This document shows positions 1 to 64,000 of a stretch of 64,000 nt of DNA, piece by piece. Position 1 is the stretch's first letter. The number at the start of each line of letters is the position of its first letter. The notes beneath the pieces were generated by a model, which saw only the letters and a program-made list of their open reading frames with translations, did no database searches and had not been told where the DNA came from. The DNA is from Calothrix sp. NIES-4105. GTDB lineage: Bacteria > Cyanobacteriota > Cyanobacteriia > Cyanobacteriales > Nostocaceae. A program made the position numbers and the translations under genes. The DNA lies in assembly GCF_002368415.1 (NCBI RefSeq), contig NZ_AP018290.1:10407717-10471716 (forward strand), written 5' to 3'.

Positions 1-1025
1 GTTAAAGAAATTATTGCGTCTACGTGTACTTGCTTAGATGTAGGTTCATAAAAGTAAGCATCGACTGGCTTAGAAAAGTCTAAACCACCAGCAAATACAG
101 GTATAACCCTGGCGCCTAGTGCTTCTAACTCCTGTACCATTGCGACATAGTGAGCATCATCACCTGTAACAAGGTGGGTACGCTGTAATACTAAACCTAC
201 GCATGGCGCCAGTGGGTCTTTTAAATCTTTGGAAATATCTTTGCGACTGTTATACCAGTTGAGATACTCACGTACATCCTCATACATGTTAGGCGCCAGA
301 GGGTGCCAAACTCCCATATCAGGATATACAACTGGTTGTTCGTATTGTAGAGACGCGAAATTTCGCGTCTCTACATCTTCTTTTTTAAATACATATTTAT
401 CGACCAGCATCAGTAGGAAGTTTTCCAGGTTCTCAGGTGAACCACCCAACCAGTACTGAAAACTGAGCATAAAGTTGCGCGCGTCTTGTGCTTTCTCCAT
501 AGGTAGGTACTTCAGCACATTTGGCAGTGTCCGTAATAGCTTGAGCATCCCATCTTGGAAACCGGCGCCGGATTTTTCCTTGCGCTTTTTCATAAATTGG
601 GCAATAGCGCTTTTAGATTGTCCCAACTGTGCCAACGAAAAGCTACCCATCTTATTAAGACGCATAACTTCTGGCATAGAGGGGAAAACAACCGCTACAT
701 CCAAGCGTTCCCGAATAGGTTGCACAGCTTCAACGACTTTCTGCGCCAAATCTTCAATGAAAATTAATGAAGCAATAAAAATATTTGCGGTTTCCAACTC
801 CCGCTTAAAGTCCGCGTAATTTTCAGCGTCGCGAAGTTCTTCAATCAAGTATCCACTTATCTCAATAGCTAAATTCGGGTTGTTTGCATTGATTTCCCGA
901 ACAGCCTGTGATAAAGCACTTTGATACTGAGACTCTAGCACGACATAGACCACCTTGAGTAAATGCCGTCCCCGTAAGTCATCGGGTGCAATATGACGAA
1001 TGGTGGACTTGACGTGTGTGAACAT
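1..1025 (-). CDS. chlH: Magnesium-protoporphyrin chelatase subunit H, N-terminal part
   Basis: This is the large porphyrin-binding subunit of magnesium chelatase, which with ChlI and ChlD inserts Mg2+ into protoporphyrin IX at the first committed step of chlorophyll synthesis. Translation of the complement from the ATG at 1025 begins MFTHVKSTIRHIAPDDLRGR and follows cyanobacterial ChlH closely (SGYLIEELRD, VVFPSMPEVMRLNKMGSFS, FQYWLGGSPENLENFLLML). About 341 of roughly 1,330 residues are visible; the rest lies beyond the left edge. One oddity is an in-frame stretch encoding VETRNFASLQ after DKYVFKKED. It comes from a perfect 30-bp palindrome of an interspersed repeat family (346-375) and falls in a loop that varies between ChlH proteins. 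The identification is very secure. Confidence 0.96.
   Translation of the reverse strand, partial: MFTHVKSTIRHIAPDDLRGRHLLKVVYVVLESQYQSALSQAVREINANNPNLAIEISGYLIEELRDAENYADFKRELETANIFIASLIFIEDLAQKVVEAVQPIRERLDVAVVFPSMPEVMRLNKMGSFSLAQLGQSKSAIAQFMKKRKEKSGAGFQDGMLKLLRTLPNVLKYLPMEKAQDARNFMLSFQYWLGGSPENLENFLLMLVDKYVFKKEDVETRNFASLQYEQPVVYPDMGVWHPLAPNMYEDVREYLNWYNSRKDISKDLKDPLAPCVGLVLQRTHLVTGDDAHYVAMVQELEALGARVIPVFAGGLDFSKPVDAYFYEPTSKQVHVDAIISL
346..375. repeat. Perfect 30-bp palindrome inside chlH
   Basis: TGTAGAGACGCGAAA is followed directly by its reverse complement. The arms GTAGAGAC...GTCTCTAC match the palindromes at 38971-38998, 43695-43724 and 48872-48899, while the middle differs. Here the repeat is in frame inside a gene and adds about ten residues. 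Confidence 0.9.
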
Positions 1026-1501
1026 GCTAATGAAGCTCCTAAGATATGCGTGTTCTCTTTTTGAATTTACCTATGGTTTGCATAAACAAAGCCAAGGCTC
1101 TTCAAGGTTCGGCAATTTGAGGCACTATTGAAATTTTTATCAGAAAAGGCGCCTCAAAAGCCTATTTTTTCGTCTGTTTGACACAAAACGATATAAAAAC
1201 TGAGACTTTTTGTTACAAAAATTCAGATTACCAAAAAGTAAACACTCACACAAATATTAAATTTTATTTACATTTGTATTTAACTATTTAGTTATTAAAA
1301 ATTGTTAAGTGCTTCTATCTCTTGTGGAACATCTGTCCTCAGATGTGGATTGAGGTAATTATCTTTACCACAGAGACACAGAGCGCACAGAGGGAGAAGT
1401 TAGGGGGAAATCTACTAGTATTGTTATAGAGACAAAATTGGTTTAGACGAAACGCGCGTCAACACTTTGTTTAAAGCCAATCTGTATAACACACGCAGAA
1501 T
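1026..1501. other. Intergenic region between chlH and HigA-like gene
   Basis: This stretch is AT-rich and must hold the promoters of chlH (leftward) and of the gene at 1502. At 1368-1401 it carries one copy of the interspersed CCACAGAGACACAGAG repeat, also seen near 18620, 20300, 27640, 48860 and 51125. No toxin gene could be found ahead of the antitoxin at 1502. Confidence 0.6.
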
Positions 1502-1924
1502 ATGACAAAGACAACTGGAAAAACAACCCCTACTATTAACTTAGATATTTATAGTCAACTACTTATAAAATATCAACCCCGAATTATTCAAACAGAAGAA
1601 GAGAATGAACACTTTTTAGAAATTGTTGAGGAACTTATGTCACGCGAAAACCTCACAATTGAAGAAGATGAAATTTTAGATTTATTAGTCAAACTAATCG
1701 AAGATTTTGAAGAAAAACACTATCCACTTAATGGTTCTACGCCACGTTCTGTAATGCTTCATCTCATGGAAGCACAAAATATAACAGCATCGAATTTAGT
1801 GGAAGTTTTTGGTTCATCTGAGACAGTTGATAAAGTAATAAACGGTGAATCAGAAATAAGTATAGAACAGGCAGTGGCTTTAGGGAAAATGCTTCATGTT
1901 GATTATAGCTTGTTTTTAAATTAA
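1502..1924 (+). CDS. HigA-like antitoxin without a toxin partner
   Basis: This 140-residue protein has the layout of cyanobacterial HigA antitoxins: an N-terminal acidic helical part (KYQPRIIQTEEENEHFLEI, then LTIEEDEILDLLVKLIEDFE) and a C-terminal Xre-type helix-turn-helix (LMEAQNITASNLVEVFGSS...INGESEIS). It is clearly paralogous to the antitoxin at 2769-3173, with the same KYQPR-I-EEENE core and the same acidic linker. That copy has its HigB toxin directly upstream; here none is visible in the 470 bp before it. It is probably an orphan antitoxin left after toxin loss, and could cross-neutralise the HigB at 3157. Confidence 0.82.
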   Translation: MTKTTGKTTPTINLDIYSQLLIKYQPRIIQTEEENEHFLEIVEELMSRENLTIEEDEILDLLVKLIEDFEEKHYPLNGSTPRSVMLHLMEAQNITASNLVEVFGSSETVDKVINGESEISIEQAVALGKMLHVDYSLFLN

Positions 1925-2070
1925 TAAATTAGACAAGCTGATGTGACTTGAATTTGCACAATAACTTATTAATTTTGATTATTCATTTACTTAGAAAAGC
2001 AAATAATTAGGTTGCACAAATCAAAATTGTCATGTATCATATTGGGTATAACTTAAGTTATACCAACAAT

Positions 2071-2307
2071 ATGAAAACAGCCATATCAATCCCCGACCCG
2101 CTTTTTGAAGCTGCTGAACAATTTGCAAAACGGATGGGATTATCTCGCAGCGAACTATATGCTGTAGCGCTTCAGCAGTATCTACAAAATCATAAATACG
2201 ACCAAATCACAAACCAATTGAACGAAGTATATGCAGAAGAAGACAGCAGTATTGACCCTTACTTCGTTCAAATGCAAGCTTATACATTGTCTGAGGAAAA
2301 TTGGTAA
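2071..2307 (+). CDS. Ribbon-helix-helix antitoxin (MazE-like)
   Basis: The product is a small DNA-binding antitoxin of 78 residues. MKTAISIPDPLFEAAEQFAK followed by GLSRSELYAVALQQYL is a typical ribbon-helix-helix region; the C-terminal half (YAEEDSSIDPYFVQMQ) should wrap the toxin. An ATG at 2032 is in frame, but the fold begins exactly at the ATG at 2071 and the extra 13 residues look like leader DNA. The stop overlaps the toxin ATG by one base (TAATG), implying translational coupling. It is probably autoregulated together with the toxin. Confidence 0.86.
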   Translation: MKTAISIPDPLFEAAEQFAKRMGLSRSELYAVALQQYLQNHKYDQITNQLNEVYAEEDSSIDPYFVQMQAYTLSEENW

Positions 2308-2645
2308 TGTTGCGAGGTGAAATTTGGTGGGCAAACCTTCCGAAACCTATTGCCTCTGAACCAGGATATCGTAGACCAGTTCTGATAATACAGTCGAATG
2401 ATTTTAACCAAAGCAGAATCCGGACTGTTATTGTTGCAATACTAACAACTAATCTACGTTTAGGTGATGCTCCTGGTAATATATTATTAACAACTGAAGA
2501 GACAGATTTACCACAAGATTCTGTCGTTAATGTTTCGCAAGTTATTACTGTGGACAAAACATTTCTGGAAGAAAAGGTTAGTCAATTAAGCGACCGTGCA
2601 ATGCTGCTTGTTGAAGATGGTCTTCGTTTAGTTCTTGCCTTGTGA
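2307..2645 (+). CDS. mazF: MazF/PemK family endoribonuclease toxin
   Basis: The protein begins MLRGEIWWANLP and continues with PGYRRPVLIIQSNDFN, VAILTTNLRL, and a region around PQDSVVNVSQVITVDKTFL, all diagnostic of MazF-type mRNA interferases, which cut single-stranded RNA at short sequences. A TTG two codons earlier is possible, but the ATG at 2307 overlapping the antitoxin stop is the natural start. The length of about 112 residues is normal, so the toxin looks intact. Confidence 0.92.
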   Translation: MLRGEIWWANLPKPIASEPGYRRPVLIIQSNDFNQSRIRTVIVAILTTNLRLGDAPGNILLTTEETDLPQDSVVNVSQVITVDKTFLEEKVSQLSDRAMLLVEDGLRLVLAL

Positions 2646-2768
2646 TATTTCTAGGCAAGGTTTAGGCGCCGTAACCCAGTATCAAAGATATTACTCAGTA
2701 AACAACAGATACAAGGTCTCAGGTAAAACTTCTCTAAAAGTTGTTTACTATACAAGGAAAGAATTAAA

Positions 2769-3173
2769 TCAAGATGATATACTGTAATAGTCACTTTTGA
2801 AAAAATATTCTAATGCTTTAGCTTCAGCTTTGCTAATTTCGCGTTTACCATTGACAACTTCGGAAACAATTTCAAGAGAACCAATTACTCCGACTAAATC
2901 TGACTGCTTGATATCTTTTTGTTCCATTAAAAAAAGTAACATATAATGAGGTGTAGATGATTGACCTGGAGCATAATATTCTTGCTCAAACTTTTCAATT
3001 AAAGTAATTAGCAGATCAAAAAGTTCATCTTCTTCAGGAGTCAAGTCATGTCGATGCATAAGCTCTTCAACTATCGCTAAAGCTTTCTCATTTTCTTCTT
3101 CATTTCTAATTAGCCTTGGCTGATACTTCGCTAAAAGTTCTTTATATTTATCTGAATTAAAAGTAAGGGTCAT
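2769..3173 (-). CDS. HigA antitoxin
   Basis: This HigA-type antitoxin (about 134 residues) has the acidic N-terminal half (LLAKYQPRLIRNEEENE, LTPEEDELFDLLITLIEKFE) and a C-terminal Xre-type HTH (LMEQKDIKQSDLVGVIGSLE). A longer frame starts at 3194, but it contains the ribosome binding site AGGAGG (3183-3188) nine bases before the ATG at 3173, so 3173 is the better start. It overlaps the 3' end of the toxin gene by 17 bp in the toxin-first order usual for higBA. Paralogue: the orphan at 1502. Confidence 0.85.
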   Translation of the reverse strand: MTLTFNSDKYKELLAKYQPRLIRNEEENEKALAIVEELMHRHDLTPEEDELFDLLITLIEKFEQEYYAPGQSSTPHYMLLFLMEQKDIKQSDLVGVIGSLEIVSEVVNGKREISKAEAKALEYFFKSDYYSISS

Positions 3174-3456
3174 TTTTCCAATCCTCCTTATCATATTCAG
3201 CGTCAGTAAGAATATACTTTATGTAAATCAATTGCTTTTCGTAATTTATATCCACAACTAATCTATATTTATTACCTTTAATATTAAACACAGTAAAATT
3301 TATCACTGCCTCGGCTTTAGGAAATATAGATTGTACATCAATAAGATTAGACCAATCTGCTTGGTTTGCAGTCTTATACCAGTCATCAAGAGCATCACGG
3401 CAATCAGCGTGCTTTTCACTATATTCTCTTAAGCGTTTATAGCTTATAACATGCAT
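3157..3456 (-). CDS. HigB family mRNA interferase toxin
   Basis: At 99 residues, the protein begins MHVISYKRLREYSEKHADCR and contains ALDDWYKTANQADWSN, FNIKGNKYRLVVDINYEKQLIYIKYILTDAEYDK, the characteristic HigB fold with an RLVV...IYIKY...T-H/D-A-YDK core. HigB toxins are RelE-fold, ribosome-dependent mRNA nucleases. It is transcribed ahead of its antitoxin with a short overlap. No damage is visible, so this is a probably active pair. Confidence 0.9.
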   Translation of the reverse strand: MHVISYKRLREYSEKHADCRDALDDWYKTANQADWSNLIDVQSIFPKAEAVINFTVFNIKGNKYRLVVDINYEKQLIYIKYILTDAEYDKEDWKNDPYF

Positions 3457-3606
3457 TTTTAATAGTCAAATTATAACCTTATTTTAATAACTTTACAATA
3501 ATTTCATAAAATGCTATTACACCTTTGATTTTATCAACTTGCTCAAGTCGTGTGTAAGGTATAATAGCTTGCTGCCAGTAGGTTGATTTTATATCCTTGT
3601 ATTAAG

Positions 3607-4005
3607 TCAAACTTTCCGCGCGCGCTGTTCAATATCTTCCAATGTTTGTAGAACTAGACGTTTCGCTTCCAGCTTCCATCCCCATTTTTGTAAACTAATT
3701 GCTGCGGCGCCACCTACAACAGTCGCAATAAAATCTAGCGGTTGCATAAAAGAAATACCCAGCAATAAACCTAACCCAGCAATACCCCAAAAAGGTAAAG
3801 CAACTGTTTGACGCTGATTTAGTACAATTTGACTAATAGGGTCGGTAGGCATTTCAGCAATAAGGGCTTCTTTAACTTCCTTTTGCTCCCTAGCAGAAAC
3901 GGAAAGACCTATTTTTTGCCTAAGCTTCTCAATTTTACGCGCGTCGGTACTGTATTGCGTTAGCTCATCTTCTGCCATCAAAATCAAACGTTCGTACTGT
4001 GACAT
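3607..4005 (-). CDS. Small conserved membrane protein
   Basis: A 132-residue protein with a charged, helical N-terminal half (MAEDELTQYSTDARKIEKLR), then one or two hydrophobic segments (LPFWGIAGLGLLLGISFM; LDFIATVVGGAAAISL) and a basic tail. The arrangement suggests a membrane-anchored protein with a cytoplasmic coiled coil. I recognise the style from cyanobacterial hypothetical proteins but cannot assign a function. It stands alone, divergent from the gene at 4133. Confidence 0.65.
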   Translation of the reverse strand: MSQYERLILMAEDELTQYSTDARKIEKLRQKIGLSVSAREQKEVKEALIAEMPTDPISQIVLNQRQTVALPFWGIAGLGLLLGISFMQPLDFIATVVGGAAAISLQKWGWKLEAKRLVLQTLEDIEQRARKV

Positions 4006-4132
4006 AGCTTTGTTGTTAATCTTACAAAGTAGATTAACATTTACTGCATAGCGTATAACTTCAATGTTGTAGAAACAAATTATGTAATATTTGGCTCTTG
4101 ATTTTTAGCTTGTAAGTCTCAATTATTTATTC

Positions 4133-5386
4133 ATGACTCCAGTAGATATTTTGATTCTCTCGAATGGCCCAGGTGAGGTGACAACTTGGGTGCGTCCTGT
4201 GGTGAAAGCATTACGGCGCCTTCTGGGTGATGACCGCGAACATGTGCGTATATCGGTTGTGCTGTCACCTTGTCCTAATGCTAGCGGTAAGGAAGTTGAT
4301 ATCGCACGCTCGTATCCTGAAGTTGACCGTGTACAAGGTGCCGAACACTTCTTTCCTTTTTTGTTGCGGGGTAAAACTGCCGAAAATTGGGATTGGAGAA
4401 GTAAGGGTGTTGTGGTCTTTTTGGGTGGGGATCAATTTTTCCCTGTTGTAATTGGTAAGAGGTTGGGTTATAAAACGGTTGTTTATGCTGAGTGGGACGC
4501 GCGCTGGCATAATTTAATCGATAGATTTGGGGTGATGAAACCTGAAGTTATGCCAAAATCGTCAAAGTATGCAAACAAATTTACTGTAGTTGGCGATTTA
4601 ATGGCGGAAGCTGGGGCAATAATTAATGATAATCAAAATCAAGATGCTGATTCTTTAATTATTGGGCTTCTTCCAGGTTCTAAAGCTGCGAAGTTGGCGC
4701 AGGGTGTTCCTTTAATACTGGCAATTGCTGAATATGTTCATGCACAAAAGCCAGAGACAAAATTTGTACTTCCTGTGGCGCCTACTTTAGATTTAGAAAC
4801 TTTGGCTAGCTTTGCTGACCCGAAACAAAATCCTGTTGCTGAATATTTTGACTTTAAAGGCGCCTCTTTAATATCTGAATCTAATCAACTGCCGATTTTA
4901 AAAACATCGAAAGGCTTATGTGTTGAATTATACAAGCAAAACCCTGCTTATGATTTGCTATCGCAGTGTAGTATTTGTCTAACTACAGTGGGCGCTAATA
5001 CTGCAGAACTAGGTTCGCTTGCAGTCCCAATGATTGTTTTATTACCTACTCAGCAACTTGATGCGATGCGTTCTTGGGATGGTTTGCTTGGTATACTCGC
5101 TAATTTGCCAGGTGTTGGCTCCAGTTTTGCCAAGTTGATTAATTGGTGGTTTTTGCGGAAGAAGGGTTTACTGGCATGGCCCAATATTTGGGCACAGCAA
5201 GAAATTGTCCCGGAGTTAGTCGGGAAACTTCAGCCACAAGAGGTGGCTAATATGGTTTTGGATTATTTGGATAAACCTGAGAAATTAGAAGAGGTTAGGA
5301 GTAAACTGCGGAACGCACGCGGGCAAGCGGGTGCTACTGATAAATTAGCAAAAATAGTGGAGGGGGTTTTAAATGCTGATTTGTAA
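4133..5386 (+). CDS. LpxB-related conserved cyanobacterial protein
   Basis: A 417-residue protein resembling lipid-A-disaccharide synthase, mainly in its C-terminal half. It shows the GT-B glycosyltransferase layout: an N-terminal Rossmann half starting DILILSNGPGEVTTWVRP, a linker with LLPGSKAAKLAQGVPLILAI (the LpxB LLPGSR-type motif), and a C-terminal donor-binding half with ANTAELGSLAVPMIVLLP and WPNIWAQQEIVPEL (compare LPN-GREVVPELLQ in LpxB). Related proteins are found in nearly all cyanobacteria and their acceptor is unknown, so a role in envelope glycolipid synthesis is inference. It is a single gene, with a GTGCGTGACGC-type repeat just after the stop. Confidence 0.78.
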   Translation: MTPVDILILSNGPGEVTTWVRPVVKALRRLLGDDREHVRISVVLSPCPNASGKEVDIARSYPEVDRVQGAEHFFPFLLRGKTAENWDWRSKGVVVFLGGDQFFPVVIGKRLGYKTVVYAEWDARWHNLIDRFGVMKPEVMPKSSKYANKFTVVGDLMAEAGAIINDNQNQDADSLIIGLLPGSKAAKLAQGVPLILAIAEYVHAQKPETKFVLPVAPTLDLETLASFADPKQNPVAEYFDFKGASLISESNQLPILKTSKGLCVELYKQNPAYDLLSQCSICLTTVGANTAELGSLAVPMIVLLPTQQLDAMRSWDGLLGILANLPGVGSSFAKLINWWFLRKKGLLAWPNIWAQQEIVPELVGKLQPQEVANMVLDYLDKPEKLEEVRSKLRNARGQAGATDKLAKIVEGVLNADL

Positions 5387-5387
5387 G

Positions 5388-5452
5388 GTGCGTGACGCTA
5401 CGAGGTTATTTGTTTCTTTTAGGGATTGTTTATGGCGTCACAGCACCCTACT
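5388..5452. repeat. Inverted repeat of the GTGCGTGACGC family
   Basis: GGTGCGTGACGCTAC at the left and GGCGTCACAGCACCCTAC at the right form an imperfect inverted repeat of about 60 bp between two convergent genes. Other members lie at 11880, 20165-20235, 37205-37402, 57399-57456, 58331-58387 and 63280-63600. It may serve as a two-way terminator. Confidence 0.7.
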
Positions 5453-5831
5453 CTTCTGATTGTCCGTCTCTTCTGCCTAATTCGTATACTCCGCATCCCA
5501 TACATGCTAGTATTCCAGTACTTATGCCCCAACTTCCTCCTAAGCCTAGGTCGAGAAGCCAGTTTGCGATGGCGCCAAATATGAGGAATGGCACGATGCT
5601 AAATATTGAAGCGTAAAATGCATTTTGCGATTCTCTGGCTTTACGGGTTTTCTCAAATTCTTCTTTACTGGTATAAAGGAAACCCTCGGCGAAGTTAAAC
5701 CAGCGGTCGAGTAAATCTGTAACTTTGTCCCTGAGTTTGGAGAAAGCTAGATATAGTGCTAGTGACCACAGACTGGCGCCTGCAATGGCAACTGTATTGA
5801 TCTCAAAGCTAAAAGGTAATATTTCGAGCAT
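5448..5831 (-). CDS. Conserved membrane protein of unknown function
   Basis: 127 residues: an N-terminal membrane segment (VAIAGASLWSLALYLAF), a charged middle (LRDKVTDLLDRWFNFAEGFL, EEFEKTRKARESQN), then two further hydrophobic segments (ASIFSIVPFLIFGAIANWLL; WGISTGILACMGCGVYEL). This predicts three transmembrane helices. Family and function are not recognised. The gene ends in the repeat at 5388-5452, convergent with the LpxB-related gene. Confidence 0.65.
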   Translation of the reverse strand: MLEILPFSFEINTVAIAGASLWSLALYLAFSKLRDKVTDLLDRWFNFAEGFLYTSKEEFEKTRKARESQNAFYASIFSIVPFLIFGAIANWLLDLGLGGSWGISTGILACMGCGVYELGRRDGQSEE

Positions 5832-6114
5832 GGTTTGAGAAAAGGCGGCAAGGATAACGAGCGTTTATTAGAAGTTTAAGAATTAACTTAACATTTTTTG
5901 CCGGATTGACAACATTGAAATTTTTAATACGTCTAAAGTTGTTGCTATTGGCATTTTTAATACTTTGCTTGTTGATTTTTTTAGCTGTTAAGCTATATTG
6001 GACAAGAATCTTAATACATTAAAACACTCTTCTAAATTATACATGTTTAAGAATGTAACCAGTGTTAATACTGATAAAAATAAAATTAGAGCCTATGTTT
6101 TGAGGAAGCGATTA

Positions 6115-6807
6115 ATGAGTAGACGGCTACAAAAAACATTAAAAACTGGAGCCATCTTATTTTTATTAGGATTGAGTTTGGCAGTTTCAATGATTCTATT
6201 TCCTAACCAAGAAGTTGTACTAGCTAGACAATTAGCTTCTAGTTGGCAAGGAGCTTCATTTCCAGTAGAGAATTTTCAAGCTTATACGTCCCCTTTTGGC
6301 TACCGTCCTTCGGCAACAGGTGGAGGTGGTTGGGAGTTTCACAGCGGTTTGGACATTGCAGCGCCGCGAGGTAGTTATATTCGTAATTGGTGGACAGGTG
6401 TTGTTACAAAGGTGGAAGACCGTGGCGCCTGTGGTACCCATATAGTTATTCAATCAGGACAATGGCAACACACTTACTGCCACATGGAAGGAAATCTTGA
6501 AACTGCAAACGGTGTACGTTACATGGTTGACCGCGCGGGTGGTATTCAAATAGCGCAAGGTATGCAAATTTCCGCAGGAACACGAATTGGTCGTGTAGGG
6601 ATGAGTGGACGCACTACAGGCCCCCATTTACATTGGGGATTAAAGTTCAACGGTAATCATGTTGACCCCGCATTTGTACTACGGTCTATGTTCGCGCAAC
6701 AGCCAGCAAATCTAAGACAAGCACGACAAGGTTCATCTTTTATTAACCAGCAGCAAACACAAATCAAAATTCAAGAATCTAAATTTATTCGAGATTCTGG
6801 ATACTAA
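6115..6807 (+). CDS. Secreted M23 family metallopeptidase (LytM-type)
   Basis: A peptidoglycan endopeptidase-like protein of 230 residues. After a membrane anchor or signal segment (TGAILFLLGLSLAVSMILF) comes an M23 domain with the zinc motif HSGLDIAAPRG and the catalytic HLHWGL near the C-terminus, separated by AGTRIGRVGMSGRTTGPHLH as in active LytM enzymes. All expected metal and catalytic residues are present. The frame is open upstream to 5998 with ATGs at 6043 and 6115; only 6115 has a good ribosome binding site (GAGGAAG) and puts the hydrophobic segment near the N-terminus. It probably acts in the periplasm on cell-wall crosslinks. Confidence 0.87.
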   Translation: MSRRLQKTLKTGAILFLLGLSLAVSMILFPNQEVVLARQLASSWQGASFPVENFQAYTSPFGYRPSATGGGGWEFHSGLDIAAPRGSYIRNWWTGVVTKVEDRGACGTHIVIQSGQWQHTYCHMEGNLETANGVRYMVDRAGGIQIAQGMQISAGTRIGRVGMSGRTTGPHLHWGLKFNGNHVDPAFVLRSMFAQQPANLRQARQGSSFINQQQTQIKIQESKFIRDSGY

Positions 6808-6950
6808 AAAGTGCTGAGTTGAAAGTGCTGAGTGCTGAGTAGAGTTAGAAGTTAGGAGTTAGGAGTTAGGAGTTAGGAGTTAAGGTTAAAAACTCAGCAC
6901 TCATTACTTCTTACTCAGCACTCAGCACTCAGCACTCAGCACTCATTACT
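6808..6950. repeat. Heptanucleotide tandem repeats with inverted arms
   Basis: Runs of GAGTTAG (6841-6882) are flanked on the left by GTGCTGAGT units and on the right by ACTCAGC units (6894-6941). The two outer blocks are complementary and can pair into a large stem. Such heptamer repeats are familiar between convergent cyanobacterial genes, here mepM-like and ftsH. Confidence 0.88.
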
Positions 6951-8853
6951 GACTTACTTTTGCTAACTCTTTTTCAGGAAGCTGTGTATATTCGGCGACA
7001 ATTTGACGGAATTGTTCGCCTTCAATTGTTTCCTGTTCGATTAACAAATCAACTAAACGGTCAACTAACGCGCGGTTTTCACGGATAATTCGCCGCGCTT
7101 CTTGGTAACATTCGGTAGCTATTTCTCTGACTTTACGGTCAATCTTAATTGCTACTTCTTCAGAGTATTCGTTACGTGTTACCCAGTCACGACCTAGGAA
7201 TACGTCATAATTTTGGTTTTCTAACGCTACTAAACCTAAATCTGTCATTCCGTACATCGTTACCATTTTGCGGGCAATATTTGTCACCATCTTCAAATCC
7301 CCACTGGCGCCTCCGGTAACTTCGGGTTCGCCAAATACTTCGACTTCGGAAGCTTTTCCACCCAAGGTCATGGTGATGTTATCTTTCATCCATGCGCGCG
7401 TGTAAAGTCCGCTATCGATAACTTCTTCGTTCAAAATTTGCTGCGAGAAACCACCGACACCACCCGAACGGGGAATAATTGTGACTTTATTTAGGGGGTC
7501 AGAATGTGGTAACAATGTTGCGAGCAGTGCGTGTCCAACTTCGTGATAAGCAATTAAACGTTTTTTCTTGCTATCCATTAATGGGTTGAGAGTTAACCCT
7601 ATTGTTAAACGGTCGATAGCATCGTCTATTTCTAATGGTGTTATCGCTTCTTTACGCCGCCGCGCTGTTAAAATAGCAGCTTCATTAAGTAAATTTGCTA
7701 AGTCGGCGCCAGTAAAACCTGGTGTACGACGTGCAATAACTTCTAAAGAAACTGCTGGGTCTACTTTCTTGTTACGCGCGTGTACCTTGAGAACTTCTAA
7801 ACGTCCTTTACGGTCGGGTGCATCAACGATTACCTGACGGTCGAAGCGTCCGGGACGTAATAACGCTGCATCAAGGACATCAGGACGGTTGGTAGCAGCA
7901 ATAATAATGATACCGTTGTTACCCTCAAAACCATCCATCTCGGTAAGCAACTGGTTGAGGGTTTGTTCGCGTTCGTCGTTTCCGCCACCAATACCCGCAC
8001 CACGCTGCCGACCGACGGCATCAATTTCATCTATAAATATTAAACAAGGAGCATTATCTTTAGCTTTTTTAAATAAGTCGCGAACACGAGAGGCGCCAAC
8101 ACCCACGAACATCTCAACAAATTCTGAGCCAGAAATACTAAAGAAAGGTACAGCAGCTTCTCCAGCGATAGCTTTAGCAAGTAATGTTTTACCAGTTCCC
8201 GGAGGACCAACTAATAATACACCTTTGGGAATACGGGCGCCGACAGCAGTAAATTTCTCAGGCTGTTTGAGGAAAGTAACAACCTCTTGCAGTTCTTCTT
8301 TAGCTTCTTCAATACCAGCTACATCATCAAACTTAATACCAGTTTTTGCTTCCATTTGGAAACGCGCGCGGGTTTTGCCGAAGTTCATCGCTTGCGAAGA
8401 AGCATTCGAGGAACGACGTAAAAACAGCAGCATTAACGCTACCAAGGGCAAAATCCACATTAGATTTATTAATAACCCAACAGCAGCACGGCTGTTTGCG
8501 GAAGAAGCTTCTCCAAACTCAACTTTATTTTGTCTGAGTTTGGCGATTAATTCCCCGTTTTGATTCAAAAGCTGCACTCGTAGTGGTGTTTCTGGTTTTT
8601 GTTTTAAATAAACTCTCGCCGTTTGGTCGGTTTCGTCAAGTTCTACCTTCTTGACTTCGCCATTTTGAGCTTTTTTAATCAGTTCGCTATAGCTCAGTTG
8701 ATTATCTGACCTCTGCTGCTGCGTTTGTTGTGCCATTACAGGCGCCACACCTACCACAGAAGGCAGCATCAACATACCTGCTGCGAGCGCGCCTGTTAAC
8801 GCTTGTTTTACTGGTTGCCTCTTGCCTAATACGTTTTTCTCTAATTTTTCCAT
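6946..8853 (-). CDS. ftsH: ATP-dependent zinc metalloprotease FtsH
   Basis: A membrane AAA+ protease that extracts and degrades membrane proteins, in cyanobacteria notably damaged photosystem subunits. Order: N-terminal hydrophobic segment, periplasmic domain, second membrane segment ([19 protein letters not shown]), AAA domain with Walker A (GPPGTGKT), Walker B ([16 protein letters not shown]), the second region of homology ([18 protein letters not shown]), and an M41 peptidase with zinc site HEVGH. All motifs are intact. The frame opens at 8904, but the ATG at 8853 follows an AAAGG-like ribosome binding site and gives a normal N-terminus of about 635 residues. It ends in the heptamer repeats shared with the M23 gene. 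Confidence 0.95.
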
Positions 8854-9152
8854 AAAAAGAACCTTTGTTTTGCTGCTAATAAGCCGCGCTAGCTTTGGTG
8901 TCAAAATAAAATAACTATATTTCTAATCTAGTTTAACTTCTACAAATAGTGTTCCTGTGGTTTTGACAACATAATAATACTAAATCAAAATTTTATATAG
9001 AACACATGTATTTAGCTAATATTGTAACTTACCCCTACTTCATAATATCAATGTATCAATTCAAACTTAGTTTGTGTGGATAACCGATATATTGCCCTTC
9101 AGTCTTAGTACGTAAGTAGTACTAACACAGGTATATCAGAAAAAATTAATCT

Positions 9153-9416
9153 TTATTTTATATTGTATTCGCTTATATACCCCAAAAACTTTAACCGTGC
9201 GATTTTGGCATCCTGATTTTTCAAAAACTTTCCTACCAATAAAATTTTACTACTCTTTAACACTTTACCGTGTATAATGACTTTAGGTGTAGCGTATCCA
9301 ACTGGAGCGAGAGAATAAGTCAAAGCCAAACAACCTTTCCATGAAAGTTTCAGGCAAAGTTTTGACGTTGCGAACAAATAGATAAAATCGAGCTTAATAT
9401 CTCCTTTACAAATCAA
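9153..9416 (-). pseudogene. Nudix hydrolase relic
   Basis: The frame encodes VGYATPKVIIHGKVLKSSKILLVGKFLKNQDAKIARLK. This matches the Nudix protein at 10688 in two blocks: VGYATPKIDVRGAVFYNNKILLVKEKF and the later part around FEESGYQTRTVKIVAVYD. The intervening Nudix box (GG-ADIGESPSES) is deleted, and the sequence on both sides has decayed. It is therefore a dead duplicate of the intact gene 1.3 kb away, and nothing functional is expected from it. Confidence 0.72.
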
Positions 9417-9741
9417 TTATTTCTTTACATAAAATATAACTAAAAATATAAATTTATGAATTATATTGTCAGTTGTAATATCAACAATATTTGTAGGTAG
9501 ATAAATAATATTAGCTAAAACTTTATATAAAATATATAAAGCTAGTGATAATATTAATTCACGTCTATAAATTTATAATTGAATATTAGTTTAATATTCA
9601 ATAAAGATTTAATTTTTACGCATATGTAATAAAAACATAACGCCAATTTAGGATATTTACCCAACACAAATTCATGCATTTTAAGGTGCAATATTTTGTT
9701 GTGCCTTTAAATTGCTTTAGCTTTAAAAGGTTAAATTAAAC
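9417..9741. other. AT-rich intergenic region
   Basis: Very AT-rich sequence with runs of TATAAA- and AATATT-like DNA ahead of the glycosyltransferase gene. I see no gene, repeat family or clear operator in it. Confidence 0.5.
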
Positions 9742-10704
9742 ATGCAAAAACTGCTTACAATAGCAATTCCGACATACAACCGTGCTGAAATGCTAGACAA
9801 ACAGCTAACTTGGTTAGCTAGTGAAATAAAAGGATATGAATCTAATTGCGAAATTACAATTTTTGATAATTGCTCTACTGATAATACCCAACAAGTAATT
9901 ACAAAATGGCAACTAACACTCGGTCTAGCTGTCAGATTTAATTACAATCGCAATAAGAACAATATAGGGGGAATGCCAAATATTGTTGCTTGTATGCAGG
10001 CAGCAACAGGAAAGTACTTATGGACACTTGGTGATGATGACCCGATTCAACAAGGAACGTTATCTTATATTATAGGCAAGTTAAGACAGCATCCAAGTTT
10101 AACATTGATGCTTCTCAATAGTAATGGTCGTGAACACTCTACTAATCAAATTATTGTTGACCACTGGTTTGATAGTAATAGTGATAAACCTAGTATTAAT
10201 AGCGAGTTAGAATTTCAGTATTATCTTGAGAAAAACATGGGTGGGGTCTTGTTTATCTCCGCAGCAATATATCATACAAAATTGCTACAACAAGCATTGC
10301 AAAGCTGGCAAAATGCCGATAAAAACTTAGCATCACAGGCTTACTGGACAGCTTACTGCGCTGCACGTGGAAGTTTCATTGTTACTAAAGATATATATAC
10401 CGAATGTACAATGGGTAACGGTTTTGCAGATAAAGACCCGCAATGGTTTTTCAAAATGCAATTTATGTATATTCCTGAAGTATATGTAAAATTGATAAAA
10501 GCAAATTTCTCGCGTCAATTTTGCTTGCAAATGTTAGTAAAAAATTTGAAAAGCATAAACGGTTGGAAAATTTTCTTAGGCGCGTTAAAAAGATGGCCTC
10601 TCTTTGCCACACAAGGGCTTCTTTTCTACTTGAGTTGCGTCATTACTTCTACTTGGGTGTTTCTCTGGCAGAGTAATAGTTTAAGTATTAATCAAAATCT
10701 GTAG
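9742..10704 (+). CDS. Family 2 glycosyltransferase
   Basis: A 320-residue GT-A-fold glycosyltransferase. The N-terminus LLTIAIPTYNRAEMLDKQL is the classical GT2 nucleotide-sugar region, ITIFDNCSTDNTQQVI carries the first acidic motif, and WTLGDDDPIQQGTL the metal-binding DDD motif. The C-terminus ends in a hydrophobic stretch (FYLSCVITSTWVFLW) that may anchor it to the membrane. Donor and acceptor cannot be told from sequence. It converges on the Nudix gene and overlaps its 3' end by 17 bp. Confidence 0.86.
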   Translation: MQKLLTIAIPTYNRAEMLDKQLTWLASEIKGYESNCEITIFDNCSTDNTQQVITKWQLTLGLAVRFNYNRNKNNIGGMPNIVACMQAATGKYLWTLGDDDPIQQGTLSYIIGKLRQHPSLTLMLLNSNGREHSTNQIIVDHWFDSNSDKPSINSELEFQYYLEKNMGGVLFISAAIYHTKLLQQALQSWQNADKNLASQAYWTAYCAARGSFIVTKDIYTECTMGNGFADKDPQWFFKMQFMYIPEVYVKLIKANFSRQFCLQMLVKNLKSINGWKIFLGALKRWPLFATQGLLFYLSCVITSTWVFLWQSNSLSINQNL

Positions 10705-11305
10705 GTAAATTAGAATTACGATAATGCTCAAACATTCGTGTAATTTGATGCGGTAAAATTCTTCCTAAAGATAATTCAGGAATTGCATCTTCTGCAAAAA
10801 ATCCAACATCATCAGTTTCAATACTTGTTGCAGCACTTCCACCTACCAGTTCGCAGTGAAAAAATAATTTATACATATAATACGGAAAAGGGGTGTGTCC
10901 TTGTCTATCGCGGTCGTACACTGCCACTATTTTCACCGTGCGAGTTTGATAACCTGACTCTTCAAAAATCTCTTTAACTATAGACTCACTGGGAGATTCT
11001 CCAATATCCGCGTAACCACCAGGAAGTGTCCAAAGTCCATCAAATTTTTCTTTGACTAACAAAATTTTATTGTTGTAAAAAACCGCACCACGCACGTCAA
11101 TTTTTGGTGTGGCATACCCGACTTCACGTGCAAATAAATCCAATACATACTGGTGTTCTACCTGCGTGTAACTCGCTGCTATTTCTGCTGCAATTTCCCG
11201 AATTTGTTTAAATCTTTCGATGTCAAAAGGGTTTTCTGAAAAAGTCAAACCACTTTGGGCAATTGCCTGTAATTTTTGCGTCCATTCCAGCCATTTTGGT
11301 TGCAT
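10688..11305 (-). CDS. Nudix hydrolase with Nudix_N domain
   Basis: A 205-residue pyrophosphohydrolase. The N-terminal segment WLEWTQKLQAIAQSGLTFSE to about residue 60 is the helical domain that precedes the Nudix fold in nucleoside-diphosphate-X hydrolases. The Nudix domain follows with box GGYADIGESPSES-(IVK)-EIFEESGY, in which the usual Arg of REUxEE is Lys. The frame opens at 11374 inside repeat DNA; the ATG at 11305 starts the conserved N-terminal domain and is preferred. A damaged copy lies at 9153-9416. Confidence 0.85.
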   Translation of the reverse strand: MQPKWLEWTQKLQAIAQSGLTFSENPFDIERFKQIREIAAEIAASYTQVEHQYVLDLFAREVGYATPKIDVRGAVFYNNKILLVKEKFDGLWTLPGGYADIGESPSESIVKEIFEESGYQTRTVKIVAVYDRDRQGHTPFPYYMYKLFFHCELVGGSAATSIETDDVGFFAEDAIPELSLGRILPHQITRMFEHYRNSNLPTDFD

Positions 11306-11320
11306 AAGAGTTATGAGTAT

Positions 11321-11900
11321 GTGTGTAGGGTGGGTGAAAGCTATAATAATCAAGCACTTGGAACGCAAGATCAAGTGCTTTCACCCACCATCAACCGTAT
11401 GGTACTTGCACTTTCTCCCACCATTAACCGTATGGTATTCGCACTTTCTGGTGGTGCGTGATGCCACCAGATACTCGCGAGTGCAAGATCAAGTGCTTTC
11501 TCCCACCATCAACCGTATGGTATTCGCACTTTCTGGTGGTGCGTGACGCTACCAGATACTCGCGAGTGCAAGATCAAGTGCTTTCTCCCACCATCAACCG
11601 TATGGTATTCGCACTTTCTGGTGGTGCGTGACGCTACCAGATACTCGCGAGTGCAAGATCAAGTGCTTTCAACCACCATCAACCGTATGGTATTCGCACT
11701 TTCTGGTGGTGCGTGATGCCACCAGATACTCGCGAGTGCAAGATCAAGTGCTTTCTCCCACCATCAACCGTATGGTATTCGCACTTTCTGGTGGTGCGTG
11801 ACGCTACCAGATACTCGCGAGTGCAAGATCAAGCATCTGGTGGTGCGTGACGCTACCAGATACTCGCTTTGTTTAAGAATTGTTGATAGCGTCACGCACC
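11321..11900. repeat. Tandem repeat of 85 bp units
   Basis: The word GCAAGATCAAG starts at 11365, 11483, 11568, 11653, 11738 and 11823; the last four spacings are exactly 85 bp. Each unit contains ACCATCAACCGTATGGT, TCTGGTGGTGCGTGACGCTA, ACCAGA and ACTCGCGAGT, so TCTGGT/ACCAGA and the flanking GCAC/GTGC can pair into a hairpin. Partial units flank the array, and the end nearest pgk becomes a member of the GCGTCACGCACCCTAC family. Short frames inside it are repeat artefacts. Confidence 0.92.
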
Positions 11901-11904
11901 CTAC

Positions 11905-13107
11905 TTATGCTTCATTGAGCGCTGCGATACCGGGTAGTACTTTACCTTCGAGTAATTCTAAGCTGGCGCCTCCACCAGTAGAGATATGGCTCATTTGGTC
12001 AGCTAAACCAACTTTCTCGACAGCAGCAACTGAGTCACCACCACCAATAATAGTGATGGCGCCATTTTTGCTGATATCAGCGAGGGTATGGGCAATAGCT
12101 TCAGTACCAACAGCGAATTTATCGAATTCAAATACACCCATTGGACCGTTCCAAATTACAGTCTTACAGTCAGCAAGTGCTTCTTGGAAGACTTTTACGG
12201 AGTCGGGACCAATATCCAAACCCATCCAGCCATCGGGAATATTATCGACGCTGACGGTTTGGGAGTTTGCATCTTTATCGAATTTGTCTGCAACAACTAC
12301 GTCGGTAGGTAGCAGGAAAGTTACACCTTTTTCTTTGGCTTTAGCTTCGAGAGAACGCGCGAGTTCAATTTTGTCGTCTTCAACCAGTGAACTACCTACG
12401 CTCATACCACGAGCTTTGTAGAATGTGAAAATCATCCCACCACCGATGATGAGCTTGTCACATTTTTCTAACAAAGTTTCGATAACGCCTATTTTGCTCG
12501 ATACTTTAGAACCACCTATAATAGCAGCCAAGGGACGCTGAGGATTTGCAATTGCATTTTCTAAGTATTGCAATTCCTTTTCAATCAAGTATCCAGCAAC
12601 CGAGGGGCTAAGATACTTGGTTACACCTTCAGTCGAAGCATGGGCGCGGTGCGCTGTACCAAATGCGTCGTTTACGTATAAATCAGCGTTTGCTGCCAAT
12701 TTTTGGGCAAATTCGGAATCATTCTTTTCTTCTTCTTTGTAGAAGCGAACGTTTTCAAGTAACAGTACTTGCCCGTTTTGCAGTGAACCAACTTTGGCGC
12801 CGACTTCATCACCAATACAATCATCGCATTTAACGACTTCTTGCCCTAGTAACTCAGATAAGCGCTTGGCAACTGGAGTTAGACGCAACTTGTCATCAAC
12901 ACCCTTTGGACGACCGAAGTGACTAGCAAGGATTACCTTAGCACCCTTACCAGACAAATCTTGAATCGTAGGTAGTGCCGCACGGATACGTGTATCGTCC
13001 GTGATATTGCCCGCATCATCCAGGGGCACATTGAAATCTACCCGTACAAATGCTCGTTTACCAGACAAGTCAGATGCAGATAAATTTGCTAAAGATTTCT
13101 TCGACAC
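11905..13107 (-). CDS. pgk: Phosphoglycerate kinase
   Basis: Transfers phosphate between 1,3-bisphosphoglycerate and ADP in glycolysis and, reversed, in the Calvin cycle. The 400-residue protein starts [20 protein letters not shown] and has the substrate motif [11 protein letters not shown], the basic patch [21 protein letters not shown], the hinge region GGSKVSSKI and the nucleotide site [13 protein letters not shown]...STGGGASLE. Length and motifs are complete. It is preceded by AGGAGG-like sequence (CAACCTCCTG on the plus strand) and followed by the 85-bp repeat array. Confidence 0.97.
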
Positions 13108-13197
13108 GGCACAACCTCCTGATTACCTGAATGCTATGTTTTGAATAAATACAACCATCAAGATTGTACCGAGTCATGGGGGCCGTCCGTTAAGGCT

Positions 13198-13602
13198 ATG
13201 TTCAAAACAGTATTATTTCCTATCGATCAGAGTCGCGAAGCGCGCGAAGCGGCAGATGTAGTTGTCAATATAGTTCAAACGTACAAAAGCCGTTTGGTGC
13301 TGTTGTCGGTGGTGGAACCAGCTACCGACGTGGAGTCAAAAGACCCAATGCAGTCACCCGAAGCAGTAGCGAAATTACTCGAAAACGCGAAAGCGGTATT
13401 TGAGCAGCAAAGTATTCCAACCGAAATTATCGAACGTGAAGGTAAACCCGCGTTTACCATTTGCGACGTTGCTGATGAGGTTGGTGCGAATCTTATTATC
13501 ATGGGATGTCGAGGAATGGGGTTAACCGAAGAAGGGTTAACCGATAGCGTCACCAACCGGGTGATAAACCTTTCCCCATGTCCAGTGTTAATTGTGCCGT
13601 AA
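13198..13602 (+). CDS. Universal stress protein (UspA family)
   Basis: A 134-residue single-domain Usp protein from the ATG at 13198 (MFKTVLFPIDQSREAREAAD). It shows the Usp alpha/beta fold with a C-terminal nucleotide-binding segment LIIMGCRGMGLTEEGLTDSV and SPCPVLIVP. In ATP-binding members the loop is G-x2-G-x9-G-S/T; here the third glycine is Asp, so ATP binding is uncertain. A frame extending to 13141 would add 19 unrelated residues. It is divergent from pgk and followed by a hairpin repeat at 13610. Confidence 0.85.
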   Translation: MFKTVLFPIDQSREAREAADVVVNIVQTYKSRLVLLSVVEPATDVESKDPMQSPEAVAKLLENAKAVFEQQSIPTEIIEREGKPAFTICDVADEVGANLIIMGCRGMGLTEEGLTDSVTNRVINLSPCPVLIVP

Positions 13603-13609
13603 AGTGTAG

Positions 13610-13626
13610 GGTGGGCAATGCCCACC
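13610..13626. terminator. GGTGGGCA hairpin after UspA
   Basis: GGTGGGCA, one base, TGCCCACC. The same hairpin recurs at 15926-15942 and 60397-60413, so it is an interspersed repeat used between genes. No strong T-run follows, so a terminator role is inferred. Confidence 0.55.
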
Positions 13627-13775
13627 ATACATTTTCAGTAATTTCTACAGCTTGTTGCTTAACTTTATGTAGGCTAAAATTCAAAAAAATAAATTAATAC
13701 TTATTTTGATTATTTCGAGCAAAATTAATTGCTTGAGCTATTAATAAAACTCAGTATTATTACTGTGAATATCAA

Positions 13776-14987
13776 ATGGTGGGTATGCAAACACTCAGCA
13801 AGCATTTGCTTGAAGAACTGCAAACTTGTACGCAGTTACGCTATAGCGGCAAATTAATAATTAAATCACCATTACTACACACCTGGAATTTTTATTACAG
13901 GTTTGGCAGAATCATTTGGGCAAATGGAGGAAGTCATCCATGCCGACGTTGGTATCGGCAAATAACTTCTTATTGTTCAAATATTGAAATAAGTAAAATA
14001 AAAATCCGTGCGGTTGATTTAGCCTTAGAACACTGGGATTATCAATCAATTATTGCACTAAATAAAAGAAATAAAATCGAGTCAAAGCAGGTTGAAATTA
14101 TTGCCGAAAATGTTATTCAGGAAATATTATTTGATTTAATTCAATATAAGTCAAGCAACGATTTAATTTGTATCCGAGATTCGCAAGTTATTTTAGATTT
14201 AGCTGTGACTTTTACAAGTACAGATATATTTATCGAGCGCGCGGAGAGTCAGTTGAAAACTTGGACTAGCGCTGGTTTAAGAAATTGCTTTCCTGATTTG
14301 GCGCCGCAAATTCAAAAGCCAGAGGAATTAAAGAAAATTGTCAGCCCAGCAGTATATAATAACTTGATAACTTTTGTAAATGGTAAACACACACTGCGTG
14401 ATTTATCAGTACTGCTAAAACAAGATTTTATTAAAATAACCGTTTCTCTACTGCCACATATCTCAAAAGGTTTGATTCAACTTGTCACAGTACCAGATTT
14501 ACCTTTTCCAGGTAGTGCAAATCTTGATAAAATACCTTTACATAATTCACAGCATAAAAATTCAACTACTGCATTAATTGCTTGTATCGACGATAGTTTA
14601 CAGGTTTGTCAGATATTAGAGCAAATTATTGTCTCGAACGGAATGAGATTTATCAAAATCCAAGACGCAGTTCAAGCTTTACCCAAAGTTATTGAGCATA
14701 AACCAGATTTAATTTTATTAGACTTAATTATGCCCGTTGTAAATGGGTATGAGATTTGCTCGCAGTTGCGCCGAATTTCAGGCTTTGCCGAAACACCTAT
14801 AATTATATTAACTGGTAGCGATGGTTTACTTGACCGAATGCGCGCGAAAGTTGTCGGGTCAACCGATTTTCTGAGTAAACCTATTGTTGCAGATAAGATT
14901 TTAGAAGCGTTACGAAAATATTTACCAAGTCATTTATCTCATTCGATCCCCGAAATTGAATCCTTACAAGAAACTCAACAACAATAA
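13776..14987 (+). CDS. PatA-like response regulator (PATAN plus receiver)
   Basis: A 403-residue regulator. The N-terminal part (LQTCTQLRYSGKLIIKSP...FYYRFGRIIWANGGSHPCRR) is the PATAN domain of PatA-type proteins, and the middle is the helical region common to the family. The C-terminal receiver domain has acidic residues Asp272-Asp273, phospho-acceptor Asp316 (LLDLIMPVVNGYE), the LTGSDG loop and Lys368 (SKP). There is no DNA-binding output domain. PatA controls heterocyst pattern in Anabaena; other members control phototaxis and motility, so the exact process here is open. It is a single gene. Confidence 0.85.
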   Translation: MVGMQTLSKHLLEELQTCTQLRYSGKLIIKSPLLHTWNFYYRFGRIIWANGGSHPCRRWYRQITSYCSNIEISKIKIRAVDLALEHWDYQSIIALNKRNKIESKQVEIIAENVIQEILFDLIQYKSSNDLICIRDSQVILDLAVTFTSTDIFIERAESQLKTWTSAGLRNCFPDLAPQIQKPEELKKIVSPAVYNNLITFVNGKHTLRDLSVLLKQDFIKITVSLLPHISKGLIQLVTVPDLPFPGSANLDKIPLHNSQHKNSTTALIACIDDSLQVCQILEQIIVSNGMRFIKIQDAVQALPKVIEHKPDLILLDLIMPVVNGYEICSQLRRISGFAETPIIILTGSDGLLDRMRAKVVGSTDFLSKPIVADKILEALRKYLPSHLSHSIPEIESLQETQQQ

Positions 14988-15025
14988 GGTTCTCGAAAAC
15001 TAGAAGCGCGTTGGGATAAGAGTGT

Positions 15026-15361
15026 TCATTGTGCCGGACGATTAACTCGAATCACCTTGCCTTTAAAATCATCTACTGTACAAATTGCGTCATTTATACG
15101 TGTAGCCAATCTATATAAGTTTTTATCATCGGTACAGGCGATAATACCTTCATGAGCCGAATTTTGCTTATCTAGCTTGAAAAAATCACGTCGGTTTTGC
15201 GTTAGTACGACTCTCTGATTTTTTGTTGCGAATTTCAACACATCAGAATCAGGAAGTCCAGCATTTCCAGCTTCCTGCACGGTCAAAACATCGTGACCAA
15301 AAGAACGTAATAATTCTACAACTGGTAATGGAAACTGCTCGTCAGCATACAGATTTGCCAT
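15026..15361 (-). CDS. DUF5615 PIN-like toxin candidate
   Basis: A 111-residue protein of the DUF5615 group, PIN-like nucleases: MANLYADEQFPLPVVELLR with the early acidic DE, FGHDVLTVQEAGNAGLPDSDVL and VVLTQNRRDFFKL. The ordering of acidic residues resembles the Mut7-C/PIN active site. It lies 3 bp after the DUF433 gene. DUF433/DUF5615 pairs are widely regarded as toxin-antitoxin-like modules. A second pair at 29172-29876 has the same layout but a broken toxin. Confidence 0.84.
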   Translation of the reverse strand: MANLYADEQFPLPVVELLRSFGHDVLTVQEAGNAGLPDSDVLKFATKNQRVVLTQNRRDFFKLDKQNSAHEGIIACTDDKNLYRLATRINDAICTVDDFKGKVIRVNRPAQ

Positions 15362-15364
15362 ACG

Positions 15365-15703
15365 TTACATTTCTTCCATAGCTTCATCTTGTTCTTGAAG
15401 TGCTATTTCAATTTCATCAGGGTAAGCTTCAGCATAAGCCCAAACATTTACTAAATCAGCAGCTGTAAGATGAGGATAAAACTCTAAAATTTCTGCATCG
15501 CTTGTAGCTTGACGACGTAAACTTACGAATAACCAGACAGGAAGACGAGTATTAGCAAGACATGCATCACCACCACAAACCCCAGGAGTTTTAGTAATTA
15601 AGCGTGAACCACTGCTTAAGCTATTTGTTAAAGTTTGTATTGCTTCTGCTTTTTCGCTTGGATTTAATTGTAGTAGCTGTATTTTTAATTCTTCAATTTT
15701 CAT
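15365..15703 (-). CDS. DUF433 antitoxin candidate
   Basis: A 112-residue protein with an N-terminal helical segment (LLQLNPSEKAEAIQTLTNSL) and the DUF433 signature KTPGVCGGDACLANTRLPVW...DAEILEFYPHLTAADLVNVWAYAEAYPDEI. DUF433 contains a helix-turn-helix-like fold and is assumed to neutralise and autoregulate the neighbouring DUF5615 protein. Related in sequence and order to the gene at 29559. Confidence 0.85.
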   Translation of the reverse strand: MKIEELKIQLLQLNPSEKAEAIQTLTNSLSSGSRLITKTPGVCGGDACLANTRLPVWLFVSLRRQATSDAEILEFYPHLTAADLVNVWAYAEAYPDEIEIALQEQDEAMEEM

Positions 15704-15706
15704 ATT

Positions 15707-15892
15707 TTAAACCTTTTTAGTAAGTGCTGCTTTCTCTTCATCCGAAAATTCTAGATACAATTCAATTGCTTCTTTAATATTCTCTACAACTTCGTCTAAT
15801 GTATCTCCTTGAGTTTGACAACCTTAAAGTTCAGGGCAGTAAGCATAGTAACCATAATCATCTTTTTCGATAATAACGCTTGTTTTGTACAT
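15707..15892 (-). pseudogene. hicB antitoxin interrupted by a nonsense codon
   Basis: Reading the complement from the ATG at 15892 gives MYKTSVIIEKDDYGYYAYCP then EL, a TAA stop (15824-15826), and in the same frame GCQTQGDTLDEVVENIKEAI ending at 15707. This is a HicB antitoxin (CPEL-GC-TQGDT-DE) with one premature stop as its only defect. No hicA toxin is adjacent; a broken hicA lies near 33780. Confidence 0.82.
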
Positions 15893-15925
15893 TTGATTAC
15901 TCTAGCATGTTGAGCCATTGAGTAA

Positions 15926-15942
15926 GGTGGGCAGTGCCCACC
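15926..15942. terminator. GGTGGGCA hairpin repeat
   Basis: GGTGGGCA-G-TGCCCACC between the hicB relic and the 3' end of hemW. Same family as 13610-13626 and 60397-60413. Confidence 0.5.
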
Positions 15943-15978
15943 ATACGAGATAATAAGTGATTTTCAAGGGTAAGGCAA

Positions 15979-17157
15979 TTACAACTTTTCAAACAAGCTT
16001 GCTAAAACGACGTTAGAAAATAAAAATCCTTCAGGGTCAGTTAATCGTAATTTTCCTGCTTCTACTACAACCCAACCTTGATTAATATACGGCTTTAATA
16101 CCTTTAAAATTTCTTCTTCTTTATCCGAGCCAAATTCTTGTTTAATTTTGTCTAAACTGACTCCTTCAGCTAGGCGCAATCCCAACATTAATGTATCTAA
16201 TAACACTTCTGATGGTGGTGTTACTTCGCAATCTATTACTGCACCTGCTTCTACCCAAGCGTAATATTCTTTGGTTTTACGGGGACGAGTAAAGCGTTTA
16301 CCTTCTACATAACTCGCGGCGCCCATTCCAAAGCCATAATAAGCGCGATTTTCCCAGTAAACTCGATTATGGCGACATTGATGCCCTGGTAATGCGTAAT
16401 TGGAAATTTCGTAATGCAAAAAATCGGCGCCTGTTAAGATTTTTTGTGCCATTCGATACATTTGGACGGTAGTTTCATCTGTAGGTAAAGGTTTATCACC
16501 AGGTTGGTAATAACGTCCAAAAGCAGTTCCCGGTTCGATGGTAAGGTCATATATAGATATATGGGTAGGCGCTAAAAAAATAGCTTTTTCTAAAGACTCT
16601 TGCCACATCTCTAAAGTTTGGTTCGGTAAACCCGATATTAAATCAATACTAAATTCTGGAACCTTGACAAAGTGTATTAGGTCTGCAGCAGCGTAAATAT
16701 CGGAAACTGTATGCGCGCGTCCACATAAACGTAATAATTCTTCTTGAAATGCTTGTACTCCAAAGCTAAAGCGGTTAACACCTGCGCCCTTATAGCCTTT
16801 AATATGTTCTATATCAAAAGTACCAGGGTCAATTTCCATTGACATTTCTACATCTGGGGATATACCAAATCGTTCTTCTAGCGTTGCTATGATACGTTGT
16901 AACTGTTCAGTAGATAAAAGTGAAGGAGTACCACCACCAAAAAAAATTGTCTGCAAAGGTTGACTTTGTACTGGTTTTTGGGCAATTTCCCGACACAGTA
17001 CCTCGACGTAACGCGAAATTGTAGCAGAAGTTTCTCCGCGTTGCTTATCTCCGACAACCGAAATTGGAAAATCGCAGTAAAAGCATCGGCGCCGACAAAA
17101 CGGGATGTGTACATAAGCCGCACGTGGAACGCTTGATACAAATTGTTGTTTATTCAT
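15979..17157 (-). CDS. hemW: HemW-type radical SAM protein
   Basis: A 392-residue HemN-like radical SAM protein. The 4Fe-4S motif HIPFCRRRCFYCDF (CxxxCxxC) starts at about residue 18, followed by FFGGGTPSLL and GVQAFQEELLRLCGR, SIDLISGLPNQT and the HemW C-terminal domain. HemW proteins are haem chaperones, often mis-annotated as coproporphyrinogen III dehydrogenase; the short N-terminus before the cysteines fits HemW rather than HemN. A more distant relative, the STM4012-family protein, lies at 37450. Confidence 0.9.
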   Translation of the reverse strand: MNKQQFVSSVPRAAYVHIPFCRRRCFYCDFPISVVGDKQRGETSATISRYVEVLCREIAQKPVQSQPLQTIFFGGGTPSLLSTEQLQRIIATLEERFGISPDVEMSMEIDPGTFDIEHIKGYKGAGVNRFSFGVQAFQEELLRLCGRAHTVSDIYAAADLIHFVKVPEFSIDLISGLPNQTLEMWQESLEKAIFLAPTHISIYDLTIEPGTAFGRYYQPGDKPLPTDETTVQMYRMAQKILTGADFLHYEISNYALPGHQCRHNRVYWENRAYYGFGMGAASYVEGKRFTRPRKTKEYYAWVEAGAVIDCEVTPPSEVLLDTLMLGLRLAEGVSLDKIKQEFGSDKEEEILKVLKPYINQGWVVVEAGKLRLTDPEGFLFSNVVLASLFEKL

Positions 17158-17456
17158 TCAGGTTTATCAATTTGGAAATTAATTAGTTGAATTTGTTAAG
17201 ACTTCAATCGCAAAAATATACAAATAATTAATATGAGCGTGAATTTACATTTGTTTATAGCTAAATAACAAAAATATAAAGAATATAAACAGTATTACTA
17301 TTCAGTTATAATATATTTACATACTATTATCTTAATTCTCTAGTAAGTACGTAAGTATAAATTTTGTCATAGGTTGTTTGTTAATATCAGTAACAACTGA
17401 CCGATGAGAAATACTCAGTTAAATTGAGTTGTACACCAGGAAACCAGTGTAACCAC

Positions 17457-18533
17457 ATGCTAGATGCCATTATTATTTTCTCATTCATCCTGGCAGCAGC
17501 GGGGGTAGGGTTCTTTAGTATCGACTTACTACCCTTCGGGGCGCTAAGTCGAGTCTCCAATATAGAAGCTTTACGCTTTGTTACTGCCGTATTCGCCGCT
17601 ATTATTGGCGGTGCAGTTGGTCTTAGAACTCAAACCGGGTATCGTCGTCTCGAAGCTCAAGTTCGTGAAATGGCTCCGGAAGCAATAGTAACTCGTGCAA
17701 TCGGTTTGATTGTGGGTTTGTTACTTGCTAACTTAATGCTGGCGCCGCTATTTTTACTTCCCATACCTCCTGATTTTAGTTTTATTAAGCCGTTAGTCGC
17801 AGTAGTTGGTAGTCTTGTACTAGCTTATAGTGGTATGAACTTAGCCGACAGCCACGGACGAGGGTTAATAAGATTTATTAATCCCAGCAGTGTAGGAGCG
17901 CTAGTAGTAGAAGGCACACTCAAGCCTGCTGGCACTAAAGTTTTAGACACAAGCTGTATTATTGATGGTCGTATAGAAGCACTTTTAGAAACAGGATTTT
18001 TAGAAGGCGCGATAATAGTACCACAATTCGTACTACAGGAATTACAGCAAGTCGCAGACGCAAGCAAAGACCAGAAGCGAGTAAGAGGAAGACGCGGATT
18101 AGAAATTCTTAACCGCATTCGAGAAACTTATCCCGAACGGATAATTATAAATTCCTCTGACTATGACGACATAGCAACAGTCGATGCCAAGTTAGTCAAG
18201 TTCGCGCAAGAAATCAATGGAACTTTGTTAACGAACGATTACAATTTATCCAAAGTTGCCAGCGTTCAGAAAGTACCAGTACTCAACGTCAACGACTTAG
18301 TTAACGCAGTACGTCCGAGTTACTTACCTGGAGACAATATTGATATCAAGATTCTCAAAGAAGGTAAAGAACCAAGTCAAGGTATTGGTTATCTCGACGA
18401 TGGGACAATGGTCGTCGTTGAAGAGGGTAGTCCTTATGTCGGTGGTGAAGTTCGTGTGGTCGTCACTAGCGCATTACAAACATCCGCAGGAAGAATGATT
18501 TTTGCCAAACCTCAAGCATCTGCTTTTGCATAA
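17457..18533 (+). CDS. PIN/TRAM domain membrane protein (YacL-like)
   Basis: The 358-residue protein has about four N-terminal membrane helices (MLDAIIIFSFILAAAGVGFF; LRFVTAVFAAIIGGAVGL; AIGLIVGLLLANLMLAPLF; PLVAVVGSLVLAYSGM). A PIN nuclease domain follows (VLDTSCIIDGRIEALLETGF, VPQFVLQELQ, TNDYNLSKVA), then a C-terminal TRAM-like beta domain (LKEGKEPSQGIGYLDDGTMV). The PIN acidic residues are present. The substrate is unknown; TRAM suggests RNA. The ATG at 17457 starts the first membrane helix, so upstream non-ATG starts are not needed. Confidence 0.87.
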   Translation: MLDAIIIFSFILAAAGVGFFSIDLLPFGALSRVSNIEALRFVTAVFAAIIGGAVGLRTQTGYRRLEAQVREMAPEAIVTRAIGLIVGLLLANLMLAPLFLLPIPPDFSFIKPLVAVVGSLVLAYSGMNLADSHGRGLIRFINPSSVGALVVEGTLKPAGTKVLDTSCIIDGRIEALLETGFLEGAIIVPQFVLQELQQVADASKDQKRVRGRRGLEILNRIRETYPERIIINSSDYDDIATVDAKLVKFAQEINGTLLTNDYNLSKVASVQKVPVLNVNDLVNAVRPSYLPGDNIDIKILKEGKEPSQGIGYLDDGTMVVVEEGSPYVGGEVRVVVTSALQTSAGRMIFAKPQASAFA

Positions 18534-18562
18534 CGGCGCCTTAATCTAATATCAAATCATAA

Positions 18563-18590
18563 AAACCGACGCAACGAACTGTGTCGGTTT
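18563..18590 (+). terminator. Intrinsic-type terminator after the PIN/TRAM gene
   Basis: AAACCGAC and GTCGGTTT are separated by 12 bases and followed by ATTTTATT, a stem plus T-rich tail 30 bp after the stop codon. Confidence 0.65.
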
Positions 18591-18885
18591 ATTTTATTCA
18601 CACAATAAATCTTCCACCTCTTACCTCTGTTTCTCCGCGTCTCTGTGGTAAAAAAATTATTTCACCACGCCTGTCACAGAGTTCATAGAGAAATAATACC
18701 TTGTAGGTGCTTTCTTCAGGAACGAGACCCAACATCTTATTTTCTTATCCCATGCAGCATAGGTTAACATCAATCAAGCAGTAAGCAAATTATAGATATA
18801 ATCAAGAAGTCACGATTAAAGGTTTAAACAGTACAAGCCACTACCTATTGTACAGGGTTATGTACGGGTTCTTATGGAGGTTCAA
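18591..18885. repeat. CCACAGAGAC repeats and VapBC leader
   Basis: Two back-to-back copies of the interspersed repeat occur at 18618-18686 (reverse TCTCTGTGGTAAAAAAAT then forward TTTCACCACGCCTGTCACAG). The rest is the leader of the TA pair, ending in GGAGG five bases before the ATG at 18886. Confidence 0.6.
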
Positions 18886-19203
18886 ATGACTAGTAAAGAA
18901 TTATTAATGCAAGAAGTAGAAAATTTACCACCTGAATTGTTAACACAAGCACTCGACTTGATTCGTTCTGTTAAAGTTGATACTGCAAAAAGAGAGTTAA
19001 ATTCCAAACCAGCAGAATCAACACAATCAAACGATTCAACACAAGCTTCTAATGACGAGAAAATTACATATCGTCCAGCTTCCGGACGTTCTATACTCAG
19101 ACATGCTGGAACTTGGCAGGGCGATGACTATGAAGAATGTCTACAGTCAGTGTATAATTCTCGTGGGAGAGCAAAATTTGATGACGAAGACTTATTTGAA
19201 TAA
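18886..19203 (+). CDS. VapB-like antitoxin
   Basis: A 105-residue protein with an N-terminal helical part typical of DUF2281-like antitoxins (LLMQEVENLPPELLTQALDL), a polar low-complexity middle (ESTQSNDSTQASNDE) and an acidic C-terminus. GGAGG sits five bases before the ATG at 18886, so this start is preferred over 18874. Its stop overlaps the PIN toxin ATG by one base (TAATG). The partner gene gives the main support for function. Confidence 0.78.
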   Translation: MTSKELLMQEVENLPPELLTQALDLIRSVKVDTAKRELNSKPAESTQSNDSTQASNDEKITYRPASGRSILRHAGTWQGDDYEECLQSVYNSRGRAKFDDEDLFE

Positions 19204-19646
19204 TGTATTTGCTAGATACTAATCATTGTAGTGCAATTATCTTGGGCGAACCAAATGTAATTCGTCGTATCAGCCAAGTAGGGGAAAATAACATTGCTAC
19301 TTGTGTAATTGTTCAAGGCGAACTTACATTTATGATGGAAAAATCTCAGCAAAGGGAGAGCAATCTTGCTAGGTTAGCAGAATTATTAGAAGATATTCGT
19401 ATTTATTTAGTAACAGAAGAGACTTCCACTATATATGGTCAACTCAAAGCTGCTTTATTTAACGAATTTGCTCCCAAAGATAAAAATAAAAGGCGAAAAA
19501 CTAAAATCACAGATTTAGGTTTTGGTGAAAATGACCTTTGGATAGCAGCTATTGCACTACAAAATAATCTAACTGTTGTATCTAGTGATAAAGACTTTTT
19601 GAGAATTCAGCAGGTGAGAAGGTTTTCATTAGAATCTTGGAGATAG
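19203..19646 (+). CDS. vapC: VapC PIN-domain toxin
   Basis: A 147-residue PIN ribonuclease: MYLLDTNHCSAIILGEP carries the first Asp, VIVQGELTFMM the conserved Glu, and GENDLWIAAIALQNNLTVVSSDKDF the C-terminal acidic residues. VapC toxins cleave tRNA or rRNA. The active site appears complete. An insertion with a basic stretch (KDKNKRRKTK) precedes the last motif. Confidence 0.9.
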   Translation: MYLLDTNHCSAIILGEPNVIRRISQVGENNIATCVIVQGELTFMMEKSQQRESNLARLAELLEDIRIYLVTEETSTIYGQLKAALFNEFAPKDKNKRRKTKITDLGFGENDLWIAAIALQNNLTVVSSDKDFLRIQQVRRFSLESWR

Positions 19647-19764
19647 AAACAATAAATTATTACTGAATCAAAATCAAGCTCGATTGATTGTTTAAGTATT
19701 TGAAAAATGCCTACGCATGAAGTAGTAGTGTGAATCTTAATAGCTTTAATGTTAAGTCCAAGCA

Positions 19765-20043
19765 TTATATACTATCTGTAATTTGAAGATAATATTTTCT
19801 ATCAATAGTCCTCTCATAGACAAAAGCAAGGCGCCTATTTACAGTAAATTCCCAAAATTTTTCAATAAGGCCAATATCAATGCTTTGTTGTAAAAATTTA
19901 AAAATTCTTACTTGAAAGTCATATTCATGTTCATCTGGATTAATAGTTATAGATAAGCCATTATCTTTACACCATTGACTAAGTTCATCTTCATCATACC
20001 AAGGTTGATCAAATTTTCTTGGTTCTTCAGAGTTTTTTACCAT
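19765..20043 (-). CDS. Hypothetical protein, 92 residues
   Basis: An acidic, aromatic-rich small protein (FDQPWYDEDELSQWCKDNGL, then FQVRIFKFLQQSIDIGLIEK and RRLAFVYERTIDRKYYLQI). No family recognised. The good ATG and uniform composition make a real gene plausible. It stands alone after VapBC. Confidence 0.5.
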   Translation of the reverse strand: MVKNSEEPRKFDQPWYDEDELSQWCKDNGLSITINPDEHEYDFQVRIFKFLQQSIDIGLIEKFWEFTVNRRLAFVYERTIDRKYYLQITDSI

Positions 20044-20499
20044 AATGCTTGACTTGACGAAGCTTTTCTATATATATATATGGTTCCCACTTAAGAAGCA
20101 AAACTATCCAGCCATGCTAAGTCACATTGATTTGCCGGTGCGATCTGGCTACAAGTTTTATCACTACGTTCAATTTTTTCAATAGCGTCACACACCCTAC
20201 GTTCAATTTTTTCAATGGCGCCACACACCCTACGTTCTTATTTGTCGTTTGTGTAAGTCTTATATATAAAGAACCACGAAGAACATACCTCTCTGTGTCC
20301 TCTGCGCCTCTGTGGTAAAAAAAATAATTTCACCACAGAGACACGGAGAACACAGGGGGAAGATAAAAAATACTTTAGTACTATAATAGTCGGGTAGAGA
20401 AAAAATTGCGAATAATTTTAGATTTATATCTAACGTTGAATGTCCGGCGCCGGATGGTGAGTGTTAGGATGTTGTTGCTGCTCGATTTTTAAGCTGTGG
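20044..20499. repeat. Repeat-filled intergenic region
   Basis: Contains TA repeats (20070-20082), two tandem copies of TTCAATTTTTTCAAT followed by GCGTCACACACCCTACG or GGCGCCACACACCCTACG (20165-20235), and a pair of opposed CCACAGAGAC repeats (20287-20360). In one unit AGCGTC has become GGCGCC. A reading frame across 20127-20318 is a by-product of the repeats. Confidence 0.72.
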
Positions 20500-20964
20500 A
20501 TGAGTAAACAATTAGATAAACCGCTGTCCTTAGAGATCGCTAAGAATATAAAGAGTAAGTCGAAGAAGCCGTTCGATAATGCTTACAAGGCAGCATTAGC
20601 AACGGAGGGAGCGATTTACGTACAAGGATTTTTGGTTTTTCCGGGACAACCATATCGCCCCATTGAACATGCGTGGATTGAAGTGGGAGATACTATTATT
20701 GACCCAAATTTACAGCATCTCAATAAATCTGCTGAGAGTTTACTGTACTTTGCGGCACATCGGATTACGGTTGAGAATTTGAAGGAAATTATCGAAGAGT
20801 CGCAAGAAGATTATCCTGAAGATGACCCTTTACCTATATATGGCAATGCTCCGTATGAGTATTATGGTGATGTGATGCTGGGTGATCAGCCTTACCTTGA
20901 TGCTTACAAAGCTGCCGAAGATAAGTGTAAGGAAGTTAACAAACCCATCGTTGATAGTAATTAG
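20500..20964 (+). CDS. Hypothetical protein with HAW...D motif
   Basis: A 154-residue soluble protein from the ATG at 20500. The middle reads GAIYVQGFLVFPGQPYRPIE then HAWIEVGDTIIDPNLQHL. A His and a downstream Asp in such a setting recall transglutaminase-like or papain-like folds, but no catalytic Cys is obvious in the right place, so this is only a hint. The C-terminus is acidic. The function is unassigned. Confidence 0.6.
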   Translation: MSKQLDKPLSLEIAKNIKSKSKKPFDNAYKAALATEGAIYVQGFLVFPGQPYRPIEHAWIEVGDTIIDPNLQHLNKSAESLLYFAAHRITVENLKEIIEESQEDYPEDDPLPIYGNAPYEYYGDVMLGDQPYLDAYKAAEDKCKEVNKPIVDSN

Positions 20965-21060
20965 CAACGGATATAACGGATGTAACGGATAGTTTGTTGG
21001 TACATTCTTGTGGGATGTCTCTTGTGGGATGTCTTGTGGAGCAGGCGTCCCCGCCTGCCC
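20965..21060. repeat. ACGGAT and GCAGGCG repeats
   Basis: AACGGATATAACGGATGTAACGGAT (20967-20991), also near 38785 and 51045, followed by GTGGAGCAGGCGTCCCCGCCTGCCCC, a hairpin family also seen near 23235, 42745 and 51085. Confidence 0.6.
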
Positions 21061-21088
21061 CCAGTCCCACCCAATTTACACAACCCCA

Positions 21089-21520
21089 TCAAAAAGATAC
21101 CTTGACATTGCTGGTTACTCTCAAGACAGCTTCTTGCTGAAATGTTTGTTTATAGTTTGATATAGTATCCTTAACCATTTTATTTTTGGTCGAACTGTTT
21201 TCGTAAATTACGACAATCACTTTACTCTTTTCTTTGACTAGCACACCTGAACTGTTGAGATACTGACCATTAGCGTCTATAACAGTTAGTCCGTCTTTAA
21301 AGCGTGGTGTAATAACACGGTTAAGAAATTGCTGCCATTCAACCTCGGAGACTGTTTTTCCTCCTGGTTTCGATAAGCCAAAGTATAATTCTTCTTTGAT
21401 AAGAGTCTTTTGAGATGACTCAGCGCGCGTCTTCAAGTTCGTACAAGCAGGGGTGGTAATTAGTAAACTTGCAAGAGTAATCGCATTTAAGCTGTTCTGG
21501 AAACTTTTGTTTAATAGCAT
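21089..21520 (-). CDS. DUF3574 lipoprotein
   Basis: A 143-residue protein with a signal peptide and lipobox (LASLLITTPAC, Cys at about 26) and a DUF3574 domain (ELYFGLSKPGGKTVSEVEWQ, ITPRFKDGLTVIDANGQYL, KEKSKVIVVIYENS). DUF3574 proteins are small exported proteins of unknown function. The family match is good; the role is unknown. Confidence 0.82.
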   Translation of the reverse strand: MLLNKSFQNSLNAITLASLLITTPACTNLKTRAESSQKTLIKEELYFGLSKPGGKTVSEVEWQQFLNRVITPRFKDGLTVIDANGQYLNSSGVLVKEKSKVIVVIYENSSTKNKMVKDTISNYKQTFQQEAVLRVTSNVKVSF

Positions 21521-21576
21521 TGTATGTATTTAGATTGATAAAATAAAGGCTTCTCTACAACACGGTTAATTATCTT

Positions 21577-21740
21577 TGTTTAAGCAATTTACTTGGTAGC
21601 TTATAACAGTATTAGGTGGATGTATAACTGGCTTATGCATTGGCAGGAGCATTTGACAAAGCTATTCAATTTGTAAAGCAGATGACACAAGATTTTATAT
21701 TATTTTTGTTTAAGCAATTTGCTCGGTAGTATTCTATATC
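21577..21740 (+). pseudogene. Relic of the TPR-like gene between direct repeats
   Basis: 21628-21695 encodes LAYALAGAFDKAIQFVKQMT, matching SLAYADAGQFDQAIQLVKRM of the gene at 21898. It lies between two copies of TTTGTTTAAGCAATTTGCTCGGTAG (21577 and 21706, the first with two changes). Only this fragment remains, consistent with a collapsed tandem duplication. Confidence 0.68.
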
Positions 21741-21897
21741 AAAAATTCTGGTGTTCTTCTCTCTGCTCTCTTGTGGTCTGTGTGGTAAAAAAATACATGT
21801 ACTGCACATCTGAGACTTTGTGCAACAGTCTCCGAAAATCGATGAGATGGAGTGGTAGGTTATAACAGTAAGTAGTAAACTGTATCAATTCAAACAA

Positions 21898-23193
21898 GTG
21901 AAATTCAAATCAATCTTATTTACACTGACCATATTGTGTCTTGGAGTTGGCGCCATTCCAATTGAGACAACGATTACATATGCAAATAGTAATCAATCTC
22001 AAAATACGCAGCTTAAGTTAAAAGGTATTCCGCTTGCCTGCTATATAAGTGTTGGTGAACCTAGCGCAGGGGAAGGTCCACTGATTTTAGCTGCGGAGTT
22101 TACATCACAGTATTGGGCAAACGTATCGTTAGCGTATGCGGATGCAGGACAATTTGACCAAGCTATTCAATTAGTCAAGCGGATGGATCATGATTTGATA
22201 CCCAAGCAAACCAAGGTTGAAATTGCAACTCTCTTAGCTAAAGATAAGCAATATAACCGAGCTATCCAACTTGTCCAAAGTATAAACGATGAAGGAGGAA
22301 GTACTGAAAAAGCACGGGGATTAGCAATAATTGGGCGCCAGTATGCCAAAGCTGGAAACAAACAACAGGCAGACCGCTTATTTTCGCAAGCTTTGAAGTA
22401 TGCACGTTCACTTTCACCCGAATTGCAAAATTATCCATTAGCAGATATTGCAATTGAGTATGCGACAGCGAATCGTTTTACAGAAGCGTTACAACTGGCA
22501 AATCGTATTAAAGATAAGGATAGCAAAGGTACGGCATTATCCGGAATTGCAGTTGAATATGCACTCGCTAGTAATTTTAATAAAGGTATTGAGTTAGCGC
22601 AAACAATTACGGGAGAGTACGAACGAAGCAAAGCATTAGAGTCCATAGCATCACAGACAACTATAAGCCAACTTCCTCAACTGCAAAAACTTGCCTTTGC
22701 AATAAAAGATGACGCTTACAAGGCGCCTGCTTTAGTAGGCATTGCGAAAAGATATATTAACTTAGGACAAATACAGCAAGCTCTCAACCTTGAAAAAACC
22801 ATCGTCGCAACTGACCCAGGTGGCTCTGCATATTATAAATTACCAGGCGCCTATGCCAGCAAACAAAGATTTGACGACGCAATTAAACTGGTCAATAAAA
22901 TGCAAGGTAATGAGTGGCAATCTAACGCACGCGCGAGCGTTATTTTAGAATACGCACGTAACAATCAGTATGATAAAGCACAAAGTATAATTAACGCCCT
23001 CACATCCCAATCCGGTAAGAACAAAGCTATTCAAGCACTCGCTCAAGGATACGCAGAAGCTGGACAGTATCAAAGTGCATCGAAAGTACTCAAAACAGTT
23101 CAACCCGGAAATGAGATAGAGGCGCCTGCAAATCGCCAACATGACATATCCTTAGCTGAATGCGCCGCAAAGTCAGTAGCTACAAGAAAATAA
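21898..23193 (+). CDS. Exported TPR-like repeat protein
   Basis: A 431-residue protein with an N-terminal signal peptide (FTLTILCLGVGAIPIETTITYA) and at least eight degenerate helical repeats of about 35 residues with the pattern A--YA-AG-FD-AIQLV--- (around residues 75, 110, 145, 185, 220, 290, 325, 365 and 395). The spacing and consensus fit tetratricopeptide-like repeats used for protein binding. The start is a GTG at 21898, with no better ATG ahead of the signal peptide. It is probably exported, and its partner is unknown. A relic copy lies upstream at 21628. Confidence 0.8.
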   Translation: MKFKSILFTLTILCLGVGAIPIETTITYANSNQSQNTQLKLKGIPLACYISVGEPSAGEGPLILAAEFTSQYWANVSLAYADAGQFDQAIQLVKRMDHDLIPKQTKVEIATLLAKDKQYNRAIQLVQSINDEGGSTEKARGLAIIGRQYAKAGNKQQADRLFSQALKYARSLSPELQNYPLADIAIEYATANRFTEALQLANRIKDKDSKGTALSGIAVEYALASNFNKGIELAQTITGEYERSKALESIASQTTISQLPQLQKLAFAIKDDAYKAPALVGIAKRYINLGQIQQALNLEKTIVATDPGGSAYYKLPGAYASKQRFDDAIKLVNKMQGNEWQSNARASVILEYARNNQYDKAQSIINALTSQSGKNKAIQALAQGYAEAGQYQSASKVLKTVQPGNEIEAPANRQHDISLAECAAKSVATRK

Positions 23194-23536
23194 TCAAATT
23201 AAATATAAAACAATGAGTAGGCTAGGCATACTCTTGTGGAGCGGGCATCCTTGCCCGCCACATATATACATATATCAAGGTTGTAGAGTGGGCGCCTCTT
23301 ATTACCCTGCTTTGATATATTAAGGACAATTTCTTAATGTTCTCAAAGCCATCAAAAATCATAATACCAGCCAACAATTTTTATATCTCCCCCAGAGTTA
23401 ATTCGCAGCTATAACAGGGAATACTGTGTCTAGGTGGATACAGCTTAAGTTTGGGTGCGTCAGTTCCATAGGCTTGGCAATGCTACCTATTAACTATTGA
23501 AAAGTTCAGGTAGATTGTTTTGAGAGAATAGAGTCT
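23194..23536. other. Intergenic region before the large helicase
   Basis: Has a GTGGAGCGGGCATCCTTGCCCGCCAC hairpin (23236-23261) and a TATATA stretch, then the leader of the helicase gene ending in GAGAGAATAGAG just before the ATG. No gene is seen. Confidence 0.5.
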
Positions 23537-26500
23537 ATGTATATTTACATATGTGAAAAAGTAATAAAAAATGCACAAAAACATCAATTAACAATAATTG
23601 AAACATTAAGACAGCGCATTGAGGCAGACCCTTCATTGTTCAGCTTACTGTTTAGTAGTCGTTTTCCTTATTGGATAAGGCGTATCGATAATTTACGTCT
23701 AATTGCTAGCTTGGAATTGTTTGGGGAAAATCGAGTTTTATACTTTTCCCATATATTATCGCGCGGTGGTAATGAGTATCGCGCTTTCTTGGATGATCCT
23801 AGGTCGTGGGGTGAGCAAAATATCGACCGGAGTCATGTAGAAGCATGGCTTGACTTATATAATAGAGCTACTCCTCAACTAGCTTGTATTCCAGATTCTT
23901 TATGCTGTTGGTTAGAACGTCCAATTTTGATGCAACGGGAAGACAAGGTAATTTACGAGAGTAAGATTTGGGTTGAGTATTTTCAGAAGCATAACTCCTC
24001 TAATTTTGAGCAGTTACAAGGGTTTTATAATATTGTTACTGATCTGGTTGGGGCAAAGTCGTTAAATTATAACGTTCAAACCACACCTTATAAAAATGTC
24101 TGGGTCGGTACTGACCCACAAACTGGATACTCTGTTCTGTTTAGTCGCATTCGTCCTCAAGATGCTCAAGCACGAGAAATTCTCTTTTTGCTAGGCGCCT
24201 TTAATAACGCACCAACAAATGTAGAAATTGCCAATATTGGTAATCAATTAAACTTGTTTGGAAGTCAGGCGCCTTGCGAGCGGTTAAGTGATAGTACTCT
24301 TCATAAGAGTGATATTGCGCGCTATGCTCGCCGTTCTTACCCTGACTTTATTGTTTACTACCCTGAACACTGGCAGACCATGCAGCTAGAACCGAATACA
24401 AATCTAGCTTTGTCAGGGGAAGAAGAAGAACTATTGCACAGTATGAATTTCCCTGCATTCATTAATGGCAGAGCAGGAAGCGGAAAGTCTACGATGTTGC
24501 ACTATGCTTTTGCTTACTATTGCGACCTTTATCTAGGAGAAGTAAGTAATAGTACATCTACAGAGGCTTTTTTTCTGCCAAAACCTTTATTTTTGACTTA
24601 CAGTGAGCGTTTGACTGAAAAAGCTCGTGACACAGTAGAGCGAATCCTCAAAAGCTACGCGCGCTATATAGGTACATCAGAGCAACGCATAGCAAAACTC
24701 GATTTACTGAAAGAATGTTTCCAACCTTTTCAATCTTTTTTGCTCTCGTGCTTGCCTTTAGAGATAGTAAATAGATTAAAGGGCAGTAAATATATCTCGT
24801 TCCATGAATTTAAAAAACGATATGACAAAGCTTTTAGGGAGCAGCGCTATAGTGCAGAAGTTTGCTGGCATGTGATTCGTACTTATATTAAAGGCTATTA
24901 TTTTGTTGATGAGAATCAGGACTACCTTAGTATTGAAGAATATAAAGAAGAAATCCCGACAGAACACAAGAAAGTTTTTGATGATGATTTTGAAGAAATT
25001 TATAACCATATTTGGAAATGGTATCGCAATCTGTGTAATGACGAGCAGTTATGGGATGACCAAGATTTGGCGAGAGCTGTGCTAAAAGGAATTGCAAATG
25101 GACAGATATCATCCGCACGCTATGCAGCTATATTTTGCGATGAAGCTCAAGACTTCACGCGCGTTGAACTTCAATTAATTCTACGGCTATCCGTCTGGTC
25201 TAAATACCTTCTGCCGCGCGGTGTTGTTAACAGTTTACCCTTTGCCTTTGCAGGAGATCCGCTACAAACACTCAACCCGACAGGTTTTAGCTGGACAAGT
25301 TTTCGCGCTAACTTTTACGAAAAAATCTTGACTCCTCTCGACCCTGACAACTCGCGCTCTTTGCGGCACGCCGATAAATTAGCGCTGCATGAACTAAGGC
25401 AAAATTACCGCTCTCCTAACTCTGTTGTTAAGTTTACAAATTTCATTCACTTGTGGCGCCGGGTTTTATTTGATATTAGTAACCTCGAACCTCAAGAACC
25501 TTGGTGGACACAGAATGGCAGACCACCTCAAAAAGGTATTATAGAAATTAACCTTTTAGTGCCAGAACTCAGAAAACTTGCTGATAGTGGAGCTATCTTC
25601 CTGTTGCCGTGTGACGAAGGAGGGGAACTCGAATTTTTGCGGAGTTCGGAAATATTAAAACAGGTCTTTCCATGCGAAGAGAACGGGCAGATTCCTCCTA
25701 CAGTTTATACATCTATAAGTCTTAAAGGCTTGGAACTCTCATCTATCGTCGTTTGTTTTTTTGGCGAATACTACAGTAAACATTTTGGTCAAGCTTCTTT
25801 GCAGTCTCTAAACACTAGCGCAAACCTTCAACTAGAATATTTTCTTAATAAGCTCTATGTAGCTGTAAGCCGATCAACAGACTATTTGGCAATTATTGAT
25901 ACCAAACATGGTGATAAACTATTGTGGCAAGCCGCAACACCAACAGAGTTGGCATCATGGCTACAAAGAATGCGTCTAACAAACTCTCAAAATCAGCAGA
26001 GTCAGCTTTACCTTGAAAGGTGGAAACAGAAAATAAATCCTCTCGAAACGTACTTTACAATGCCGGGTACAAATCAAGATAACCTTCAGACCAATGCTAA
26101 ACAGTGGTTATTGAGCGGAATTGAAAATAACAGCATTCGCAACCTGAACACGGCTATCTATTACTACGATAAAGACAATATGTCTTTTGAAGTTAGCTAC
26201 TGCAAAGCCTGGATTTTGCGTATTGAAGGTCAGCTTCAAGAAGCAGGTTGCGTATTCATGGCATTAAACGCGCTTATAAATTCTGAATTAAATCCTCAAA
26301 AAGAAGCATGGCAATGTTTTTGGGAAGGTCAATGCTGGCAAAAACTCCTTGACTGGACTGCTAAAAACCCGAATTTCTCTGAAACCGCTTGGCAGCCCAT
26401 AATCAGATTTATGCTAGATACTGAGGGCAAAACATTCTCACCAGATTCAATTAGTCAATTTTCTACTTTTTTATGTAACGAAGATTTTTGGTGCCTTCAA

Positions 26501-27589
26501 AGCAGCGATTCTACCTGGCAATCAGTACTTGAACGCTATTTAAAGACTATTAACTACTTTATCACTAACCAACAAAATATAAAAACCCAACACTGGAAAC
26601 TATGGAGTGAGGCACTAGAAAAAATTGCCCTTACTTATAGCTTCACTGGGGAAGATACAATTTATCTTGCAGGTCAATGCCTCTATCGTGCGTCATATTT
26701 TCAGCAAGCTATCAACCTGTGGGAGCAACAGCAGCGTATCGACCACATAGAGTATGCAGTTGCGAAAGCCGAAACAGTAAAACCTCCTGAGAATTTAAAA
26801 TGGTTAAGCCAAGCCAATATGTTTACGCGCGTTGTACAAGTCTGGAGAGACAACAATTCTCCTATAGTAGGATGGGAATCATTCTTACCTTTAGTACGTG
26901 AAGCGCTAAAACAAACACAAGAATTCTCATATCTTCTAGACATCGAAATAAAAACTAGTCGCTGGTCGGAAGCAATAGCATTGTATCGCCAACAAAACTT
27001 GGGGGATATAGAACACCTGAAAATAATAGCTCGCATGGCTTATGATGCCAATTTAACGCCTGAAGCTGTCAAAAAAATGGAAAGCGGACAGCGTAGTATA
27101 TTGAGCGAGTTTGTAACTCAGGCTATGACTTTGCCCACATGGAAACCCACAGAAACAAGAATTTTAGAAATTTGTGTTGCCATAGAAAAAATTGGCGAGT
27201 TCGTTCCAGCATTGCAAATATTTGAGGGTTTTATAGAAGCTCAACAAACTCCAAGAAATGTACGAAAATTTGCGAGAGAAAGGTGGCTAGTAGTTAAAGG
27301 AAAGCAAGCTGATTTTTCAGAAAATACAGGTAGGAACGAAGACGCTAACCGCCAAATGCAAAAACGCAACTTTTTTGCAACAAAGTGGGGTATCAATCTG
27401 CAAGAATTATCTCTCGATGTCCCAACACTACCATTATCCTCAATACCTAACTCAGGCGCCTCTAATACCAATATTGAACAGCTACGTCAAGAATTAACAT
27501 CTTCCCTTACAGAATTAACAGAACTTGAACTACAGCAAATAAGCCATTATATAAATTTTCTACGTCATTTACGCAACACAAATTTATAA
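23537..27589 (+). CDS. UvrD-like SF1 helicase with long helical-repeat C-terminus
   Basis: A 1,350-residue protein. Residues 1-300 are an unrecognised N-terminal domain. Residues 300-800 hold an SF1 helicase core: Walker A GRAGSGKST (Lys317), Walker B IFCDEAQDF (Asp535, Glu536), motif III GDPLQ (573-577), LRQNYRSPNSVVKF, motif V SLKGLELSSIVV and motif VI YVAVSRSTDYL (Arg779). Residues 830-1270 are a helix-rich repeat region with TPR-like units (YCKAWILRIEGQLQEAGCVF; YLAGQCLYRASYFQQAINLW), and the last 40 residues look coiled-coil. This architecture recalls the large UvrD/TPR proteins related to eukaryotic TRANK1. All ATPase motifs are intact. It stands alone. A role in genome defence or RNA/DNA quality control is possible but not shown. 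Confidence 0.85.
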   Translation: MYIYICEKVIKNAQKHQLTIIETLRQRIEADPSLFSLLFSSRFPYWIRRIDNLRLIASLELFGENRVLYFSHILSRGGNEYRAFLDDPRSWGEQNIDRSHVEAWLDLYNRATPQLACIPDSLCCWLERPILMQREDKVIYESKIWVEYFQKHNSSNFEQLQGFYNIVTDLVGAKSLNYNVQTTPYKNVWVGTDPQTGYSVLFSRIRPQDAQAREILFLLGAFNNAPTNVEIANIGNQLNLFGSQAPCERLSDSTLHKSDIARYARRSYPDFIVYYPEHWQTMQLEPNTNLALSGEEEELLHSMNFPAFINGRAGSGKSTMLHYAFAYYCDLYLGEVSNSTSTEAFFLPKPLFLTYSERLTEKARDTVERILKSYARYIGTSEQRIAKLDLLKECFQPFQSFLLSCLPLEIVNRLKGSKYISFHEFKKRYDKAFREQRYSAEVCWHVIRTYIKGYYFVDENQDYLSIEEYKEEIPTEHKKVFDDDFEEIYNHIWKWYRNLCNDEQLWDDQDLARAVLKGIANGQISSARYAAIFCDEAQDFTRVELQLILRLSVWSKYLLPRGVVNSLPFAFAGDPLQTLNPTGFSWTSFRANFYEKILTPLDPDNSRSLRHADKLALHELRQNYRSPNSVVKFTNFIHLWRRVLFDISNLEPQEPWWTQNGRPPQKGIIEINLLVPELRKLADSGAIFLLPCDEGGELEFLRSSEILKQVFPCEENGQIPPTVYTSISLKGLELSSIVVCFFGEYYSKHFGQASLQSLNTSANLQLEYFLNKLYVAVSRSTDYLAIIDTKHGDKLLWQAATPTELASWLQRMRLTNSQNQQSQLYLERWKQKINPLETYFTMPGTNQDNLQTNAKQWLLSGIENNSIRNLNTAIYYYDKDNMSFEVSYCKAWILRIEGQLQEAGCVFMALNALINSELNPQKEAWQCFWEGQCWQKLLDWTAKNPNFSETAWQPIIRFMLDTEGKTFSPDSISQFSTFLCNEDFWCLQSSDSTWQSVLERYLKTINYFITNQQNIKTQHWKLWSEALEKIALTYSFTGEDTIYLAGQCLYRASYFQQAINLWEQQQRIDHIEYAVAKAETVKPPENLKWLSQANMFTRVVQVWRDNNSPIVGWESFLPLVREALKQTQEFSYLLDIEIKTSRWSEAIALYRQQNLGDIEHLKIIARMAYDANLTPEAVKKMESGQRSILSEFVTQAMTLPTWKPTETRILEICVAIEKIGEFVPALQIFEGFIEAQQTPRNVRKFARERWLVVKGKQADFSENTGRNEDANRQMQKRNFFATKWGINLQELSLDVPTLPLSSIPNSGASNTNIEQLRQELTSSLTELTELELQQISHYINFLRHLRNTNL

Positions 27590-27817
27590 CCCCGTAGCAC
27601 AGACGTCTCGCCTGTGCAGTCACATAATTCTCTTTACCACAGAGACGCAGAGGCACGGAGGCAAGAGAAATGAACCACGCTCGTCACAAAGGGCACAAAG
27701 GAATAATACAGAGGATGAAATTCATGCCTATCGCTACTTGGAAAACGGTGCCTAACTTTTAATTCGATTCCTAGCAAAACCATTAAAATTATAGAAATGC
27801 TAATGTTTAGCTGGGTT
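27590..27817. repeat. Interspersed repeats after the helicase
   Basis: GTAGCACAGACGTCTCGCCTGTGCAG (27594-27619), then a CCACAGAGACGCAGAG copy (27637-27668). The remainder is featureless. Confidence 0.6.
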
Positions 27818-27995
27818 ATCAGCAACAAAAACTTTAACTAAATTTTATAATACATTTGCACTGAAACGAGTAATATACACTTGTTAGGATTTTTTGGCGC
27901 CTGACGGAAAATATTCCATAGCAGTTTTTTATCTCCTTTATAATCTTTCAGTTTCTGGGCATCTTAACTATAGAGTCGTGTAGTGGTAAATAGCT
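27818..27995 (+). promoter_or_regulatory. Conserved leader, copy A
   Basis: This 178-bp stretch is repeated, with few changes, at 28350-28539 and more distantly at 29925-30146, each time ending at an ATG for MADNQP. Shared words include CAACAAAAACTTTAACTAAA, TTTATAAT(C/T)TT(C/T)CAG, TGGGCATCTTAACTATAGAG and TCGTG(C/T)AGTGGTAA. Such conservation points to promoter and translation signals that travel with the gene. Confidence 0.65.
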
Positions 27996-28094
27996 ATGGC
28001 AGACAACCAACCTAGAGATTTTGATGTAGTACTTGAAGGAGAGGCACCACCTCCTATTACGTTTTCATTCTTACTTTTACCTATCAAACTTTAG
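27996..28094 (+). pseudogene. 5' fragment of an STM4015-like gene
   Basis: Starts MADNQPRDFDVVLEGEAPPP, the N-terminus of the genes at 28540 and 30147. Similarity ends at about 28060, after roughly 22 codons, where unrelated DNA with the minus-strand gene 28084-28302 begins; the frame stops at 28094. It is the left remnant of a duplication. Confidence 0.8.
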
Positions 28095-28302
28095 AGCTTG
28101 CTATACTTACCCGAACTTCTTCTGACTCTCGTGATGCTTTGACTAAATCTTCACGAATTGCTTCTAAAAATATAGCATCATTTGCAATTTCAGATGATTC
28201 ATCCTCATTAATTTTGTCTTTTGCAAGACTTTCTTCATAAGCCTTAATTCTATAATCTAAAGCCTCAATAATAAAACGGATTGCTTTTGGTGACAATTCC
28301 AT
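28084..28302 (-). CDS. Small helical protein, 72 residues
   Basis: From the ATG at 28302 (GAGGAA about ten bases upstream): MELSPKAIRFIIEALDYRIK, then an acidic linker and NDAIFLEAIREDLVKA. It predicts two long helices. Small proteins of this sort accompany TA and nuclease genes in cyanobacteria, but I do not recognise the family. It occupies a cassette between two copies of the leader plus 5' end of the MADNQP gene. Confidence 0.6.
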   Translation of the reverse strand: MELSPKAIRFIIEALDYRIKAYEESLAKDKINEDESSEIANDAIFLEAIREDLVKASRESEEVRVSIASSKV

Positions 28303-28349
28303 AATAAATTCCTCGTTAGTTAATTCTTTCAAATAATAAATGTATAAGC

Positions 28350-28539
28350 TAGGTCAACAGCAACAAAAACTTTAACTAAATTTTATAATACATTTGCACT
28401 AAAACTGGTAATATACACTTGTGGGGATTTTTGGTGCCTGACAGAGAATATTCTATAGCTGCCTTTTATCTCCTTTATAATCTTCCAGTTTTTGGGCATC
28501 TTAACTATAGGGTATAGAGTCGTGCAGTGGTAAGTAACA
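28350..28539 (+). promoter_or_regulatory. Conserved leader, copy B
   Basis: Second copy of the leader described at 27818-27995; it differs from copy A by scattered substitutions and a small insertion (TATAGGGTATAGAG), and leads into the ATG at 28540. Confidence 0.65.
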
Positions 28540-28914
28540 ATGGCAGACAATCAACCCGAAGATTTTGATGCAGTACTTGGAGGAGAAGCGGCGCCTCCAG
28601 TTGCAGGTGTGGTATTAGGAGGATTTGAAGGGATTAAAAGTAGCCTAAAAAGTTCAAATGTAAAAGTGCGAACTGCGGCGCTTAGTAGTGCTTTAAATTA
28701 TGGTGATGCAGGTTTAGACCTGGTTATTAAAGCATTGGACGATTCGTCACCACAAGTACAGCGTTTTGCAAGACGTTTACTAAAGCGCAAAGGGGGTGTT
28801 AGAGTTAAACAAGGTTTGCTTGATTATGACCCTTTATTATATTTCACTAAGTTGGAAGATTGGAAAATAAAGGATTATGACCCTAACAACCCACTATTTT
28901 TGTATACGAACTAA
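28540..28914 (+). CDS. Stand-alone N-terminal module of the STM4015-like proteins
   Basis: This 124-residue product contains only the module: FDAVLGGEAAPPVAGVVLGG, then HEAT-like helices (VRTAALSSALNYGDAGLDLV; SSPQVQRFARRLLKRKGG) and DYDPLLYFTKLEDWKIKDYD. It ends abruptly after DPNNPLFLYTN, where the DNA switches to a Uma2-type nuclease 3' end in another frame (from about 28898). The LRR part present in the genes at 30147, 40000 and 41453 is missing. It may still be expressed, as leader and start are intact, but is best read as a truncated duplicate. Confidence 0.7.
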   Translation: MADNQPEDFDAVLGGEAAPPVAGVVLGGFEGIKSSLKSSNVKVRTAALSSALNYGDAGLDLVIKALDDSSPQVQRFARRLLKRKGGVRVKQGLLDYDPLLYFTKLEDWKIKDYDPNNPLFLYTN

Positions 28915-29099
28915 TTGACGGGGAATACGTAAAAACAACGTTTAGAGGAAATGATGTAATTGTTTCCCCTACACTTCCTGGGTTTAATATGACCGCACAA
29001 CAGATTTTTGATTTAGCTAAAAAAATCGGAAACCCTGAAGCATAACACTACGTAGAAGCGCAGGAAAAAATTCGATCTATAGCAAAACAATTAAAATAA
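28898..29099 (+). pseudogene. 3' remnant of a Uma2-like nuclease gene
   Basis: In the frame offset from the preceding gene the DNA encodes VYELIDGEYVKTTFRGNDVI, VSPTLPGFNMTAQQIFDLAK, a TAA, then HYVEAQEKIRSIAKQLK. This resembles the C-terminal end of Uma2-family (DUF820) restriction-endonuclease-like proteins. No N-terminal half is present. Confidence 0.6.
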
Positions 29100-29171
29100 T
29101 AGAAATACTTATGTTTTAGTAAAAGCTGTGATTATTAACACATTGCTTTTTTAGGCATTTGTTAAATAATT

Positions 29172-29559
29172 TTACCTCCGATATTCTTGAACAATAAAAA
29201 TTTGCTGACTAGATTTTGGCTGATTCTGTTTTTTAATCCTGATAAAGCGGTTAGAAAGGTTGATATCTTCTTTAAGATATGCATCAAGAGTATTTGTCTG
29301 TTCAACATAGTCCCTATCATCTTTGCAAATAATTATACCAGCGTGGTTAATATTACTACGGTGTAAGCGAATAAAGTCGTCACGGTTTAGGGTTATAACA
29401 ATACGATTTTGTTGGGTTGCAAAGATTAAAACTTCTTCATCTGGGATACGCTGATTTGCTTGTCCTGCTTCATAAGAAGTCAAAACATTGTGCCCTTTTT
29501 GACGAAGGATTGTAACAATATCAAAGGGAAAGTTTTCGTGTTCAGTAGAGGTTAGCCAT
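29172..29559 (-). pseudogene. DUF5615 toxin broken by a frameshift
   Basis: From the ATG at 29559, which overlaps the antitoxin stop as TAATG, the complement reads MANLY then TGA. One base later the frame continues EHENFPFDIVTILRQKGHNV followed by LTSYEAGQANQRIPDEEVLI and IVITLNRDDFIRLHR, a DUF5615 protein like the one at 15026. A one-base insertion (or two-base loss) after codon 5 thus disables the toxin, while its DUF433 partner is intact. Confidence 0.82.
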
Positions 29560-29876
29560 TAGTTATCATCTTCTTGGTAGGAGGTTATAATACTATTAAT
29601 TTCATCTTGGTGACGATTGTAATAAGCCCAGGCACTATTTAAATCTTCAAGTGTTAAACCAGGGAAATTACGGAGCAACTCTGTATTGTCGGCTCCTTGT
29701 TGATGAAAGGATACTAATGTCCAAACGGGTATTCGAGTACTACGAATACACGCATGACCTCCGCAAACACCAGGGGTTTTCTGTATGGCACTAAGTTTTT
29801 CTTGAAGAAGGACAGTTTCTTCAGGACTGAGAGATTCAATGATGTGAATAAGCGAGTCAATAAGTTTGGTATTCAT
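29559..29876 (-). CDS. DUF433 antitoxin candidate
   Basis: A 105-residue paralogue of the gene at 15365: helical N-terminus (LIDSLIHIIESLSPEETVLL), then QKTPGVCGGHACIRSTRIPV and LLRNFPGLTLEDLNSAWAYY. Intact, although its toxin neighbour is frameshifted. The pair sits in a minus-strand cassette between two copies of the MADNQP gene. Confidence 0.85.
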   Translation of the reverse strand: MNTKLIDSLIHIIESLSPEETVLLQEKLSAIQKTPGVCGGHACIRSTRIPVWTLVSFHQQGADNTELLRNFPGLTLEDLNSAWAYYNRHQDEINSIITSYQEDDN

Positions 29877-29924
29877 TTAAAACAGAAGTGGATAAAACGT
29901 TACAACAGCTAATGTACAAGCTAA

Positions 29925-30146
29925 ATCATCACTAACAAAAACTTTAAATAAATTTTATAATTCACGTTTACTGCTGATTATAATATAAATTTATCGAGAT
30001 AATATTGATTTTGGTGCCCAGAGTTTGGTTCTCGTTACTGTGCCCTTTATGAATAAATTCTAAAATTGTTTGTCTTTTTTGTTTCCTTTATAATTTTCTA
30101 GTTTTTTGGGCATTTTAATTATAGAGTCGTGCAGTGGTAAGTAACA
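29925..30146 (+). promoter_or_regulatory. Conserved leader, copy C
   Basis: A more diverged copy of the leader at 27818 and 28350. The last 50 bases (GGGCATTTTAATTATAGAGT, CGTGCAGTGGTAAGTAACA) are almost identical to copy B, while the middle has changed and lengthened. Confidence 0.6.
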
Positions 30147-31370
30147 ATGGCAGACAATCAACCTAGAGATTTTGACATGGTGCTTGGAGGTGAAGCGGCG
30201 CCTCCAGTTACTGGTATAGTATTAGGAGGGCTAGAAGGAGTTAAAAGTCGGTTAAATAGTTCAATTGCGAACGTTCAAACAGCAGCACTCTGTGATGCTC
30301 TAAATTATGGAGATGCGGGTTTAGATTTGGTAATTGAAACCTTGCCAAATTTTTCACGGCAAGTGCAGCGTTTTGCGAAGAGATTGTTGAAGCAGGAAGG
30401 AGGAGCGCAAGGAAAACAAGCGTTACTTGATTATAACCCAATGTTGTTTTTCACAAAATTGGAAGACTGGGACGTAAAACAATTTGACCCTAATGCTGAT
30501 ATAGTAAGCCCTTCTGAAAAAGCTTATAGTGTAAATTTAGAAAAATTGAAATTATTTTTCAATAGTAAAAATATTTATAAAATTGAAGCTTTAATATGCC
30601 ATCTACCTGAGAATTATAGCTATAAAGTTTCCGGATTTTATGACTTTATTAATCTTCTTGCTGATAATTGCCAAAATTTGATTAACCTTAAAGCTTTATT
30701 CATTGGCGACGAAAGAGAAAATCAATATAGGAAATCTCGTGTTCGTATTGGTGATATCAATTTAATATTGGAAAGTTGTCCAAACCTGGAAGTTTTGCAA
30801 ATACGTGGTTACTGTGACGAACTAGAATGTAGCGTATTACGACATGATAATTTAAAAACACTGATTATCGAAACTGCTAGTATTAGTGACATTGCTGTTG
30901 AGATGATGTGTTCACTTAATCTACCAGCATTAGAATATTTTGAGCTATGGATGGGTAGTAAATATAAACTGAATTTAAGTAAAGTTATTAAGAATATAAA
31001 ACCAGTTCTTTTTAGTGAATCCTTTCCAAATCTTAGGTATTTAGGGATACGCAGTTGTGAGTATGCAGATGAAATAGCTGCTGCTATTGCTCAATCTTAT
31101 TTTATCGCTGAATCTCCTATTGTTGATAACCTAAGTGTACTGGATTTATCTATGGGAAATCTAACGGATGAGGGTTTAAAGGTTTTACTTGATTGTCCTG
31201 CAATCCAAAATTTACACACTCTTAATATCTCTAACAATTGTGTATCTGAAGAATTTTTTGAGCAAATGGAACAGCTATCACCACCTGATTGCCTGTTAAT
31301 TAAAGATTTTCAGGAACCCATTATTCAGAGAAATGTTGGTATATCACGTTACTATGCGTTGTATGAGTAG
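30147..31370 (+). CDS. STM4015-like leucine-rich-repeat protein with N-terminal HEAT-like module
   Basis: A 407-residue protein. Residues 1-110 form the module FDMVLGGEAAPPVTGIVLGG plus HEAT-like helices. From about 125 it follows the STM4015 family: NLKALFIGDERENQY, LILESCPNLEVLQIRGYCDE, LRHDNLKTLIIETASIS, LNLPALEYFELWMGS, SFPNLRYLGIRSCEYADEIA, LSVLDLSMGNLTDEGLKVLL and LHTLNISNNCVSEE, i.e. leucine-rich repeats. The STM4014-like gene follows after 20 bp, as in known STM4011-4015 clusters. It has relatives at 40000 and 41453. The biochemical role is unknown. Confidence 0.85.
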   Translation: MADNQPRDFDMVLGGEAAPPVTGIVLGGLEGVKSRLNSSIANVQTAALCDALNYGDAGLDLVIETLPNFSRQVQRFAKRLLKQEGGAQGKQALLDYNPMLFFTKLEDWDVKQFDPNADIVSPSEKAYSVNLEKLKLFFNSKNIYKIEALICHLPENYSYKVSGFYDFINLLADNCQNLINLKALFIGDERENQYRKSRVRIGDINLILESCPNLEVLQIRGYCDELECSVLRHDNLKTLIIETASISDIAVEMMCSLNLPALEYFELWMGSKYKLNLSKVIKNIKPVLFSESFPNLRYLGIRSCEYADEIAAAIAQSYFIAESPIVDNLSVLDLSMGNLTDEGLKVLLDCPAIQNLHTLNISNNCVSEEFFEQMEQLSPPDCLLIKDFQEPIIQRNVGISRYYALYE

Positions 31371-31390
31371 GGCAGGAAGGATAATAAACA

Positions 31391-32563
31391 ATGCTAAACT
31401 TTATCGCTATTGCAAATCCTGAAAACAGGCGCCTCGGTTTCCTACAACAAGCGCTCTCCCATTTCAACTTACCACCTGCTACGGTTATTCCTTACGCTGA
31501 CTTAATTGCAGGCAAACAAACCCTAGAACAATTCAAGGCGCCTAATACTATCATCCGCTTTGACTCTCCTGAAAGAGACTTTGATATTGATAAAGCTATT
31601 ATTGCCGAAGGTTTTACCGTACCTGATGAGGGACAGCACCAGCGTATAAGTCCTGCTGAAGTCGTAAAATTAGAGTTTGATAAAGGACGTATTTGTTATC
31701 CTCGTCAATGGTATTTAGGCTGGCGCCATCTTTTACAACAATGGTTACAGCAACTTCCAGTCTCCCTATCCGTTGACGGGGAGGGGTTAGGGATGAGGTT
31801 CATGAACCACCCCGAAGACATCGCTGTAATGTTTGACAAACCAGCATGTCACGAAAAATTCCGGTGCCATAATATTCCCGTTCCCCGTTCGCTTGGTAAG
31901 ATTTACAGCTACGACCATTTACGCGAACAAATGGAAAAACAGGAGATAGACCGAGTATTCGTCAAACTTTCCCACGCTTCCGCTGCTTCTGGAGTTGTAG
32001 CGTATCAAGCAAATTCAAAGTTTGAGTCAGCTATAACCACCGTTGAACGAGTGCGGGAAAACGGGGAAACCTTACTATATAATTCGCGTAAAATTCGTAA
32101 CTATACCCGTAGAGAAGAAATTGCCGATATTATCAATATATTAACTGCGGAAGGTGTACAGGTCGAAGAATGGCTACCCAAAGCGCGCTTACAGGGATGT
32201 GGTTTTGATGTACGTGTAGTAGTTATTAACGGTGAAGCGCAGCATATAGTTGTCAGGTTAGGCAAAAGTCCAATGACGAATTTACACCTGGGTAATGAAA
32301 GAGGTAATAGTGAGGAATTAATAGAAAAAGTCGGCGCCGAAAATTGGGAAGCGATGAAATATACTTGTGAGCAAGCAGCAAAGTTATTTCCTAGAAGTTT
32401 ATACTGTGGCGTTGATTTATTGATTCTACCTGATTGGAAACAACACGCGATTTTAGAAATTAACGCTTTCGGCGATTTGTTACCAGGTATTTTATGGAAC
32501 GATATGGACACTTATACTAGCGAGGTCAAGGCAATATTGGAAAGGAATATAAAAGAGGGTTAA
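31391..32563 (+). CDS. STM4014 family ATP-grasp protein
   Basis: A 390-residue protein. N-terminal LNFIAIANPENRRLGFLQQA and VIPYADLIAG match the STM4014 family. The central and C-terminal part has ATP-grasp features: VFVKLSHASAASGVVAYQ (nucleotide-binding lysine), GCGFDVRVVVINGEAQHIVV (compare RimK-like DVR-V--G) and YCGVDLLILP...AILEINAFGDLLPG (Asp and Glu/Asn for Mg-ATP). It is probably a ligase or phosphotransferase. It is the second gene of the plus-strand operon with the LRR gene. Its last 260 bp are duplicated at 33389-33650, beyond a minus-strand HNH cassette. Confidence 0.86.
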   Translation: MLNFIAIANPENRRLGFLQQALSHFNLPPATVIPYADLIAGKQTLEQFKAPNTIIRFDSPERDFDIDKAIIAEGFTVPDEGQHQRISPAEVVKLEFDKGRICYPRQWYLGWRHLLQQWLQQLPVSLSVDGEGLGMRFMNHPEDIAVMFDKPACHEKFRCHNIPVPRSLGKIYSYDHLREQMEKQEIDRVFVKLSHASAASGVVAYQANSKFESAITTVERVRENGETLLYNSRKIRNYTRREEIADIINILTAEGVQVEEWLPKARLQGCGFDVRVVVINGEAQHIVVRLGKSPMTNLHLGNERGNSEELIEKVGAENWEAMKYTCEQAAKLFPRSLYCGVDLLILPDWKQHAILEINAFGDLLPGILWNDMDTYTSEVKAILERNIKEG

Positions 32564-32581
32564 TTACCACACGTTATCTTT

Positions 32582-32983
32582 TCATGGAAATAAACCCAAA
32601 CTAATCCAAAACTGTCGTGCCATTATTTGTGAGTGGCTGTTCATCTCCAAACAATCAACAGTTCCGGCACCAATTTCTGTTAAAGCAATAATTGTGCCAA
32701 ATGTAATGTTCGCTTGAAAATGGTTCTCCCATTCATCAAGTCTAGGGTGGAATAAACGAATTTCCGTGCCAGTATTAGGGTCAATTCCAGATATACGGTT
32801 CCCTTTATGAAGATTGCATGAGCGACAAGCAAGAGCCAAATTGTCTAATGTTTCTGCACCTTGCCTGCTTACTGGTCGAATATGTTCCACTTCAAAGGAA
32901 AAATTAAATATAATTTCAGGAGCGCGACAATATTCACAGCGATGATTGGCTCTATTTGCTACTAATGTATAATTTGGATTCAT
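32582..32983 (-). CDS. HNH endonuclease
   Basis: A 133-residue nuclease of the McrA/HNH type: zinc pair CEYC, EVEHIRPVSRQGAETLDNLA, then CRSCNLHKGNRISGIDPNTG. The catalytic His lies in VEHIRP, and both CxxC zinc clusters are present. The stop-start region overlaps the upstream gene by 4 bp. Stand-alone HNH genes of this kind are common in cyanobacteria and often mobile. It is part of a cassette bounded by a duplicated STM4014 3' end. Confidence 0.9.
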   Translation of the reverse strand: MNPNYTLVANRANHRCEYCRAPEIIFNFSFEVEHIRPVSRQGAETLDNLALACRSCNLHKGNRISGIDPNTGTEIRLFHPRLDEWENHFQANITFGTIIALTEIGAGTVDCLEMNSHSQIMARQFWISLGLFP

Positions 32984-33342
32984 TCACTTTGTTGTTGCAT
33001 TAAAAACTTTGCTCTTTTAGCTGTTGCGTTTAGTTCAGCCTCCACCAAGCTATCTAATTCTGCTTGTAATTCTTTTGGAAACAACTTTTCTTCGTCGCGC
33101 GCTTTACGCCATAATTCCATTAATTCAGATAAGCGTTTTTGCTGTTCGGCGCCAAAAAATCGGTCAGGACGGAAACTTTGCAGTACAAGTACCCCGTTAA
33201 ACTCGGCTTCGCCCAATTGAGTTGTTAAACCATCCAAAGCTTGACCAGCAGTTTTACCTATTGACTGCTTGTCACCAGCTACCGCACGATAACACCTCTG
33301 CCCTGAAGCATCCTGTATAGATTGTATAGCTACTGTAGTCAT
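32980..33342 (-). CDS. Partner protein of the HNH nuclease
   Basis: A 120-residue protein (AIQSIQDASGQRCYRAVAGD, GKTAGQALDGLTTQLGEAEF, then a basic helical C-terminus with LWRKARDEEKLFPKELQAEL). It precedes the HNH gene with a 4-bp overlap, so the two are co-translated. I have seen similar proteins next to HNH genes in cyanobacteria, where a regulatory or inhibitory role is a reasonable guess, but no domain is recognised. Confidence 0.72.
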   Translation of the reverse strand: MTTVAIQSIQDASGQRCYRAVAGDKQSIGKTAGQALDGLTTQLGEAEFNGVLVLQSFRPDRFFGAEQQKRLSELMELWRKARDEEKLFPKELQAELDSLVEAELNATAKRAKFLMQQQSE

Positions 33343-33388
33343 GTTTTTTCCTCAAGCTATTTCAATTATATATTTTACGCAAAACCAA

Positions 33389-33650
33389 AGGTAATAGCGA
33401 GAAATTATTAGAAAAAGTAGGCGCCGAAAATTGGGAAGCGATGAAGTACACTTGTGAGCAAGCAGCAAAGTTATTTCCTAGGAGTTTATACTGTGGCGTT
33501 GATTTATTGATTCTACCTGATTGGAAACAACACGCGATTTTAGAAATTAACGCTTTCGGTGATTTGTTACCAGGTATTTTATGGAATGGTATGGATACTT
33601 ATACAAGTGAGGTCAAGGCAATGTTGGAGACGGTAAAACAGTATTTATAA
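33389..33650 (+). pseudogene. Duplicated 3' end of the STM4014 gene
   Basis: Aligns without gaps to 32305-32563 (GGCGCCGAAAATTGGGAAGC...) with a few percent mismatches, and ends in its own stop. It lacks any start or 5' part. The HNH cassette lies exactly between the two copies. Confidence 0.9.
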
Positions 33651-33699
33651 ACACCTAATTATATAAAAAAATTTTTATTTTTAATCTATAAATGCCATT

Positions 33700-33982
33700 A
33701 TGCGAATCATTGCTCGTAGCACTTTACGTTATTTTTGGAAAACTCATCCTGATGCCGAACAATCACTAAAAACCTGGAAATTTCCGGACGACAATGTATT
33801 AAAGCATTAGAGAAAATAGGTTTTTACCAAAAACGTAGAGAAAGCAGTCACGTAATTATGAGGCGAGATAATCCATTTGCTCAAATTGTTGTCCCAGACC
33901 ACGATGAGTTGCTACAGGTACTCTACGTGCAATTATTAGAGATAGCGATTTGAGTGTAGATGAATTTATAGATTTGCTATAG
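33700..33982 (+). pseudogene. Fused relics of higB and hicA
   Basis: 33700-33780 encodes MRIIARSTLRYFWKTHPDAE, QSLKTWK, the start of a HigB toxin. It runs into ISGRQCIKALEKIGFYQKRR, SSHVIMRRDNPFAQIVVPDH, a HicA toxin lacking its first residues. A frameshift near 33918 then separates GTLRAIIRDSDLSVDEFIDL, which is the HicA C-terminus. Two dead toxins have thus been joined. The 3' end overlaps the GntR-like gene. Confidence 0.8.
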
Positions 33983-34967
33983 CTAGTTGAATTGCTGATA
34001 AGCGTGTTTTTAATACTAACAGATTTCTTTCATCAATACTAAAATTAAAAACCATTACTTTCTCTCGTATTGAACTATACTGATTTATAAAACTATTAGC
34101 TGCTTTAGAAACACAAACTACATCAGCTTCTTCTACAATTTTGGGAGTTTGCTTTATATTCTCCAGCGCTAAAGTTATATATTTAACATGATAAAGATAA
34201 GCCTGCTTTAACATCTTTTTCATTTCTTCGCACTCGCTCTGCTGTTGACCAACAAGTAATACTAAAGCATTACGGGGTTTTAATGCAAGAAAAGTCAGAA
34301 GTTTTACGTCTGGCTTAATATCAACCTTATTTATTTCTTGTTCAGGAGTAGCCAATTTATTTATTTCTGGCATGTGCTGCCCTGTTGTAATTACAAGGTC
34401 AGCATCTAACAATTGTTCCAAAGGTTTTGGTTGACCTGCTCTTAAATCTTCTAAACTCAGGAATGGTAAATCTTGTTTTATTTCTGATTTAATCGCTTCA
34501 TATGCAAATGCTTTATTGTGTAAGTAATCGATAAATACTAGTTTCAATGCCTTACTACCGTGTTGACTTAACATAACTGCTTGTGCATAAGCCGCTCCGG
34601 CAAATTCAGATGAGGATAATCCTGCTACTGTGGCAACGTTAAAAGCTTTACCCAAAAGATTATATAATTCCTTAGAAGTAATAATATCTTGTACAGTTTG
34701 AGTGTTTGCAACAAAAGTTCCTTTACCTCTTTGAGCTACAAGGTACCCAGATTCTATTAAATCATTATAAACAGTTGCAATAGTGTTGTGATTTACTCCT
34801 ATATGTTTAGCTAATTGAACAACAGTCGGCAAAGCATCACCTGACCGTAGCTTTCCCATCGCTATAAGTAGTTTAATTTGTTCAGTAATCTGAGCATTAA
34901 TCGTTATTGATGCAGATGAATTAATAAATATAGGAAAACTAAGATGCACACCACCCATATTCTTCAA
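33966..34967 (-). CDS. GntR family transcriptional regulator
   Basis: A 333-residue regulator. An N-terminal winged helix of the GntR family (QITEQIKLLIAMGKLRSGDA, LPTVVQLAKHIGVNHNTIAT, VYNDLIESGYLVAQRGKGTF) is followed by a 220-residue effector domain with alternating beta-alpha units (VFIDYLHNKAFAYEAIKSEI; NALVLLVGQQQSECEEMKKM), perhaps a periplasmic-binding-like fold. It is not an FCD or UTRA domain. It is divergent from the STM4013 fragment at 35055 and lies inside the cluster, so it may control the STM genes. Confidence 0.83.
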   Translation of the reverse strand: MKNMGGVHLSFPIFINSSASITINAQITEQIKLLIAMGKLRSGDALPTVVQLAKHIGVNHNTIATVYNDLIESGYLVAQRGKGTFVANTQTVQDIITSKELYNLLGKAFNVATVAGLSSSEFAGAAYAQAVMLSQHGSKALKLVFIDYLHNKAFAYEAIKSEIKQDLPFLSLEDLRAGQPKPLEQLLDADLVITTGQHMPEINKLATPEQEINKVDIKPDVKLLTFLALKPRNALVLLVGQQQSECEEMKKMLKQAYLYHVKYITLALENIKQTPKIVEEADVVCVSKAANSFINQYSSIREKVMVFNFSIDERNLLVLKTRLSAIQLAIANL

Positions 34968-35054
34968 TCCCAGATACTAGGTTTTAAAACACTAGTTAAT
35001 TAGTATTGCCTGATTACCAGATTTAATAAACTGTCTACAGGTAGATTATCTTTA

Positions 35055-35206
35055 AATTCATATGTTTAACATGAATCAAATCGTCGGGACTCACGACATA
35101 CTATTTATCACCCTGGATACTTTGCGCTATGACGTAGCCAAGGATTTATTTACTAAAGGGCGCCTTCCTAATTTAGCCGCAGTACTAAAAGAAGTAGGTT
35201 GGGAGC
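35055..35206 (+). pseudogene. Duplicated 5' end of the STM4013 gene
   Basis: The 152 bp from TTCATATG to TTGGGAGCA match 36407-36558 closely, encoding MFNMNQIVGTHDILFITLDT and about 28 more residues. After 35206 the DNA becomes the 3' end of the minus-strand vapC gene. It is a left-hand remnant; the whole gene starts again at 36413. Confidence 0.9.
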
Positions 35207-35213
35207 ATGTTAA

Positions 35214-35621
35214 CTATATTTGGCTCCAATCTTCAATTTCTAGACCTTCAAATTTTTCAAAGTCTCTCCGATTATTAGTTATAATCACTAAATTATTTGC
35301 AATTGCGACTCCTGCAATCAGAATATCTATATCATCTACTGGTGTTCCCTTTTTTCGCAAATTGGCATAGATATCAGCAGAGAGTGTCACAGAGCGCGTA
35401 CTTAAAGGTAATATGGTATTATATGATGCAAATTCTAGGAAAGATGTAAGTTGCTTTTGTGCATCACGATGTTTCAAACCACTAAGAATTTCGTAATAAG
35501 TAATAATGCTGATATTAATTTTACCGTGTTCTCTTATATATGCCTCGAAACGCTCAACAACAAGAGTTTGATTACGAAAAAATAGTGACAATATATTTGT
35601 ATCAATCAAGGATCGTTTCAT
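35214..35621 (-). CDS. vapC: VapC PIN-domain toxin
   Basis: A 135-residue PIN ribonuclease: MKRSLIDTNILSLFFRNQ (first Asp), SIITYYEILSGLKHRD (Glu), VDDIDILIAGVAIANNLVII (acidic pair) and TNNRRDFEKFEGLEIEDW. The active-site residues are complete. It overlaps the antitoxin by 20 bp. Confidence 0.91.
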   Translation of the reverse strand: MKRSLIDTNILSLFFRNQTLVVERFEAYIREHGKINISIITYYEILSGLKHRDAQKQLTSFLEFASYNTILPLSTRSVTLSADIYANLRKKGTPVDDIDILIAGVAIANNLVIITNNRRDFEKFEGLEIEDWSQI

Positions 35622-35865
35622 TGTCTCTCCTCTTCAAAAAAGATTGCTGGCGCCGTGTAATTATTTCTTCGTTCAAATCAGCAAATACTTCATCTGGCAT
35701 TTCATTCCAACAACCAGCAAACTTCATAATTTGGTCTACTTCACCTTGAGAATTCTCGACACCTAACCGAAAAGAATGAATAAAATTATATAAATCATCA
35801 AGTTTTTCTTCTGGAATAAGATCGATTTCTGCTGCTAGTCTTGTCCGGATATTTGATGAATTCAT
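35602..35865 (-). CDS. VapB-like antitoxin
   Basis: An 87-residue protein from the ATG at 35865 (MNSSNIRTRLAAEIDLIPEE), with a helical N-terminus (KLDDLYNFIHSFRLG) and a C-terminal toxin-binding stretch (FAGCWNEMPDEVFADLNEEI, RRQQSF), typical of DUF2281-like VapB partners. The frame is open to 35895, but 35865 fits the family. The promoter region holds the palindromic direct repeat at 35887-35926. Confidence 0.82.
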   Translation of the reverse strand: MNSSNIRTRLAAEIDLIPEEKLDDLYNFIHSFRLGVENSQGEVDQIMKFAGCWNEMPDEVFADLNEEIITRRQQSFLKRRDNETILD

Positions 35866-35886
35866 AGTTACAATGTCCCAAATAAA

Positions 35887-35926
35887 CTGCACCACTCTAT
35901 TATAACAATATTGCTATATTAAGTCA
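35887..35926. promoter_or_regulatory. Operator-like repeat, copy 1
   Basis: CTGCACCACTCTATTATAAC, AATATTGCTATATTAAGTCA. Contains an almost perfect palindrome (TATAACAATATTGCTATA). It lies 22 bp upstream of vapB and recurs upstream of the XRE gene at 36327-36366. Confidence 0.7.
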
Positions 35927-35970
35927 TTAACGTTGCTTCTGTCGGTGCCTTCCTAAAATTAAGCTTTTAG

Positions 35971-36270
35971 CTATTTTTCTATTGGCTTAAGAGCAATCTC
36001 TACTTTTTGATTGAGAGCGCAAGCAATTTTTTGAAGCATAGACAAAGAGTGTCCCTCGTAATCAGCATCTTCAAGTCGTGCAATCACAGGTTGCTTAGTG
36101 CCTATTAAATCAGCAAGTTCCTTTTGTGTCAAACCTGCTTTTGTCCTAGCTTCATAAATAAGCTGCGCGACTGTTGCATTGATTGATGCTACAGCTATCA
36201 TCTCTTGAATCTCAGAATCGCCATCATTCATCTTTTCGATTATCTTAATAGCATCGCTATTCTTAGTCAT
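35971..36270 (-). CDS. XRE family regulator / HigA-like antitoxin
   Basis: A 99-residue protein with an N-terminal helical part and a classical HTH_3 (LIYEARTKAGLTQKELADLI, GTKQPVIARLEDADYEGHSL) ending in QKVEIALKP. It resembles antitoxins whose toxin is a RelE/HigB protein, but no toxin gene is adjacent. The perfect palindrome TATAACAATATTGTTATA lies 60-80 bp upstream, and a near copy precedes vapB, so this protein may control both. Confidence 0.85.
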   Translation of the reverse strand: MTKNSDAIKIIEKMNDGDSEIQEMIAVASINATVAQLIYEARTKAGLTQKELADLIGTKQPVIARLEDADYEGHSLSMLQKIACALNQKVEIALKPIEK

Positions 36271-36326
36271 TGTTTTACACTTCTACATAAGTATGAATAT
36301 CAGGATTACTTTACGTATTTCAGGCA

Positions 36327-36366
36327 CTGCACCATCCCATTATAACAATATTGTTATATTAAGTCA
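36327..36366. promoter_or_regulatory. Operator-like repeat, copy 2
   Basis: Second copy of the 40-bp repeat at 35887. Here TATAACAATATTGTTATA is a perfect 18-bp palindrome, located in the upstream region of the XRE gene and ahead of the STM4013 gene at 36413. Confidence 0.72.
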
Positions 36367-36412
36367 GTGATGCTGCGCGCTTTCGATAGCTATAAATTTC
36401 GTAATAATTCAT

Positions 36413-37243
36413 ATGTTTAACATGAATCAAATTGTCGGGACTCACGACATATTATTTATCACCCTGGATACTTTGCGCTATGACGTAGCCAAGGATTTAT
36501 TTTCCCAAAGGTGCCTTCCTAATTTAGCCGCAGTACTTCCAGAAACAGGTTGGGAGCAACGCCATTCTCCCGGTAATTTTACTTATGCTGCTCATCATGC
36601 CTTTTTCGCGGGTTTTCTCCCTACTCCTATAATCCCAGGTACTCACCCACGTCCTTTTGCTTTGGGGTTTGAAGGTAGCACTACTACGACAGAAAATACT
36701 TGTGTTTTGGAAGGCGCCAATATTGTCGAAGGGTTAGCAGTTAGAGGCTACCATACAGTTTGTATCGGTGGTGTGGGATTTTTTAATAAACTCAATCCTT
36801 TGGGTAACGTTTTGCCATCAATGTTCGCTTCTAGTCACTGGAGTCGAGAGTTAGGAGTAACAAACCCTGACTCAACAGAAAAGCAGGTAGAACTCGCGCG
36901 GCAAATTTTAGAACAAACGCCAAAAAATCAGCGCGTGTTCTTGTTTATAAACATTTCTGCCCTACATCAACCAAATTATTTTTACCTGCCTGGTGCTAAA
37001 ACAGATACTATTCAATCACACGGCGCCGCTTTGGAATATGTAGATAGTCAGCTTGGTAAACTCTGGGATGCTTTCCGACAAAGGAGTTCAACGTTTTGTA
37101 TTCTTTGCTCCGACCACGGGACAACTTATGGTGATGACGGATACACTGGACATAGGTTAAGTCATCCTGTAGTGTGGACGGTTCCCTATGCAGAGTTTAT
37201 TTTAGAAGAACGTAGGGTGTGTGACGCCTTTGAAAAAATTTGA
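36413..37243 (+). CDS. STM4013/SEN3800 family hydrolase
   Basis: A 276-residue protein of the alkaline phosphatase/sulfatase superfamily. The start MNQIVGTHDILFITLDTLRY has the metal-binding Asp of LDTLR-D, followed by FTYAAHHAFFAGFLPTP, GVGFFNKLNPLGNVLPSMF, FLFINISALHQPNYFYLPGA and SDHGTTYGDDGYTGHRLSHP (C-terminal metal site), then VVWTVPYAEFIL. The match to the family is very clear. The final residues RRVCDAFEKI are encoded by the interspersed repeat that begins near 37209. The substrate is unknown. Confidence 0.9.
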   Translation: MFNMNQIVGTHDILFITLDTLRYDVAKDLFSQRCLPNLAAVLPETGWEQRHSPGNFTYAAHHAFFAGFLPTPIIPGTHPRPFALGFEGSTTTTENTCVLEGANIVEGLAVRGYHTVCIGGVGFFNKLNPLGNVLPSMFASSHWSRELGVTNPDSTEKQVELARQILEQTPKNQRVFLFINISALHQPNYFYLPGAKTDTIQSHGAALEYVDSQLGKLWDAFRQRSSTFCILCSDHGTTYGDDGYTGHRLSHPVVWTVPYAEFILEERRVCDAFEKI

Positions 37244-37402
37244 GCGTAGTGATAAGACTGGTAGCGTCACGCACCGACTTTGAATTATGGCAATATCTAT
37301 TAACTTTGAATTATGGCAATATCTATTGGCTGTCGGTGCGTGACGCCACTAGTTTTTTGAATATATTCAAGTTTTTTCAAGGCGTCACGCACCCTACGTT
37401 TT
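37205..37402. repeat. Cluster of GCGTCACGCACC repeats
   Basis: Holds GTAGGGTGTGTGACGCC (37211), TAGCGTCACGCACCGAC (37262), a 27-bp direct duplication of AACTTTGAATTATGGCAATA, CGGTGCGTGACGCC (37335) and GGCGTCACGCACCCTACG (37381). Two inverted repeats lie in tandem. The first encodes the C-terminus of the STM4013 gene. Confidence 0.85.
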
Positions 37403-37449
37403 TATGTACCAATTGCGAAAAAACCATATAAATGCATATTTAAAACCAA

Positions 37450-38775
37450 ATGATTACAACCCAAATTCAAAATCTAAAATCCAAAATTTCCCAATCTCCT
37501 TATCAAGCTTACGTTTACTCCTACCCTCACAAAACAGCATACCGTCCTCTAACTCCACCAGTAGACCTTGCACAACTATGGTCAGACCAAGATAAAAGCG
37601 CATTATTCCTCTACATCCACATCCCTTTTTGTGAAATGCGCTGCGGGTTCTGCAACTTATTTACCACCGTTACCCACAACGAAGACTTTGTAACTCAATA
37701 CGTCAACACGCTACAACGACAAGCCCAACGAGTAAAATCAGCTTTAGGAAAATCATCATTCGCGCGCTTTGCCATTGGTGGAGGAACACCCACACAGCTA
37801 CCCATCCAGCACCTTGAAACAATCCTTAACATTGCTGAACTTTCGATGGGCGCCAATTTAAACATTCCTATTTCTGTAGAAGTTTCTCCAGAGACAGCAA
37901 CCCAAGACAAACTAAACCTATTACGAGAACGAGGCGCCGATAGAATAAGTATAGGTGTCCAAAGTTTCATTGAGTCAGAAGTTTTCGCAACCCAACGGCG
38001 CCAAACCACTCCTCAAGTAGAAGCAGCTTTAGGAAGAATCAAAGAAGCAGGTTTTCCCACATTAAATATTGATTTAATCTACGGTCTTCCCGGTCAAACT
38101 GTAGAAACTTTGTTGCAATCTATACGTGCTGCATTGCGCTTTAAACCAGAAGAAATTTATTTATATCCTTTATACGTGCGACCACTCACAGGTTTAGGAC
38201 GTACTGATAAAGAATGGGATGATATTCGTCTCGCTTGCTACCGTGCAGGGCGCCAATTATTGTTATCTGAAAGATATTCTCAGGTTTCAATGCGAATGTT
38301 TCAACGACGCGAAAATAATCCTGCATCACCTGTTTACTGTTGTCAAGCTGATGGTATGGTTGGTTTAGGATGTGGCGCCCGTTCTTACACAGATACTTTG
38401 CACTATTCCAATGACTACGCGGTTGGTGTTAAAGAAATTCGCGATATTTTACAAGCGTATATACACAGTGATGAAGCTTTTGATTTTGCTAACTATGGGT
38501 TTAAGTTAGATGCAGATGAACAACGGCGCCGTTATATTTTGCTGTCTCTACTTTCTGATGAAGGGTTAAATTTTGCTAGCTATGGGCAAAGGTTTAATAG
38601 TAGTGTTTATATAGATTTTCCTGAACTTAGGGAAGTGAAAGAGTTAAATTTGGGAATGGAAGATGGGGAAATATTGCGGTTGACGGAAGCTGGTATTGAA
38701 GTTTCTGATGTAATTGGCGCCTGGTTGTTTTCTCTTAAGGTGCAGGATTTGATGGATGGTTATGAGTTGAAGTAA
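37450..38775 (+). CDS. STM4012 family radical SAM protein
   Basis: A 441-residue HemN-related radical SAM enzyme. The family start YQAYVYSYPHKTAYRPL precedes LFLYIHIPFCEMRCGFCNLF (CxxxCxxC for the 4Fe-4S cluster), FAIGGGTPTQLP, ISVEVSPETATQDKL, DRISIGVQSFIESEVFATQR and LNIDLIYGLPGQTVETLL. The C-terminus matches neither HemN nor HemW substrate domains. It is one of two radical SAM proteins of the cluster. Reaction and substrate are unknown. Confidence 0.92.
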   Translation: MITTQIQNLKSKISQSPYQAYVYSYPHKTAYRPLTPPVDLAQLWSDQDKSALFLYIHIPFCEMRCGFCNLFTTVTHNEDFVTQYVNTLQRQAQRVKSALGKSSFARFAIGGGTPTQLPIQHLETILNIAELSMGANLNIPISVEVSPETATQDKLNLLRERGADRISIGVQSFIESEVFATQRRQTTPQVEAALGRIKEAGFPTLNIDLIYGLPGQTVETLLQSIRAALRFKPEEIYLYPLYVRPLTGLGRTDKEWDDIRLACYRAGRQLLLSERYSQVSMRMFQRRENNPASPVYCCQADGMVGLGCGARSYTDTLHYSNDYAVGVKEIRDILQAYIHSDEAFDFANYGFKLDADEQRRRYILLSLLSDEGLNFASYGQRFNSSVYIDFPELREVKELNLGMEDGEILRLTEAGIEVSDVIGAWLFSLKVQDLMDGYELK

Positions 38776-39024
38776 ACTGGCAACGGATGCAACGGATGTA
38801 ACGGATAGGTTAAAAACCTCTCACCCAACTGATAAAAACAAGTGATAGTTGTGGCAGGACAAAAGTATTTTAAAGACTAATATCGCTACTGCTCTATTTC
38901 TAACTAGCACAATTGGATAATATGTGATATCTCATATCATCTGCGGCCGCATAACCATAATAAAATTGACGTAGAGACTAAACATGTTTAGTCTCTACAT
39001 ATGGGCAATCAACCGGATATGATA
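38776..39024. repeat. ACGGAT repeat and GTAGAGAC palindrome
   Basis: CAACGGATGCAACGGATGTAACGGAT at 38780-38805, and a perfect 28-bp palindrome GTAGAGACTAAACATGTTTA-GTCTCTAC at 38971-38998. A NotI-type GCGGCCGC occurs at 38943, rare in this AT-rich DNA. No gene. Confidence 0.8.
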
Positions 39025-39210
39025 TCATTTGTTCCTTTTTATACTGTCTATTATTTCTCCTAATTTATTAATCTCAGACGCACTGTATATTTTCTGATTA
39101 GGCTGGGCATTTAGCTTATCCATTAATACATGAAAAGCTTCAGTATCTCCTTGATTATGTCTTAAATAAGCTTTTAATTGGTCAATACTCATGTTCTGGA
39201 AATCACTCAT
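39025..39210 (-). CDS. DUF6887-like small protein
   Basis: The 61 residues include MSDFQNMSIDQLKAYLRHNQ and GDTEAFHVLMDKLNAQPNQK, resembling the DUF6887 family of cyanobacterial small proteins. It overlaps the upstream DUF6888-like gene by 4 bp. These two families occur as a pair and may form a TA-like module; that function is inference. Confidence 0.72.
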   Translation of the reverse strand: MSDFQNMSIDQLKAYLRHNQGDTEAFHVLMDKLNAQPNQKIYSASEINKLGEIIDSIKRNK

Positions 39211-39410
39211 TGTTCAAACCTCCAATTTCCATCTTTAAATACGCTTATTCCTAAATTCTCACCAGCTAGAATAAAAATACTATTTGTACGTTCATCTAGC
39301 CTAATCATGTGTATTGTCAGCTGGTAGAAGCAAGTAATATTTTGCGCTAGCCCTACACACGTTTTGGTTTGTTCGCTTGTAAAGTAATTGTTCCAACCTG
39401 AGTTAAACAC
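39207..39410 (-). CDS. DUF6888-like small protein
   Basis: A 67-residue protein: TSEQTKTCVGLAQNITCFYQ, IHMIRLDERTNSIFILAGEN, LGISVFKDGNWRFEQ. The RLDERT--IFILAGE...DGNWRF pattern is the DUF6888 signature. First gene of the pair with DUF6887. Confidence 0.75.
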   Translation of the reverse strand: MFNSGWNNYFTSEQTKTCVGLAQNITCFYQLTIHMIRLDERTNSIFILAGENLGISVFKDGNWRFEQ

Positions 39411-39543
39411 TCTTTTGTTTCCCGTTCTTATCTTTTTGTAAGTTTTGGCTGGCTTTTTTATTTAAAGGCAACCAAGGCAAGGGTTTTAAATCAATTATGT
39501 CAGGAATGAGTATCAAGCGACCTCAAAAGCGGTCACTTGGTCT

Positions 39544-39753
39544 TTATCCTCGTGGAACCCATTCAATAATCTCGCTTGGCTGTATCTCGTAGCAATCACA
39601 AATTTTTGTAATTACGGATGAGTTAGGTAATTGCCAAGGATTGCTATATAGGTCATAAGCAGTTCTTTGGGCTATACCCGTGTCTTTACGAAATTTGTAA
39701 ACAGATATGCCCTGCTTATCTACAAACTCCTTAATCTTATTTTTCACTGGCAT
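39544..39753 (-). CDS. XRE/Cro-like HTH protein
   Basis: A 69-residue single-domain regulator: IKEFVDKQGISVYKFRKDTG, IAQRTAYDLYSNPWQLPNSS, VITKICDCYEIQPSEIIEWV. It has the size and shape of phage Cro-like or orphan XRE regulators of cyanobacteria. Upstream DNA (39779-39900) is AT-rich with repeated TAGTATTAGCTAATTAATAT words that could be operators. Confidence 0.8.
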   Translation of the reverse strand: MPVKNKIKEFVDKQGISVYKFRKDTGIAQRTAYDLYSNPWQLPNSSVITKICDCYEIQPSEIIEWVPRG

Positions 39754-39778
39754 TATTTGAACTCTTCGACCATTATAG

Positions 39779-39899
39779 TATCACTTAGTTAGTAGTATTA
39801 GCTAATTAATATTATTAATAGTCAAGCATCTCATCTATAGATATCTGATATTGCTACACTATTGACAATAGTATTAGCTAGTTAATATTATATAATAAA
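39779..39899. promoter_or_regulatory. Repeated AGTATTAGCTA(A/G)TTAATATTA words
   Basis: TAGTATTAGCTAATTAATATTA (39795) and TAGTATTAGCTAGTTAATATTA (39871) form a spaced direct repeat upstream of the Cro-like gene, with an imperfect dyad (TTAGCTAATTAA). Candidate binding sites for that regulator. Confidence 0.5.
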
Positions 39900-39999
39900 C
39901 ATTTTTTAATTGGTGGGTGAACTTGAAGCTTTCTCAGTTGAGACTTGGAAGTATCTAAAAGACCGTTGTTGGTCTGTAGCTGAGTAATTATAGTCAAGC

Positions 40000-41286
40000 A
40001 TGGCAAACAATCGAAATGAACCAAGAGAATTTGATGCTGTTCGTGGAGGAGAGGCGCCCCCACCTGTACAAGGCGCCGTTTTAGGTGGAATTCAGGGTGT
40101 AAAACAGCGTTTAGCTAGCTCTGAAGAAGAAACGCGCATCGGCGCACTAAGTAGCGCACTCAACTACGGCAATACAGGTTTACATGTACTAATTAACGCT
40201 TTAGAACATAATTCGGCAAAAGTACGGAAAACAGCAGCAAAATTATTAAAAAATATAGATAAAATTCAAGTTAAAGCAGCTTTAAAAAAGTATAAATTTT
40301 GGACTACGTTTGAAAAATACTATGAAATGCCTTCTAATTATTCCACTACGTTTGCTAACCGGAAAGTTATTGAGTTTGATCCTGTAATTGGCATTAGTGA
40401 TACTGTTGATACTGCGTATGCACTAAGAGTTGTGCCAGGAGAGGACTACTATACAAAGTCAGTTTTGAATAGCGTAGACAAATTGCAAATTATATTGCAA
40501 AGTCCTTTGGCTAGTAATATTGAAGCTTTGGTATTCGGGTATTGGTATACAAGGTCTTTAAAAGATTATACTTTTCGTCCTGTTTTAGATGAGTTACTAG
40601 GAGCTTCTGAAAAATTTACTAATCTTAAAGCTTTATTTATAGGAGATGCTAGTAGATTTGAATTGCAAAATATTTCTTTTGTATACTGTAATCTCAGTTA
40701 CATTTTACTAGCTTACCCACAGTTAGAGACATTAAAAGTTCGCAACAACTGCTATAGATATAGTTCCTACTCAAATTATGAGGTAGGATTAGAATTTAGC
40801 CCAATTCGACATGAAAAGCTTCAAACGCTTATTATTGAAGGTGTTGGCATTTCAAATGAGGTGTTTGAAGAAATTTGTAAGCTTGAATTACCTGCATTGG
40901 AATATCTTGAACTTTGGTTTGGTAGAGATAGGTATATTAATCACAATAGTATTAATGAATTTATCTCAGTGTTTTATGATAATTTTCCTAAGCTCAAGTA
41001 TTTAGGACTACGGTACTATGACCATGACTATCCAGATAATGTTGCTTTTGCAATAGCAAATTCTCCAATTTGTGAAAATTTAGTTGAATTAGACCTTTCA
41101 ATGGGTAAAATCGGAGATGAGGGAGCAAAGGCTTTACTTAAGTGTTCAGCAATTCATCAACTTGATACTCTTAACATCTCTGATAATTGCTTGAATAATA
41201 AAATGGTTGAGAAAATAAGCAAATTAGATATTGAAGTTATTGCTGATAAACAAAATCCACAGAGGTACTATTCTTCATATGGATGA
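40000..41286 (+). CDS. STM4015-like LRR protein with N-terminal module
   Basis: A 428-residue protein. The module at residues 5-100 (EFDAVRGGEAPPPVQGAVLG, IGALSSALNYGNTGLHVLIN) joins an STM4015-like region beginning FANRKVIEFDPVIGISDTVD and LQIILQSPLASNIEALVFGY. The leucine-rich repeats read NLKALFIGDASRFEL, YPQLETLKVRNNC, LPALEYLELWFGRDRY, NLVELDLSMGKIGDEGAKAL and LDTLNISDNCLNN. Much closer to the gene at 41453 than to that at 30147. Probably an intact duplicate. Confidence 0.85.
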   Translation: MANNRNEPREFDAVRGGEAPPPVQGAVLGGIQGVKQRLASSEEETRIGALSSALNYGNTGLHVLINALEHNSAKVRKTAAKLLKNIDKIQVKAALKKYKFWTTFEKYYEMPSNYSTTFANRKVIEFDPVIGISDTVDTAYALRVVPGEDYYTKSVLNSVDKLQIILQSPLASNIEALVFGYWYTRSLKDYTFRPVLDELLGASEKFTNLKALFIGDASRFELQNISFVYCNLSYILLAYPQLETLKVRNNCYRYSSYSNYEVGLEFSPIRHEKLQTLIIEGVGISNEVFEEICKLELPALEYLELWFGRDRYINHNSINEFISVFYDNFPKLKYLGLRYYDHDYPDNVAFAIANSPICENLVELDLSMGKIGDEGAKALLKCSAIHQLDTLNISDNCLNNKMVEKISKLDIEVIADKQNPQRYYSSYG

Positions 41287-41452
41287 TAGGATAAGTAGGG
41301 CAGCTTCGGATGCCTGCTCCACAGTGTGTTTATAGGGCTATTGTTGGATTTTTTGATAAACGCGCGATTTGATATTGCTCAGTGTTACAACGGATGTAGT
41401 AATTAAATTTGTTCGCTTATAAAAGATTTATTATTTACATTTTTAATAAAAT

Positions 41453-42724
41453 ATGACAGGTAGCCAGAACCATCCTAGAGAGTTTGATGCTATTCGTGGA
41501 GGAGATGCACCACCATTACTAGGCGCCGTTTTAGGTGGAGTTGAGGGTGTTAAACAACGTTTCGCTAGTTCTGATGTTGAAACGCGCATCGGCGCATTGA
41601 GTCGCGCGCTAAATTACGGTGACGCAGGTTTAGACTTATTAATAAAGGCTTTAGAAGATGACTCAGCCAAAGTACGGAAAACAGCGGTATGTTTATTAAA
41701 AAACATAGATAGTAGCCAAGTAAAATCAGCTTTAAAAAAATATAAATTCTGGACTACCTTTGAAAAGTATTATGATATCCCTAATAATCATGCAACTACA
41801 TTCGCTAATCGGAAAGTTATTGAGTTTGATCCTATAACTGGTATTAGTGATACTGTTGATACTGCTTATGCTTTAAGAGTTATTCCAGAGTACTTTACAA
41901 AATCAGTTGCAATGAGTAGTGTAGATAAGTTGCAAGTGCTATTAGAAAGTCCTCTTGCTAGTCAGGTTGAAGCTTTGGTATTTGGATTGTGGTATCCAAC
42001 TTCTGAAGAAGATTATACTTTTCGTCCTGTTATGAATGCGCTACTAGAAGCTCACGAAAAACTGACTAATGTAAAAGCACTATTTTTAGGAGATGTTAAT
42101 AAAGATGAATGGAAAAAATTTACATTAGTTTATAGTAATCTGAGTTACCTTCTACTCGCTTATCCGCAGCTAGAGATATTAAAAATTCGCACCAATTCTT
42201 ATAGGTATTATTATTACTCATTTGGATTAGAATTTAGCCCAATTAGGCATGAAAACTTAAAGGCAATCATTATTGAAGGTTGTGATATTGCAAATGAGAT
42301 AATTGAAGAAATTGGTGAGCTTGAATTACCTGCATTAGAATATTTTGAACTTTGGCTTAGTAAAGATAAGTATATAGGTGAATATAATATTAATAAATTC
42401 ATCACGATTATTCATAATATATTTCCTAAGCTCAAATATTTAGGACTACGGAAATATGACCAAGACTATCCAGATTATATTGCCATTGCCATAGCAAATT
42501 CTCCAATTTGTGAAAATTTAGTTGAATTAGACCTTTCAATGGGGAAAATAGAAGATGAGGGAGCAAATGCTTTACTTAATTGTCCGGCAGTTCGTCAATT
42601 AGATACTCTTAATATTTCTCATAATTGCTTAACTAATGAAATGGTTGAAAAAATGGCTCAATTAAATATTGAAGTTATTTCCGAGAAGCAGGAACCATAT
42701 AGGTATTGGTCTGCATATGAGTAA
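41453..42724 (+). CDS. STM4015-like LRR protein with N-terminal module
   Basis: A 423-residue close paralogue of the preceding gene, sharing long identical stretches (FANRKVIEFDP, ISDTVDTAYALRV, SPICENLVELDLSMGKI). The module starts EFDAIRGGDAPPLLGAVLGG with the HEAT-like part RIGALSRALNYGDAGLDLLI. Differences are concentrated in the LRR convex side and the loop after IEALVFG. It leads into the STM4011 radical SAM gene 87 bp downstream, with a GGATGCCTGCTCCAC repeat in between. Confidence 0.86.
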   Translation: MTGSQNHPREFDAIRGGDAPPLLGAVLGGVEGVKQRFASSDVETRIGALSRALNYGDAGLDLLIKALEDDSAKVRKTAVCLLKNIDSSQVKSALKKYKFWTTFEKYYDIPNNHATTFANRKVIEFDPITGISDTVDTAYALRVIPEYFTKSVAMSSVDKLQVLLESPLASQVEALVFGLWYPTSEEDYTFRPVMNALLEAHEKLTNVKALFLGDVNKDEWKKFTLVYSNLSYLLLAYPQLEILKIRTNSYRYYYYSFGLEFSPIRHENLKAIIIEGCDIANEIIEEIGELELPALEYFELWLSKDKYIGEYNINKFITIIHNIFPKLKYLGLRKYDQDYPDYIAIAIANSPICENLVELDLSMGKIEDEGANALLNCPAVRQLDTLNISHNCLTNEMVEKMAQLNIEVISEKQEPYRYWSAYE

Positions 42725-42811
42725 CTAGATTGAATGGGTAGGGCAGGCAGGGATGCCTGCTCCACAAGAGGGATACTGATATATTAGGGTTGGATAATAA
42801 TGGGAGTTTAT

Positions 42812-43684
42812 ATGCATTTGAACATTCTTTATCGGGGTTCTTTGGTTAGTTGTAATTATGGTTGTGAGTATTGTCCTTTTGCGAAACGTCAGCAAACAGC
42901 GGCTGAATTAGCTAGTGATAAACAAGATTTAGAACGGTTTGTAAATTGGGTTTCTCAACATCCACAACATGAGTTTTCTATTCTGTTTACTCCTTGGGGT
43001 GAGGCGTTGATTCATCGCTGTTATCAGCAAGCTTTGGTAAAGTTAACTCAAATGCCTCATGTTAATAAGGCTGCTATTCAAACTAATCTCTCTTGTAATT
43101 TAGATTGGGTGGAAGAGTGTAATAAGGATAAACTCGCACTTTGGGCTACTTTTCATCCAGAGTGGGTAGAAAGAGAAAGTTATGTTGCTAAGTGTTTAGA
43201 ACTGGATAAACGAGGCGCCCGTTTTAGTGCTGGTGTGGTAGGTTTCCCGCAGTTTAAACATGAAATTGCTGCTTTGCGTCAAGAGTTACCAGAACATGTG
43301 TATTTATGGATTAACGCTGTAAAGGCGGAATTGCCGAATTTATCACAAGAAGACCGAGAGTTTTTTAAGTCTATTGACCCTCTATATGAGTTGAACACCC
43401 AACATTACCCTAGTTTTGAACGTTCTTGCCGCGCGGGTAAGTCAGCTTTAACGGTTGATGGTCAGGGTACAATGCGACGTTGCCATTTTATTAAGGCGCC
43501 GATTGGTAATATATATGATGCTAACTGGGAAGATTATTTAGTTGATAGAACCTGTACAAATCAAACTTGCCATTGTCACATTGGCTATGTCCATCTAGAG
43601 TATTTACAATTAGATAAAGTGTTTGGCTCAGGAATTTTGGAAAGAATTCCACAACAATTCCCTGCTTTACAACGACAGATATAA
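42812..43684 (+). CDS. STM4011 family radical SAM protein
   Basis: A 290-residue radical SAM enzyme. The start at 42812 has GGGAG five bases upstream and gives MHLNILYRGSLVSCNYGCEY with the cluster cysteines CNYGCEYC. The rest follows the family: FSILFTPWGEALIHRCYQQA, AIQTNLSCNLDWVEECNKDK, ALWATFHPEWVE, GVVGFPQFKHEIAALRQELP. The C-terminal cysteines (C in ERSCRAGKSALTVDGQGTMR, RCHF, CTNQTCHCHIGY) look like an auxiliary Fe-S or SPASM-like site. This fits a peptide- or protein-modifying enzyme; the substrate is unknown. Confidence 0.92.
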   Translation: MHLNILYRGSLVSCNYGCEYCPFAKRQQTAAELASDKQDLERFVNWVSQHPQHEFSILFTPWGEALIHRCYQQALVKLTQMPHVNKAAIQTNLSCNLDWVEECNKDKLALWATFHPEWVERESYVAKCLELDKRGARFSAGVVGFPQFKHEIAALRQELPEHVYLWINAVKAELPNLSQEDREFFKSIDPLYELNTQHYPSFERSCRAGKSALTVDGQGTMRRCHFIKAPIGNIYDANWEDYLVDRTCTNQTCHCHIGYVHLEYLQLDKVFGSGILERIPQQFPALQRQI

Positions 43685-43694
43685 CATCCCGCGT

Positions 43695-43724
43695 TGTAGA
43701 GACGTGATATATCACGTCTCCACA
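43695..43724. repeat. GTAGAGAC palindrome
   Basis: TGTAGAGACGTGATATATCA-CGTCTCCACA, a 30-bp palindrome with one mismatch, ten bases after the STM4011 stop. Same arms as 346-375. Confidence 0.8.
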
Positions 43725-43800
43725 TTTAGGCATTTTTTACAAATCGTTAATATAGTTTTTGCAAATTTTCAAAATTAAGTAGAGAAGAGGTAGAAAAAAT

Positions 43801-43999
43801 GTTAGACCTTGATATAAAACAAGTTAAAGCCTTTCAATAAGTCAGAGAAGAAGGGCGCCAGGAAGGACGCATTGAAACGAAGTTGGAGTTAGTTAACCCT
43901 TTACTTACGCGCGGTATGAGCGTTGAGGAGGTAGCATCTATTTTAGGACTGACTATCGAACAAGTTCAACAAGCGGCAGTTAGAGAGTCTACAAATTAA
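43801..43999 (+). pseudogene. Remnant of an Rpn/PD-(D/E)XK type protein C-terminus
   Basis: MLDLDIKQVKAFQ, a TAA, then VREEGRQEGRIETKLELVNP, LLTRGMSVEEVASILGLTIE. The EGRQEGR linker followed by SVEEVA-ILGLT is the C-terminal end of the Rpn/DUF4351-like nuclease proteins common in cyanobacteria. The N-terminal nuclease part is absent and an in-frame stop interrupts the rest. Confidence 0.7.
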
Positions 44000-44140
44000 T
44001 GACTACCAAAAATTTCCTCTAATAACCAAGATGTGCGGGTGCGCTAACTGCTGTTCGTGTGCCTGTCTCAAACCTTTACTTGGTTAGTAACGAATTTTTT
44101 TAATGCTTACGTGGTCTTGCAAAATAATTTGAACACCTTT

Positions 44141-44605
44141 TTACTTAATATTTCTCCATGTGTCAGCATCAGTAAAACGTTGTAAGTGCTTAAGATTTGT
44201 TGTGGCAATTACAACATCTCGCCCTGGATACTCTTCTTTTAAAAGTCTCCATTGAGCAGCAATAATAACATCTCCATCAATATTTTTATCACTTGCAGTC
44301 GGTATCCCTTGACTACGAACTTCTGCCCAAACTTGAGCAGCTTCTTTCATCAAATTTTTAGTTAATGGTAAAAATTAAATCCATTCTGAGAGTGAATCTA
44401 AATTTTTTAATCCATTAACTGACGGTTCTCTCAATAGCGATAGAATTAGACCTCTTCTAACTTCATAATCACAAAGGTCAGATGTTACTATATAAACACT
44501 CTTAGAAAGTAATCGAAAGAACCATTCTTTACAATCTGCAGCTTCTCCAGTCTGTCTGGGAGATGACAATAAGCCTAGCACACCTGAATCTAAAAAAACT
44601 ATCAT
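44141..44605 (-). pseudogene. PIN-domain toxin gene split by an in-frame stop
   Basis: 44375-44605 encodes MIVFLDSGVLGLLSSPRQTG to LDSLSEWI and a TAA (44375-44377). The same frame continues FLPLTKNLMKEAAQVWAEVR, GIPTASDKNIDGDVIIAAQW, DVVIATTNLKHLQRF. Together they make one PIN domain with both halves of the acidic site (LDSG and DGD, ATTNLKHL). A single nonsense codon therefore separates the halves. The start overlaps the upstream gene by 4 bp. Confidence 0.82.
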
Positions 44606-45462
44606 TCTTCTGAGTAAAGTTTATGCCCTGGTGGTCTTTCATTATCCACTATTTGCTTAAAAAGTTCAAAATGTAGTGAGCGCTTTTTAGATTCTTCCGG
44701 TGACACTTTTTCATCTAGCCAACTTCTAACAAGCTTCATAGCACCTTGGTTTTTTTGCAGTTGCTCTTCTGGTGTGCGTCCCATGTGCTTTAAATATGGC
44801 GCCAATTCTTTCCCATTTTTATATCCCTCAATTTTTTCATCTTCTTTGATTTTGTCCAAGTACCATAATGTAGATATTAAAGTACGCTTTAATCTAGCCG
44901 CAGTTTTTAAAAAATTTGGAATTGAAATATTTTCCTCTTTATTCCTTTCTTCTAATTCTATTCGTAAGCCTGCATTTACTGCCATTTCAATTGCTCTACA
45001 TATATCAAAGGTTAAAAATTGCCCTTTTTCTATAATTGTGGCAAAATTTTCGTAACCTAAAATGTATTTATTAAATTTTTCAATCAAATCAATTTCGTGT
45101 TCTGCGGTAAAAATTAAGTCAAGTCCTTGATAAATTTCTGTGTAAACTGCTAATAGTTTATTTAAATAATCTATTTGCTCGATAATGTTTAATAACTCGT
45201 TTATATTTTGTTTTTCAAGAAGTTCTTTAGCTAGCAAGCACAAATGACTAACTTGTTGTAACTGTTGATGCTTTTGCGTAAAATTACTAGATTCAATAGT
45301 TTTTTTAATTACAATTTCAATTTTACCAAGCGTTGTATTAATTGATTCATCTTGATTTTGAGAATGAATAATATGCTCCAGTTTTTCGTTTTGAGCAAGT
45401 AGGTTATGCTTGATATGGCTATCTAATATTTTTGAGCTTTTCAGAAGTTCAGTTGGTGTCAT
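44602..45462 (-). CDS. Long putative antitoxin upstream of the PIN gene
   Basis: A 286-residue, largely helical protein. The N-terminal 120 residues look like a coiled coil (LLAQNEKLEHIIHSQNQDES; LLNIIEQIDYLNKLLAVYTE), and a middle region resembles a helical bundle (FDICRAIEMAVNAGLRIELE). The C-terminus (AMKLVRSWLDEKVSPEESKK, HFELFKQIVDNERPPGHKLY) ends in the way VapB/AbrB-like antitoxins meet their PIN partner. The 4-bp overlap with the PIN gene supports a pair. It is much longer than usual antitoxins. Family not recognised. Confidence 0.62.
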   Translation of the reverse strand: MTPTELLKSSKILDSHIKHNLLAQNEKLEHIIHSQNQDESINTTLGKIEIVIKKTIESSNFTQKHQQLQQVSHLCLLAKELLEKQNINELLNIIEQIDYLNKLLAVYTEIYQGLDLIFTAEHEIDLIEKFNKYILGYENFATIIEKGQFLTFDICRAIEMAVNAGLRIELEERNKEENISIPNFLKTAARLKRTLISTLWYLDKIKEDEKIEGYKNGKELAPYLKHMGRTPEEQLQKNQGAMKLVRSWLDEKVSPEESKKRSLHFELFKQIVDNERPPGHKLYSEE

Positions 45463-45867
45463 AATTGCTCCTTAAGACATACTGTACATATATATTAACC
45501 TACAGTCAAATGGTATTCGTAGGTTATCTGTCCCAGGCGACCTTTGCACAGGCGAGACACCTATGCTACAGGCGCCTTCAGATGGTAGTGTATGGGAAAC
45601 ACCGTTAGATTTTAGTAAATTTAAACACTACCGAGTTATTCGAGGTTGGAGGTCAGCACGTCGTAGCGCAGGAGAAGCTAATGCTCGTGTACAATCACCG
45701 ATGGGATGAGCGAGTTGCTTGTTTTATACCTTAAAAATATGAACGCTACGACAACTGGCGAACATATTGCCAATGAGTGATTTTAACCTCGACGAGTCTC
45801 CTTGACAAGAGCATATGCAAACTATAGCATTTAATTAGATGTTTTATTAAATGTTTTATTAAATGCT
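45463..45867. other. Intergenic region with possible FGE-like remnant
   Basis: Contains a GACACCTATGCTACAGGCGCC repeat, and 45570-45708 reads SVWETPLDFSKFKHYRVIRG, WRSARRSAGEANARVQSP. YRVIRG-W--ARR weakly recalls the end of formylglycine-generating-enzyme-like proteins. No start or upstream part is visible. Confidence 0.35.
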
Positions 45868-46227
45868 ATGCAAGTTAGAATTAATCTCGAAAATATCCAA
45901 ACTCTCACCGACTTTAAACGAAACGCAAAGGACTACGTAGAGCGGATAAAGGCTACAAAATCTCCACTTGTCCTGACGGTAAACGGGAAAGCAGAGGTTG
46001 TAGTTCAGGAGGCGCAAGCGTTTCAAGACATGATGGATAGGCTTGAACGTGTGGAAGAAGAATTGAAGACACTTAAGCTTAAGGCATTGCGACAAGAAAT
46101 AGCTATTGGAATTGAGCAGCTTGATAGCGGTCAGTATACCGAATACGATGAAGAATCGCTCCCAGCTTTTTTTGAAGACATTAAAGCAAGAGGACGCAAG
46201 AGATTGGAGGAAAACAATACTCCATGA
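45868..46227 (+). CDS. Phd/YefM family antitoxin
   Basis: A 119-residue antitoxin: NIQTLTDFKRNAKDYVERIK, ATKSPLVLTVNGKAEVVVQE, AFQDMMDRLERVEEELKTLK is the Phd/YefM DNA-binding fold with its dimer helix. The C-terminal 50 residues (IGIEQLDSGQYTEYDEESLP) are the toxin-binding tail. The gene overlaps the ParE gene by 4 bp. Confidence 0.9.
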   Translation: MQVRINLENIQTLTDFKRNAKDYVERIKATKSPLVLTVNGKAEVVVQEAQAFQDMMDRLERVEEELKTLKLKALRQEIAIGIEQLDSGQYTEYDEESLPAFFEDIKARGRKRLEENNTP

Positions 46228-46538
46228 GCCGATTTAAAATTTCTTCTCAAGCTGCACAAGACCTTGAGGATATCTGGAGCTATGTTGCCAAAAATAACCC
46301 ACGGGCTGCCGACAACCTTTTTGATAAGCTGCGAGAAAGGTTTGCCAAACTTGCCAAATTTCCACAGATGGGACAGGGACGCGAAGACTTAGCTCTTTCT
46401 CTCCGCAGTTTTCCTGTGGGAAGTTACCTTATTTTTTACCGCACTCTAGATGAAGGAATTGAAATCGCACGTATTATTCATGGTTCACAAGACATAGAAC
46501 AAATCTTTAAAGAAGTTGAAGACACAGATGACATTTAA
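46224..46538 (+). CDS. parE: ParE/RelE superfamily toxin
   Basis: A 104-residue toxin: FKISSQAAQDLEDIWSYVAK, RAADNLFDKLRERFAKLAKF, PQMGQGREDLALSLRSFPVG, YLIFYRTLDEGIEIARIIHG is typical ParE (gyrase poison) sequence. Complete, and coupled to the antitoxin through the ATGA overlap. Confidence 0.92.
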   Translation: MSRFKISSQAAQDLEDIWSYVAKNNPRAADNLFDKLRERFAKLAKFPQMGQGREDLALSLRSFPVGSYLIFYRTLDEGIEIARIIHGSQDIEQIFKEVEDTDDI

Positions 46539-46597
46539 CAGCCAGCCGTTTAGGAGCGGAGTTATCTATATATGTTATTTAGTGGGGAAGTGGGGAT

Positions 46598-47057
46598 ATG
46601 AAAGGCTTTAAAGAATTCCGAGAACTGTATGATGCTAGTATCTTTGAGTTTATTAATTCTCATTTGCGAGCTTTGAATGCCCATGAGATGAATCTTAAAG
46701 GGGCTGATTTTAGGGGCGCCTACTTGCCAGCCGCTGATTTTCAAGGAGCCAACGAATGAGGGGGCTAACTTCTCTGACGCTTGGTTGAGAGGAGCTTCGT
46801 TCGAGGAAGCTTGTTTGGATGGGGCTAATTTCGAGGGGGCTGATTTGAGCGGTGCTTGCTTTGGTCAAACTGCCGCTAGCAATGCCAATTTGAGTTATGC
46901 CAAATTGAGGGGTGCTATTTTAGATGAAGTTACTTTCAGAAACGCGAACTTCAGCCATACTGATCTTAGTGGTGCTATGCTTAATTTTGTCTTGAATGAA
47001 GCTATATTTTGCGAAACTATTATGCCAGACGGAAGCATTAGAAGTGATGGCTTTTAA
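46598..47057 (+). pseudogene. Frameshifted pentapeptide-repeat protein
   Basis: From the ATG at 46598: KEFRELYDASIFEFINSHLR, then pentapeptides NLKGADFRGAYLPAADFQGA ending at a TGA (46757). One base out of phase the repeats continue ANFSDAWLRGASFEEACLDG, ANFEGADLSGACF, ANLSYAKLRGAIL, and end at 47057. A single-base indel in AACGAATGAGGGGG explains it. Confidence 0.85.
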
Positions 47058-47174
47058 ATTGATAAAATATAAAAGCAGATTGATATAATTTTCAAGTATT
47101 GAATCTGATGAATATTTCTAAACATTATTTAAAAATTCACGACTATTAAGTATTTTGATACCCTTGGTGTCAAA

Positions 47175-47318
47175 TCAAAATTTTTCTAAAGTAAATTCTT
47201 CTTTTTCCTTGAGAAGCCAGCAAAAAGTTGTATATGGCGCATCTTCTGTTAAAGGGTAAGTTAGACCGTCTGTTAATGTTTCTAACTCAGTCAGAATTTT
47301 TTGGGTCTGAGATTCCAT
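47175..47318 (-). pseudogene. Fragment of a nuclease A inhibitor (NuiA-like) protein
   Basis: The complement from the ATG at 47318 reads MESQTQKILTELETLTDGLT, YPLTEDAPYTTFCWLLKEKE, EFTLEKF and stops (47 residues). L--LT-GL-YP-(S/T)E---- (F/Y)--F-W is the start of NuiA-family proteins, which are normally about 130 residues, so most of the protein is missing. Confidence 0.6.
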
Positions 47319-47356
47319 TACGGTGACAATGTAGCGGCGCCTAACACAAATATTTT

Positions 47357-47407
47357 AGTCCATTAAAATGGACTTGTGCTATTAGCCTATGGTTTTCAAC
47401 CATAGGC
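47357..47407. repeat. Double hairpin AGTCCATT / GCCTATGGTT
   Basis: AGTCCATT-AA-AATGGACT (47357-47374) and GCCTATGGTT-TTC-AACCATAGGC (47385-47407) form two adjacent perfect stems. This pair is known to me as a recurrent cyanobacterial repeat and lies just after the MFS gene's stop (minus strand), where it may end transcription. Confidence 0.75.
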
Positions 47408-47415
47408 GGGTTAGT

Positions 47416-48795
47416 TTATTTTGAAGCCTTAGCACTCCTCAGCCAAAACTCCACAAATGAAAGCAGCGCAGGACTAATAGGACTTATCACCCAATTAAAC
47501 AAAAAGTCAGCAATAGCAGTCTTACGCGGACGGTTAAGAAAAAAGGTTGACATCACAACTCCAACACAAGCTAAAGTTGCTGTAACAAAGAAAAACGGTG
47601 CAAAACTCCCTGTAATTCCTCGTATGGCGCCAATGGTAAAAATTCCACCTAATCCTCCAAAACCAAAGGCAGTAAACATTAAACCGTAGTTGCTAGGGTA
47701 ATTACTCAAGCCGAAAAAGCTTAACGTTGCAGCAGGCGCCACTGCTAACCATGCCCCTAAACAAAACCAAAATATACAGTACGCTATCAAGAAATTAGTG
47801 ACTTGTCCTTGTGATGTATTCCACATCACTATTGATGCTATTAAAATCAGAACATTGATAACGATAATAGTTAATTTGGGTTTGAGACGGTCGTTTAACC
47901 ACCCAAACAAAGGACGACCAATACCGTTAAATACAGCAAATAATGGAATTGCAAATGCTAACTGTTCCTGTTGCAGTCCAACAATTTCTTTACCAACTTG
48001 TGCAGTTGTGGCAATTGCTGTTAAACCTACAAATGTACCAACAATATAACAAATCCACAGTCCGTAAAAAGTCTGTGTTTGCACCATTGGTATATCTATG
48101 CTGTCTACATTATCTGTATTTGATACTGTTGGGCGCCAATTTGCGGGTTGCCAGCGTAGCGGTGGCATTTTTAATACACTCGCAATTGCCAAAATTATGA
48201 TTGTGAAGGCAATACCTAAAATTACAAAAGTCCCGCGTACACCAAAACCAGGAAGACCAATTGCACTATTACCATTCATCAACATAATAGCTAGCGGCGC
48301 CGTTATCAATGGTGACAACCCAAAACCAACAACCGTCATCCCCACCGCTAAACCCTTACGGTCAGGAAACCAACGCGCGGCAACTGCAAGTGGTACACCA
48401 TAAGCAATACCAACACCAATACCAGCTATCAAACCATAACTAAGAATCAAAAATGGTAAGTTGGGAGCAATACTTGAGAGTAAATAGCCAATTCCAACAA
48501 TTATTCCACCAATAGTGGTTAGTATACGCGGACTAAACCTGTATATGTATAATCCAGAAATTGGCATAACAAGGGTAAAAACCACACCTAAAACCATGAA
48601 CGGTAGTAAAATTGTTCCGGGCTTGGCTTGTAGTGCTGTCTCAAATGGACTACTAAAGATACTCCAAGAATAAACTGTCCCTAAACATAGCAGCACCGTT
48701 AACCCTAAAGGAATAAATAACCACCTTCCAACTTCGGGTCGCAGTCCAAAAAGTTTCTCTTCGCGCGGAAAATCAAAGTATTTAGTACTGTCCAT
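47416..48795 (-). CDS. MFS transporter of the oxalate/formate antiporter type
   Basis: A 459-residue protein with 12 hydrophobic segments. The N-terminus RWLFIPLGLTVLLCLGTVYS and LGVVFTLVMPISGLYI, plus GIGVGIAYGVPLAVAARWFP-DRKGLAVG, are typical of the OFA family (oxalate/formate or L-lactate transporters); the substrate cannot be read from sequence. The frame extends to 48864, but that part lies in a CCACAGAGAC repeat. The ATG at 48795 (MDSTKYFDFPREEKLFGLRP) is the proper start. Confidence 0.86.
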   Translation of the reverse strand: MDSTKYFDFPREEKLFGLRPEVGRWLFIPLGLTVLLCLGTVYSWSIFSSPFETALQAKPGTILLPFMVLGVVFTLVMPISGLYIYRFSPRILTTIGGIIVGIGYLLSSIAPNLPFLILSYGLIAGIGVGIAYGVPLAVAARWFPDRKGLAVGMTVVGFGLSPLITAPLAIMLMNGNSAIGLPGFGVRGTFVILGIAFTIIILAIASVLKMPPLRWQPANWRPTVSNTDNVDSIDIPMVQTQTFYGLWICYIVGTFVGLTAIATTAQVGKEIVGLQQEQLAFAIPLFAVFNGIGRPLFGWLNDRLKPKLTIIVINVLILIASIVMWNTSQGQVTNFLIAYCIFWFCLGAWLAVAPAATLSFFGLSNYPSNYGLMFTAFGFGGLGGIFTIGAIRGITGSFAPFFFVTATLACVGVVMSTFFLNRPRKTAIADFLFNWVISPISPALLSFVEFWLRSAKASK

Positions 48796-48837
48796 AATCA
48801 AACTATTTAGTTGGTTTCTTCTCTGTGTCCTAGAAGT

Positions 48838-48905
48838 CTCTGTGGTGAAATGCTTTTTTACCACAGAGACGGTAGAGACACGATTAATCGTGTCTGTACA
48901 GAGGT
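48838..48905. repeat. CCACAGAGAC and GTAGAGAC repeats
   Basis: A reverse and a forward CCACAGAGAC copy flank a short loop (48838-48871), followed by the palindrome GTAGAGACACGATTAATCGT-GTCTGTAC (48872-48899). It lies in the upstream region of the MFS gene. Confidence 0.75.
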
Positions 48906-49106
48906 AATAAAGTATAGGGGAGACTTTTAGATTTTATTTAATCATGGAGAGAGAATCTTTATATAACTATTCGTTTATAGTTACCATAGTATTTACCAGG
49001 GTCAGGTTAGCAAACTGTCTGTAACGCACGTTAATTTTTTAGCTAACAGTGCATAAATAGTAGTTAGTAGAACCTATATTGTAGATAAACTCCCTAACTT
49101 TTATAT

Positions 49107-51044
49107 ATGACTATAGATAATTATTCTTTTTCTCAAACCGAACAATATCAAATGACAGGTTTGGTTAGCTATGCTGAGTTACAGTCTTTACCTGGAATGT
49201 GGCAAATTACTGCAAAACAGTTTAAAGATGTTGCTGCATTAATAGACCCTCATGTCAAGCCTGAAGTTACTCTCACTTACGAGCAACTGTACTATCAAAT
49301 TCAACAGTTTGCGATTGGAATTCAGGTATTAGGATTTACTGGAGATACACAAGATTCTGTATTACCACGAATTGCATTGTTTGCTGATAATAGCGCGCGC
49401 TGGATGATTGCCGACCAAGGTATTATGATGGCAGGCGCCGCTAATGCGGTAAGGTCAAGTGCAGCAGATAAAGAAGAATTGCTCTATATATTAGAACATA
49501 GCGGTAGCGTTGGTTTAGTTGTCGAAAATATTAAAACTCTCAAAAAGCTTGAGCCAGAAGTATATAGTACAAATTTACAGTGGATAGTTTTGCTCTCTGA
49601 TGAGGAAGCACCAATAAATCAAAGTATAAAAATAATTAACTATAATCAACTCATGCAGTTGGCATCGAGTAATACTCTTAAAGAAGTAAAGTTAAATCGA
49701 GAACAGCTAGCAACTCTAATTTACACTTCTGGCACAACTGGTAAACCCAAGGGTGTAATGTTAACGCACGGCAATATTATACACCAACTTAATACTCTTA
49801 CATCAATTATTCAACCAGCAGTTGGTGATAAAACATTAAGTATATTACCGACTTGGCATAGCTTTGGACGTGTAGGAGAATATTACACACTTTCTCAAGG
49901 TTGTACTCAAGTTTATACGAACCGTCGTTATTTAAAGCAAGACTTACAAGAGTATAAACCGCAGTACGTTGTCGGTGTACCACGTTTATGGGAATCTATA
50001 TACGAAGGCATTCAAAAATCCTTCCGTGATAAATCACCCAGAATGCAAAAATTGATAAATAACTTCCTGGCTGTCAGCGGTAGATTTATCAAAGCAGTAC
50101 GAACTTGGAAAGGTTTAGACTTACAAAACTTAAATCCAACGCGCGCGCAAATTATGAACGCTTGGACTACCACTATTTTACTGGCGCCGCTGCACTTCTT
50201 GGGTGAGATGATAGTTTACAAGAAAATTCAGCAGGCAACAGGTGGTAATGTAAAACAACTAATTTGCGGTGGTGGTTCATTAGCACAGCACTTAGAAGAT
50301 TTCTTTGAAATTGTGGGAATCAATATTTTAGTCGGTTACGGACTGACAGAAACATCCCCCGTTCTCTCCGCGCGTCGTCACTATAAAAACTTACGCGGTT
50401 CTTCGGGTAAACCCATTGCTGGTACAGAGTTCAAAATAGTGGACTTAGAAACTCGTCAAACTTTACCTCCAAAACAAAAAGGTTTGGTAATGGCAAGGGG
50501 TCCGCAAATCATGAAAGGATATTATCTAAACCCTGAAGCTACACGCAAAGCTATCGACAATGAAGGATGGTTTGACACAGGTGACATTGGTTGGTTAACT
50601 CCAGATAACCAAATAGTCTTAACTGGTCGAGCTAAAGATACAATAGTACTAACTAATGGCGAAAATATCGAACCTCAACCAATAGAAGACGCTTGTTTAC
50701 GAAGTGACTATATCGACCAAATAATGCTTGTTGGTCAAGATGAAAAATTCTTGGGCGCCTTAATTGTACCGAATTTAGAAGCATTAGAAGCAAAGCTTAA
50801 TCAGCCAATACAAAACATTGATTTAAATAGCAAAGCTGTACGAGACTTATTCCGGGAAGAACTCAACCGTGAAACCCGCAAACGTCCTGGTTATCGTCGC
50901 GATGATGAAATTCTTGTGTTTGATTTAATTGCAGAACCATTTACTATTGAAAATGGTTTACTAACCCAAACGCTGAAAATTCGCCGCAATGTCGTAACAG
51001 AGCGTTATCAAGACATTATTAGAAAAATGTTTGGCAATGGATAA
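49107..51044 (+). CDS. aas: Long-chain acyl-ACP/acyl-CoA synthetase (AMP-forming)
   Basis: A 645-residue adenylate-forming enzyme that activates fatty acids. In cyanobacteria the orthologue (Slr1609 type) is an acyl-ACP synthetase recycling free fatty acids. Motifs: P-loop-like LIYTSGTTGKPKGVMLTHGN, gate region PTWHSFGRVGEYY, VGYGLTETSPVLSARR, the hinge and DTGDIGWLTPDNQIVLTGRA-KD, then the C-terminal NGENIEPQPIED and catalytic Lys region TQTLKIRRNVV. Length and motifs are complete. It is a single gene. Confidence 0.92.
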   Translation: MTIDNYSFSQTEQYQMTGLVSYAELQSLPGMWQITAKQFKDVAALIDPHVKPEVTLTYEQLYYQIQQFAIGIQVLGFTGDTQDSVLPRIALFADNSARWMIADQGIMMAGAANAVRSSAADKEELLYILEHSGSVGLVVENIKTLKKLEPEVYSTNLQWIVLLSDEEAPINQSIKIINYNQLMQLASSNTLKEVKLNREQLATLIYTSGTTGKPKGVMLTHGNIIHQLNTLTSIIQPAVGDKTLSILPTWHSFGRVGEYYTLSQGCTQVYTNRRYLKQDLQEYKPQYVVGVPRLWESIYEGIQKSFRDKSPRMQKLINNFLAVSGRFIKAVRTWKGLDLQNLNPTRAQIMNAWTTTILLAPLHFLGEMIVYKKIQQATGGNVKQLICGGGSLAQHLEDFFEIVGINILVGYGLTETSPVLSARRHYKNLRGSSGKPIAGTEFKIVDLETRQTLPPKQKGLVMARGPQIMKGYYLNPEATRKAIDNEGWFDTGDIGWLTPDNQIVLTGRAKDTIVLTNGENIEPQPIEDACLRSDYIDQIMLVGQDEKFLGALIVPNLEALEAKLNQPIQNIDLNSKAVRDLFREELNRETRKRPGYRRDDEILVFDLIAEPFTIENGLLTQTLKIRRNVVTERYQDIIRKMFGNG

Positions 51045-51229
51045 AACGGATGTAACGGATAATGGATTGTAGCACAGGCTTGTGGCACAGGCGTCCCTGC
51101 CTGTGTAGTAGTTATTAATCTTTTTTACCACAGAGACACAGAGTACACAGAGAGAGGAGAAATAAACCACAAAGGACACAAAGGACACAAAGGGGGGAGT
51201 TATTAAGAGATAAGCAGAGGCGCCGCTTA
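51045..51229. repeat. ACGGAT, GCCTGTG and CCACAGAGAC repeats
   Basis: AAACGGATGTAACGGAT (51043-51059), CACAGGCGTCCCTGCCTGTG (51077-51096), and a long CCACAGAGAC copy (51126-51195). The ATCCGTTACATCCGTTGCAT at 51240 continues the first family in the opposite sense, inside the next reading frame. Confidence 0.7.
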
Positions 51230-52279
51230 ATGAATAAACCATCCGTTACATCCGTTGCATCGGTTGCCCTGAACCAGTCACTTCGCTTTGAAGCTTGTAT
51301 TGGCGCCAATGTGGCTATTAGTGATGAAAAATATGGTTCATGGTCAGGAAGTGCAGGATATTCAGATTTAGACGCGCGCATAAAAATGGGCGCCAGTCGC
51401 TTTTATATATATAGTATTACCAAGACTTTTGTCGCTGCTTGCTTACTGTTATTAATGCAAGACGGATTGATAGATTTAGATGAACCTGTTACAAAATGGC
51501 TTAGAGAATTACCTTTTCCAGAAACAGTAACTTTACGGCGCCTGCTAAATCATAGAAGTGGAGTGCCTAATTATACTAGTTTAGAGAGTTATTTACCTGC
51601 TGTAAGAGAAAATCCTTCAATACCTTGGACGCATCAGCAAGTTATAGAGTTAACATGCCAAGGAGAACTTGATTTTGAACCCGGAGAAAAATTTCGCTAC
51701 TCGAATACTGGCTACATGTTACTATATGAAGTAATTGAAGTAGTGACAGGTAGAACTTTTGCCGAAGCATTAAAAAGTCAGATTTTTGATGTATTGAATT
51801 TGAAGAATACATATGTAGCACATGAAGTTGATGCAAAAGGAGAATTGGCGCCGGGTTTTAGTAGAGATTTAAATATAGAAAACCGGATAGAAAACGTAAT
51901 TCCTTGCTATCATCCAGATTGGTGTGCAACTGGGTTAATTGTTTCAACAGCAGAAGATGTTGTGAAATTCTTTCAAAGTCTGTTTACTGAAAAATTACTT
52001 AATTCTCAATCTTTAAAAGAAATGCTAACCCCTGTACCAACACCAACTCGTCATCCTTGGTACAAAAACCCTTGTTATGGCTTGGGAATAATGATTGACC
52101 CTGAATCTAAATACGGTACTATGTATGGTCACGGTGGTGCTGGTCCCGGTTATAATACTTGGGGTATGCATCTACCTAATTTTCATGGTCGTAAATTAAC
52201 TTTAGCTGTTTTTTGTAACGCTTCAATGTTAGACCACCCATATGGAATGGTTGATGACATATTGCGATTAATCTTGTAG
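51230..52279 (+). CDS. Serine hydrolase of the beta-lactamase/DD-peptidase family
   Basis: A 349-residue class C-like serine hydrolase with SITK (Ser62, Lys65), the second motif YSNTGY, and HGGAGPGYNTWG as the third. No signal peptide is obvious, so it may be cytosolic. Such proteins include esterases, D-aminopeptidases and PBP-like enzymes, and the substrate is unknown. The first 15 residues (NKPSVTSVASVALNQ) derive from the ATCCGTTACATCCGTT repeat; there is no later Met before the fold, so the repeat may now supply the start codon. Confidence 0.86.
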   Translation: MNKPSVTSVASVALNQSLRFEACIGANVAISDEKYGSWSGSAGYSDLDARIKMGASRFYIYSITKTFVAACLLLLMQDGLIDLDEPVTKWLRELPFPETVTLRRLLNHRSGVPNYTSLESYLPAVRENPSIPWTHQQVIELTCQGELDFEPGEKFRYSNTGYMLLYEVIEVVTGRTFAEALKSQIFDVLNLKNTYVAHEVDAKGELAPGFSRDLNIENRIENVIPCYHPDWCATGLIVSTAEDVVKFFQSLFTEKLLNSQSLKEMLTPVPTPTRHPWYKNPCYGLGIMIDPESKYGTMYGHGGAGPGYNTWGMHLPNFHGRKLTLAVFCNASMLDHPYGMVDDILRLIL

Positions 52280-52385
52280 CGCGCGATTTCTTCCTTTGCG
52301 TCCCAACGCGAGCGCTACTGGGCAAGCCTTTGTAGTTTGTGGTTTATTCTTAAATATCTTAATATATAGCTGTTTCAAGTAAATA

Positions 52386-52835
52386 GTGTTACAGCCAAAA
52401 AAATTGTCGATACGATATACTGAACTTCATAATCATTACAACGGCGTACTGACACCTGAAGAGCTTATGCGTGTTAGTAACTATGGAGAAAACTATGGGC
52501 AAGCTCTGAAGAATCTTTGGAACTACTTCAAGAACAAATCCCGCGAGGGACTCGTATTGAGAAATATTTTGAAACAGGAGGGAATAATTACTCACGACAG
52601 TAGCGAATTACCGGAACAGCTTGACTGGGAAACTGCACAGAACATTGTTACCGATCTTCTTTCTGCCCTTGGCAATACTCCTTACAACCTTGCTTATAAA
52701 TTCCGCAACCAAATGCTTCGATCCAACCACGGAGTTAGTCAAAAACAAGTACTCCGGGCAGTGGTAGAAAATCTAAAGCGTCAGGATATTAGATACGCAG
52801 AATTACAAGGAAGTATAAAGATAGAGGAATATTAG
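52386..52835 (+). CDS. Adenosine-deaminase-like N-terminal fragment
   Basis: 149 residues. YTELHNHYNGVLTPEELMRV resembles the metal-binding start of the adenosine deaminase fold (ELH-H--G-L-P--L), and the end VSQKQVLRAVVENLKRQDIR-YAELQGSIK resembles the following helix and strand (V-Y-E-R-S). An intact deaminase would need about 200 more residues with His and Asp ligands, which are missing. It starts with GTG at 52386 and is followed after 5 bp by the pentapeptide gene. It could be a truncated enzyme kept as a binding domain, or a decayed gene. Confidence 0.55.
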   Translation: MLQPKKLSIRYTELHNHYNGVLTPEELMRVSNYGENYGQALKNLWNYFKNKSREGLVLRNILKQEGIITHDSSELPEQLDWETAQNIVTDLLSALGNTPYNLAYKFRNQMLRSNHGVSQKQVLRAVVENLKRQDIRYAELQGSIKIEEY

Positions 52836-52840
52836 TAGCT

Positions 52841-53593
52841 ATGTTAAATCAGTCACGGTGGCTTGTCTACCTTTCAGCATCAAAATTAGAAGCTCATAAA
52901 CAGTGGGCTAAGGCAGGATTTACAGGAGCAGGACGTTTGATTGTTTCTGAGCGCAACTTATCAAAGGCTACCATTCCAGGCGTTGGTCTGATGGCAGCAA
53001 AATTCGTCAAGTGCAACTTAAGCGGCGCGAACTTTAGAGGTGGTGACTTGACAGGTATCGAGCTAGTAGAGTGTAATTGGGAAGGCGCAAAACTGGAATT
53101 GGCAACACTTGATCAAGCTATTATTAACAATTGTCAATTTGCGGGAGCTTTTCTTTATGTTGTGCATTTTGTTGAAGCTAGCATACAGTCTGGAGATTGG
53201 AACAAAGCCGACTTGCACAGGTCTGATTGGACGAATGCCCAAGTGCAGGACGTTTGTTTTCTAGAAGCTCGTTTTCAAGAGACAAAAGTCCACAAAGCTC
53301 ACTTTACTGGATGCGATTTTCGACGCACATCCTTTGTGGGAGCAACCGCATATGATACAATTTTTGAATACTGCGATTTTCGCAAAGCTGACCTAACTGA
53401 TTTGCGCCTGAACAACACCACTTTTTATAAGTGTGGATTTTATGGTTGTACGGGCGTACCCAAGATGGAAGGAATGTGCAAGATTGTCGAGCCTGATCTA
53501 TCAGAACAGTTTAACGGTAGTGGAGTAGTTAGCCCTTCTGAACTGTTCGAGCTTTGGGGCTTAAGAAACAAACCTAATGCTATTGTCCTTTAG
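52841..53593 (+). CDS. Pentapeptide-repeat protein
   Basis: A 250-residue protein. After 30 residues (WLVYLSASKLEAHKQWAKAG) it contains about 18 pentapeptide units in the A(D/N)LXX style: NLSKATIPGVGLMAAKFVKC, NLSGANFRGGDLTGIELVEC, ADLHRSDWTNAQVQDVCFLE, CDFRRTSFVGATAYDTIFEY, CDFRKADLTDLRLNNTTFYK. These fold as a right-handed quadrilateral beta-helix. The C-terminus overlaps the next gene by 17 bp. The middle of a three-gene operon. Confidence 0.85.
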   Translation: MLNQSRWLVYLSASKLEAHKQWAKAGFTGAGRLIVSERNLSKATIPGVGLMAAKFVKCNLSGANFRGGDLTGIELVECNWEGAKLELATLDQAIINNCQFAGAFLYVVHFVEASIQSGDWNKADLHRSDWTNAQVQDVCFLEARFQETKVHKAHFTGCDFRRTSFVGATAYDTIFEYCDFRKADLTDLRLNNTTFYKCGFYGCTGVPKMEGMCKIVEPDLSEQFNGSGVVSPSELFELWGLRNKPNAIVL

Positions 53594-54023
53594 TAAAACT
53601 TTGCATCCAAGAATAGAAATCTCGGAAGCTACTATTCTGTATAGTTTTATGCGTACTGTGGTTGTTGATGCAGAAAACATCTGTATTTCAAATGATCCTG
53701 ATAACTTGCTATCGGATTTGCTAACACTTCTTTCGTCTGACTACTACGCTAATCAGGCTGAAGACCTTTTTGCTCCTGATGGGGAGGGAATTGATGACAT
53801 TATATACCTCGATATCAATATTTATGCTTATCGAGCTAGGCAAAAAGAAGACCTTCCTGAATGTATGTACTATTCGTCAATAGATGTCATTAATAGTCAA
53901 ATTTGGGTTATTTCTGCAGTAGGCTTGTGCTACGAAGCCAACCCTATTGTAATGTTGGGTGAGGAACTCCGGTACTTGCTTCTTGAAGTTAAAAAACTGC
54001 GCTCCAAACTAGGCATTACCTAG
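53577..54023 (+). CDS. Hypothetical protein, 148 residues
   Basis: An acidic soluble protein (AENICISNDPDNLLSDLLTL, IDDIIYLDINIYAYRARQKE, INSQIWVISAVGLCYEANPI) with alternating strands and a charged C-terminal helix (LRYLLLEVKKLRSKL). No family recognised. The 17-bp overlap with the pentapeptide gene implies co-expression. Such acidic partners suit an immunity or chaperone role, but that is only a guess. Confidence 0.62.
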   Translation: MLLSFSKTLHPRIEISEATILYSFMRTVVVDAENICISNDPDNLLSDLLTLLSSDYYANQAEDLFAPDGEGIDDIIYLDINIYAYRARQKEDLPECMYYSSIDVINSQIWVISAVGLCYEANPIVMLGEELRYLLLEVKKLRSKLGIT

Positions 54024-54160
54024 ATGACAACTCTAAAGAAATTTCGGCGCCATCAAAATCGTTTTCATATGCTCGCATTGCGGTTTATTATTGCAATATC
54101 TTGTTTATAAACTATTCAGCGCTGTATAGTTGTGTATACCGTTAAATAAGAACAAGAACA

Positions 54161-55186
54161 GTGGCTGAAAAAATTAGTAGCAATTTACAAAACCAGGATT
54201 TTAGCATAACAAACAACCGTATTGCAAAGCCAAGTTCTGAGTTCTATACAGTTTTTTCCCAACAGGAAATTTTACATCTAATCGATGCATTGAAAACTCG
54301 ACGTGAGATACCTTTAAAATATTCCTATAAAGGAGCAGGCGCCAATATTTGGGATAATTTCTACAGAAAGCTGATTATTCCTAATTGGTATCGCTCGAAT
54401 GTAGAAATTCAACTTTTAAGAGATAACTTTCAATATCTCAACGAAAAAACACAAAACAGTCAGAAAGTCAATATAATAGATGTTGGCGCCGGAAATTCAT
54501 ATCCTGTTAAAGAGTATATTCGTAAACTAGACAAATTAGGCAGGATAGATAGATATACAGCTTTAGATATTAGTGAAGAATTGCTCGAAGTCTCAAAAAG
54601 AAACTTTACTAGATGGTTTCCATTCATCAAGTATACAAACAGTTATATTGACATTGAAAATAGCTCTATACCTGAATACTTGTTACACCAAAACAATATA
54701 AACATATTTTTACACTTGGGTGTTACCATTGGTAATCTTCAACATCGAGTCAAAGCACTTAAAAACTTTAGACAAAGCATGGGTAAAAATGACTTGCTAG
54801 TCTTAACTAACGAAATTGGTAATAACTCTCAATGGGATGGAATAGCAAGAGGTGGTTGTTACTATCATGCCGAACAAATATATCAACGCATTAACAAAAA
54901 TATAGGAATTCAACACCAAGATTGTCAGTTAATTAGAAAATACGATAAAAAAACAGATAGTGTAGTAGCCAACTTGAAATTTACTTATGATTACACTATT
55001 GATTTTAGTAGTACAGGAATAAACAAAAAAGTAGAAATTTCCAAAGATGAAGAAATTACTATTTGGCGCCATCACAAACACCAACTTCCCGAACTCATCC
55101 AAGAACTAGACCAATCAGAATTACAACTTGTTCACCATAGTACAAACAAATACCAATCACACATAATGGCAATTTGCAAGATTTAA
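54161..55186 (+). CDS. EgtD-like histidine N-methyltransferase family protein
   Basis: A 341-residue SAM-dependent methyltransferase. The N-terminal YKGAGANIWDNFYRKL segment and VNIIDVGAGNSYPVKEYIRK (motif I), YTALDISEELLEVSKRNF (motif II), LHLGVTIGNLQ (compare GSTIGNF in EgtD) place it in the EgtD/DUF2260 superfamily. EgtD trimethylates histidine for ergothioneine, but no egtB is nearby and the match is distant, so the substrate is uncertain. It starts with GTG at 54161. Confidence 0.76.
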   Translation: MAEKISSNLQNQDFSITNNRIAKPSSEFYTVFSQQEILHLIDALKTRREIPLKYSYKGAGANIWDNFYRKLIIPNWYRSNVEIQLLRDNFQYLNEKTQNSQKVNIIDVGAGNSYPVKEYIRKLDKLGRIDRYTALDISEELLEVSKRNFTRWFPFIKYTNSYIDIENSSIPEYLLHQNNINIFLHLGVTIGNLQHRVKALKNFRQSMGKNDLLVLTNEIGNNSQWDGIARGGCYYHAEQIYQRINKNIGIQHQDCQLIRKYDKKTDSVVANLKFTYDYTIDFSSTGINKKVEISKDEEITIWRHHKHQLPELIQELDQSELQLVHHSTNKYQSHIMAICKI

Positions 55187-55339
55187 GCGTAGGGTGCGTG
55201 AAAGCTATTACAATACAGCAACGTCATAAACTAAATGAGAAATAATTGCACTAACTTGAGTGCATTAGTATTAAGTAAAAAGTTGTTAGTAAACAGTCCA
55301 TTTAGACTTATGCTGATAGGTTAAAAAATGAAATTTTAG

Positions 55340-56160
55340 GCGCCTTCTATGTAAAAATGTAAAAGGTATTTTATATTTTTACATAGGGGTGTTATGTCTA
55401 CTTTAAAAGAGATTGAAATCCAAAGCATTGACCACTTAGGTATAGTCGCAGGAATCATTGATTCAATAGGTTTAGTCGAAATCATTAATGAATCGCTGGG
55501 AGAAGATGTTTCCGAAAAAATTAGTGCTGGGCATGTTGTTAAAGCGATGATTTTAAATGGTCTAGGTTTTGTTTCGGCACCTTTATATATGTTTTCCAAA
55601 TTTTTTGAAAGCAAAGCTACTGAACATTTGATTGCTCCCGGAACCAAGCCTGAATATTTAAATGACGATAAGTTAGGTAGAACAATGGATAAATTATTTA
55701 ATAAAGGATTGAGTAGTCTTTTTTTGGGTATATCCTTAAGTGCAGTTAAAAAGTTCGGGGTATCATTGTTAGCTAACCATCTTGATTCTTCATCCTTTCA
55801 TTTACATGGCGAATATGCTTCTAGTTTAGCAAAAAATCTTAATGATAATTTAGAGAATAATATTATATACGCTTGCACAACGACAAATGCGCGCGGCTTT
55901 ATCATCGTCTAATTCAACTGTTAAAAACCAATTAGGTAATCCTACGGAACGTCCCACATTAAGGTGGATATTTCAATGTTTTCAATCTATCCATCTTGTC
56001 ACTTTAAATGATGAAAAAGAAATATCTAATCTGACTCCTTATAGGCAATTTCTACTCAGGCTTTTTCCTTCAGAATGTTATCAATACTATCAATGTTAAC
56101 TTCATGAATTAACTTTATTACTTCAACATTTATTTTTTTGAGCTATTTAGTTATTAATTG
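55340..56160 (+). mobile_element. Decayed IS1634-type insertion sequence
   Basis: Contains the transposase relic at 55394-56099. An inverted pair ATGTAAAAAT...ATTTTTACAT occurs at 55349-55386, near the presumed left end. I could not define the terminal repeats or a target duplication. Confidence 0.6.
55394..56099 (+). pseudogene. IS1634 family transposase with internal deletion
   Basis: 55394-55912 encodes the N-terminal DUF4277 region (LKEIEIQSIDHLGIVAGIID, VVKAMILNGLGFVSAPLYMF, YLNDDKLGRTMDKLFNKGLS). Around residue 165 the sequence jumps, in another frame from 55887, to the C-terminal end KNQLGNPTERPTLRWIFQCF, QSIHLVTLNDEKEISNLTPY, RLFPSECYQYY. The catalytic centre is lost, so the element cannot move by itself. 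Confidence 0.86.
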
Positions 56161-56545
56161 TAGCTCTTAATTGCCATGCTTTTTCTTGCGATTTTCTCGC
56201 TTTAAATATCAGCTTTATACAAGAATAAACGAGTATGTATAAGTTTTTATTATTAATTGAGTAAAAATACTTGTTGATGACCGAATCTTTATTAATTGAT
56301 ACTTATTGACATTGATTCAAAGCGCTCTAAAAGAAAACGTACAATCAATTATACGTACAATTTTTAAAAATGAGTATTATTTTTATCAGAATATTTGAAT
56401 GTAGTTCAGTTATAACCACATACTACAGTATCTGGCGCCTTAGGGTGCGGAATGTGGGTTAAAAGTAAAGTCAAAGATACCTTAAAAACTAATACGCATA
56501 GAGAATTTTGACTTATACTCTAAATGCAATCACACTACAGCCACT
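56161..56545. other. AT-rich intergenic region
   Basis: Sequence after the IS remnant with scattered inverted words (TACGTACAATTTTT, TTATTAATTGA) but no gene seen. Its last part is the leader of the GNAT gene. Confidence 0.45.
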
Positions 56546-57019
56546 ATGATCAGAAATGCCATTTCAAGCGATAGAAAGTCAATGACTAAGCTATTTTCCG
56601 CCTTAAATTTATTTAATACTGATGAACTGCAATTTATGTCTGACTTGATAGACAGTTACTTTGACGCAAGTCTGGGAGAAGGGCACCACTGGATAGTCAA
56701 CGACAGTGGCGACATTACTAGTGCAGCTTACTATGCTCCTGAATCTTTTGGGCAAAATGTCTATAATCTGTATTTTATAGGTGTGCTGCCAAGCGAGCAG
56801 GGAAAAGGTGTAGGCTCTTCTATGCTTAAATATGTAGAAGACCATCTTAGAGAGCTTAAGCAAAGATTATTACTAGTTGAAACTTCTGGATTATCTAGCT
56901 TTAAGAAAACTAGAGAGTTCTACCTAAAAAACAATTACGAAAAGGAAGCTATAATCCGTGAATATTATAAAGAAGGTGACGATAAGATAGTTTTTAGAAA
57001 AAAGCTTACTACTAACTAG
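56546..57019 (+). CDS. GNAT family N-acetyltransferase
   Basis: A 157-residue single-domain acetyltransferase: IRNAISSDRKSMTKLFSALN at the start, the acetyl-CoA loop VLPSEQGKGVGSSMLKYVED (Q/R-x-x-G-x-G/A) in the middle and LVETSGLSSFKKTREFYLKN at the end. Substrate unknown. It is a single gene, not obviously paired with a TA partner. Confidence 0.86.
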   Translation: MIRNAISSDRKSMTKLFSALNLFNTDELQFMSDLIDSYFDASLGEGHHWIVNDSGDITSAAYYAPESFGQNVYNLYFIGVLPSEQGKGVGSSMLKYVEDHLRELKQRLLLVETSGLSSFKKTREFYLKNNYEKEAIIREYYKEGDDKIVFRKKLTTN

Positions 57020-57220
57020 TTTTAAATTCTAAGCATACGGGGATGTTTTGCCTCGCCTCCTGCCTCCGAGACTCTGACGCTTCACTTAATACCTAATAAC
57101 TGAAATCTTAAATTCCCAAACTTCCACCCTCCAACTTAATTGCCAAATCTAATTTCACTTCTTATTTACCTTTTTACTTCCTACCGTTACTCATGCGTAT
57201 GACGGCAATTATACGAAAGG

Positions 57221-57334
57221 TTAAAGGTTGGGAGAAGGATTATTAGAACGCTCATTAGACAATTCTTTTCGTAGGTCTGTTACTGCTTTTTCCAAAGCTG
57301 CCAGACGTTCTTCTACAGAAATACCTGTTGACAT
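57221..57334 (-). CDS. Small coiled-coil protein, 37 residues
   Basis: The complement from the ATG at 57334 gives MSTGISVEERLAALEKAVTD, LRKELSNERSNNPSPNL. A GGAAAAG sequence lies about ten bases upstream. The VEERLAALE--V--L---L heptad pattern is shared by many tiny cyanobacterial proteins, supporting a real gene. The function is unknown. Confidence 0.62.
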   Translation of the reverse strand: MSTGISVEERLAALEKAVTDLRKELSNERSNNPSPNL

Positions 57335-57398
57335 TTGCTTTTCTTTTCCTTTCTTTAACTAACTTAATTATAATTTATACGCTTTACTTAAGATTATG

Positions 57399-57456
57399 GT
57401 GCGTTACGGCACAAGGTTTTTCGTTTTGTTCGATAATTTTTCATGCCGTAACGCAC
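57399..57456. repeat. GTGCGTTACGGCA inverted repeat
   Basis: GTGCGTTACGGCA (57399-57411) and TGCCGTAACGCAC (57444-57456) followed by CCTACG. A 58-bp stem-loop of the same general family as the GTGCGTGACGC repeats. Confidence 0.8.
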
Positions 57457-57545
57457 CCTACGTGACGATTTTACCAAATGAATGGAATTAACCGCGCGCT
57501 TGATTGTTGATATTTGAATAATTATTAATATTGTGATGATATTAT

Positions 57546-58304
57546 TTATAATTTGCGGTTGACTAAAGTCGTGCTTGCTTGGTCTACGGGCATTAGGATA
57601 ACTTCGTTGATGTTGACGTGAGCTGGGCGGGTCGCACAATAGTAAATGACATCGGCTACATCATCGGGTGTTAGTGGTGTGACTCCTTGATATACTTTTG
57701 CCGCGCGTTCTTTGTCACCGTGAAACCGCACTTCGCTAAATTCGGTTTCAACCATACCTGGGTCAACCGAAGTTACACGAACAGGGGTACCAAGTAAATC
57801 TTGTTTTAATCCTTCAGAAATAGATTTAACAGCAGCTTTTGTACCGCAGTATACATTACCGTTTGGGTATGTTTGATGTCCGGCAATTGAACCGATATTA
57901 ATTACATGACCACGCGCGCGCTGTACCATTCCTGGCACTATATAACGTGTCATGTAAAGTAAACCTTTGATATTAGTATCAATCATTTCTTCCCAGTCTT
58001 CAAAGGCGCCTTCGTGCAGTTTGTCTAAACCACGACTTAAACCAGCATTGTTAATTAAAATATCTATATTCAGCCATTCAGTAGGGAGTGAAGAAATAGC
58101 AGATTCAACAGCAGCGCGGTTACGTACATCAAGTTCGATTAAATGCACATTGGATGAGTTTATACTTAGCGATTCTACTAATTGCTGTAATTTCTCTTTT
58201 CGACGTGCTGCGAGTATTAACTTGGCACCACTTTGGGCAAAAATCTTAGTACAAGCGGCGCCGATACCACTACTTGCGCCAGTAATGAAAACTATTTGAT
58301 TCAT
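57546..58304 (-). CDS. Short-chain dehydrogenase/reductase (YdfG-like)
   Basis: A 252-residue classical SDR: cofactor motif TGASSGIGAA (residues 8-17), ARRKEK after the second strand (favours NADP), NNAG, catalytic Ser in INIGSIAGHQ, and Y-C-G-T-K at about 152-156. The C-terminus resembles YdfG-type serine/3-hydroxy acid dehydrogenases. The active site is complete; the substrate is inferred only by family. Confidence 0.9.
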   Translation of the reverse strand: MNQIVFITGASSGIGAACTKIFAQSGAKLILAARRKEKLQQLVESLSINSSNVHLIELDVRNRAAVESAISSLPTEWLNIDILINNAGLSRGLDKLHEGAFEDWEEMIDTNIKGLLYMTRYIVPGMVQRARGHVINIGSIAGHQTYPNGNVYCGTKAAVKSISEGLKQDLLGTPVRVTSVDPGMVETEFSEVRFHGDKERAAKVYQGVTPLTPDDVADVIYYCATRPAHVNINEVILMPVDQASTTLVNRKL

Positions 58305-58330
58305 AATTGGGTAATAGATAACGAGAGATG

Positions 58331-58387
58331 GTGCGTGACGCTAGGAGTCTTATCACTAGATTCAAATTTTTTCATAGCGTCACGCAC
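58331..58387. repeat. GTGCGTGACGCTA inverted repeat
   Basis: GTGCGTGACGCTA (58331-58343) and TAGCGTCACGCAC (58375-58387) make a perfect 13-bp stem with a 31-bp loop; it lies between the SDR start and the stop of the next gene, both on the minus strand. Confidence 0.9.
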
Positions 58388-58391
58388 CCTA

Positions 58392-59198
58392 CTATTTCAC
58401 AATTTGTAACCGTTGCGTCACCATTGTTGTACCTTCACCACGCATAATTACTGCTGATATCCAGCGACTACCTGGAGTTGTAGCAGTTCCTACTTTAAAT
58501 AAGCCACCAGAACCAAGTAATTCGAGATCTACGGGAGTGGGTTTGAGAAGCGTTTCAGGTTTGACTGGTTCTTCCAATGCGGCGCCGAGGAGATAATCTT
58601 CACCAAGCGGTTCAGAAACAATAGCATCAAAGCTAAACTGTTGACCAACTCTAACTTGTTGAGGCAATCTAAAATCAATTTGTGGTGGTTTTGCTCCTGA
58701 TGTTAACTGCGTGCGTTCGGATATTATATTCTGCTGGACTATTTGCTGCCCATTGATACGTTGCTCAGAACGAATTGTGGCATTAAGTGCCATATTTTGA
58801 CTGTTCGCATTTGGTAAACCAGAGATTTGTGTTACTGTTTCGGCAATAACTGTGTTACCTTGTCTTCTCCACGATTGTAACTGCGTTGTGTAGCGTAATC
58901 TTGGATAACGCTGCCACAGAGACACCAAAGCCTTTTCCATGCTTTGGCGGTTTAAACCATCACCGTGGGTAAAGTTGGGGCTGTAATATTGCATTACTGC
59001 TTTGGCGTTACCCTGGCTTGCGGCAGTATCAATTTGTGTTAACAAATTTTTAAGTTCGGCAGGAGCATTTTGTGCTGTACTTGCTTGAACACACTGCCAA
59101 CCTGTGAATAAACTCAGTACAAGCAGAAAGAAAGTTAACTTGTGGTTGACTTTGGTACGATACGAGCGTAGCGGTAATAAATTAATAAAGTTAGGCAT
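58392..59198 (-). CDS. Exported protein with NTF2/SnoaL-like domain
   Basis: A 268-residue protein with an N-terminal signal or anchor (LTFFLLVLSLFTGWQCVQAS), an NTF2-like domain (LKNLLTQIDTAASQGNAKAV, MQYYSPNFTHGDGLNRQSME, RYPRLRYTTQLQSWRRQGNT) and a C-terminal beta domain (QVRVGQQFSFDAIVSEPLGE, GGLFKVGTATTPGSRWISAV). I recognise this two-part layout in cyanobacterial proteins of unknown role. It is divergent from murG with 87 bp between them. Confidence 0.72.
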   Translation of the reverse strand: MPNFINLLPLRSYRTKVNHKLTFFLLVLSLFTGWQCVQASTAQNAPAELKNLLTQIDTAASQGNAKAVMQYYSPNFTHGDGLNRQSMEKALVSLWQRYPRLRYTTQLQSWRRQGNTVIAETVTQISGLPNANSQNMALNATIRSEQRINGQQIVQQNIISERTQLTSGAKPPQIDFRLPQQVRVGQQFSFDAIVSEPLGEDYLLGAALEEPVKPETLLKPTPVDLELLGSGGLFKVGTATTPGSRWISAVIMRGEGTTMVTQRLQIVK

Positions 59199-59285
59199 TG
59201 CTGATACGTAATATTTTGACTACAGAAAACTGCGAATTTGTTTTATCTTAATTAAGCTAGGGAGTCACACGGGTACTTATTTGAG

Positions 59286-60359
59286 ATGGTAGACACACCA
59301 ACACGATTATTGATTGCTGCTAGTGGGACTGGGGGACATTTATTCCCCGCAATTGCACTTGCTGAAAAATTGCCAGAGTATCAAATTGAATGGCTGGGTG
59401 TTCCCAATCGTCTGGAAACTCAGCTAGTTCCCAAACAGTATAAGCTGAATACCATATCTGTCGAAGGATTTCAAAAAGGTTTTGGAATTTCTTCGCTCTT
59501 GACGCTTGGGAAACTTATCGGTTCCATATTAGAAGTACGTAAACTCCTCCATCAAGGTAAATTCCAAGGAGTTTTTACCACAGGGGGTTATATTGCTGGA
59601 CCTTCAGTTATTGCCGCGCGTTCCCTTGGTTTGCCTGTAATTCTCCACGAAGCAAATGCTCTACCTGGTAAAGTCACCCGCTTTTTTGGACCCTGGTGTG
59701 ATGCTGTTGCCGTCGGTTTTGAGGTAGCTGCAAAATATTTACCCAAAGCTAAAACTATTTACACCAGTACTCCAGTACGTTCTCAATTTTTAGCTCCAGG
59801 GATTGCCACGACTTTAGATTTACCAATTCCTTTTGAGGCACCTTTGATAGTGGTGTTCGGGGGTAGTCAAGGCGCCGTGGCTGTTAATAAGCTAGTTCGA
59901 CAATGTGCTGAAGCTTGGTTTAAGGCTGGCGCCTATGTTGTTCATTTAACAGGAGAAAGTGACCCCGACGCAAACAGCTTACAGCATCCACAGTATATAT
60001 GTTTGCCATTTTATGATAATATGGCAGCATTATTACGGAGAGCTAATTTAGCAATAAGTCGCTCAGGCGCCGGAAGTTTAACCGAATTAGCAGTATGCCA
60101 AACACCGTCAATATTAATACCTTATCCTTTTGCCGCAGAAGACCATCAAACATACAATGCTAACGTATTTACAGCAGTAAACGCAGCATTATTATTTAAA
60201 CAATCAGAATTAACAGCAGAAACTTTGAAAAACGAAGTATTACGCCTGTTACAATCAGAAGACGAACTGCGCCAAATGGGAGAAAACACCAAAGCTGTAG
60301 TACTCCCAGATAGCGCAGAAAAATTAGCACAACTAGTACGTGAAGTTATAGAAAAATAA
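59286..60359 (+). CDS. murG: UDP-GlcNAc transferase MurG
   Basis: Adds N-acetylglucosamine to lipid I, giving lipid II, at the inner face of the cytoplasmic membrane. A 357-residue GT-B enzyme: the N-terminal loop reads SGTGGHLFPAIALAEKL (GGTGGH in most), followed by GVFTTGGYIAGPSVIAARSL, LHEANALPGKVTRFF, VFGGSQGAVAVNKLV and the donor site RSGAGSLTELA...LIPYPFAAEDHQTYNA. Complete. The first Gly of GGTGGH is Ser here, a mild substitution. Confidence 0.95.
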   Translation: MVDTPTRLLIAASGTGGHLFPAIALAEKLPEYQIEWLGVPNRLETQLVPKQYKLNTISVEGFQKGFGISSLLTLGKLIGSILEVRKLLHQGKFQGVFTTGGYIAGPSVIAARSLGLPVILHEANALPGKVTRFFGPWCDAVAVGFEVAAKYLPKAKTIYTSTPVRSQFLAPGIATTLDLPIPFEAPLIVVFGGSQGAVAVNKLVRQCAEAWFKAGAYVVHLTGESDPDANSLQHPQYICLPFYDNMAALLRRANLAISRSGAGSLTELAVCQTPSILIPYPFAAEDHQTYNANVFTAVNAALLFKQSELTAETLKNEVLRLLQSEDELRQMGENTKAVVLPDSAEKLAQLVREVIEK

Positions 60360-60396
60360 AAAACTAATTCCAATTAAGCTTTACATATAAAAGTAA

Positions 60397-60413
60397 GGTG
60401 GGCACTGCCCACC
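60397..60413. terminator. GGTGGGCA hairpin after murG
   Basis: GGTGGGCA-C-TGCCCACC, followed by a second partial copy (ACTGCCCACCGTACTACTT). Same family as 13610 and 15926. Confidence 0.5.
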
Positions 60414-60439
60414 GTACTACTTACTGCCCACCGTACTAC

Positions 60440-60565
60440 TTAATCATTGCCAAAGGATAATCTGGAGATTGTGGATTAGCAACTAATTGCTCTTTTCTAC
60501 AATCCACAAGTAAATCTAACTTCTCCAGAATCACTTGACGTTTTAGAAGTATATAAGCACTCTCT
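60440..60565 (-). pseudogene. Possible 3' remnant of a clan AA aspartic protease gene
   Basis: The complement reads AYILLKRQVILEKLDLLVDC, RKEQLVANPQSPDYPLAMIK and a stop at 60440. LVDCR-EQLV-NPQSPD-P is the end of small retropepsin-like proteins common in cyanobacteria. No N-terminal half with the DTG motif is present. Confidence 0.4.
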
Positions 60566-60620
60566 TAAGATTATACAAACAAACATTCAAGCTCTAATTT
60601 AAATAAATAATCTAAGGTAT

Positions 60621-60869
60621 TTGTATACAACAGTGGAAATGTGCAGGCAGCAAGAGTTTAAAGAATATTTATCTAGTACAATTAGTAGTGGCAAAGCTAT
60701 TTTATACGAAATTGATAAAAGATTATTAAAAATTAAAAATTTTGATGAAGAGTATACCTTATTACAAGTTAAAGGAGGAGAGCAAGCATTTAATACTTTA
60801 GATGAATTTTTTAATTATGTCGATGAAAGTTATATAGAAAGTTTGAAAGAAAGTGATAGTTATACTTGA
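60621..60869 (+). CDS. Hypothetical protein, about 80 residues
   Basis: An acidic soluble protein (EFKEYLSSTISSGKAILYEI, DEEYTLLQVKGGEQAFNTLD, EFFNYVDESYIESLKESD). The start is uncertain: TTG 60621, GTG 60633 or ATG 60639. No family recognised. Confidence 0.5.
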   Translation: MYTTVEMCRQQEFKEYLSSTISSGKAILYEIDKRLLKIKNFDEEYTLLQVKGGEQAFNTLDEFFNYVDESYIESLKESDSYT

Positions 60870-60934
60870 TACGCACCCACTTAGTGTTATACTATATAGT
60901 AAAAGATAAGATTTTATTAATATTTAGTTAAATA

Positions 60935-61156
60935 ATGTCACAACAACAACGTGTTAATGTATGGGATTATAAACCTTGGTGGTGTCAGCCTTGGTCTATC
61001 TTGCTGACTGGTACAACTATAATCGGCGCCAGTTGGATTATATTTAAAATAATTTGGCTTACTATTCTCGTAGCTATACCCATATTGACATGGATGGGAT
61101 TTTTCTTGTTAGTATATCCAAAGTTAGTGGCTAATAGTGGCATGTTAGATGAATAG
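60935..61156 (+). CDS. Small membrane protein (DUF6737-like)
   Basis: A 73-residue protein with VWDYKPWWCQPWSILLTGTT, two hydrophobic segments (IIGASWIIFKIIWLTILVAI; PILTWMGFFLLVYPKLV) and a short tail. The VWDYKPWWCQPW start is conserved among cyanobacteria and matches what I recall of DUF6737. Probably a thylakoid or plasma membrane protein of unknown role. Confidence 0.72.
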   Translation: MSQQQRVNVWDYKPWWCQPWSILLTGTTIIGASWIIFKIIWLTILVAIPILTWMGFFLLVYPKLVANSGMLDE

Positions 61157-61337
61157 TAAGGAATGGCTGATTCCCGACTTTTAAATAAATTAAATTAAAA
61201 TTTATTATTTGTAAAGCTTCTTAATTTTAAATTATTAAAGATTAATTACTAACTATTACTTAAGAAAGAGCAGAAAATCCCGCAAAAAGGGCAAAATTTA
61301 CAAACAATGGAGCTGTGAGGCTGGATTTTCAGCAATT

Positions 61338-62390
61338 ATGAAAATTGAACACGTTCACTTTTACGTGGAAGATGCCAAAGCTTGGCGTGACTGGTTTGTA
61401 AGTACTTTAGGTTTTGAGGTAGTAGATGATTATATGCTTCCTCCTTATCCTCTTGACTATGAGAATGAAAATCATACTTGTACTCAAGTGGTCAAAAGCG
61501 GTTCTATCTGCTTTGTACTATCTTCACCTTTATTACCAAACAGTCCAGTAGCTGAGTTTCTATGTTACCACCCACCTGGTGTGGCTGATGTGGCATTTGC
61601 TGTAGAAAATATTCAAGATATACACGAGCGCGCGCTCCGTTACGGCGCCAAAATTTTGCAACCAATTAGCAAATATGATTGGAATGGTAATTATACTCAA
61701 TTTAGTAAAATAAAAGCTTGGGGTTCCCTATCGCATACCTTAATAGAAACACACCTCTTTAGCCCAAACCCAAAGGAACTTCCCCTAGTCAACATCGACC
61801 ACATTGTATTAAACGTACCAACAGGGGAATTAGAAAATGCTGTAGCTTGGTACGAAAAAATCCTCGATTTTCAACCACAGCAAGTTTTTAACATCCAAAC
61901 CAAGAATTCAGGGTTGCATAGTCGGGTGATGATATCTCGTTGTTCTGGTGTGCAGTTACCAATTAATCAACCCGCAACACACAACTCCCAAATTCAAGAG
62001 TTTCTGGACTTTAACCGAGGTGCAGGTATTCAACATATTGCTTTGGGTTCATCTAACCTACTTGAAACTATTTCCCTATTCCGTTCTCGTAACTTGCGTT
62101 TTTTAGTTGTCCCCCCAAGCTACTATTCTCAGCTTGTAACTAGACCCGGTTTCCCCCTTTCTACATCTGAAATTGACGCCCTGACTCAACAAGAAATTTT
62201 AGTTGACTGGCGAGAAGATAATCCCGGCGCCTTATTGTTACAAATATTTACCCAACCGATTTTCGGACAACCGACATTTTTCTTTGAATTTATCGAACGT
62301 CGTAACCTCGCAAAAGGTTTCGGGGAGGGCAACTTCCGCGCGCTATTTGAAGCTATCGAGCGCGAACAACTTAAACGCGCAACGCAGTAA
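61338..62390 (+). CDS. hppD: 4-Hydroxyphenylpyruvate dioxygenase
   Basis: Converts 4-hydroxyphenylpyruvate to homogentisate, the precursor of tocopherol and plastoquinone-like compounds and of tyrosine breakdown. A 350-residue protein of two vicinal-oxygen-chelate domains. Iron ligands can be placed at His155 (NIDHIVLNVP), His233 (GIQHIALGSSN) and Glu317 (FFFEFIERR). The C-terminal helix (GFGEGNFRALFEAIEREQ) is complete. It is followed by a terminator at 62407. Confidence 0.95.
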   Translation: MKIEHVHFYVEDAKAWRDWFVSTLGFEVVDDYMLPPYPLDYENENHTCTQVVKSGSICFVLSSPLLPNSPVAEFLCYHPPGVADVAFAVENIQDIHERALRYGAKILQPISKYDWNGNYTQFSKIKAWGSLSHTLIETHLFSPNPKELPLVNIDHIVLNVPTGELENAVAWYEKILDFQPQQVFNIQTKNSGLHSRVMISRCSGVQLPINQPATHNSQIQEFLDFNRGAGIQHIALGSSNLLETISLFRSRNLRFLVVPPSYYSQLVTRPGFPLSTSEIDALTQQEILVDWREDNPGALLLQIFTQPIFGQPTFFFEFIERRNLAKGFGEGNFRALFEAIEREQLKRATQ

Positions 62391-62406
62391 CTGTATTAAA
62401 CGTTAA

Positions 62407-62434
62407 ATTCCCGATTATCCGAGAAATCGGGAAT
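62407..62434 (+). terminator. Intrinsic terminator after hppD
   Basis: ATTCCCGAT, ten bases, ATCGGGAAT, then CAAAAAATATTAC; 17 bp after the hppD stop. Confidence 0.6.
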
Positions 62435-62564
62435 CAAAAAATATTACATTAGTTTTTCCGATACTTTTCATAAGTTATACAAAACCCAATATGGGAACAA
62501 GGCAGTTCCAACTAGAGTAATCTGGTAATAAATTGTTACGTTTAATAAAGAGCCACTACATAAA

Positions 62565-63275
62565 ATGTTAAGAATATTTACAGACTTTGATGGTCCGATT
62601 GTTGATGTATCCGAGCGTTACTACCGTGTATATGAGTATTGCTTAAAACAAATAGGGACGCAGTATGCAAACCAAAAAATCCACTTTCTACCGAAAGAGA
62701 AATTTTGGCTCATGAAGCGTGACCGTGTTTCTGAGCAGCAAATTGGTATGATTTCAGGACTAAATAAAGAGCAAGCAGTTGAGTTTGCGAACTTACGCAA
62801 AAAAACAGTACATACTCAGCCTTACTTTGAATATGACAGCTTGGCGCCAGGAGCAGTTGAGGCACTAACGAGACTTAAAAAACAAAATATAGATTTAGCG
62901 GTAATGACGATGCGACGAGTGAGCGAACTAGACTTTGCCTTTGCACAGCATAACTTAGGCAGGTTTTTTCCAGAAAACCGCTGCTATTGTCTCAGCAACG
63001 ACTATATTAAAACCCGTGATGTCGATGATAAACCTTTACTAATGCAGCGTGCGTTAGAAGAATTACCCAGAGCCACAGATACATGGATGATAGGAGACAC
63101 AGAAGCTGATATTGCGGCAGCAAAAAAACACGGGATTAAAGTTATAGCTGTAGAATGCGGTATTCGCAGTCGTACTCAGCTAGAAAGTTTTCAACCAGAT
63201 TTAATTGTCAAAGATTTGAGTGCTGCCATTGATGTTGTACTCGAAAACTCCAAATCACTAGCGCTTAGTTACTAG
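62565..63275 (+). CDS. HAD superfamily phosphatase
   Basis: A 236-residue HAD hydrolase: motif I TDFDGPIVDVS near the start (catalytic Asp pair), a helical cap with PKEKFWLMKRDRVSEQQIGM, motif II in DLAVMTMRR, Lys in KTRDVDDKPLL, and motif III MIGDTEADIAAAKKHGIKV. It resembles phosphoglycolate-phosphatase-like enzymes. The exact substrate is unknown. Confidence 0.88.
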   Translation: MLRIFTDFDGPIVDVSERYYRVYEYCLKQIGTQYANQKIHFLPKEKFWLMKRDRVSEQQIGMISGLNKEQAVEFANLRKKTVHTQPYFEYDSLAPGAVEALTRLKKQNIDLAVMTMRRVSELDFAFAQHNLGRFFPENRCYCLSNDYIKTRDVDDKPLLMQRALEELPRATDTWMIGDTEADIAAAKKHGIKVIAVECGIRSRTQLESFQPDLIVKDLSAAIDVVLENSKSLALSY

Positions 63276-63609
63276 TAGGGTGCGTGAAAGCTATTACAAT
63301 CCAACAATGTAACGCAAGATTAAAGTGCTTTCACGCACCATCTTAATAATTGTAACGCTGGCGCCATCTTGGGTATCATTTTCTTGTGAGGTGCATGAAG
63401 GCTACGCTTATTACTCGTTTGTGTGAGAATTGTTGGTAGCCTTCACACACCCTACCGAAGAAAGCTATTAATTAACTACAGTAACGCTGGCGCCATCTTG
63501 GGTATCATTTTCTTGTGAGGTGCGTGAAGGCTACGCTTATTACTCGTTTGTGTGAGAATTGTTGGTAGCCTTCACACACCCTACCGAAGAAAGCTGTTAA
63601 TTAACCACA
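63276..63609. repeat. 129-bp tandem duplication and inverted repeats
   Basis: GTAGGGTGCGTGAAAGCTAT...AAAGTGCTTTCACGCACC forms an inverted repeat at 63276-63340. It is followed by two nearly identical 129-bp units (63352-63480 and 63481-63609), each with a GTG(A/C)G...GTGCGTGAAGGCTA, and TAGCCTTCACACACCCTAC stem. The stop of the next gene lies in the second unit. Confidence 0.9.
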
Positions 63610-64000
63610 GTAGGATAAAAGTCAATACTGTGGAAAATTGGTCTGAGTTCTTAATGCCGAGCATAAAAATCTGCGGTATTAGTGCGCCAGCTATTAGTCC
63701 TCCACCAATCAAACCAATTATCAATCCAGCAAAAGTCCACAATACTGCCCTGCCAAGTCGATTTTCTTTGCGGTTCAAAAAGTAAACGCTAACACCGACA
63801 CCTAATATGAGCGACAGTGGTAGGACTTGGGCGCCTGTTTGGTAAAAGATACAAATTGCGCTCAAACCTAAATACCAAACCAAAGGTAAAACTACATCCC
63901 CTGGAGTTGGCTTATCGAGTATTCGACTTAGCCATGCTGGAGACTGGTCACGCTTCGGTAAACTTTCCTGCTCTGGCGCCTGCTCTCGACGCTCTGGGTA
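63581..64000 (-). CDS. Membrane protein, N-terminus outside the window
   Basis: The frame is open to the right edge. The visible 139 residues have a polar start (QAPEQESLPKRDQSPAWLSR, ILDKPTPGDVVLP), then four hydrophobic segments (LVWYLGLSAICIFYQTGAQV; LPLSLILGVGVSVYFL; AVLWTFAGLIIGLIGGGLIA; VLTFILLWLINSFL). I recognise similar cyanobacterial hypothetical proteins; the function is unknown. The 3' end (INSFLR and stop) lies in the tandem duplication described for 63276-63609. Confidence 0.7.
   Translation of the reverse strand, partial: YPERREQAPEQESLPKRDQSPAWLSRILDKPTPGDVVLPLVWYLGLSAICIFYQTGAQVLPLSLILGVGVSVYFLNRKENRLGRAVLWTFAGLIIGLIGGGLIAGALIPQIFMLGIKNSDQFSTVLTFILLWLINSFLR

Follow-up and report, generated by a model that had tools for sequence, protein, structure and literature searches.

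In a 64,000-nt stretch of the Calothrix sp. NIES-4105 genome (hereafter the window; GCF_002368415.1, NZ_AP018290.1, positions 10,407,717 to 10,471,716 of the forward strand), small gene cassettes, all on the minus strand in the list of open reading frames, lie between copies of one end of plus-strand host genes. We suggest, with a probability of about 0.6, that two of these arrangements (cases 1 and 3), and probably a third (case 4), are insertions of a small addiction-like gene unit accompanied by long duplication of the target. Insertion is favored because the repeats occupy both sides of the inserts, single-copy relatives devoid of the insert exist for case 1 and for two further gene ends (ABC and aldo-keto reductase, AKR), and the same cassettes occur at unrelated hosts. 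The sequence-only reading of this region had counted four captures; recurring capture with long partial duplications is retained here, and one of the four (case 2) is reassigned to a tandem-paralog array.

Case 1 involves gene A, the STM4015-like MADNQP gene. The first, truncated copy consists of the leader and the first ~60 bp of the gene (27802-28060, plus strand) and is followed by an 82-aa ORF (28084-28332, minus strand) and by a second leader copy with a truncated gene A (28339-28914, plus strand), so that a direct repeat of ~255 bp of the target flanks the insert on both sides. The leader is present in three copies, starting at 27809, 28347 and 29919, which are 67-91% alike in ungapped blocks, with 87% identity between the first two in a gapped alignment. 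In D. desertica, a single leader, 90% and 87% identical to the first and second window copies, respectively, precedes a full-length gene A, and there is no insert ORF. With a single copy and no inserted ORF in this relative, case 1 has the appearance of an insertion by which ~255 bp of target were duplicated. The 82-aa ORF has no family match in Pfam, NCBIfam or PADLOC and no match at this locus in five relatives, with a 13-residue match in another genome (G002); elsewhere, 10 other matches were found in six genomes. It had been claimed that an intact host gene survives in each case, but this fails here: the downstream copy of gene A is a 124-codon frame (28540-28914), compared with a full-length counterpart in D. 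desertica, and the intact gene starting at 30147 is a different paralog, B.

Case 2 is flanked by these same paralogs, A and B, which are in tandem in D. desertica as well. A segment preceding the array (27761-27808) recurs as an 85% direct repeat at 29069-29116 (plus strand), and is followed by the cassette (29172-29876, minus strand), with Pfam-matched DUF5615 (29172-29483) and DUF433 (29559-29876) genes, and by the third leader with intact paralog B (29919-31370, gene 30147-31370, plus strand; STM4015 family match below cut-off). The DUF433/DUF5615 cassette precedes a single gene in G006 and gene A in G003. A capture event was rejected for case 2 given the old tandem paralogs on its flanks and the cassette adjoining a single gene in G006; judging from these neighborhoods, it is an old cassette within a tandem-paralog array. 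More generally, relatives carry DUF433/DUF5615 and HNH cassettes, or their relics, without the duplications, a picture that counts in part against the sequence-only reading by its own standard, although later loss of the second copy could produce it as well.

In case 3, the intact STM4014 gene (31391-32563, plus strand; NF038074) is followed by an HNH endonuclease gene (32582-32983, minus strand; PF01844, 5e-14, with PADLOC matches to PtuB-type HNH proteins) and a gene for a 120-aa partner (32980-33342, minus strand), which belongs to no Pfam, NCBIfam or PADLOC family and has paralogs elsewhere. The cassette homology stops near 33387, a boundary seen in G002, and a second copy of the STM4014 3' end occupies 33389-33650 (plus strand), the repeat (32302-32541 and 33389-33628) extending over 240 nt at 94% identity. 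The duplication is common to the window and D. desertica, and in a tree of the copies, their divergence is as great as that between the lineages. Relics of the cassette without the second STM4014 copy were detected in G002, G004, G005 and G006; relatives retain such relics in the spacer between STM4014 and STM4013, and in G028 the two genes are adjacent. Case 3 fits insertion with target duplication but is unpolarised, and the relics lacking the second copy count against that reading.

Farther along the spacer, past a gene for a GntR-family regulator (33966-34967, minus strand; PF00392), case 4 begins with a truncated copy of the STM4013 5' end (35055-35207, plus strand), which recurs at 36406-36558 (153 nt, 92%) with the intact STM4013 gene (36413-37243 within 36406-37243, plus strand; NF038075). 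Together with the 240-nt repeat and the three leaders, this bears out the earlier assertion that the flank pairs are homologous. Between the copies lie a VapC-like PIN gene (35214-35621; PF01850) and a VapB-like ORF without a Pfam match (35602-35895; the pair spans 35214-35895, minus strand), and then a HigA-like gene (35971-36270, minus strand) enclosed by 51-nt repeats of 84% identity (35886-35936 and 36326-36376; overall 35886-36376). This XRE-type gene gives weak HTH matches only. Calothrix PCC 7716 has ~195 bp more of the XRE-gene pair, including a frame that we named HigB-like by eye, and G002 has the HigB-like part of this stretch. From these comparisons, the XRE gene is a remnant of a separate HigBA-like pair, which corrects the earlier description of VapBC plus XRE as one cassette. 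Among the genomes searched, a second STM4013 match was seen only in Calothrix sp. NIES-4105, and parts of the cassette are found without it in G002 and G005. For cases 3 and 4, the relatives included no clean insert-free one with matching downstream sequence; case 4 is compatible with insertion and long target duplication, again unpolarised.

The search of other cyanobacterial genomes that the sequence-only reading had called for did recover HNH pairs flanked by partial gene duplications at other hosts. Copies of the 3' ends of three hosts flank this pair: STM4014, a 426/478-aa gene (126 bp, 86-87%) and a CatB-like gene (107 bp, 90%). In G008, the 5' end of a kinase gene stands on both sides of a protease pair (323 bp, 96.6% identical), and such a pair is also enclosed by copies of the AKR 3' end (68 bp). 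The latter site is occupied in G003 and G004, and is single-copy without insert in G000, G001, G002, G005 and G006. In Calothrix sp. NIES-4105 itself, a 79-aa gene is found between ABC gene-end copies (122 bp, 90%), and all seven relatives searched have one copy and no insert. At each host examined, the repeated sequence comes from that host's own gene end, with the duplicated stretch spanning ~50-320 bp across the examples and differing in length among insertions of one cassette family (107, 126 and 240 for HNH; 68 and 323 for the protease pair). These alignments support a recurrent capture of small pairs of genes at the ends of host genes, in the window and in independent hosts of other cyanobacteria. 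Three candidate observations were dropped: an AGGTAAT motif, noticed by eye at the start of the second STM4014 and AKR copies, did not recur in the ABC and response-regulator cases; the idea that the AKR insert had passed between G003 and G004 was abandoned, since the two genomes are 93-97% identical to each other at two other core loci too; and a 1592-bp PIN-type insert with a 79-bp overlap (G003, C12) was set aside, the same antitoxin-like gene being present nearby in G002.

Flanking repeats are enriched around both cassette families to which the counts apply (HNH and protease). Of 61 HNH loci, 10 have them, compared with 6 of 174 control positions taken within these loci (p 0.0015; 0.004 when the one shared event is entered a single time). 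Three of the six positive controls belong to a single locus, and the comparison leaves out the 7 loci, of 68, that had a flank shorter than 500 bases, L219 with a repeat among them. Gene-end copies account for only 4 of the 10 HNH repeat loci (three hosts), five others being intergenic, short or dispersed and one uninspected; L207, L315 and L321 were counted as repeats without a closer look. For the protease pair, repeats were found at 7 of 30 loci and at 11 of 400 positions drawn at random (p 7e-5), the 30 being matches cut out as loci from more than 80 listed. In a survey of indels, a repeat of at least 30 bp was found in only 7 of 81 rows, the G003 C12 insert still counted among them, and inserts identified by eye as mazEF, higBA, phd-parE and brnTA had no repeat of that length.

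Among the cassette ORFs, DUF5615, DUF433, HNH and PIN score above the Pfam cut-offs, and the HNH partner, the case 1 ORF and the VapB-like ORF have no Pfam match. The cargo, probably selfish, consists of putative addiction-like or toxin-antitoxin-like pairs, with family likeness confined to the PIN, DUF433/DUF5615 and HTH genes. The family searches detected no methyltransferase among these ORFs, so the cargo here is not restriction-modification. Transposases are likewise absent from the ORF list and from the family matches of the cassette ORFs. No inverted repeats were found in the HNH and case 1 stretches; the case 4 stretch has five pairs and the AKR insert six, all internal or imperfect and not at both ends. 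In one AKR pair (15 nt, 87%), one arm sits at the left edge and its partner lies ~110 bp short of the right edge; none of these pairs was read as terminal. A terminal-repeat element or a transposon with target-site duplication was rejected on these two grounds, the lack of a transposase in the cassette ORFs and of terminal inverted repeats. Integrases that target gene ends, such as that of e14 at icd, likewise leave the gene whole on one side of the insert and a residual copy of its end on the other; that system requires an integrase, and none is present among the cassette ORFs scanned here.

A rather unlikely alternative is that the host gene, with or without an adjoining cassette, was duplicated in tandem and one copy decayed to its end, the cassette having come along or settled in the redundant copy. 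Case 2 agrees with this scenario, STM4015-type genes are in tandem at several places, and AraC and FAD-monooxygenase fragments in Calothrix sp. NIES-4105 lie on the side where insertion would not place them. Moreover, XisHI in G002 has a longer second gene-end copy (334 bp) with a fragment of another XisI behind it, which fits a decayed tandem duplication. However, the relatives fetched for ABC, AKR and case 1 contain no full tandem copy and do contain single-copy sites without the insert, and two steps would be needed instead of one.

The proposal, made from the window alone, that the cassettes arrive already flanked by host-gene sequence and integrate by recombination with the resident copy now appears improbable. 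One crossover with DNA of that kind would produce the observed structure, and the between-lineage level of copy divergence is what foreign flanks would show; nevertheless, a search of eight genomes located STM4014 sequence only at its own locus and none next to the HNH pairs elsewhere, three HNH loci in the same orientation (L057, L048 and L060) have only the cassette in common with the window, and the two AKR copies share with each other two differences from G002. For moves to new hosts, the own-flank origin is therefore weakened, and it is possible that an occupied allele, once formed, spread between strains by recombination. Recombination between dispersed repeats that happened to flank both cassette and target is less probable still: dozens of copies exist of a repeat around mazEF beside ParB, and several HNH loci, in Pseudanabaena and others, looked HIP1-rich or dispersed by eye, but the STM4014 and STM4013 copies occur only at their own locus in the genomes searched and the AKR repeat matched only its own in the sequence searched, which suggests that these three gene-end repeats have no further genome copies.

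Insertion with long target duplication, the reading preferred here, was proposed for restriction-modification genes of Helicobacter pylori (Nobusato et al., 2000, Gene 259:99), which the accounts available describe as independent of known mobile elements and for which they give no established mechanism (PMC1643837, PMC3031569, PMC3874152, PMC4978471). As described there, the two sets share addiction-type genes, long and variable direct repeats (of the order of 100 bp) and a target present only once in a relative. They differ in cargo (here an HNH-partner pair, a protease pair, a small ORF and toxin-antitoxin-like genes), in the cyanobacterial host, in the frequent choice of gene ends and in what seems to be nesting; a known kind of insertion thus seems to carry new, other addiction-like cargo. 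Transposed genes of Arabidopsis, as portrayed in one account, also have direct repeats over 30 bp that often match a single orthologous target in a relative, but in a eukaryote and with a repeat-excision and recombination model under discussion (PMC2869330). Transformation merodiploids of Streptococcus pneumoniae similarly show, in the description given, that incoming DNA can yield a duplication around a cassette, although these span ~100-900 kb and arise by unequal crossing-over at repeats, compared with 50-320 bp at the insert here (PMC3784515).

We propose that a cassette unit would enter at a gene end or immediately next to it and that its copy would be joined to the target during repair, perhaps by template switching or at a staggered break. 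Should the second junction fall behind the first, the stretch between them would be present twice, and no transposase would be necessary. Gene-end insertions would survive mainly where a working gene copy is left, and addiction-like cargo would be hard to lose while the second gene-end copy decays. A tentative extension, which we consider possible without favoring it, is that free-standing addiction-like pairs of many unrelated families share one element-independent, copy-and-insert entry into cyanobacterial chromosomes that duplicates gene ends. If so, toxin-antitoxin-like modules, whose movement without a mobile element is an old question, would have a general route of mobility. Given the examples with insert-free relatives, the two multi-host cassette families and the 96.6% repeat pair, strain comparison can separate paired breaks, template switching, recombination of pre-flanked DNA and tandem duplication with decay. 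Such a route would also build nested stacks like the STM4014-STM4013 spacer, with its duplications of 240, 153 and 51 bp inside ~5 kb. A repeat scan of 864 kb of Calothrix sp. NIES-4105 returned 51 local direct-repeat pairs (17, 27 and 7 in three stretches), and five of the seven pairs inside the window are repeats of the cassette region described here.

The host genes of the cluster, located in the 12-Mb genome of the cyanobacterium Calothrix sp. NIES-4105 (G000; window at G000:C1:10407717–10471716), belong to the STM4015 (below the cut-off), STM4014, STM4013 and STM4012 families according to a family profile search. Relatives from this genus used for comparison include Calothrix sp. PCC 7716 (G002), Dulcicalothrix desertica PCC 7102 (G003), Calothrix sp. 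PCC 7103 (G004) and Calothrix sp. FI2-JRJ7 (G005); G028 and G008 belong to its family. The direct repeats that the sequence-only reading had noticed at the flanks of four minus-strand cassettes were confirmed by repeat detection in the window. A repeat scan of 864 kb of this genome (two 400-kb stretches and the window) yielded 51 local direct-repeat pairs, seven of them in the window and five of those seven within the cassette-bearing 9 kb. Tandem repeats also occur in the window: at 11411–11918 an 85-bp unit is present in five register copies, and at 63343–63600 a 129-bp unit is present twice.

In the first case, an 82-aa ORF stands between leaders 1 and 2 (at 27809 and 28347) of gene A, one of the two MADNQP (STM4015-like) paralogs, A and B. 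The two leaders align with 87% identity. In Dulcicalothrix desertica PCC 7102, full-length gene A directly follows a single leader A that is 90% identical to leader 1 and 87% to leader 2. The ORF, which ends ~24–30 and 7–15 bp away from the flanking repeats, has no match in the stretches of this locus from D. desertica, Calothrix sp. PCC 7103, Calothrix sp. FI2-JRJ7, G006 and G028; Calothrix sp. PCC 7716 shows a 13-residue match there (E 0.04), and 10 further matches occur at other places in six genomes. We read case 1 as a probable insertion with ~255 bp duplicated. The downstream copy of gene A has since shrunk and is now a 124-codon frame.

The second case, the DUF5615/DUF433 cassette, had likewise been taken for a cassette between copies made by capture, and this did not hold: its flanks are old paralogs, given the leader identities and the presence of the cassette beside a single gene in G006. 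Specifically, leader 2 is closer to leader A of D. desertica (87%) than to leader B (75%), and leader 3 (at 29919) is closer to leader B (79%) than to leader A (74%). The match in G006 continues across the cassette and its junction with the leader as far as the one gene of this type there; in D. desertica, DUF5615/DUF433 lie upstream of gene A. A short segment preceding the array occurs again before the cassette (repeat pair D8), and therefore duplication and loss have reshaped the array. Many other frames of ~200–250 aa across the genus resemble the MADNQP protein in its first ~100 residues only (30147–30450), as if this N-terminal domain were common to many different proteins.

The third case, STM4014 followed by the HNH gene, its 120-aa partner and an STM4014 copy, is common to the window and D. 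desertica (2252 bp, 94%). Pieces of HNH or partner lie behind STM4014 in PCC 7716, PCC 7103 and G006, and upstream of STM4013 in FI2-JRJ7 (where STM4014 and STM4013 are on different contigs), in all four without a second STM4014 copy. The partner side in PCC 7716 stops within one or two bases of the point where the STM4014 copy begins in the window; next to it in PCC 7716 is an XRE gene. The two copies differ by 5.8% in the window genome and 8.3% in D. desertica, about equal to the divergence between the lineages, and a tree of the copies gives no clear order. Both duplication at insertion followed by loss and a later duplication are possible. Across STM4014 (31391–33650), the window genome and D. 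desertica are 94% identical, but 85–89% at the ParB, ABC and aldo-keto reductase loci; D. desertica and PCC 7103 are ~83% identical in the STM region, but 93–97% at ParB and ABC. These identities conflict, and cluster alleles may be exchanged between lineages.

The HNH-partner pair also occurs at other hosts. In PCC 7716 and PCC 7103, it follows a gene of 478 or 426 aa, and a 126-bp copy of the 3' end of this gene lies beyond the pair (86–87%); at another place in PCC 7103 with host and pair, no copy of the host end was found. A partner profile run over the GTDB genome collection gave 68 loci, 61 with both flanks tested. A direct repeat spans the cassette in 10 of the 61, against 6 of 174 control positions of the same loci, three of these six coming from one locus (p 0.0015, or 0.004 if a shared event is counted once); random positions in the window genome gave 9/400. 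Four of the 10 are gene-end copies at three hosts (STM4014, the 426/478-aa gene and a CatB-like gene, named by eye), five are intergenic, short or dispersed repeats, and the remaining one is locus L207.

Similar structures surround other cargo. In D. desertica, a protease pair lies behind an aldo-keto reductase gene; both were named by eye, and the pair matches no Pfam family. Beyond the pair stands a 68-bp copy of the 3' end of the reductase gene, which would measure ~130 bp without an apparent internal deletion. PCC 7103 has the same structure, and the site is single-copy and insert-free in the window genome, G001, PCC 7716, FI2-JRJ7 and G006. In G008, of the same family, the pair adjoins a kinase gene (by eye) with 323 bp of its 5' end in duplicate (96.6%), the youngest example found; further toxin-antitoxin-looking genes follow in this locus (L303, G008:C88). 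Repeats occur at 7/30 protease loci and 11/400 random positions (p 7e-5, or 4e-4 if loci sharing an event count as one); among the five of the seven that were inspected, three are gene-end copies (two events) and two are not. In the window genome, the 3' end of an ABC-type gene (by eye) is duplicated (122 bp, 90%) on both sides of a 79-aa gene that matches no Pfam family (L085:7536–7775; G000:C1:1367536–1367775), and this gene end is single and insert-free in all seven relatives searched. The 79-aa gene, present at other places in PCC 7716, D. desertica and FI2-JRJ7, appears to be a mobile single gene. A PemK/MazF-type gene (Pfam) adjoins a ParB-like gene in the window genome, and G002–G006 (5/5) each have a single copy of the repeat and lack the insert, but this repeat is a dispersed palindrome. 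This ~100-bp palindromic repeat (G000:C1:1310806–1310925, L082) has dozens of copies in these genomes.

The order target, insert, target is the common result across the examples. Such a structure would arise if template switching, or a staggered break, placed the second junction behind the first. This would account for the variable length, for the absence of element functions and for the occurrence at 5' as well as 3' ends and in both orientations; selection would account for our seeing gene ends with a surviving copy. Long duplication is one outcome among several, as the following observations indicate. At inserts read as mazEF, higBA, phd-parE and brnTA, the flanks overlap by 0, 1 and 10 bp or leave a gap of 3 bp. 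XisHI in PCC 7716 was rejected as an insertion: a piece of a second cassette follows the second gene-end copy, hence tandem duplication and decay. Fragments beside an AraC-type and a FAD-monooxygenase gene are on the opposite side from the one expected after insertion. Among 81 indel rows from three stretches compared between D. desertica and PCC 7716 (39, 35 and 7 rows, some events making two), seven have a repeat of at least 30 bp.

Insertion with long target duplication has been found between two Helicobacter pylori strains, often with restriction-modification genes (PMC1643837). Papers joining it with toxin-antitoxin genes tie it, in the portions consulted, to restriction-modification systems, and a literature search with that phrase found no publication on cyanobacteria. 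This kind of insertion is thus already known, and the new part here is the cargo and the nesting.

Insertions seem nested in the fourth case, where VapBC and a HigA-like gene stand between the STM4013 copies. A second STM4013 match is found only in the window genome (60 genomes searched, 10 with any match). On either side of the HigA-like gene stands a 51-nt segment, its two copies 84% identical. Beyond these repeats, which are observed directly, we infer a nested series, with VapBC inserted first and HigBA later beside the VapBC promoter. PCC 7716 and FI2-JRJ7 carry parts of the cassette upstream of STM4013 without an STM4013 copy, and PCC 7716 has ~195 bp more of the HigA-like unit, with a HigB-like frame (named by eye). 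The spacer from the STM4014 copy to the STM4013 copy holds HigB/HicA-like relics and then a GntR gene; the relics, on the plus strand at 33690–33980, are seemingly fused toxin pieces, as judged by eye.
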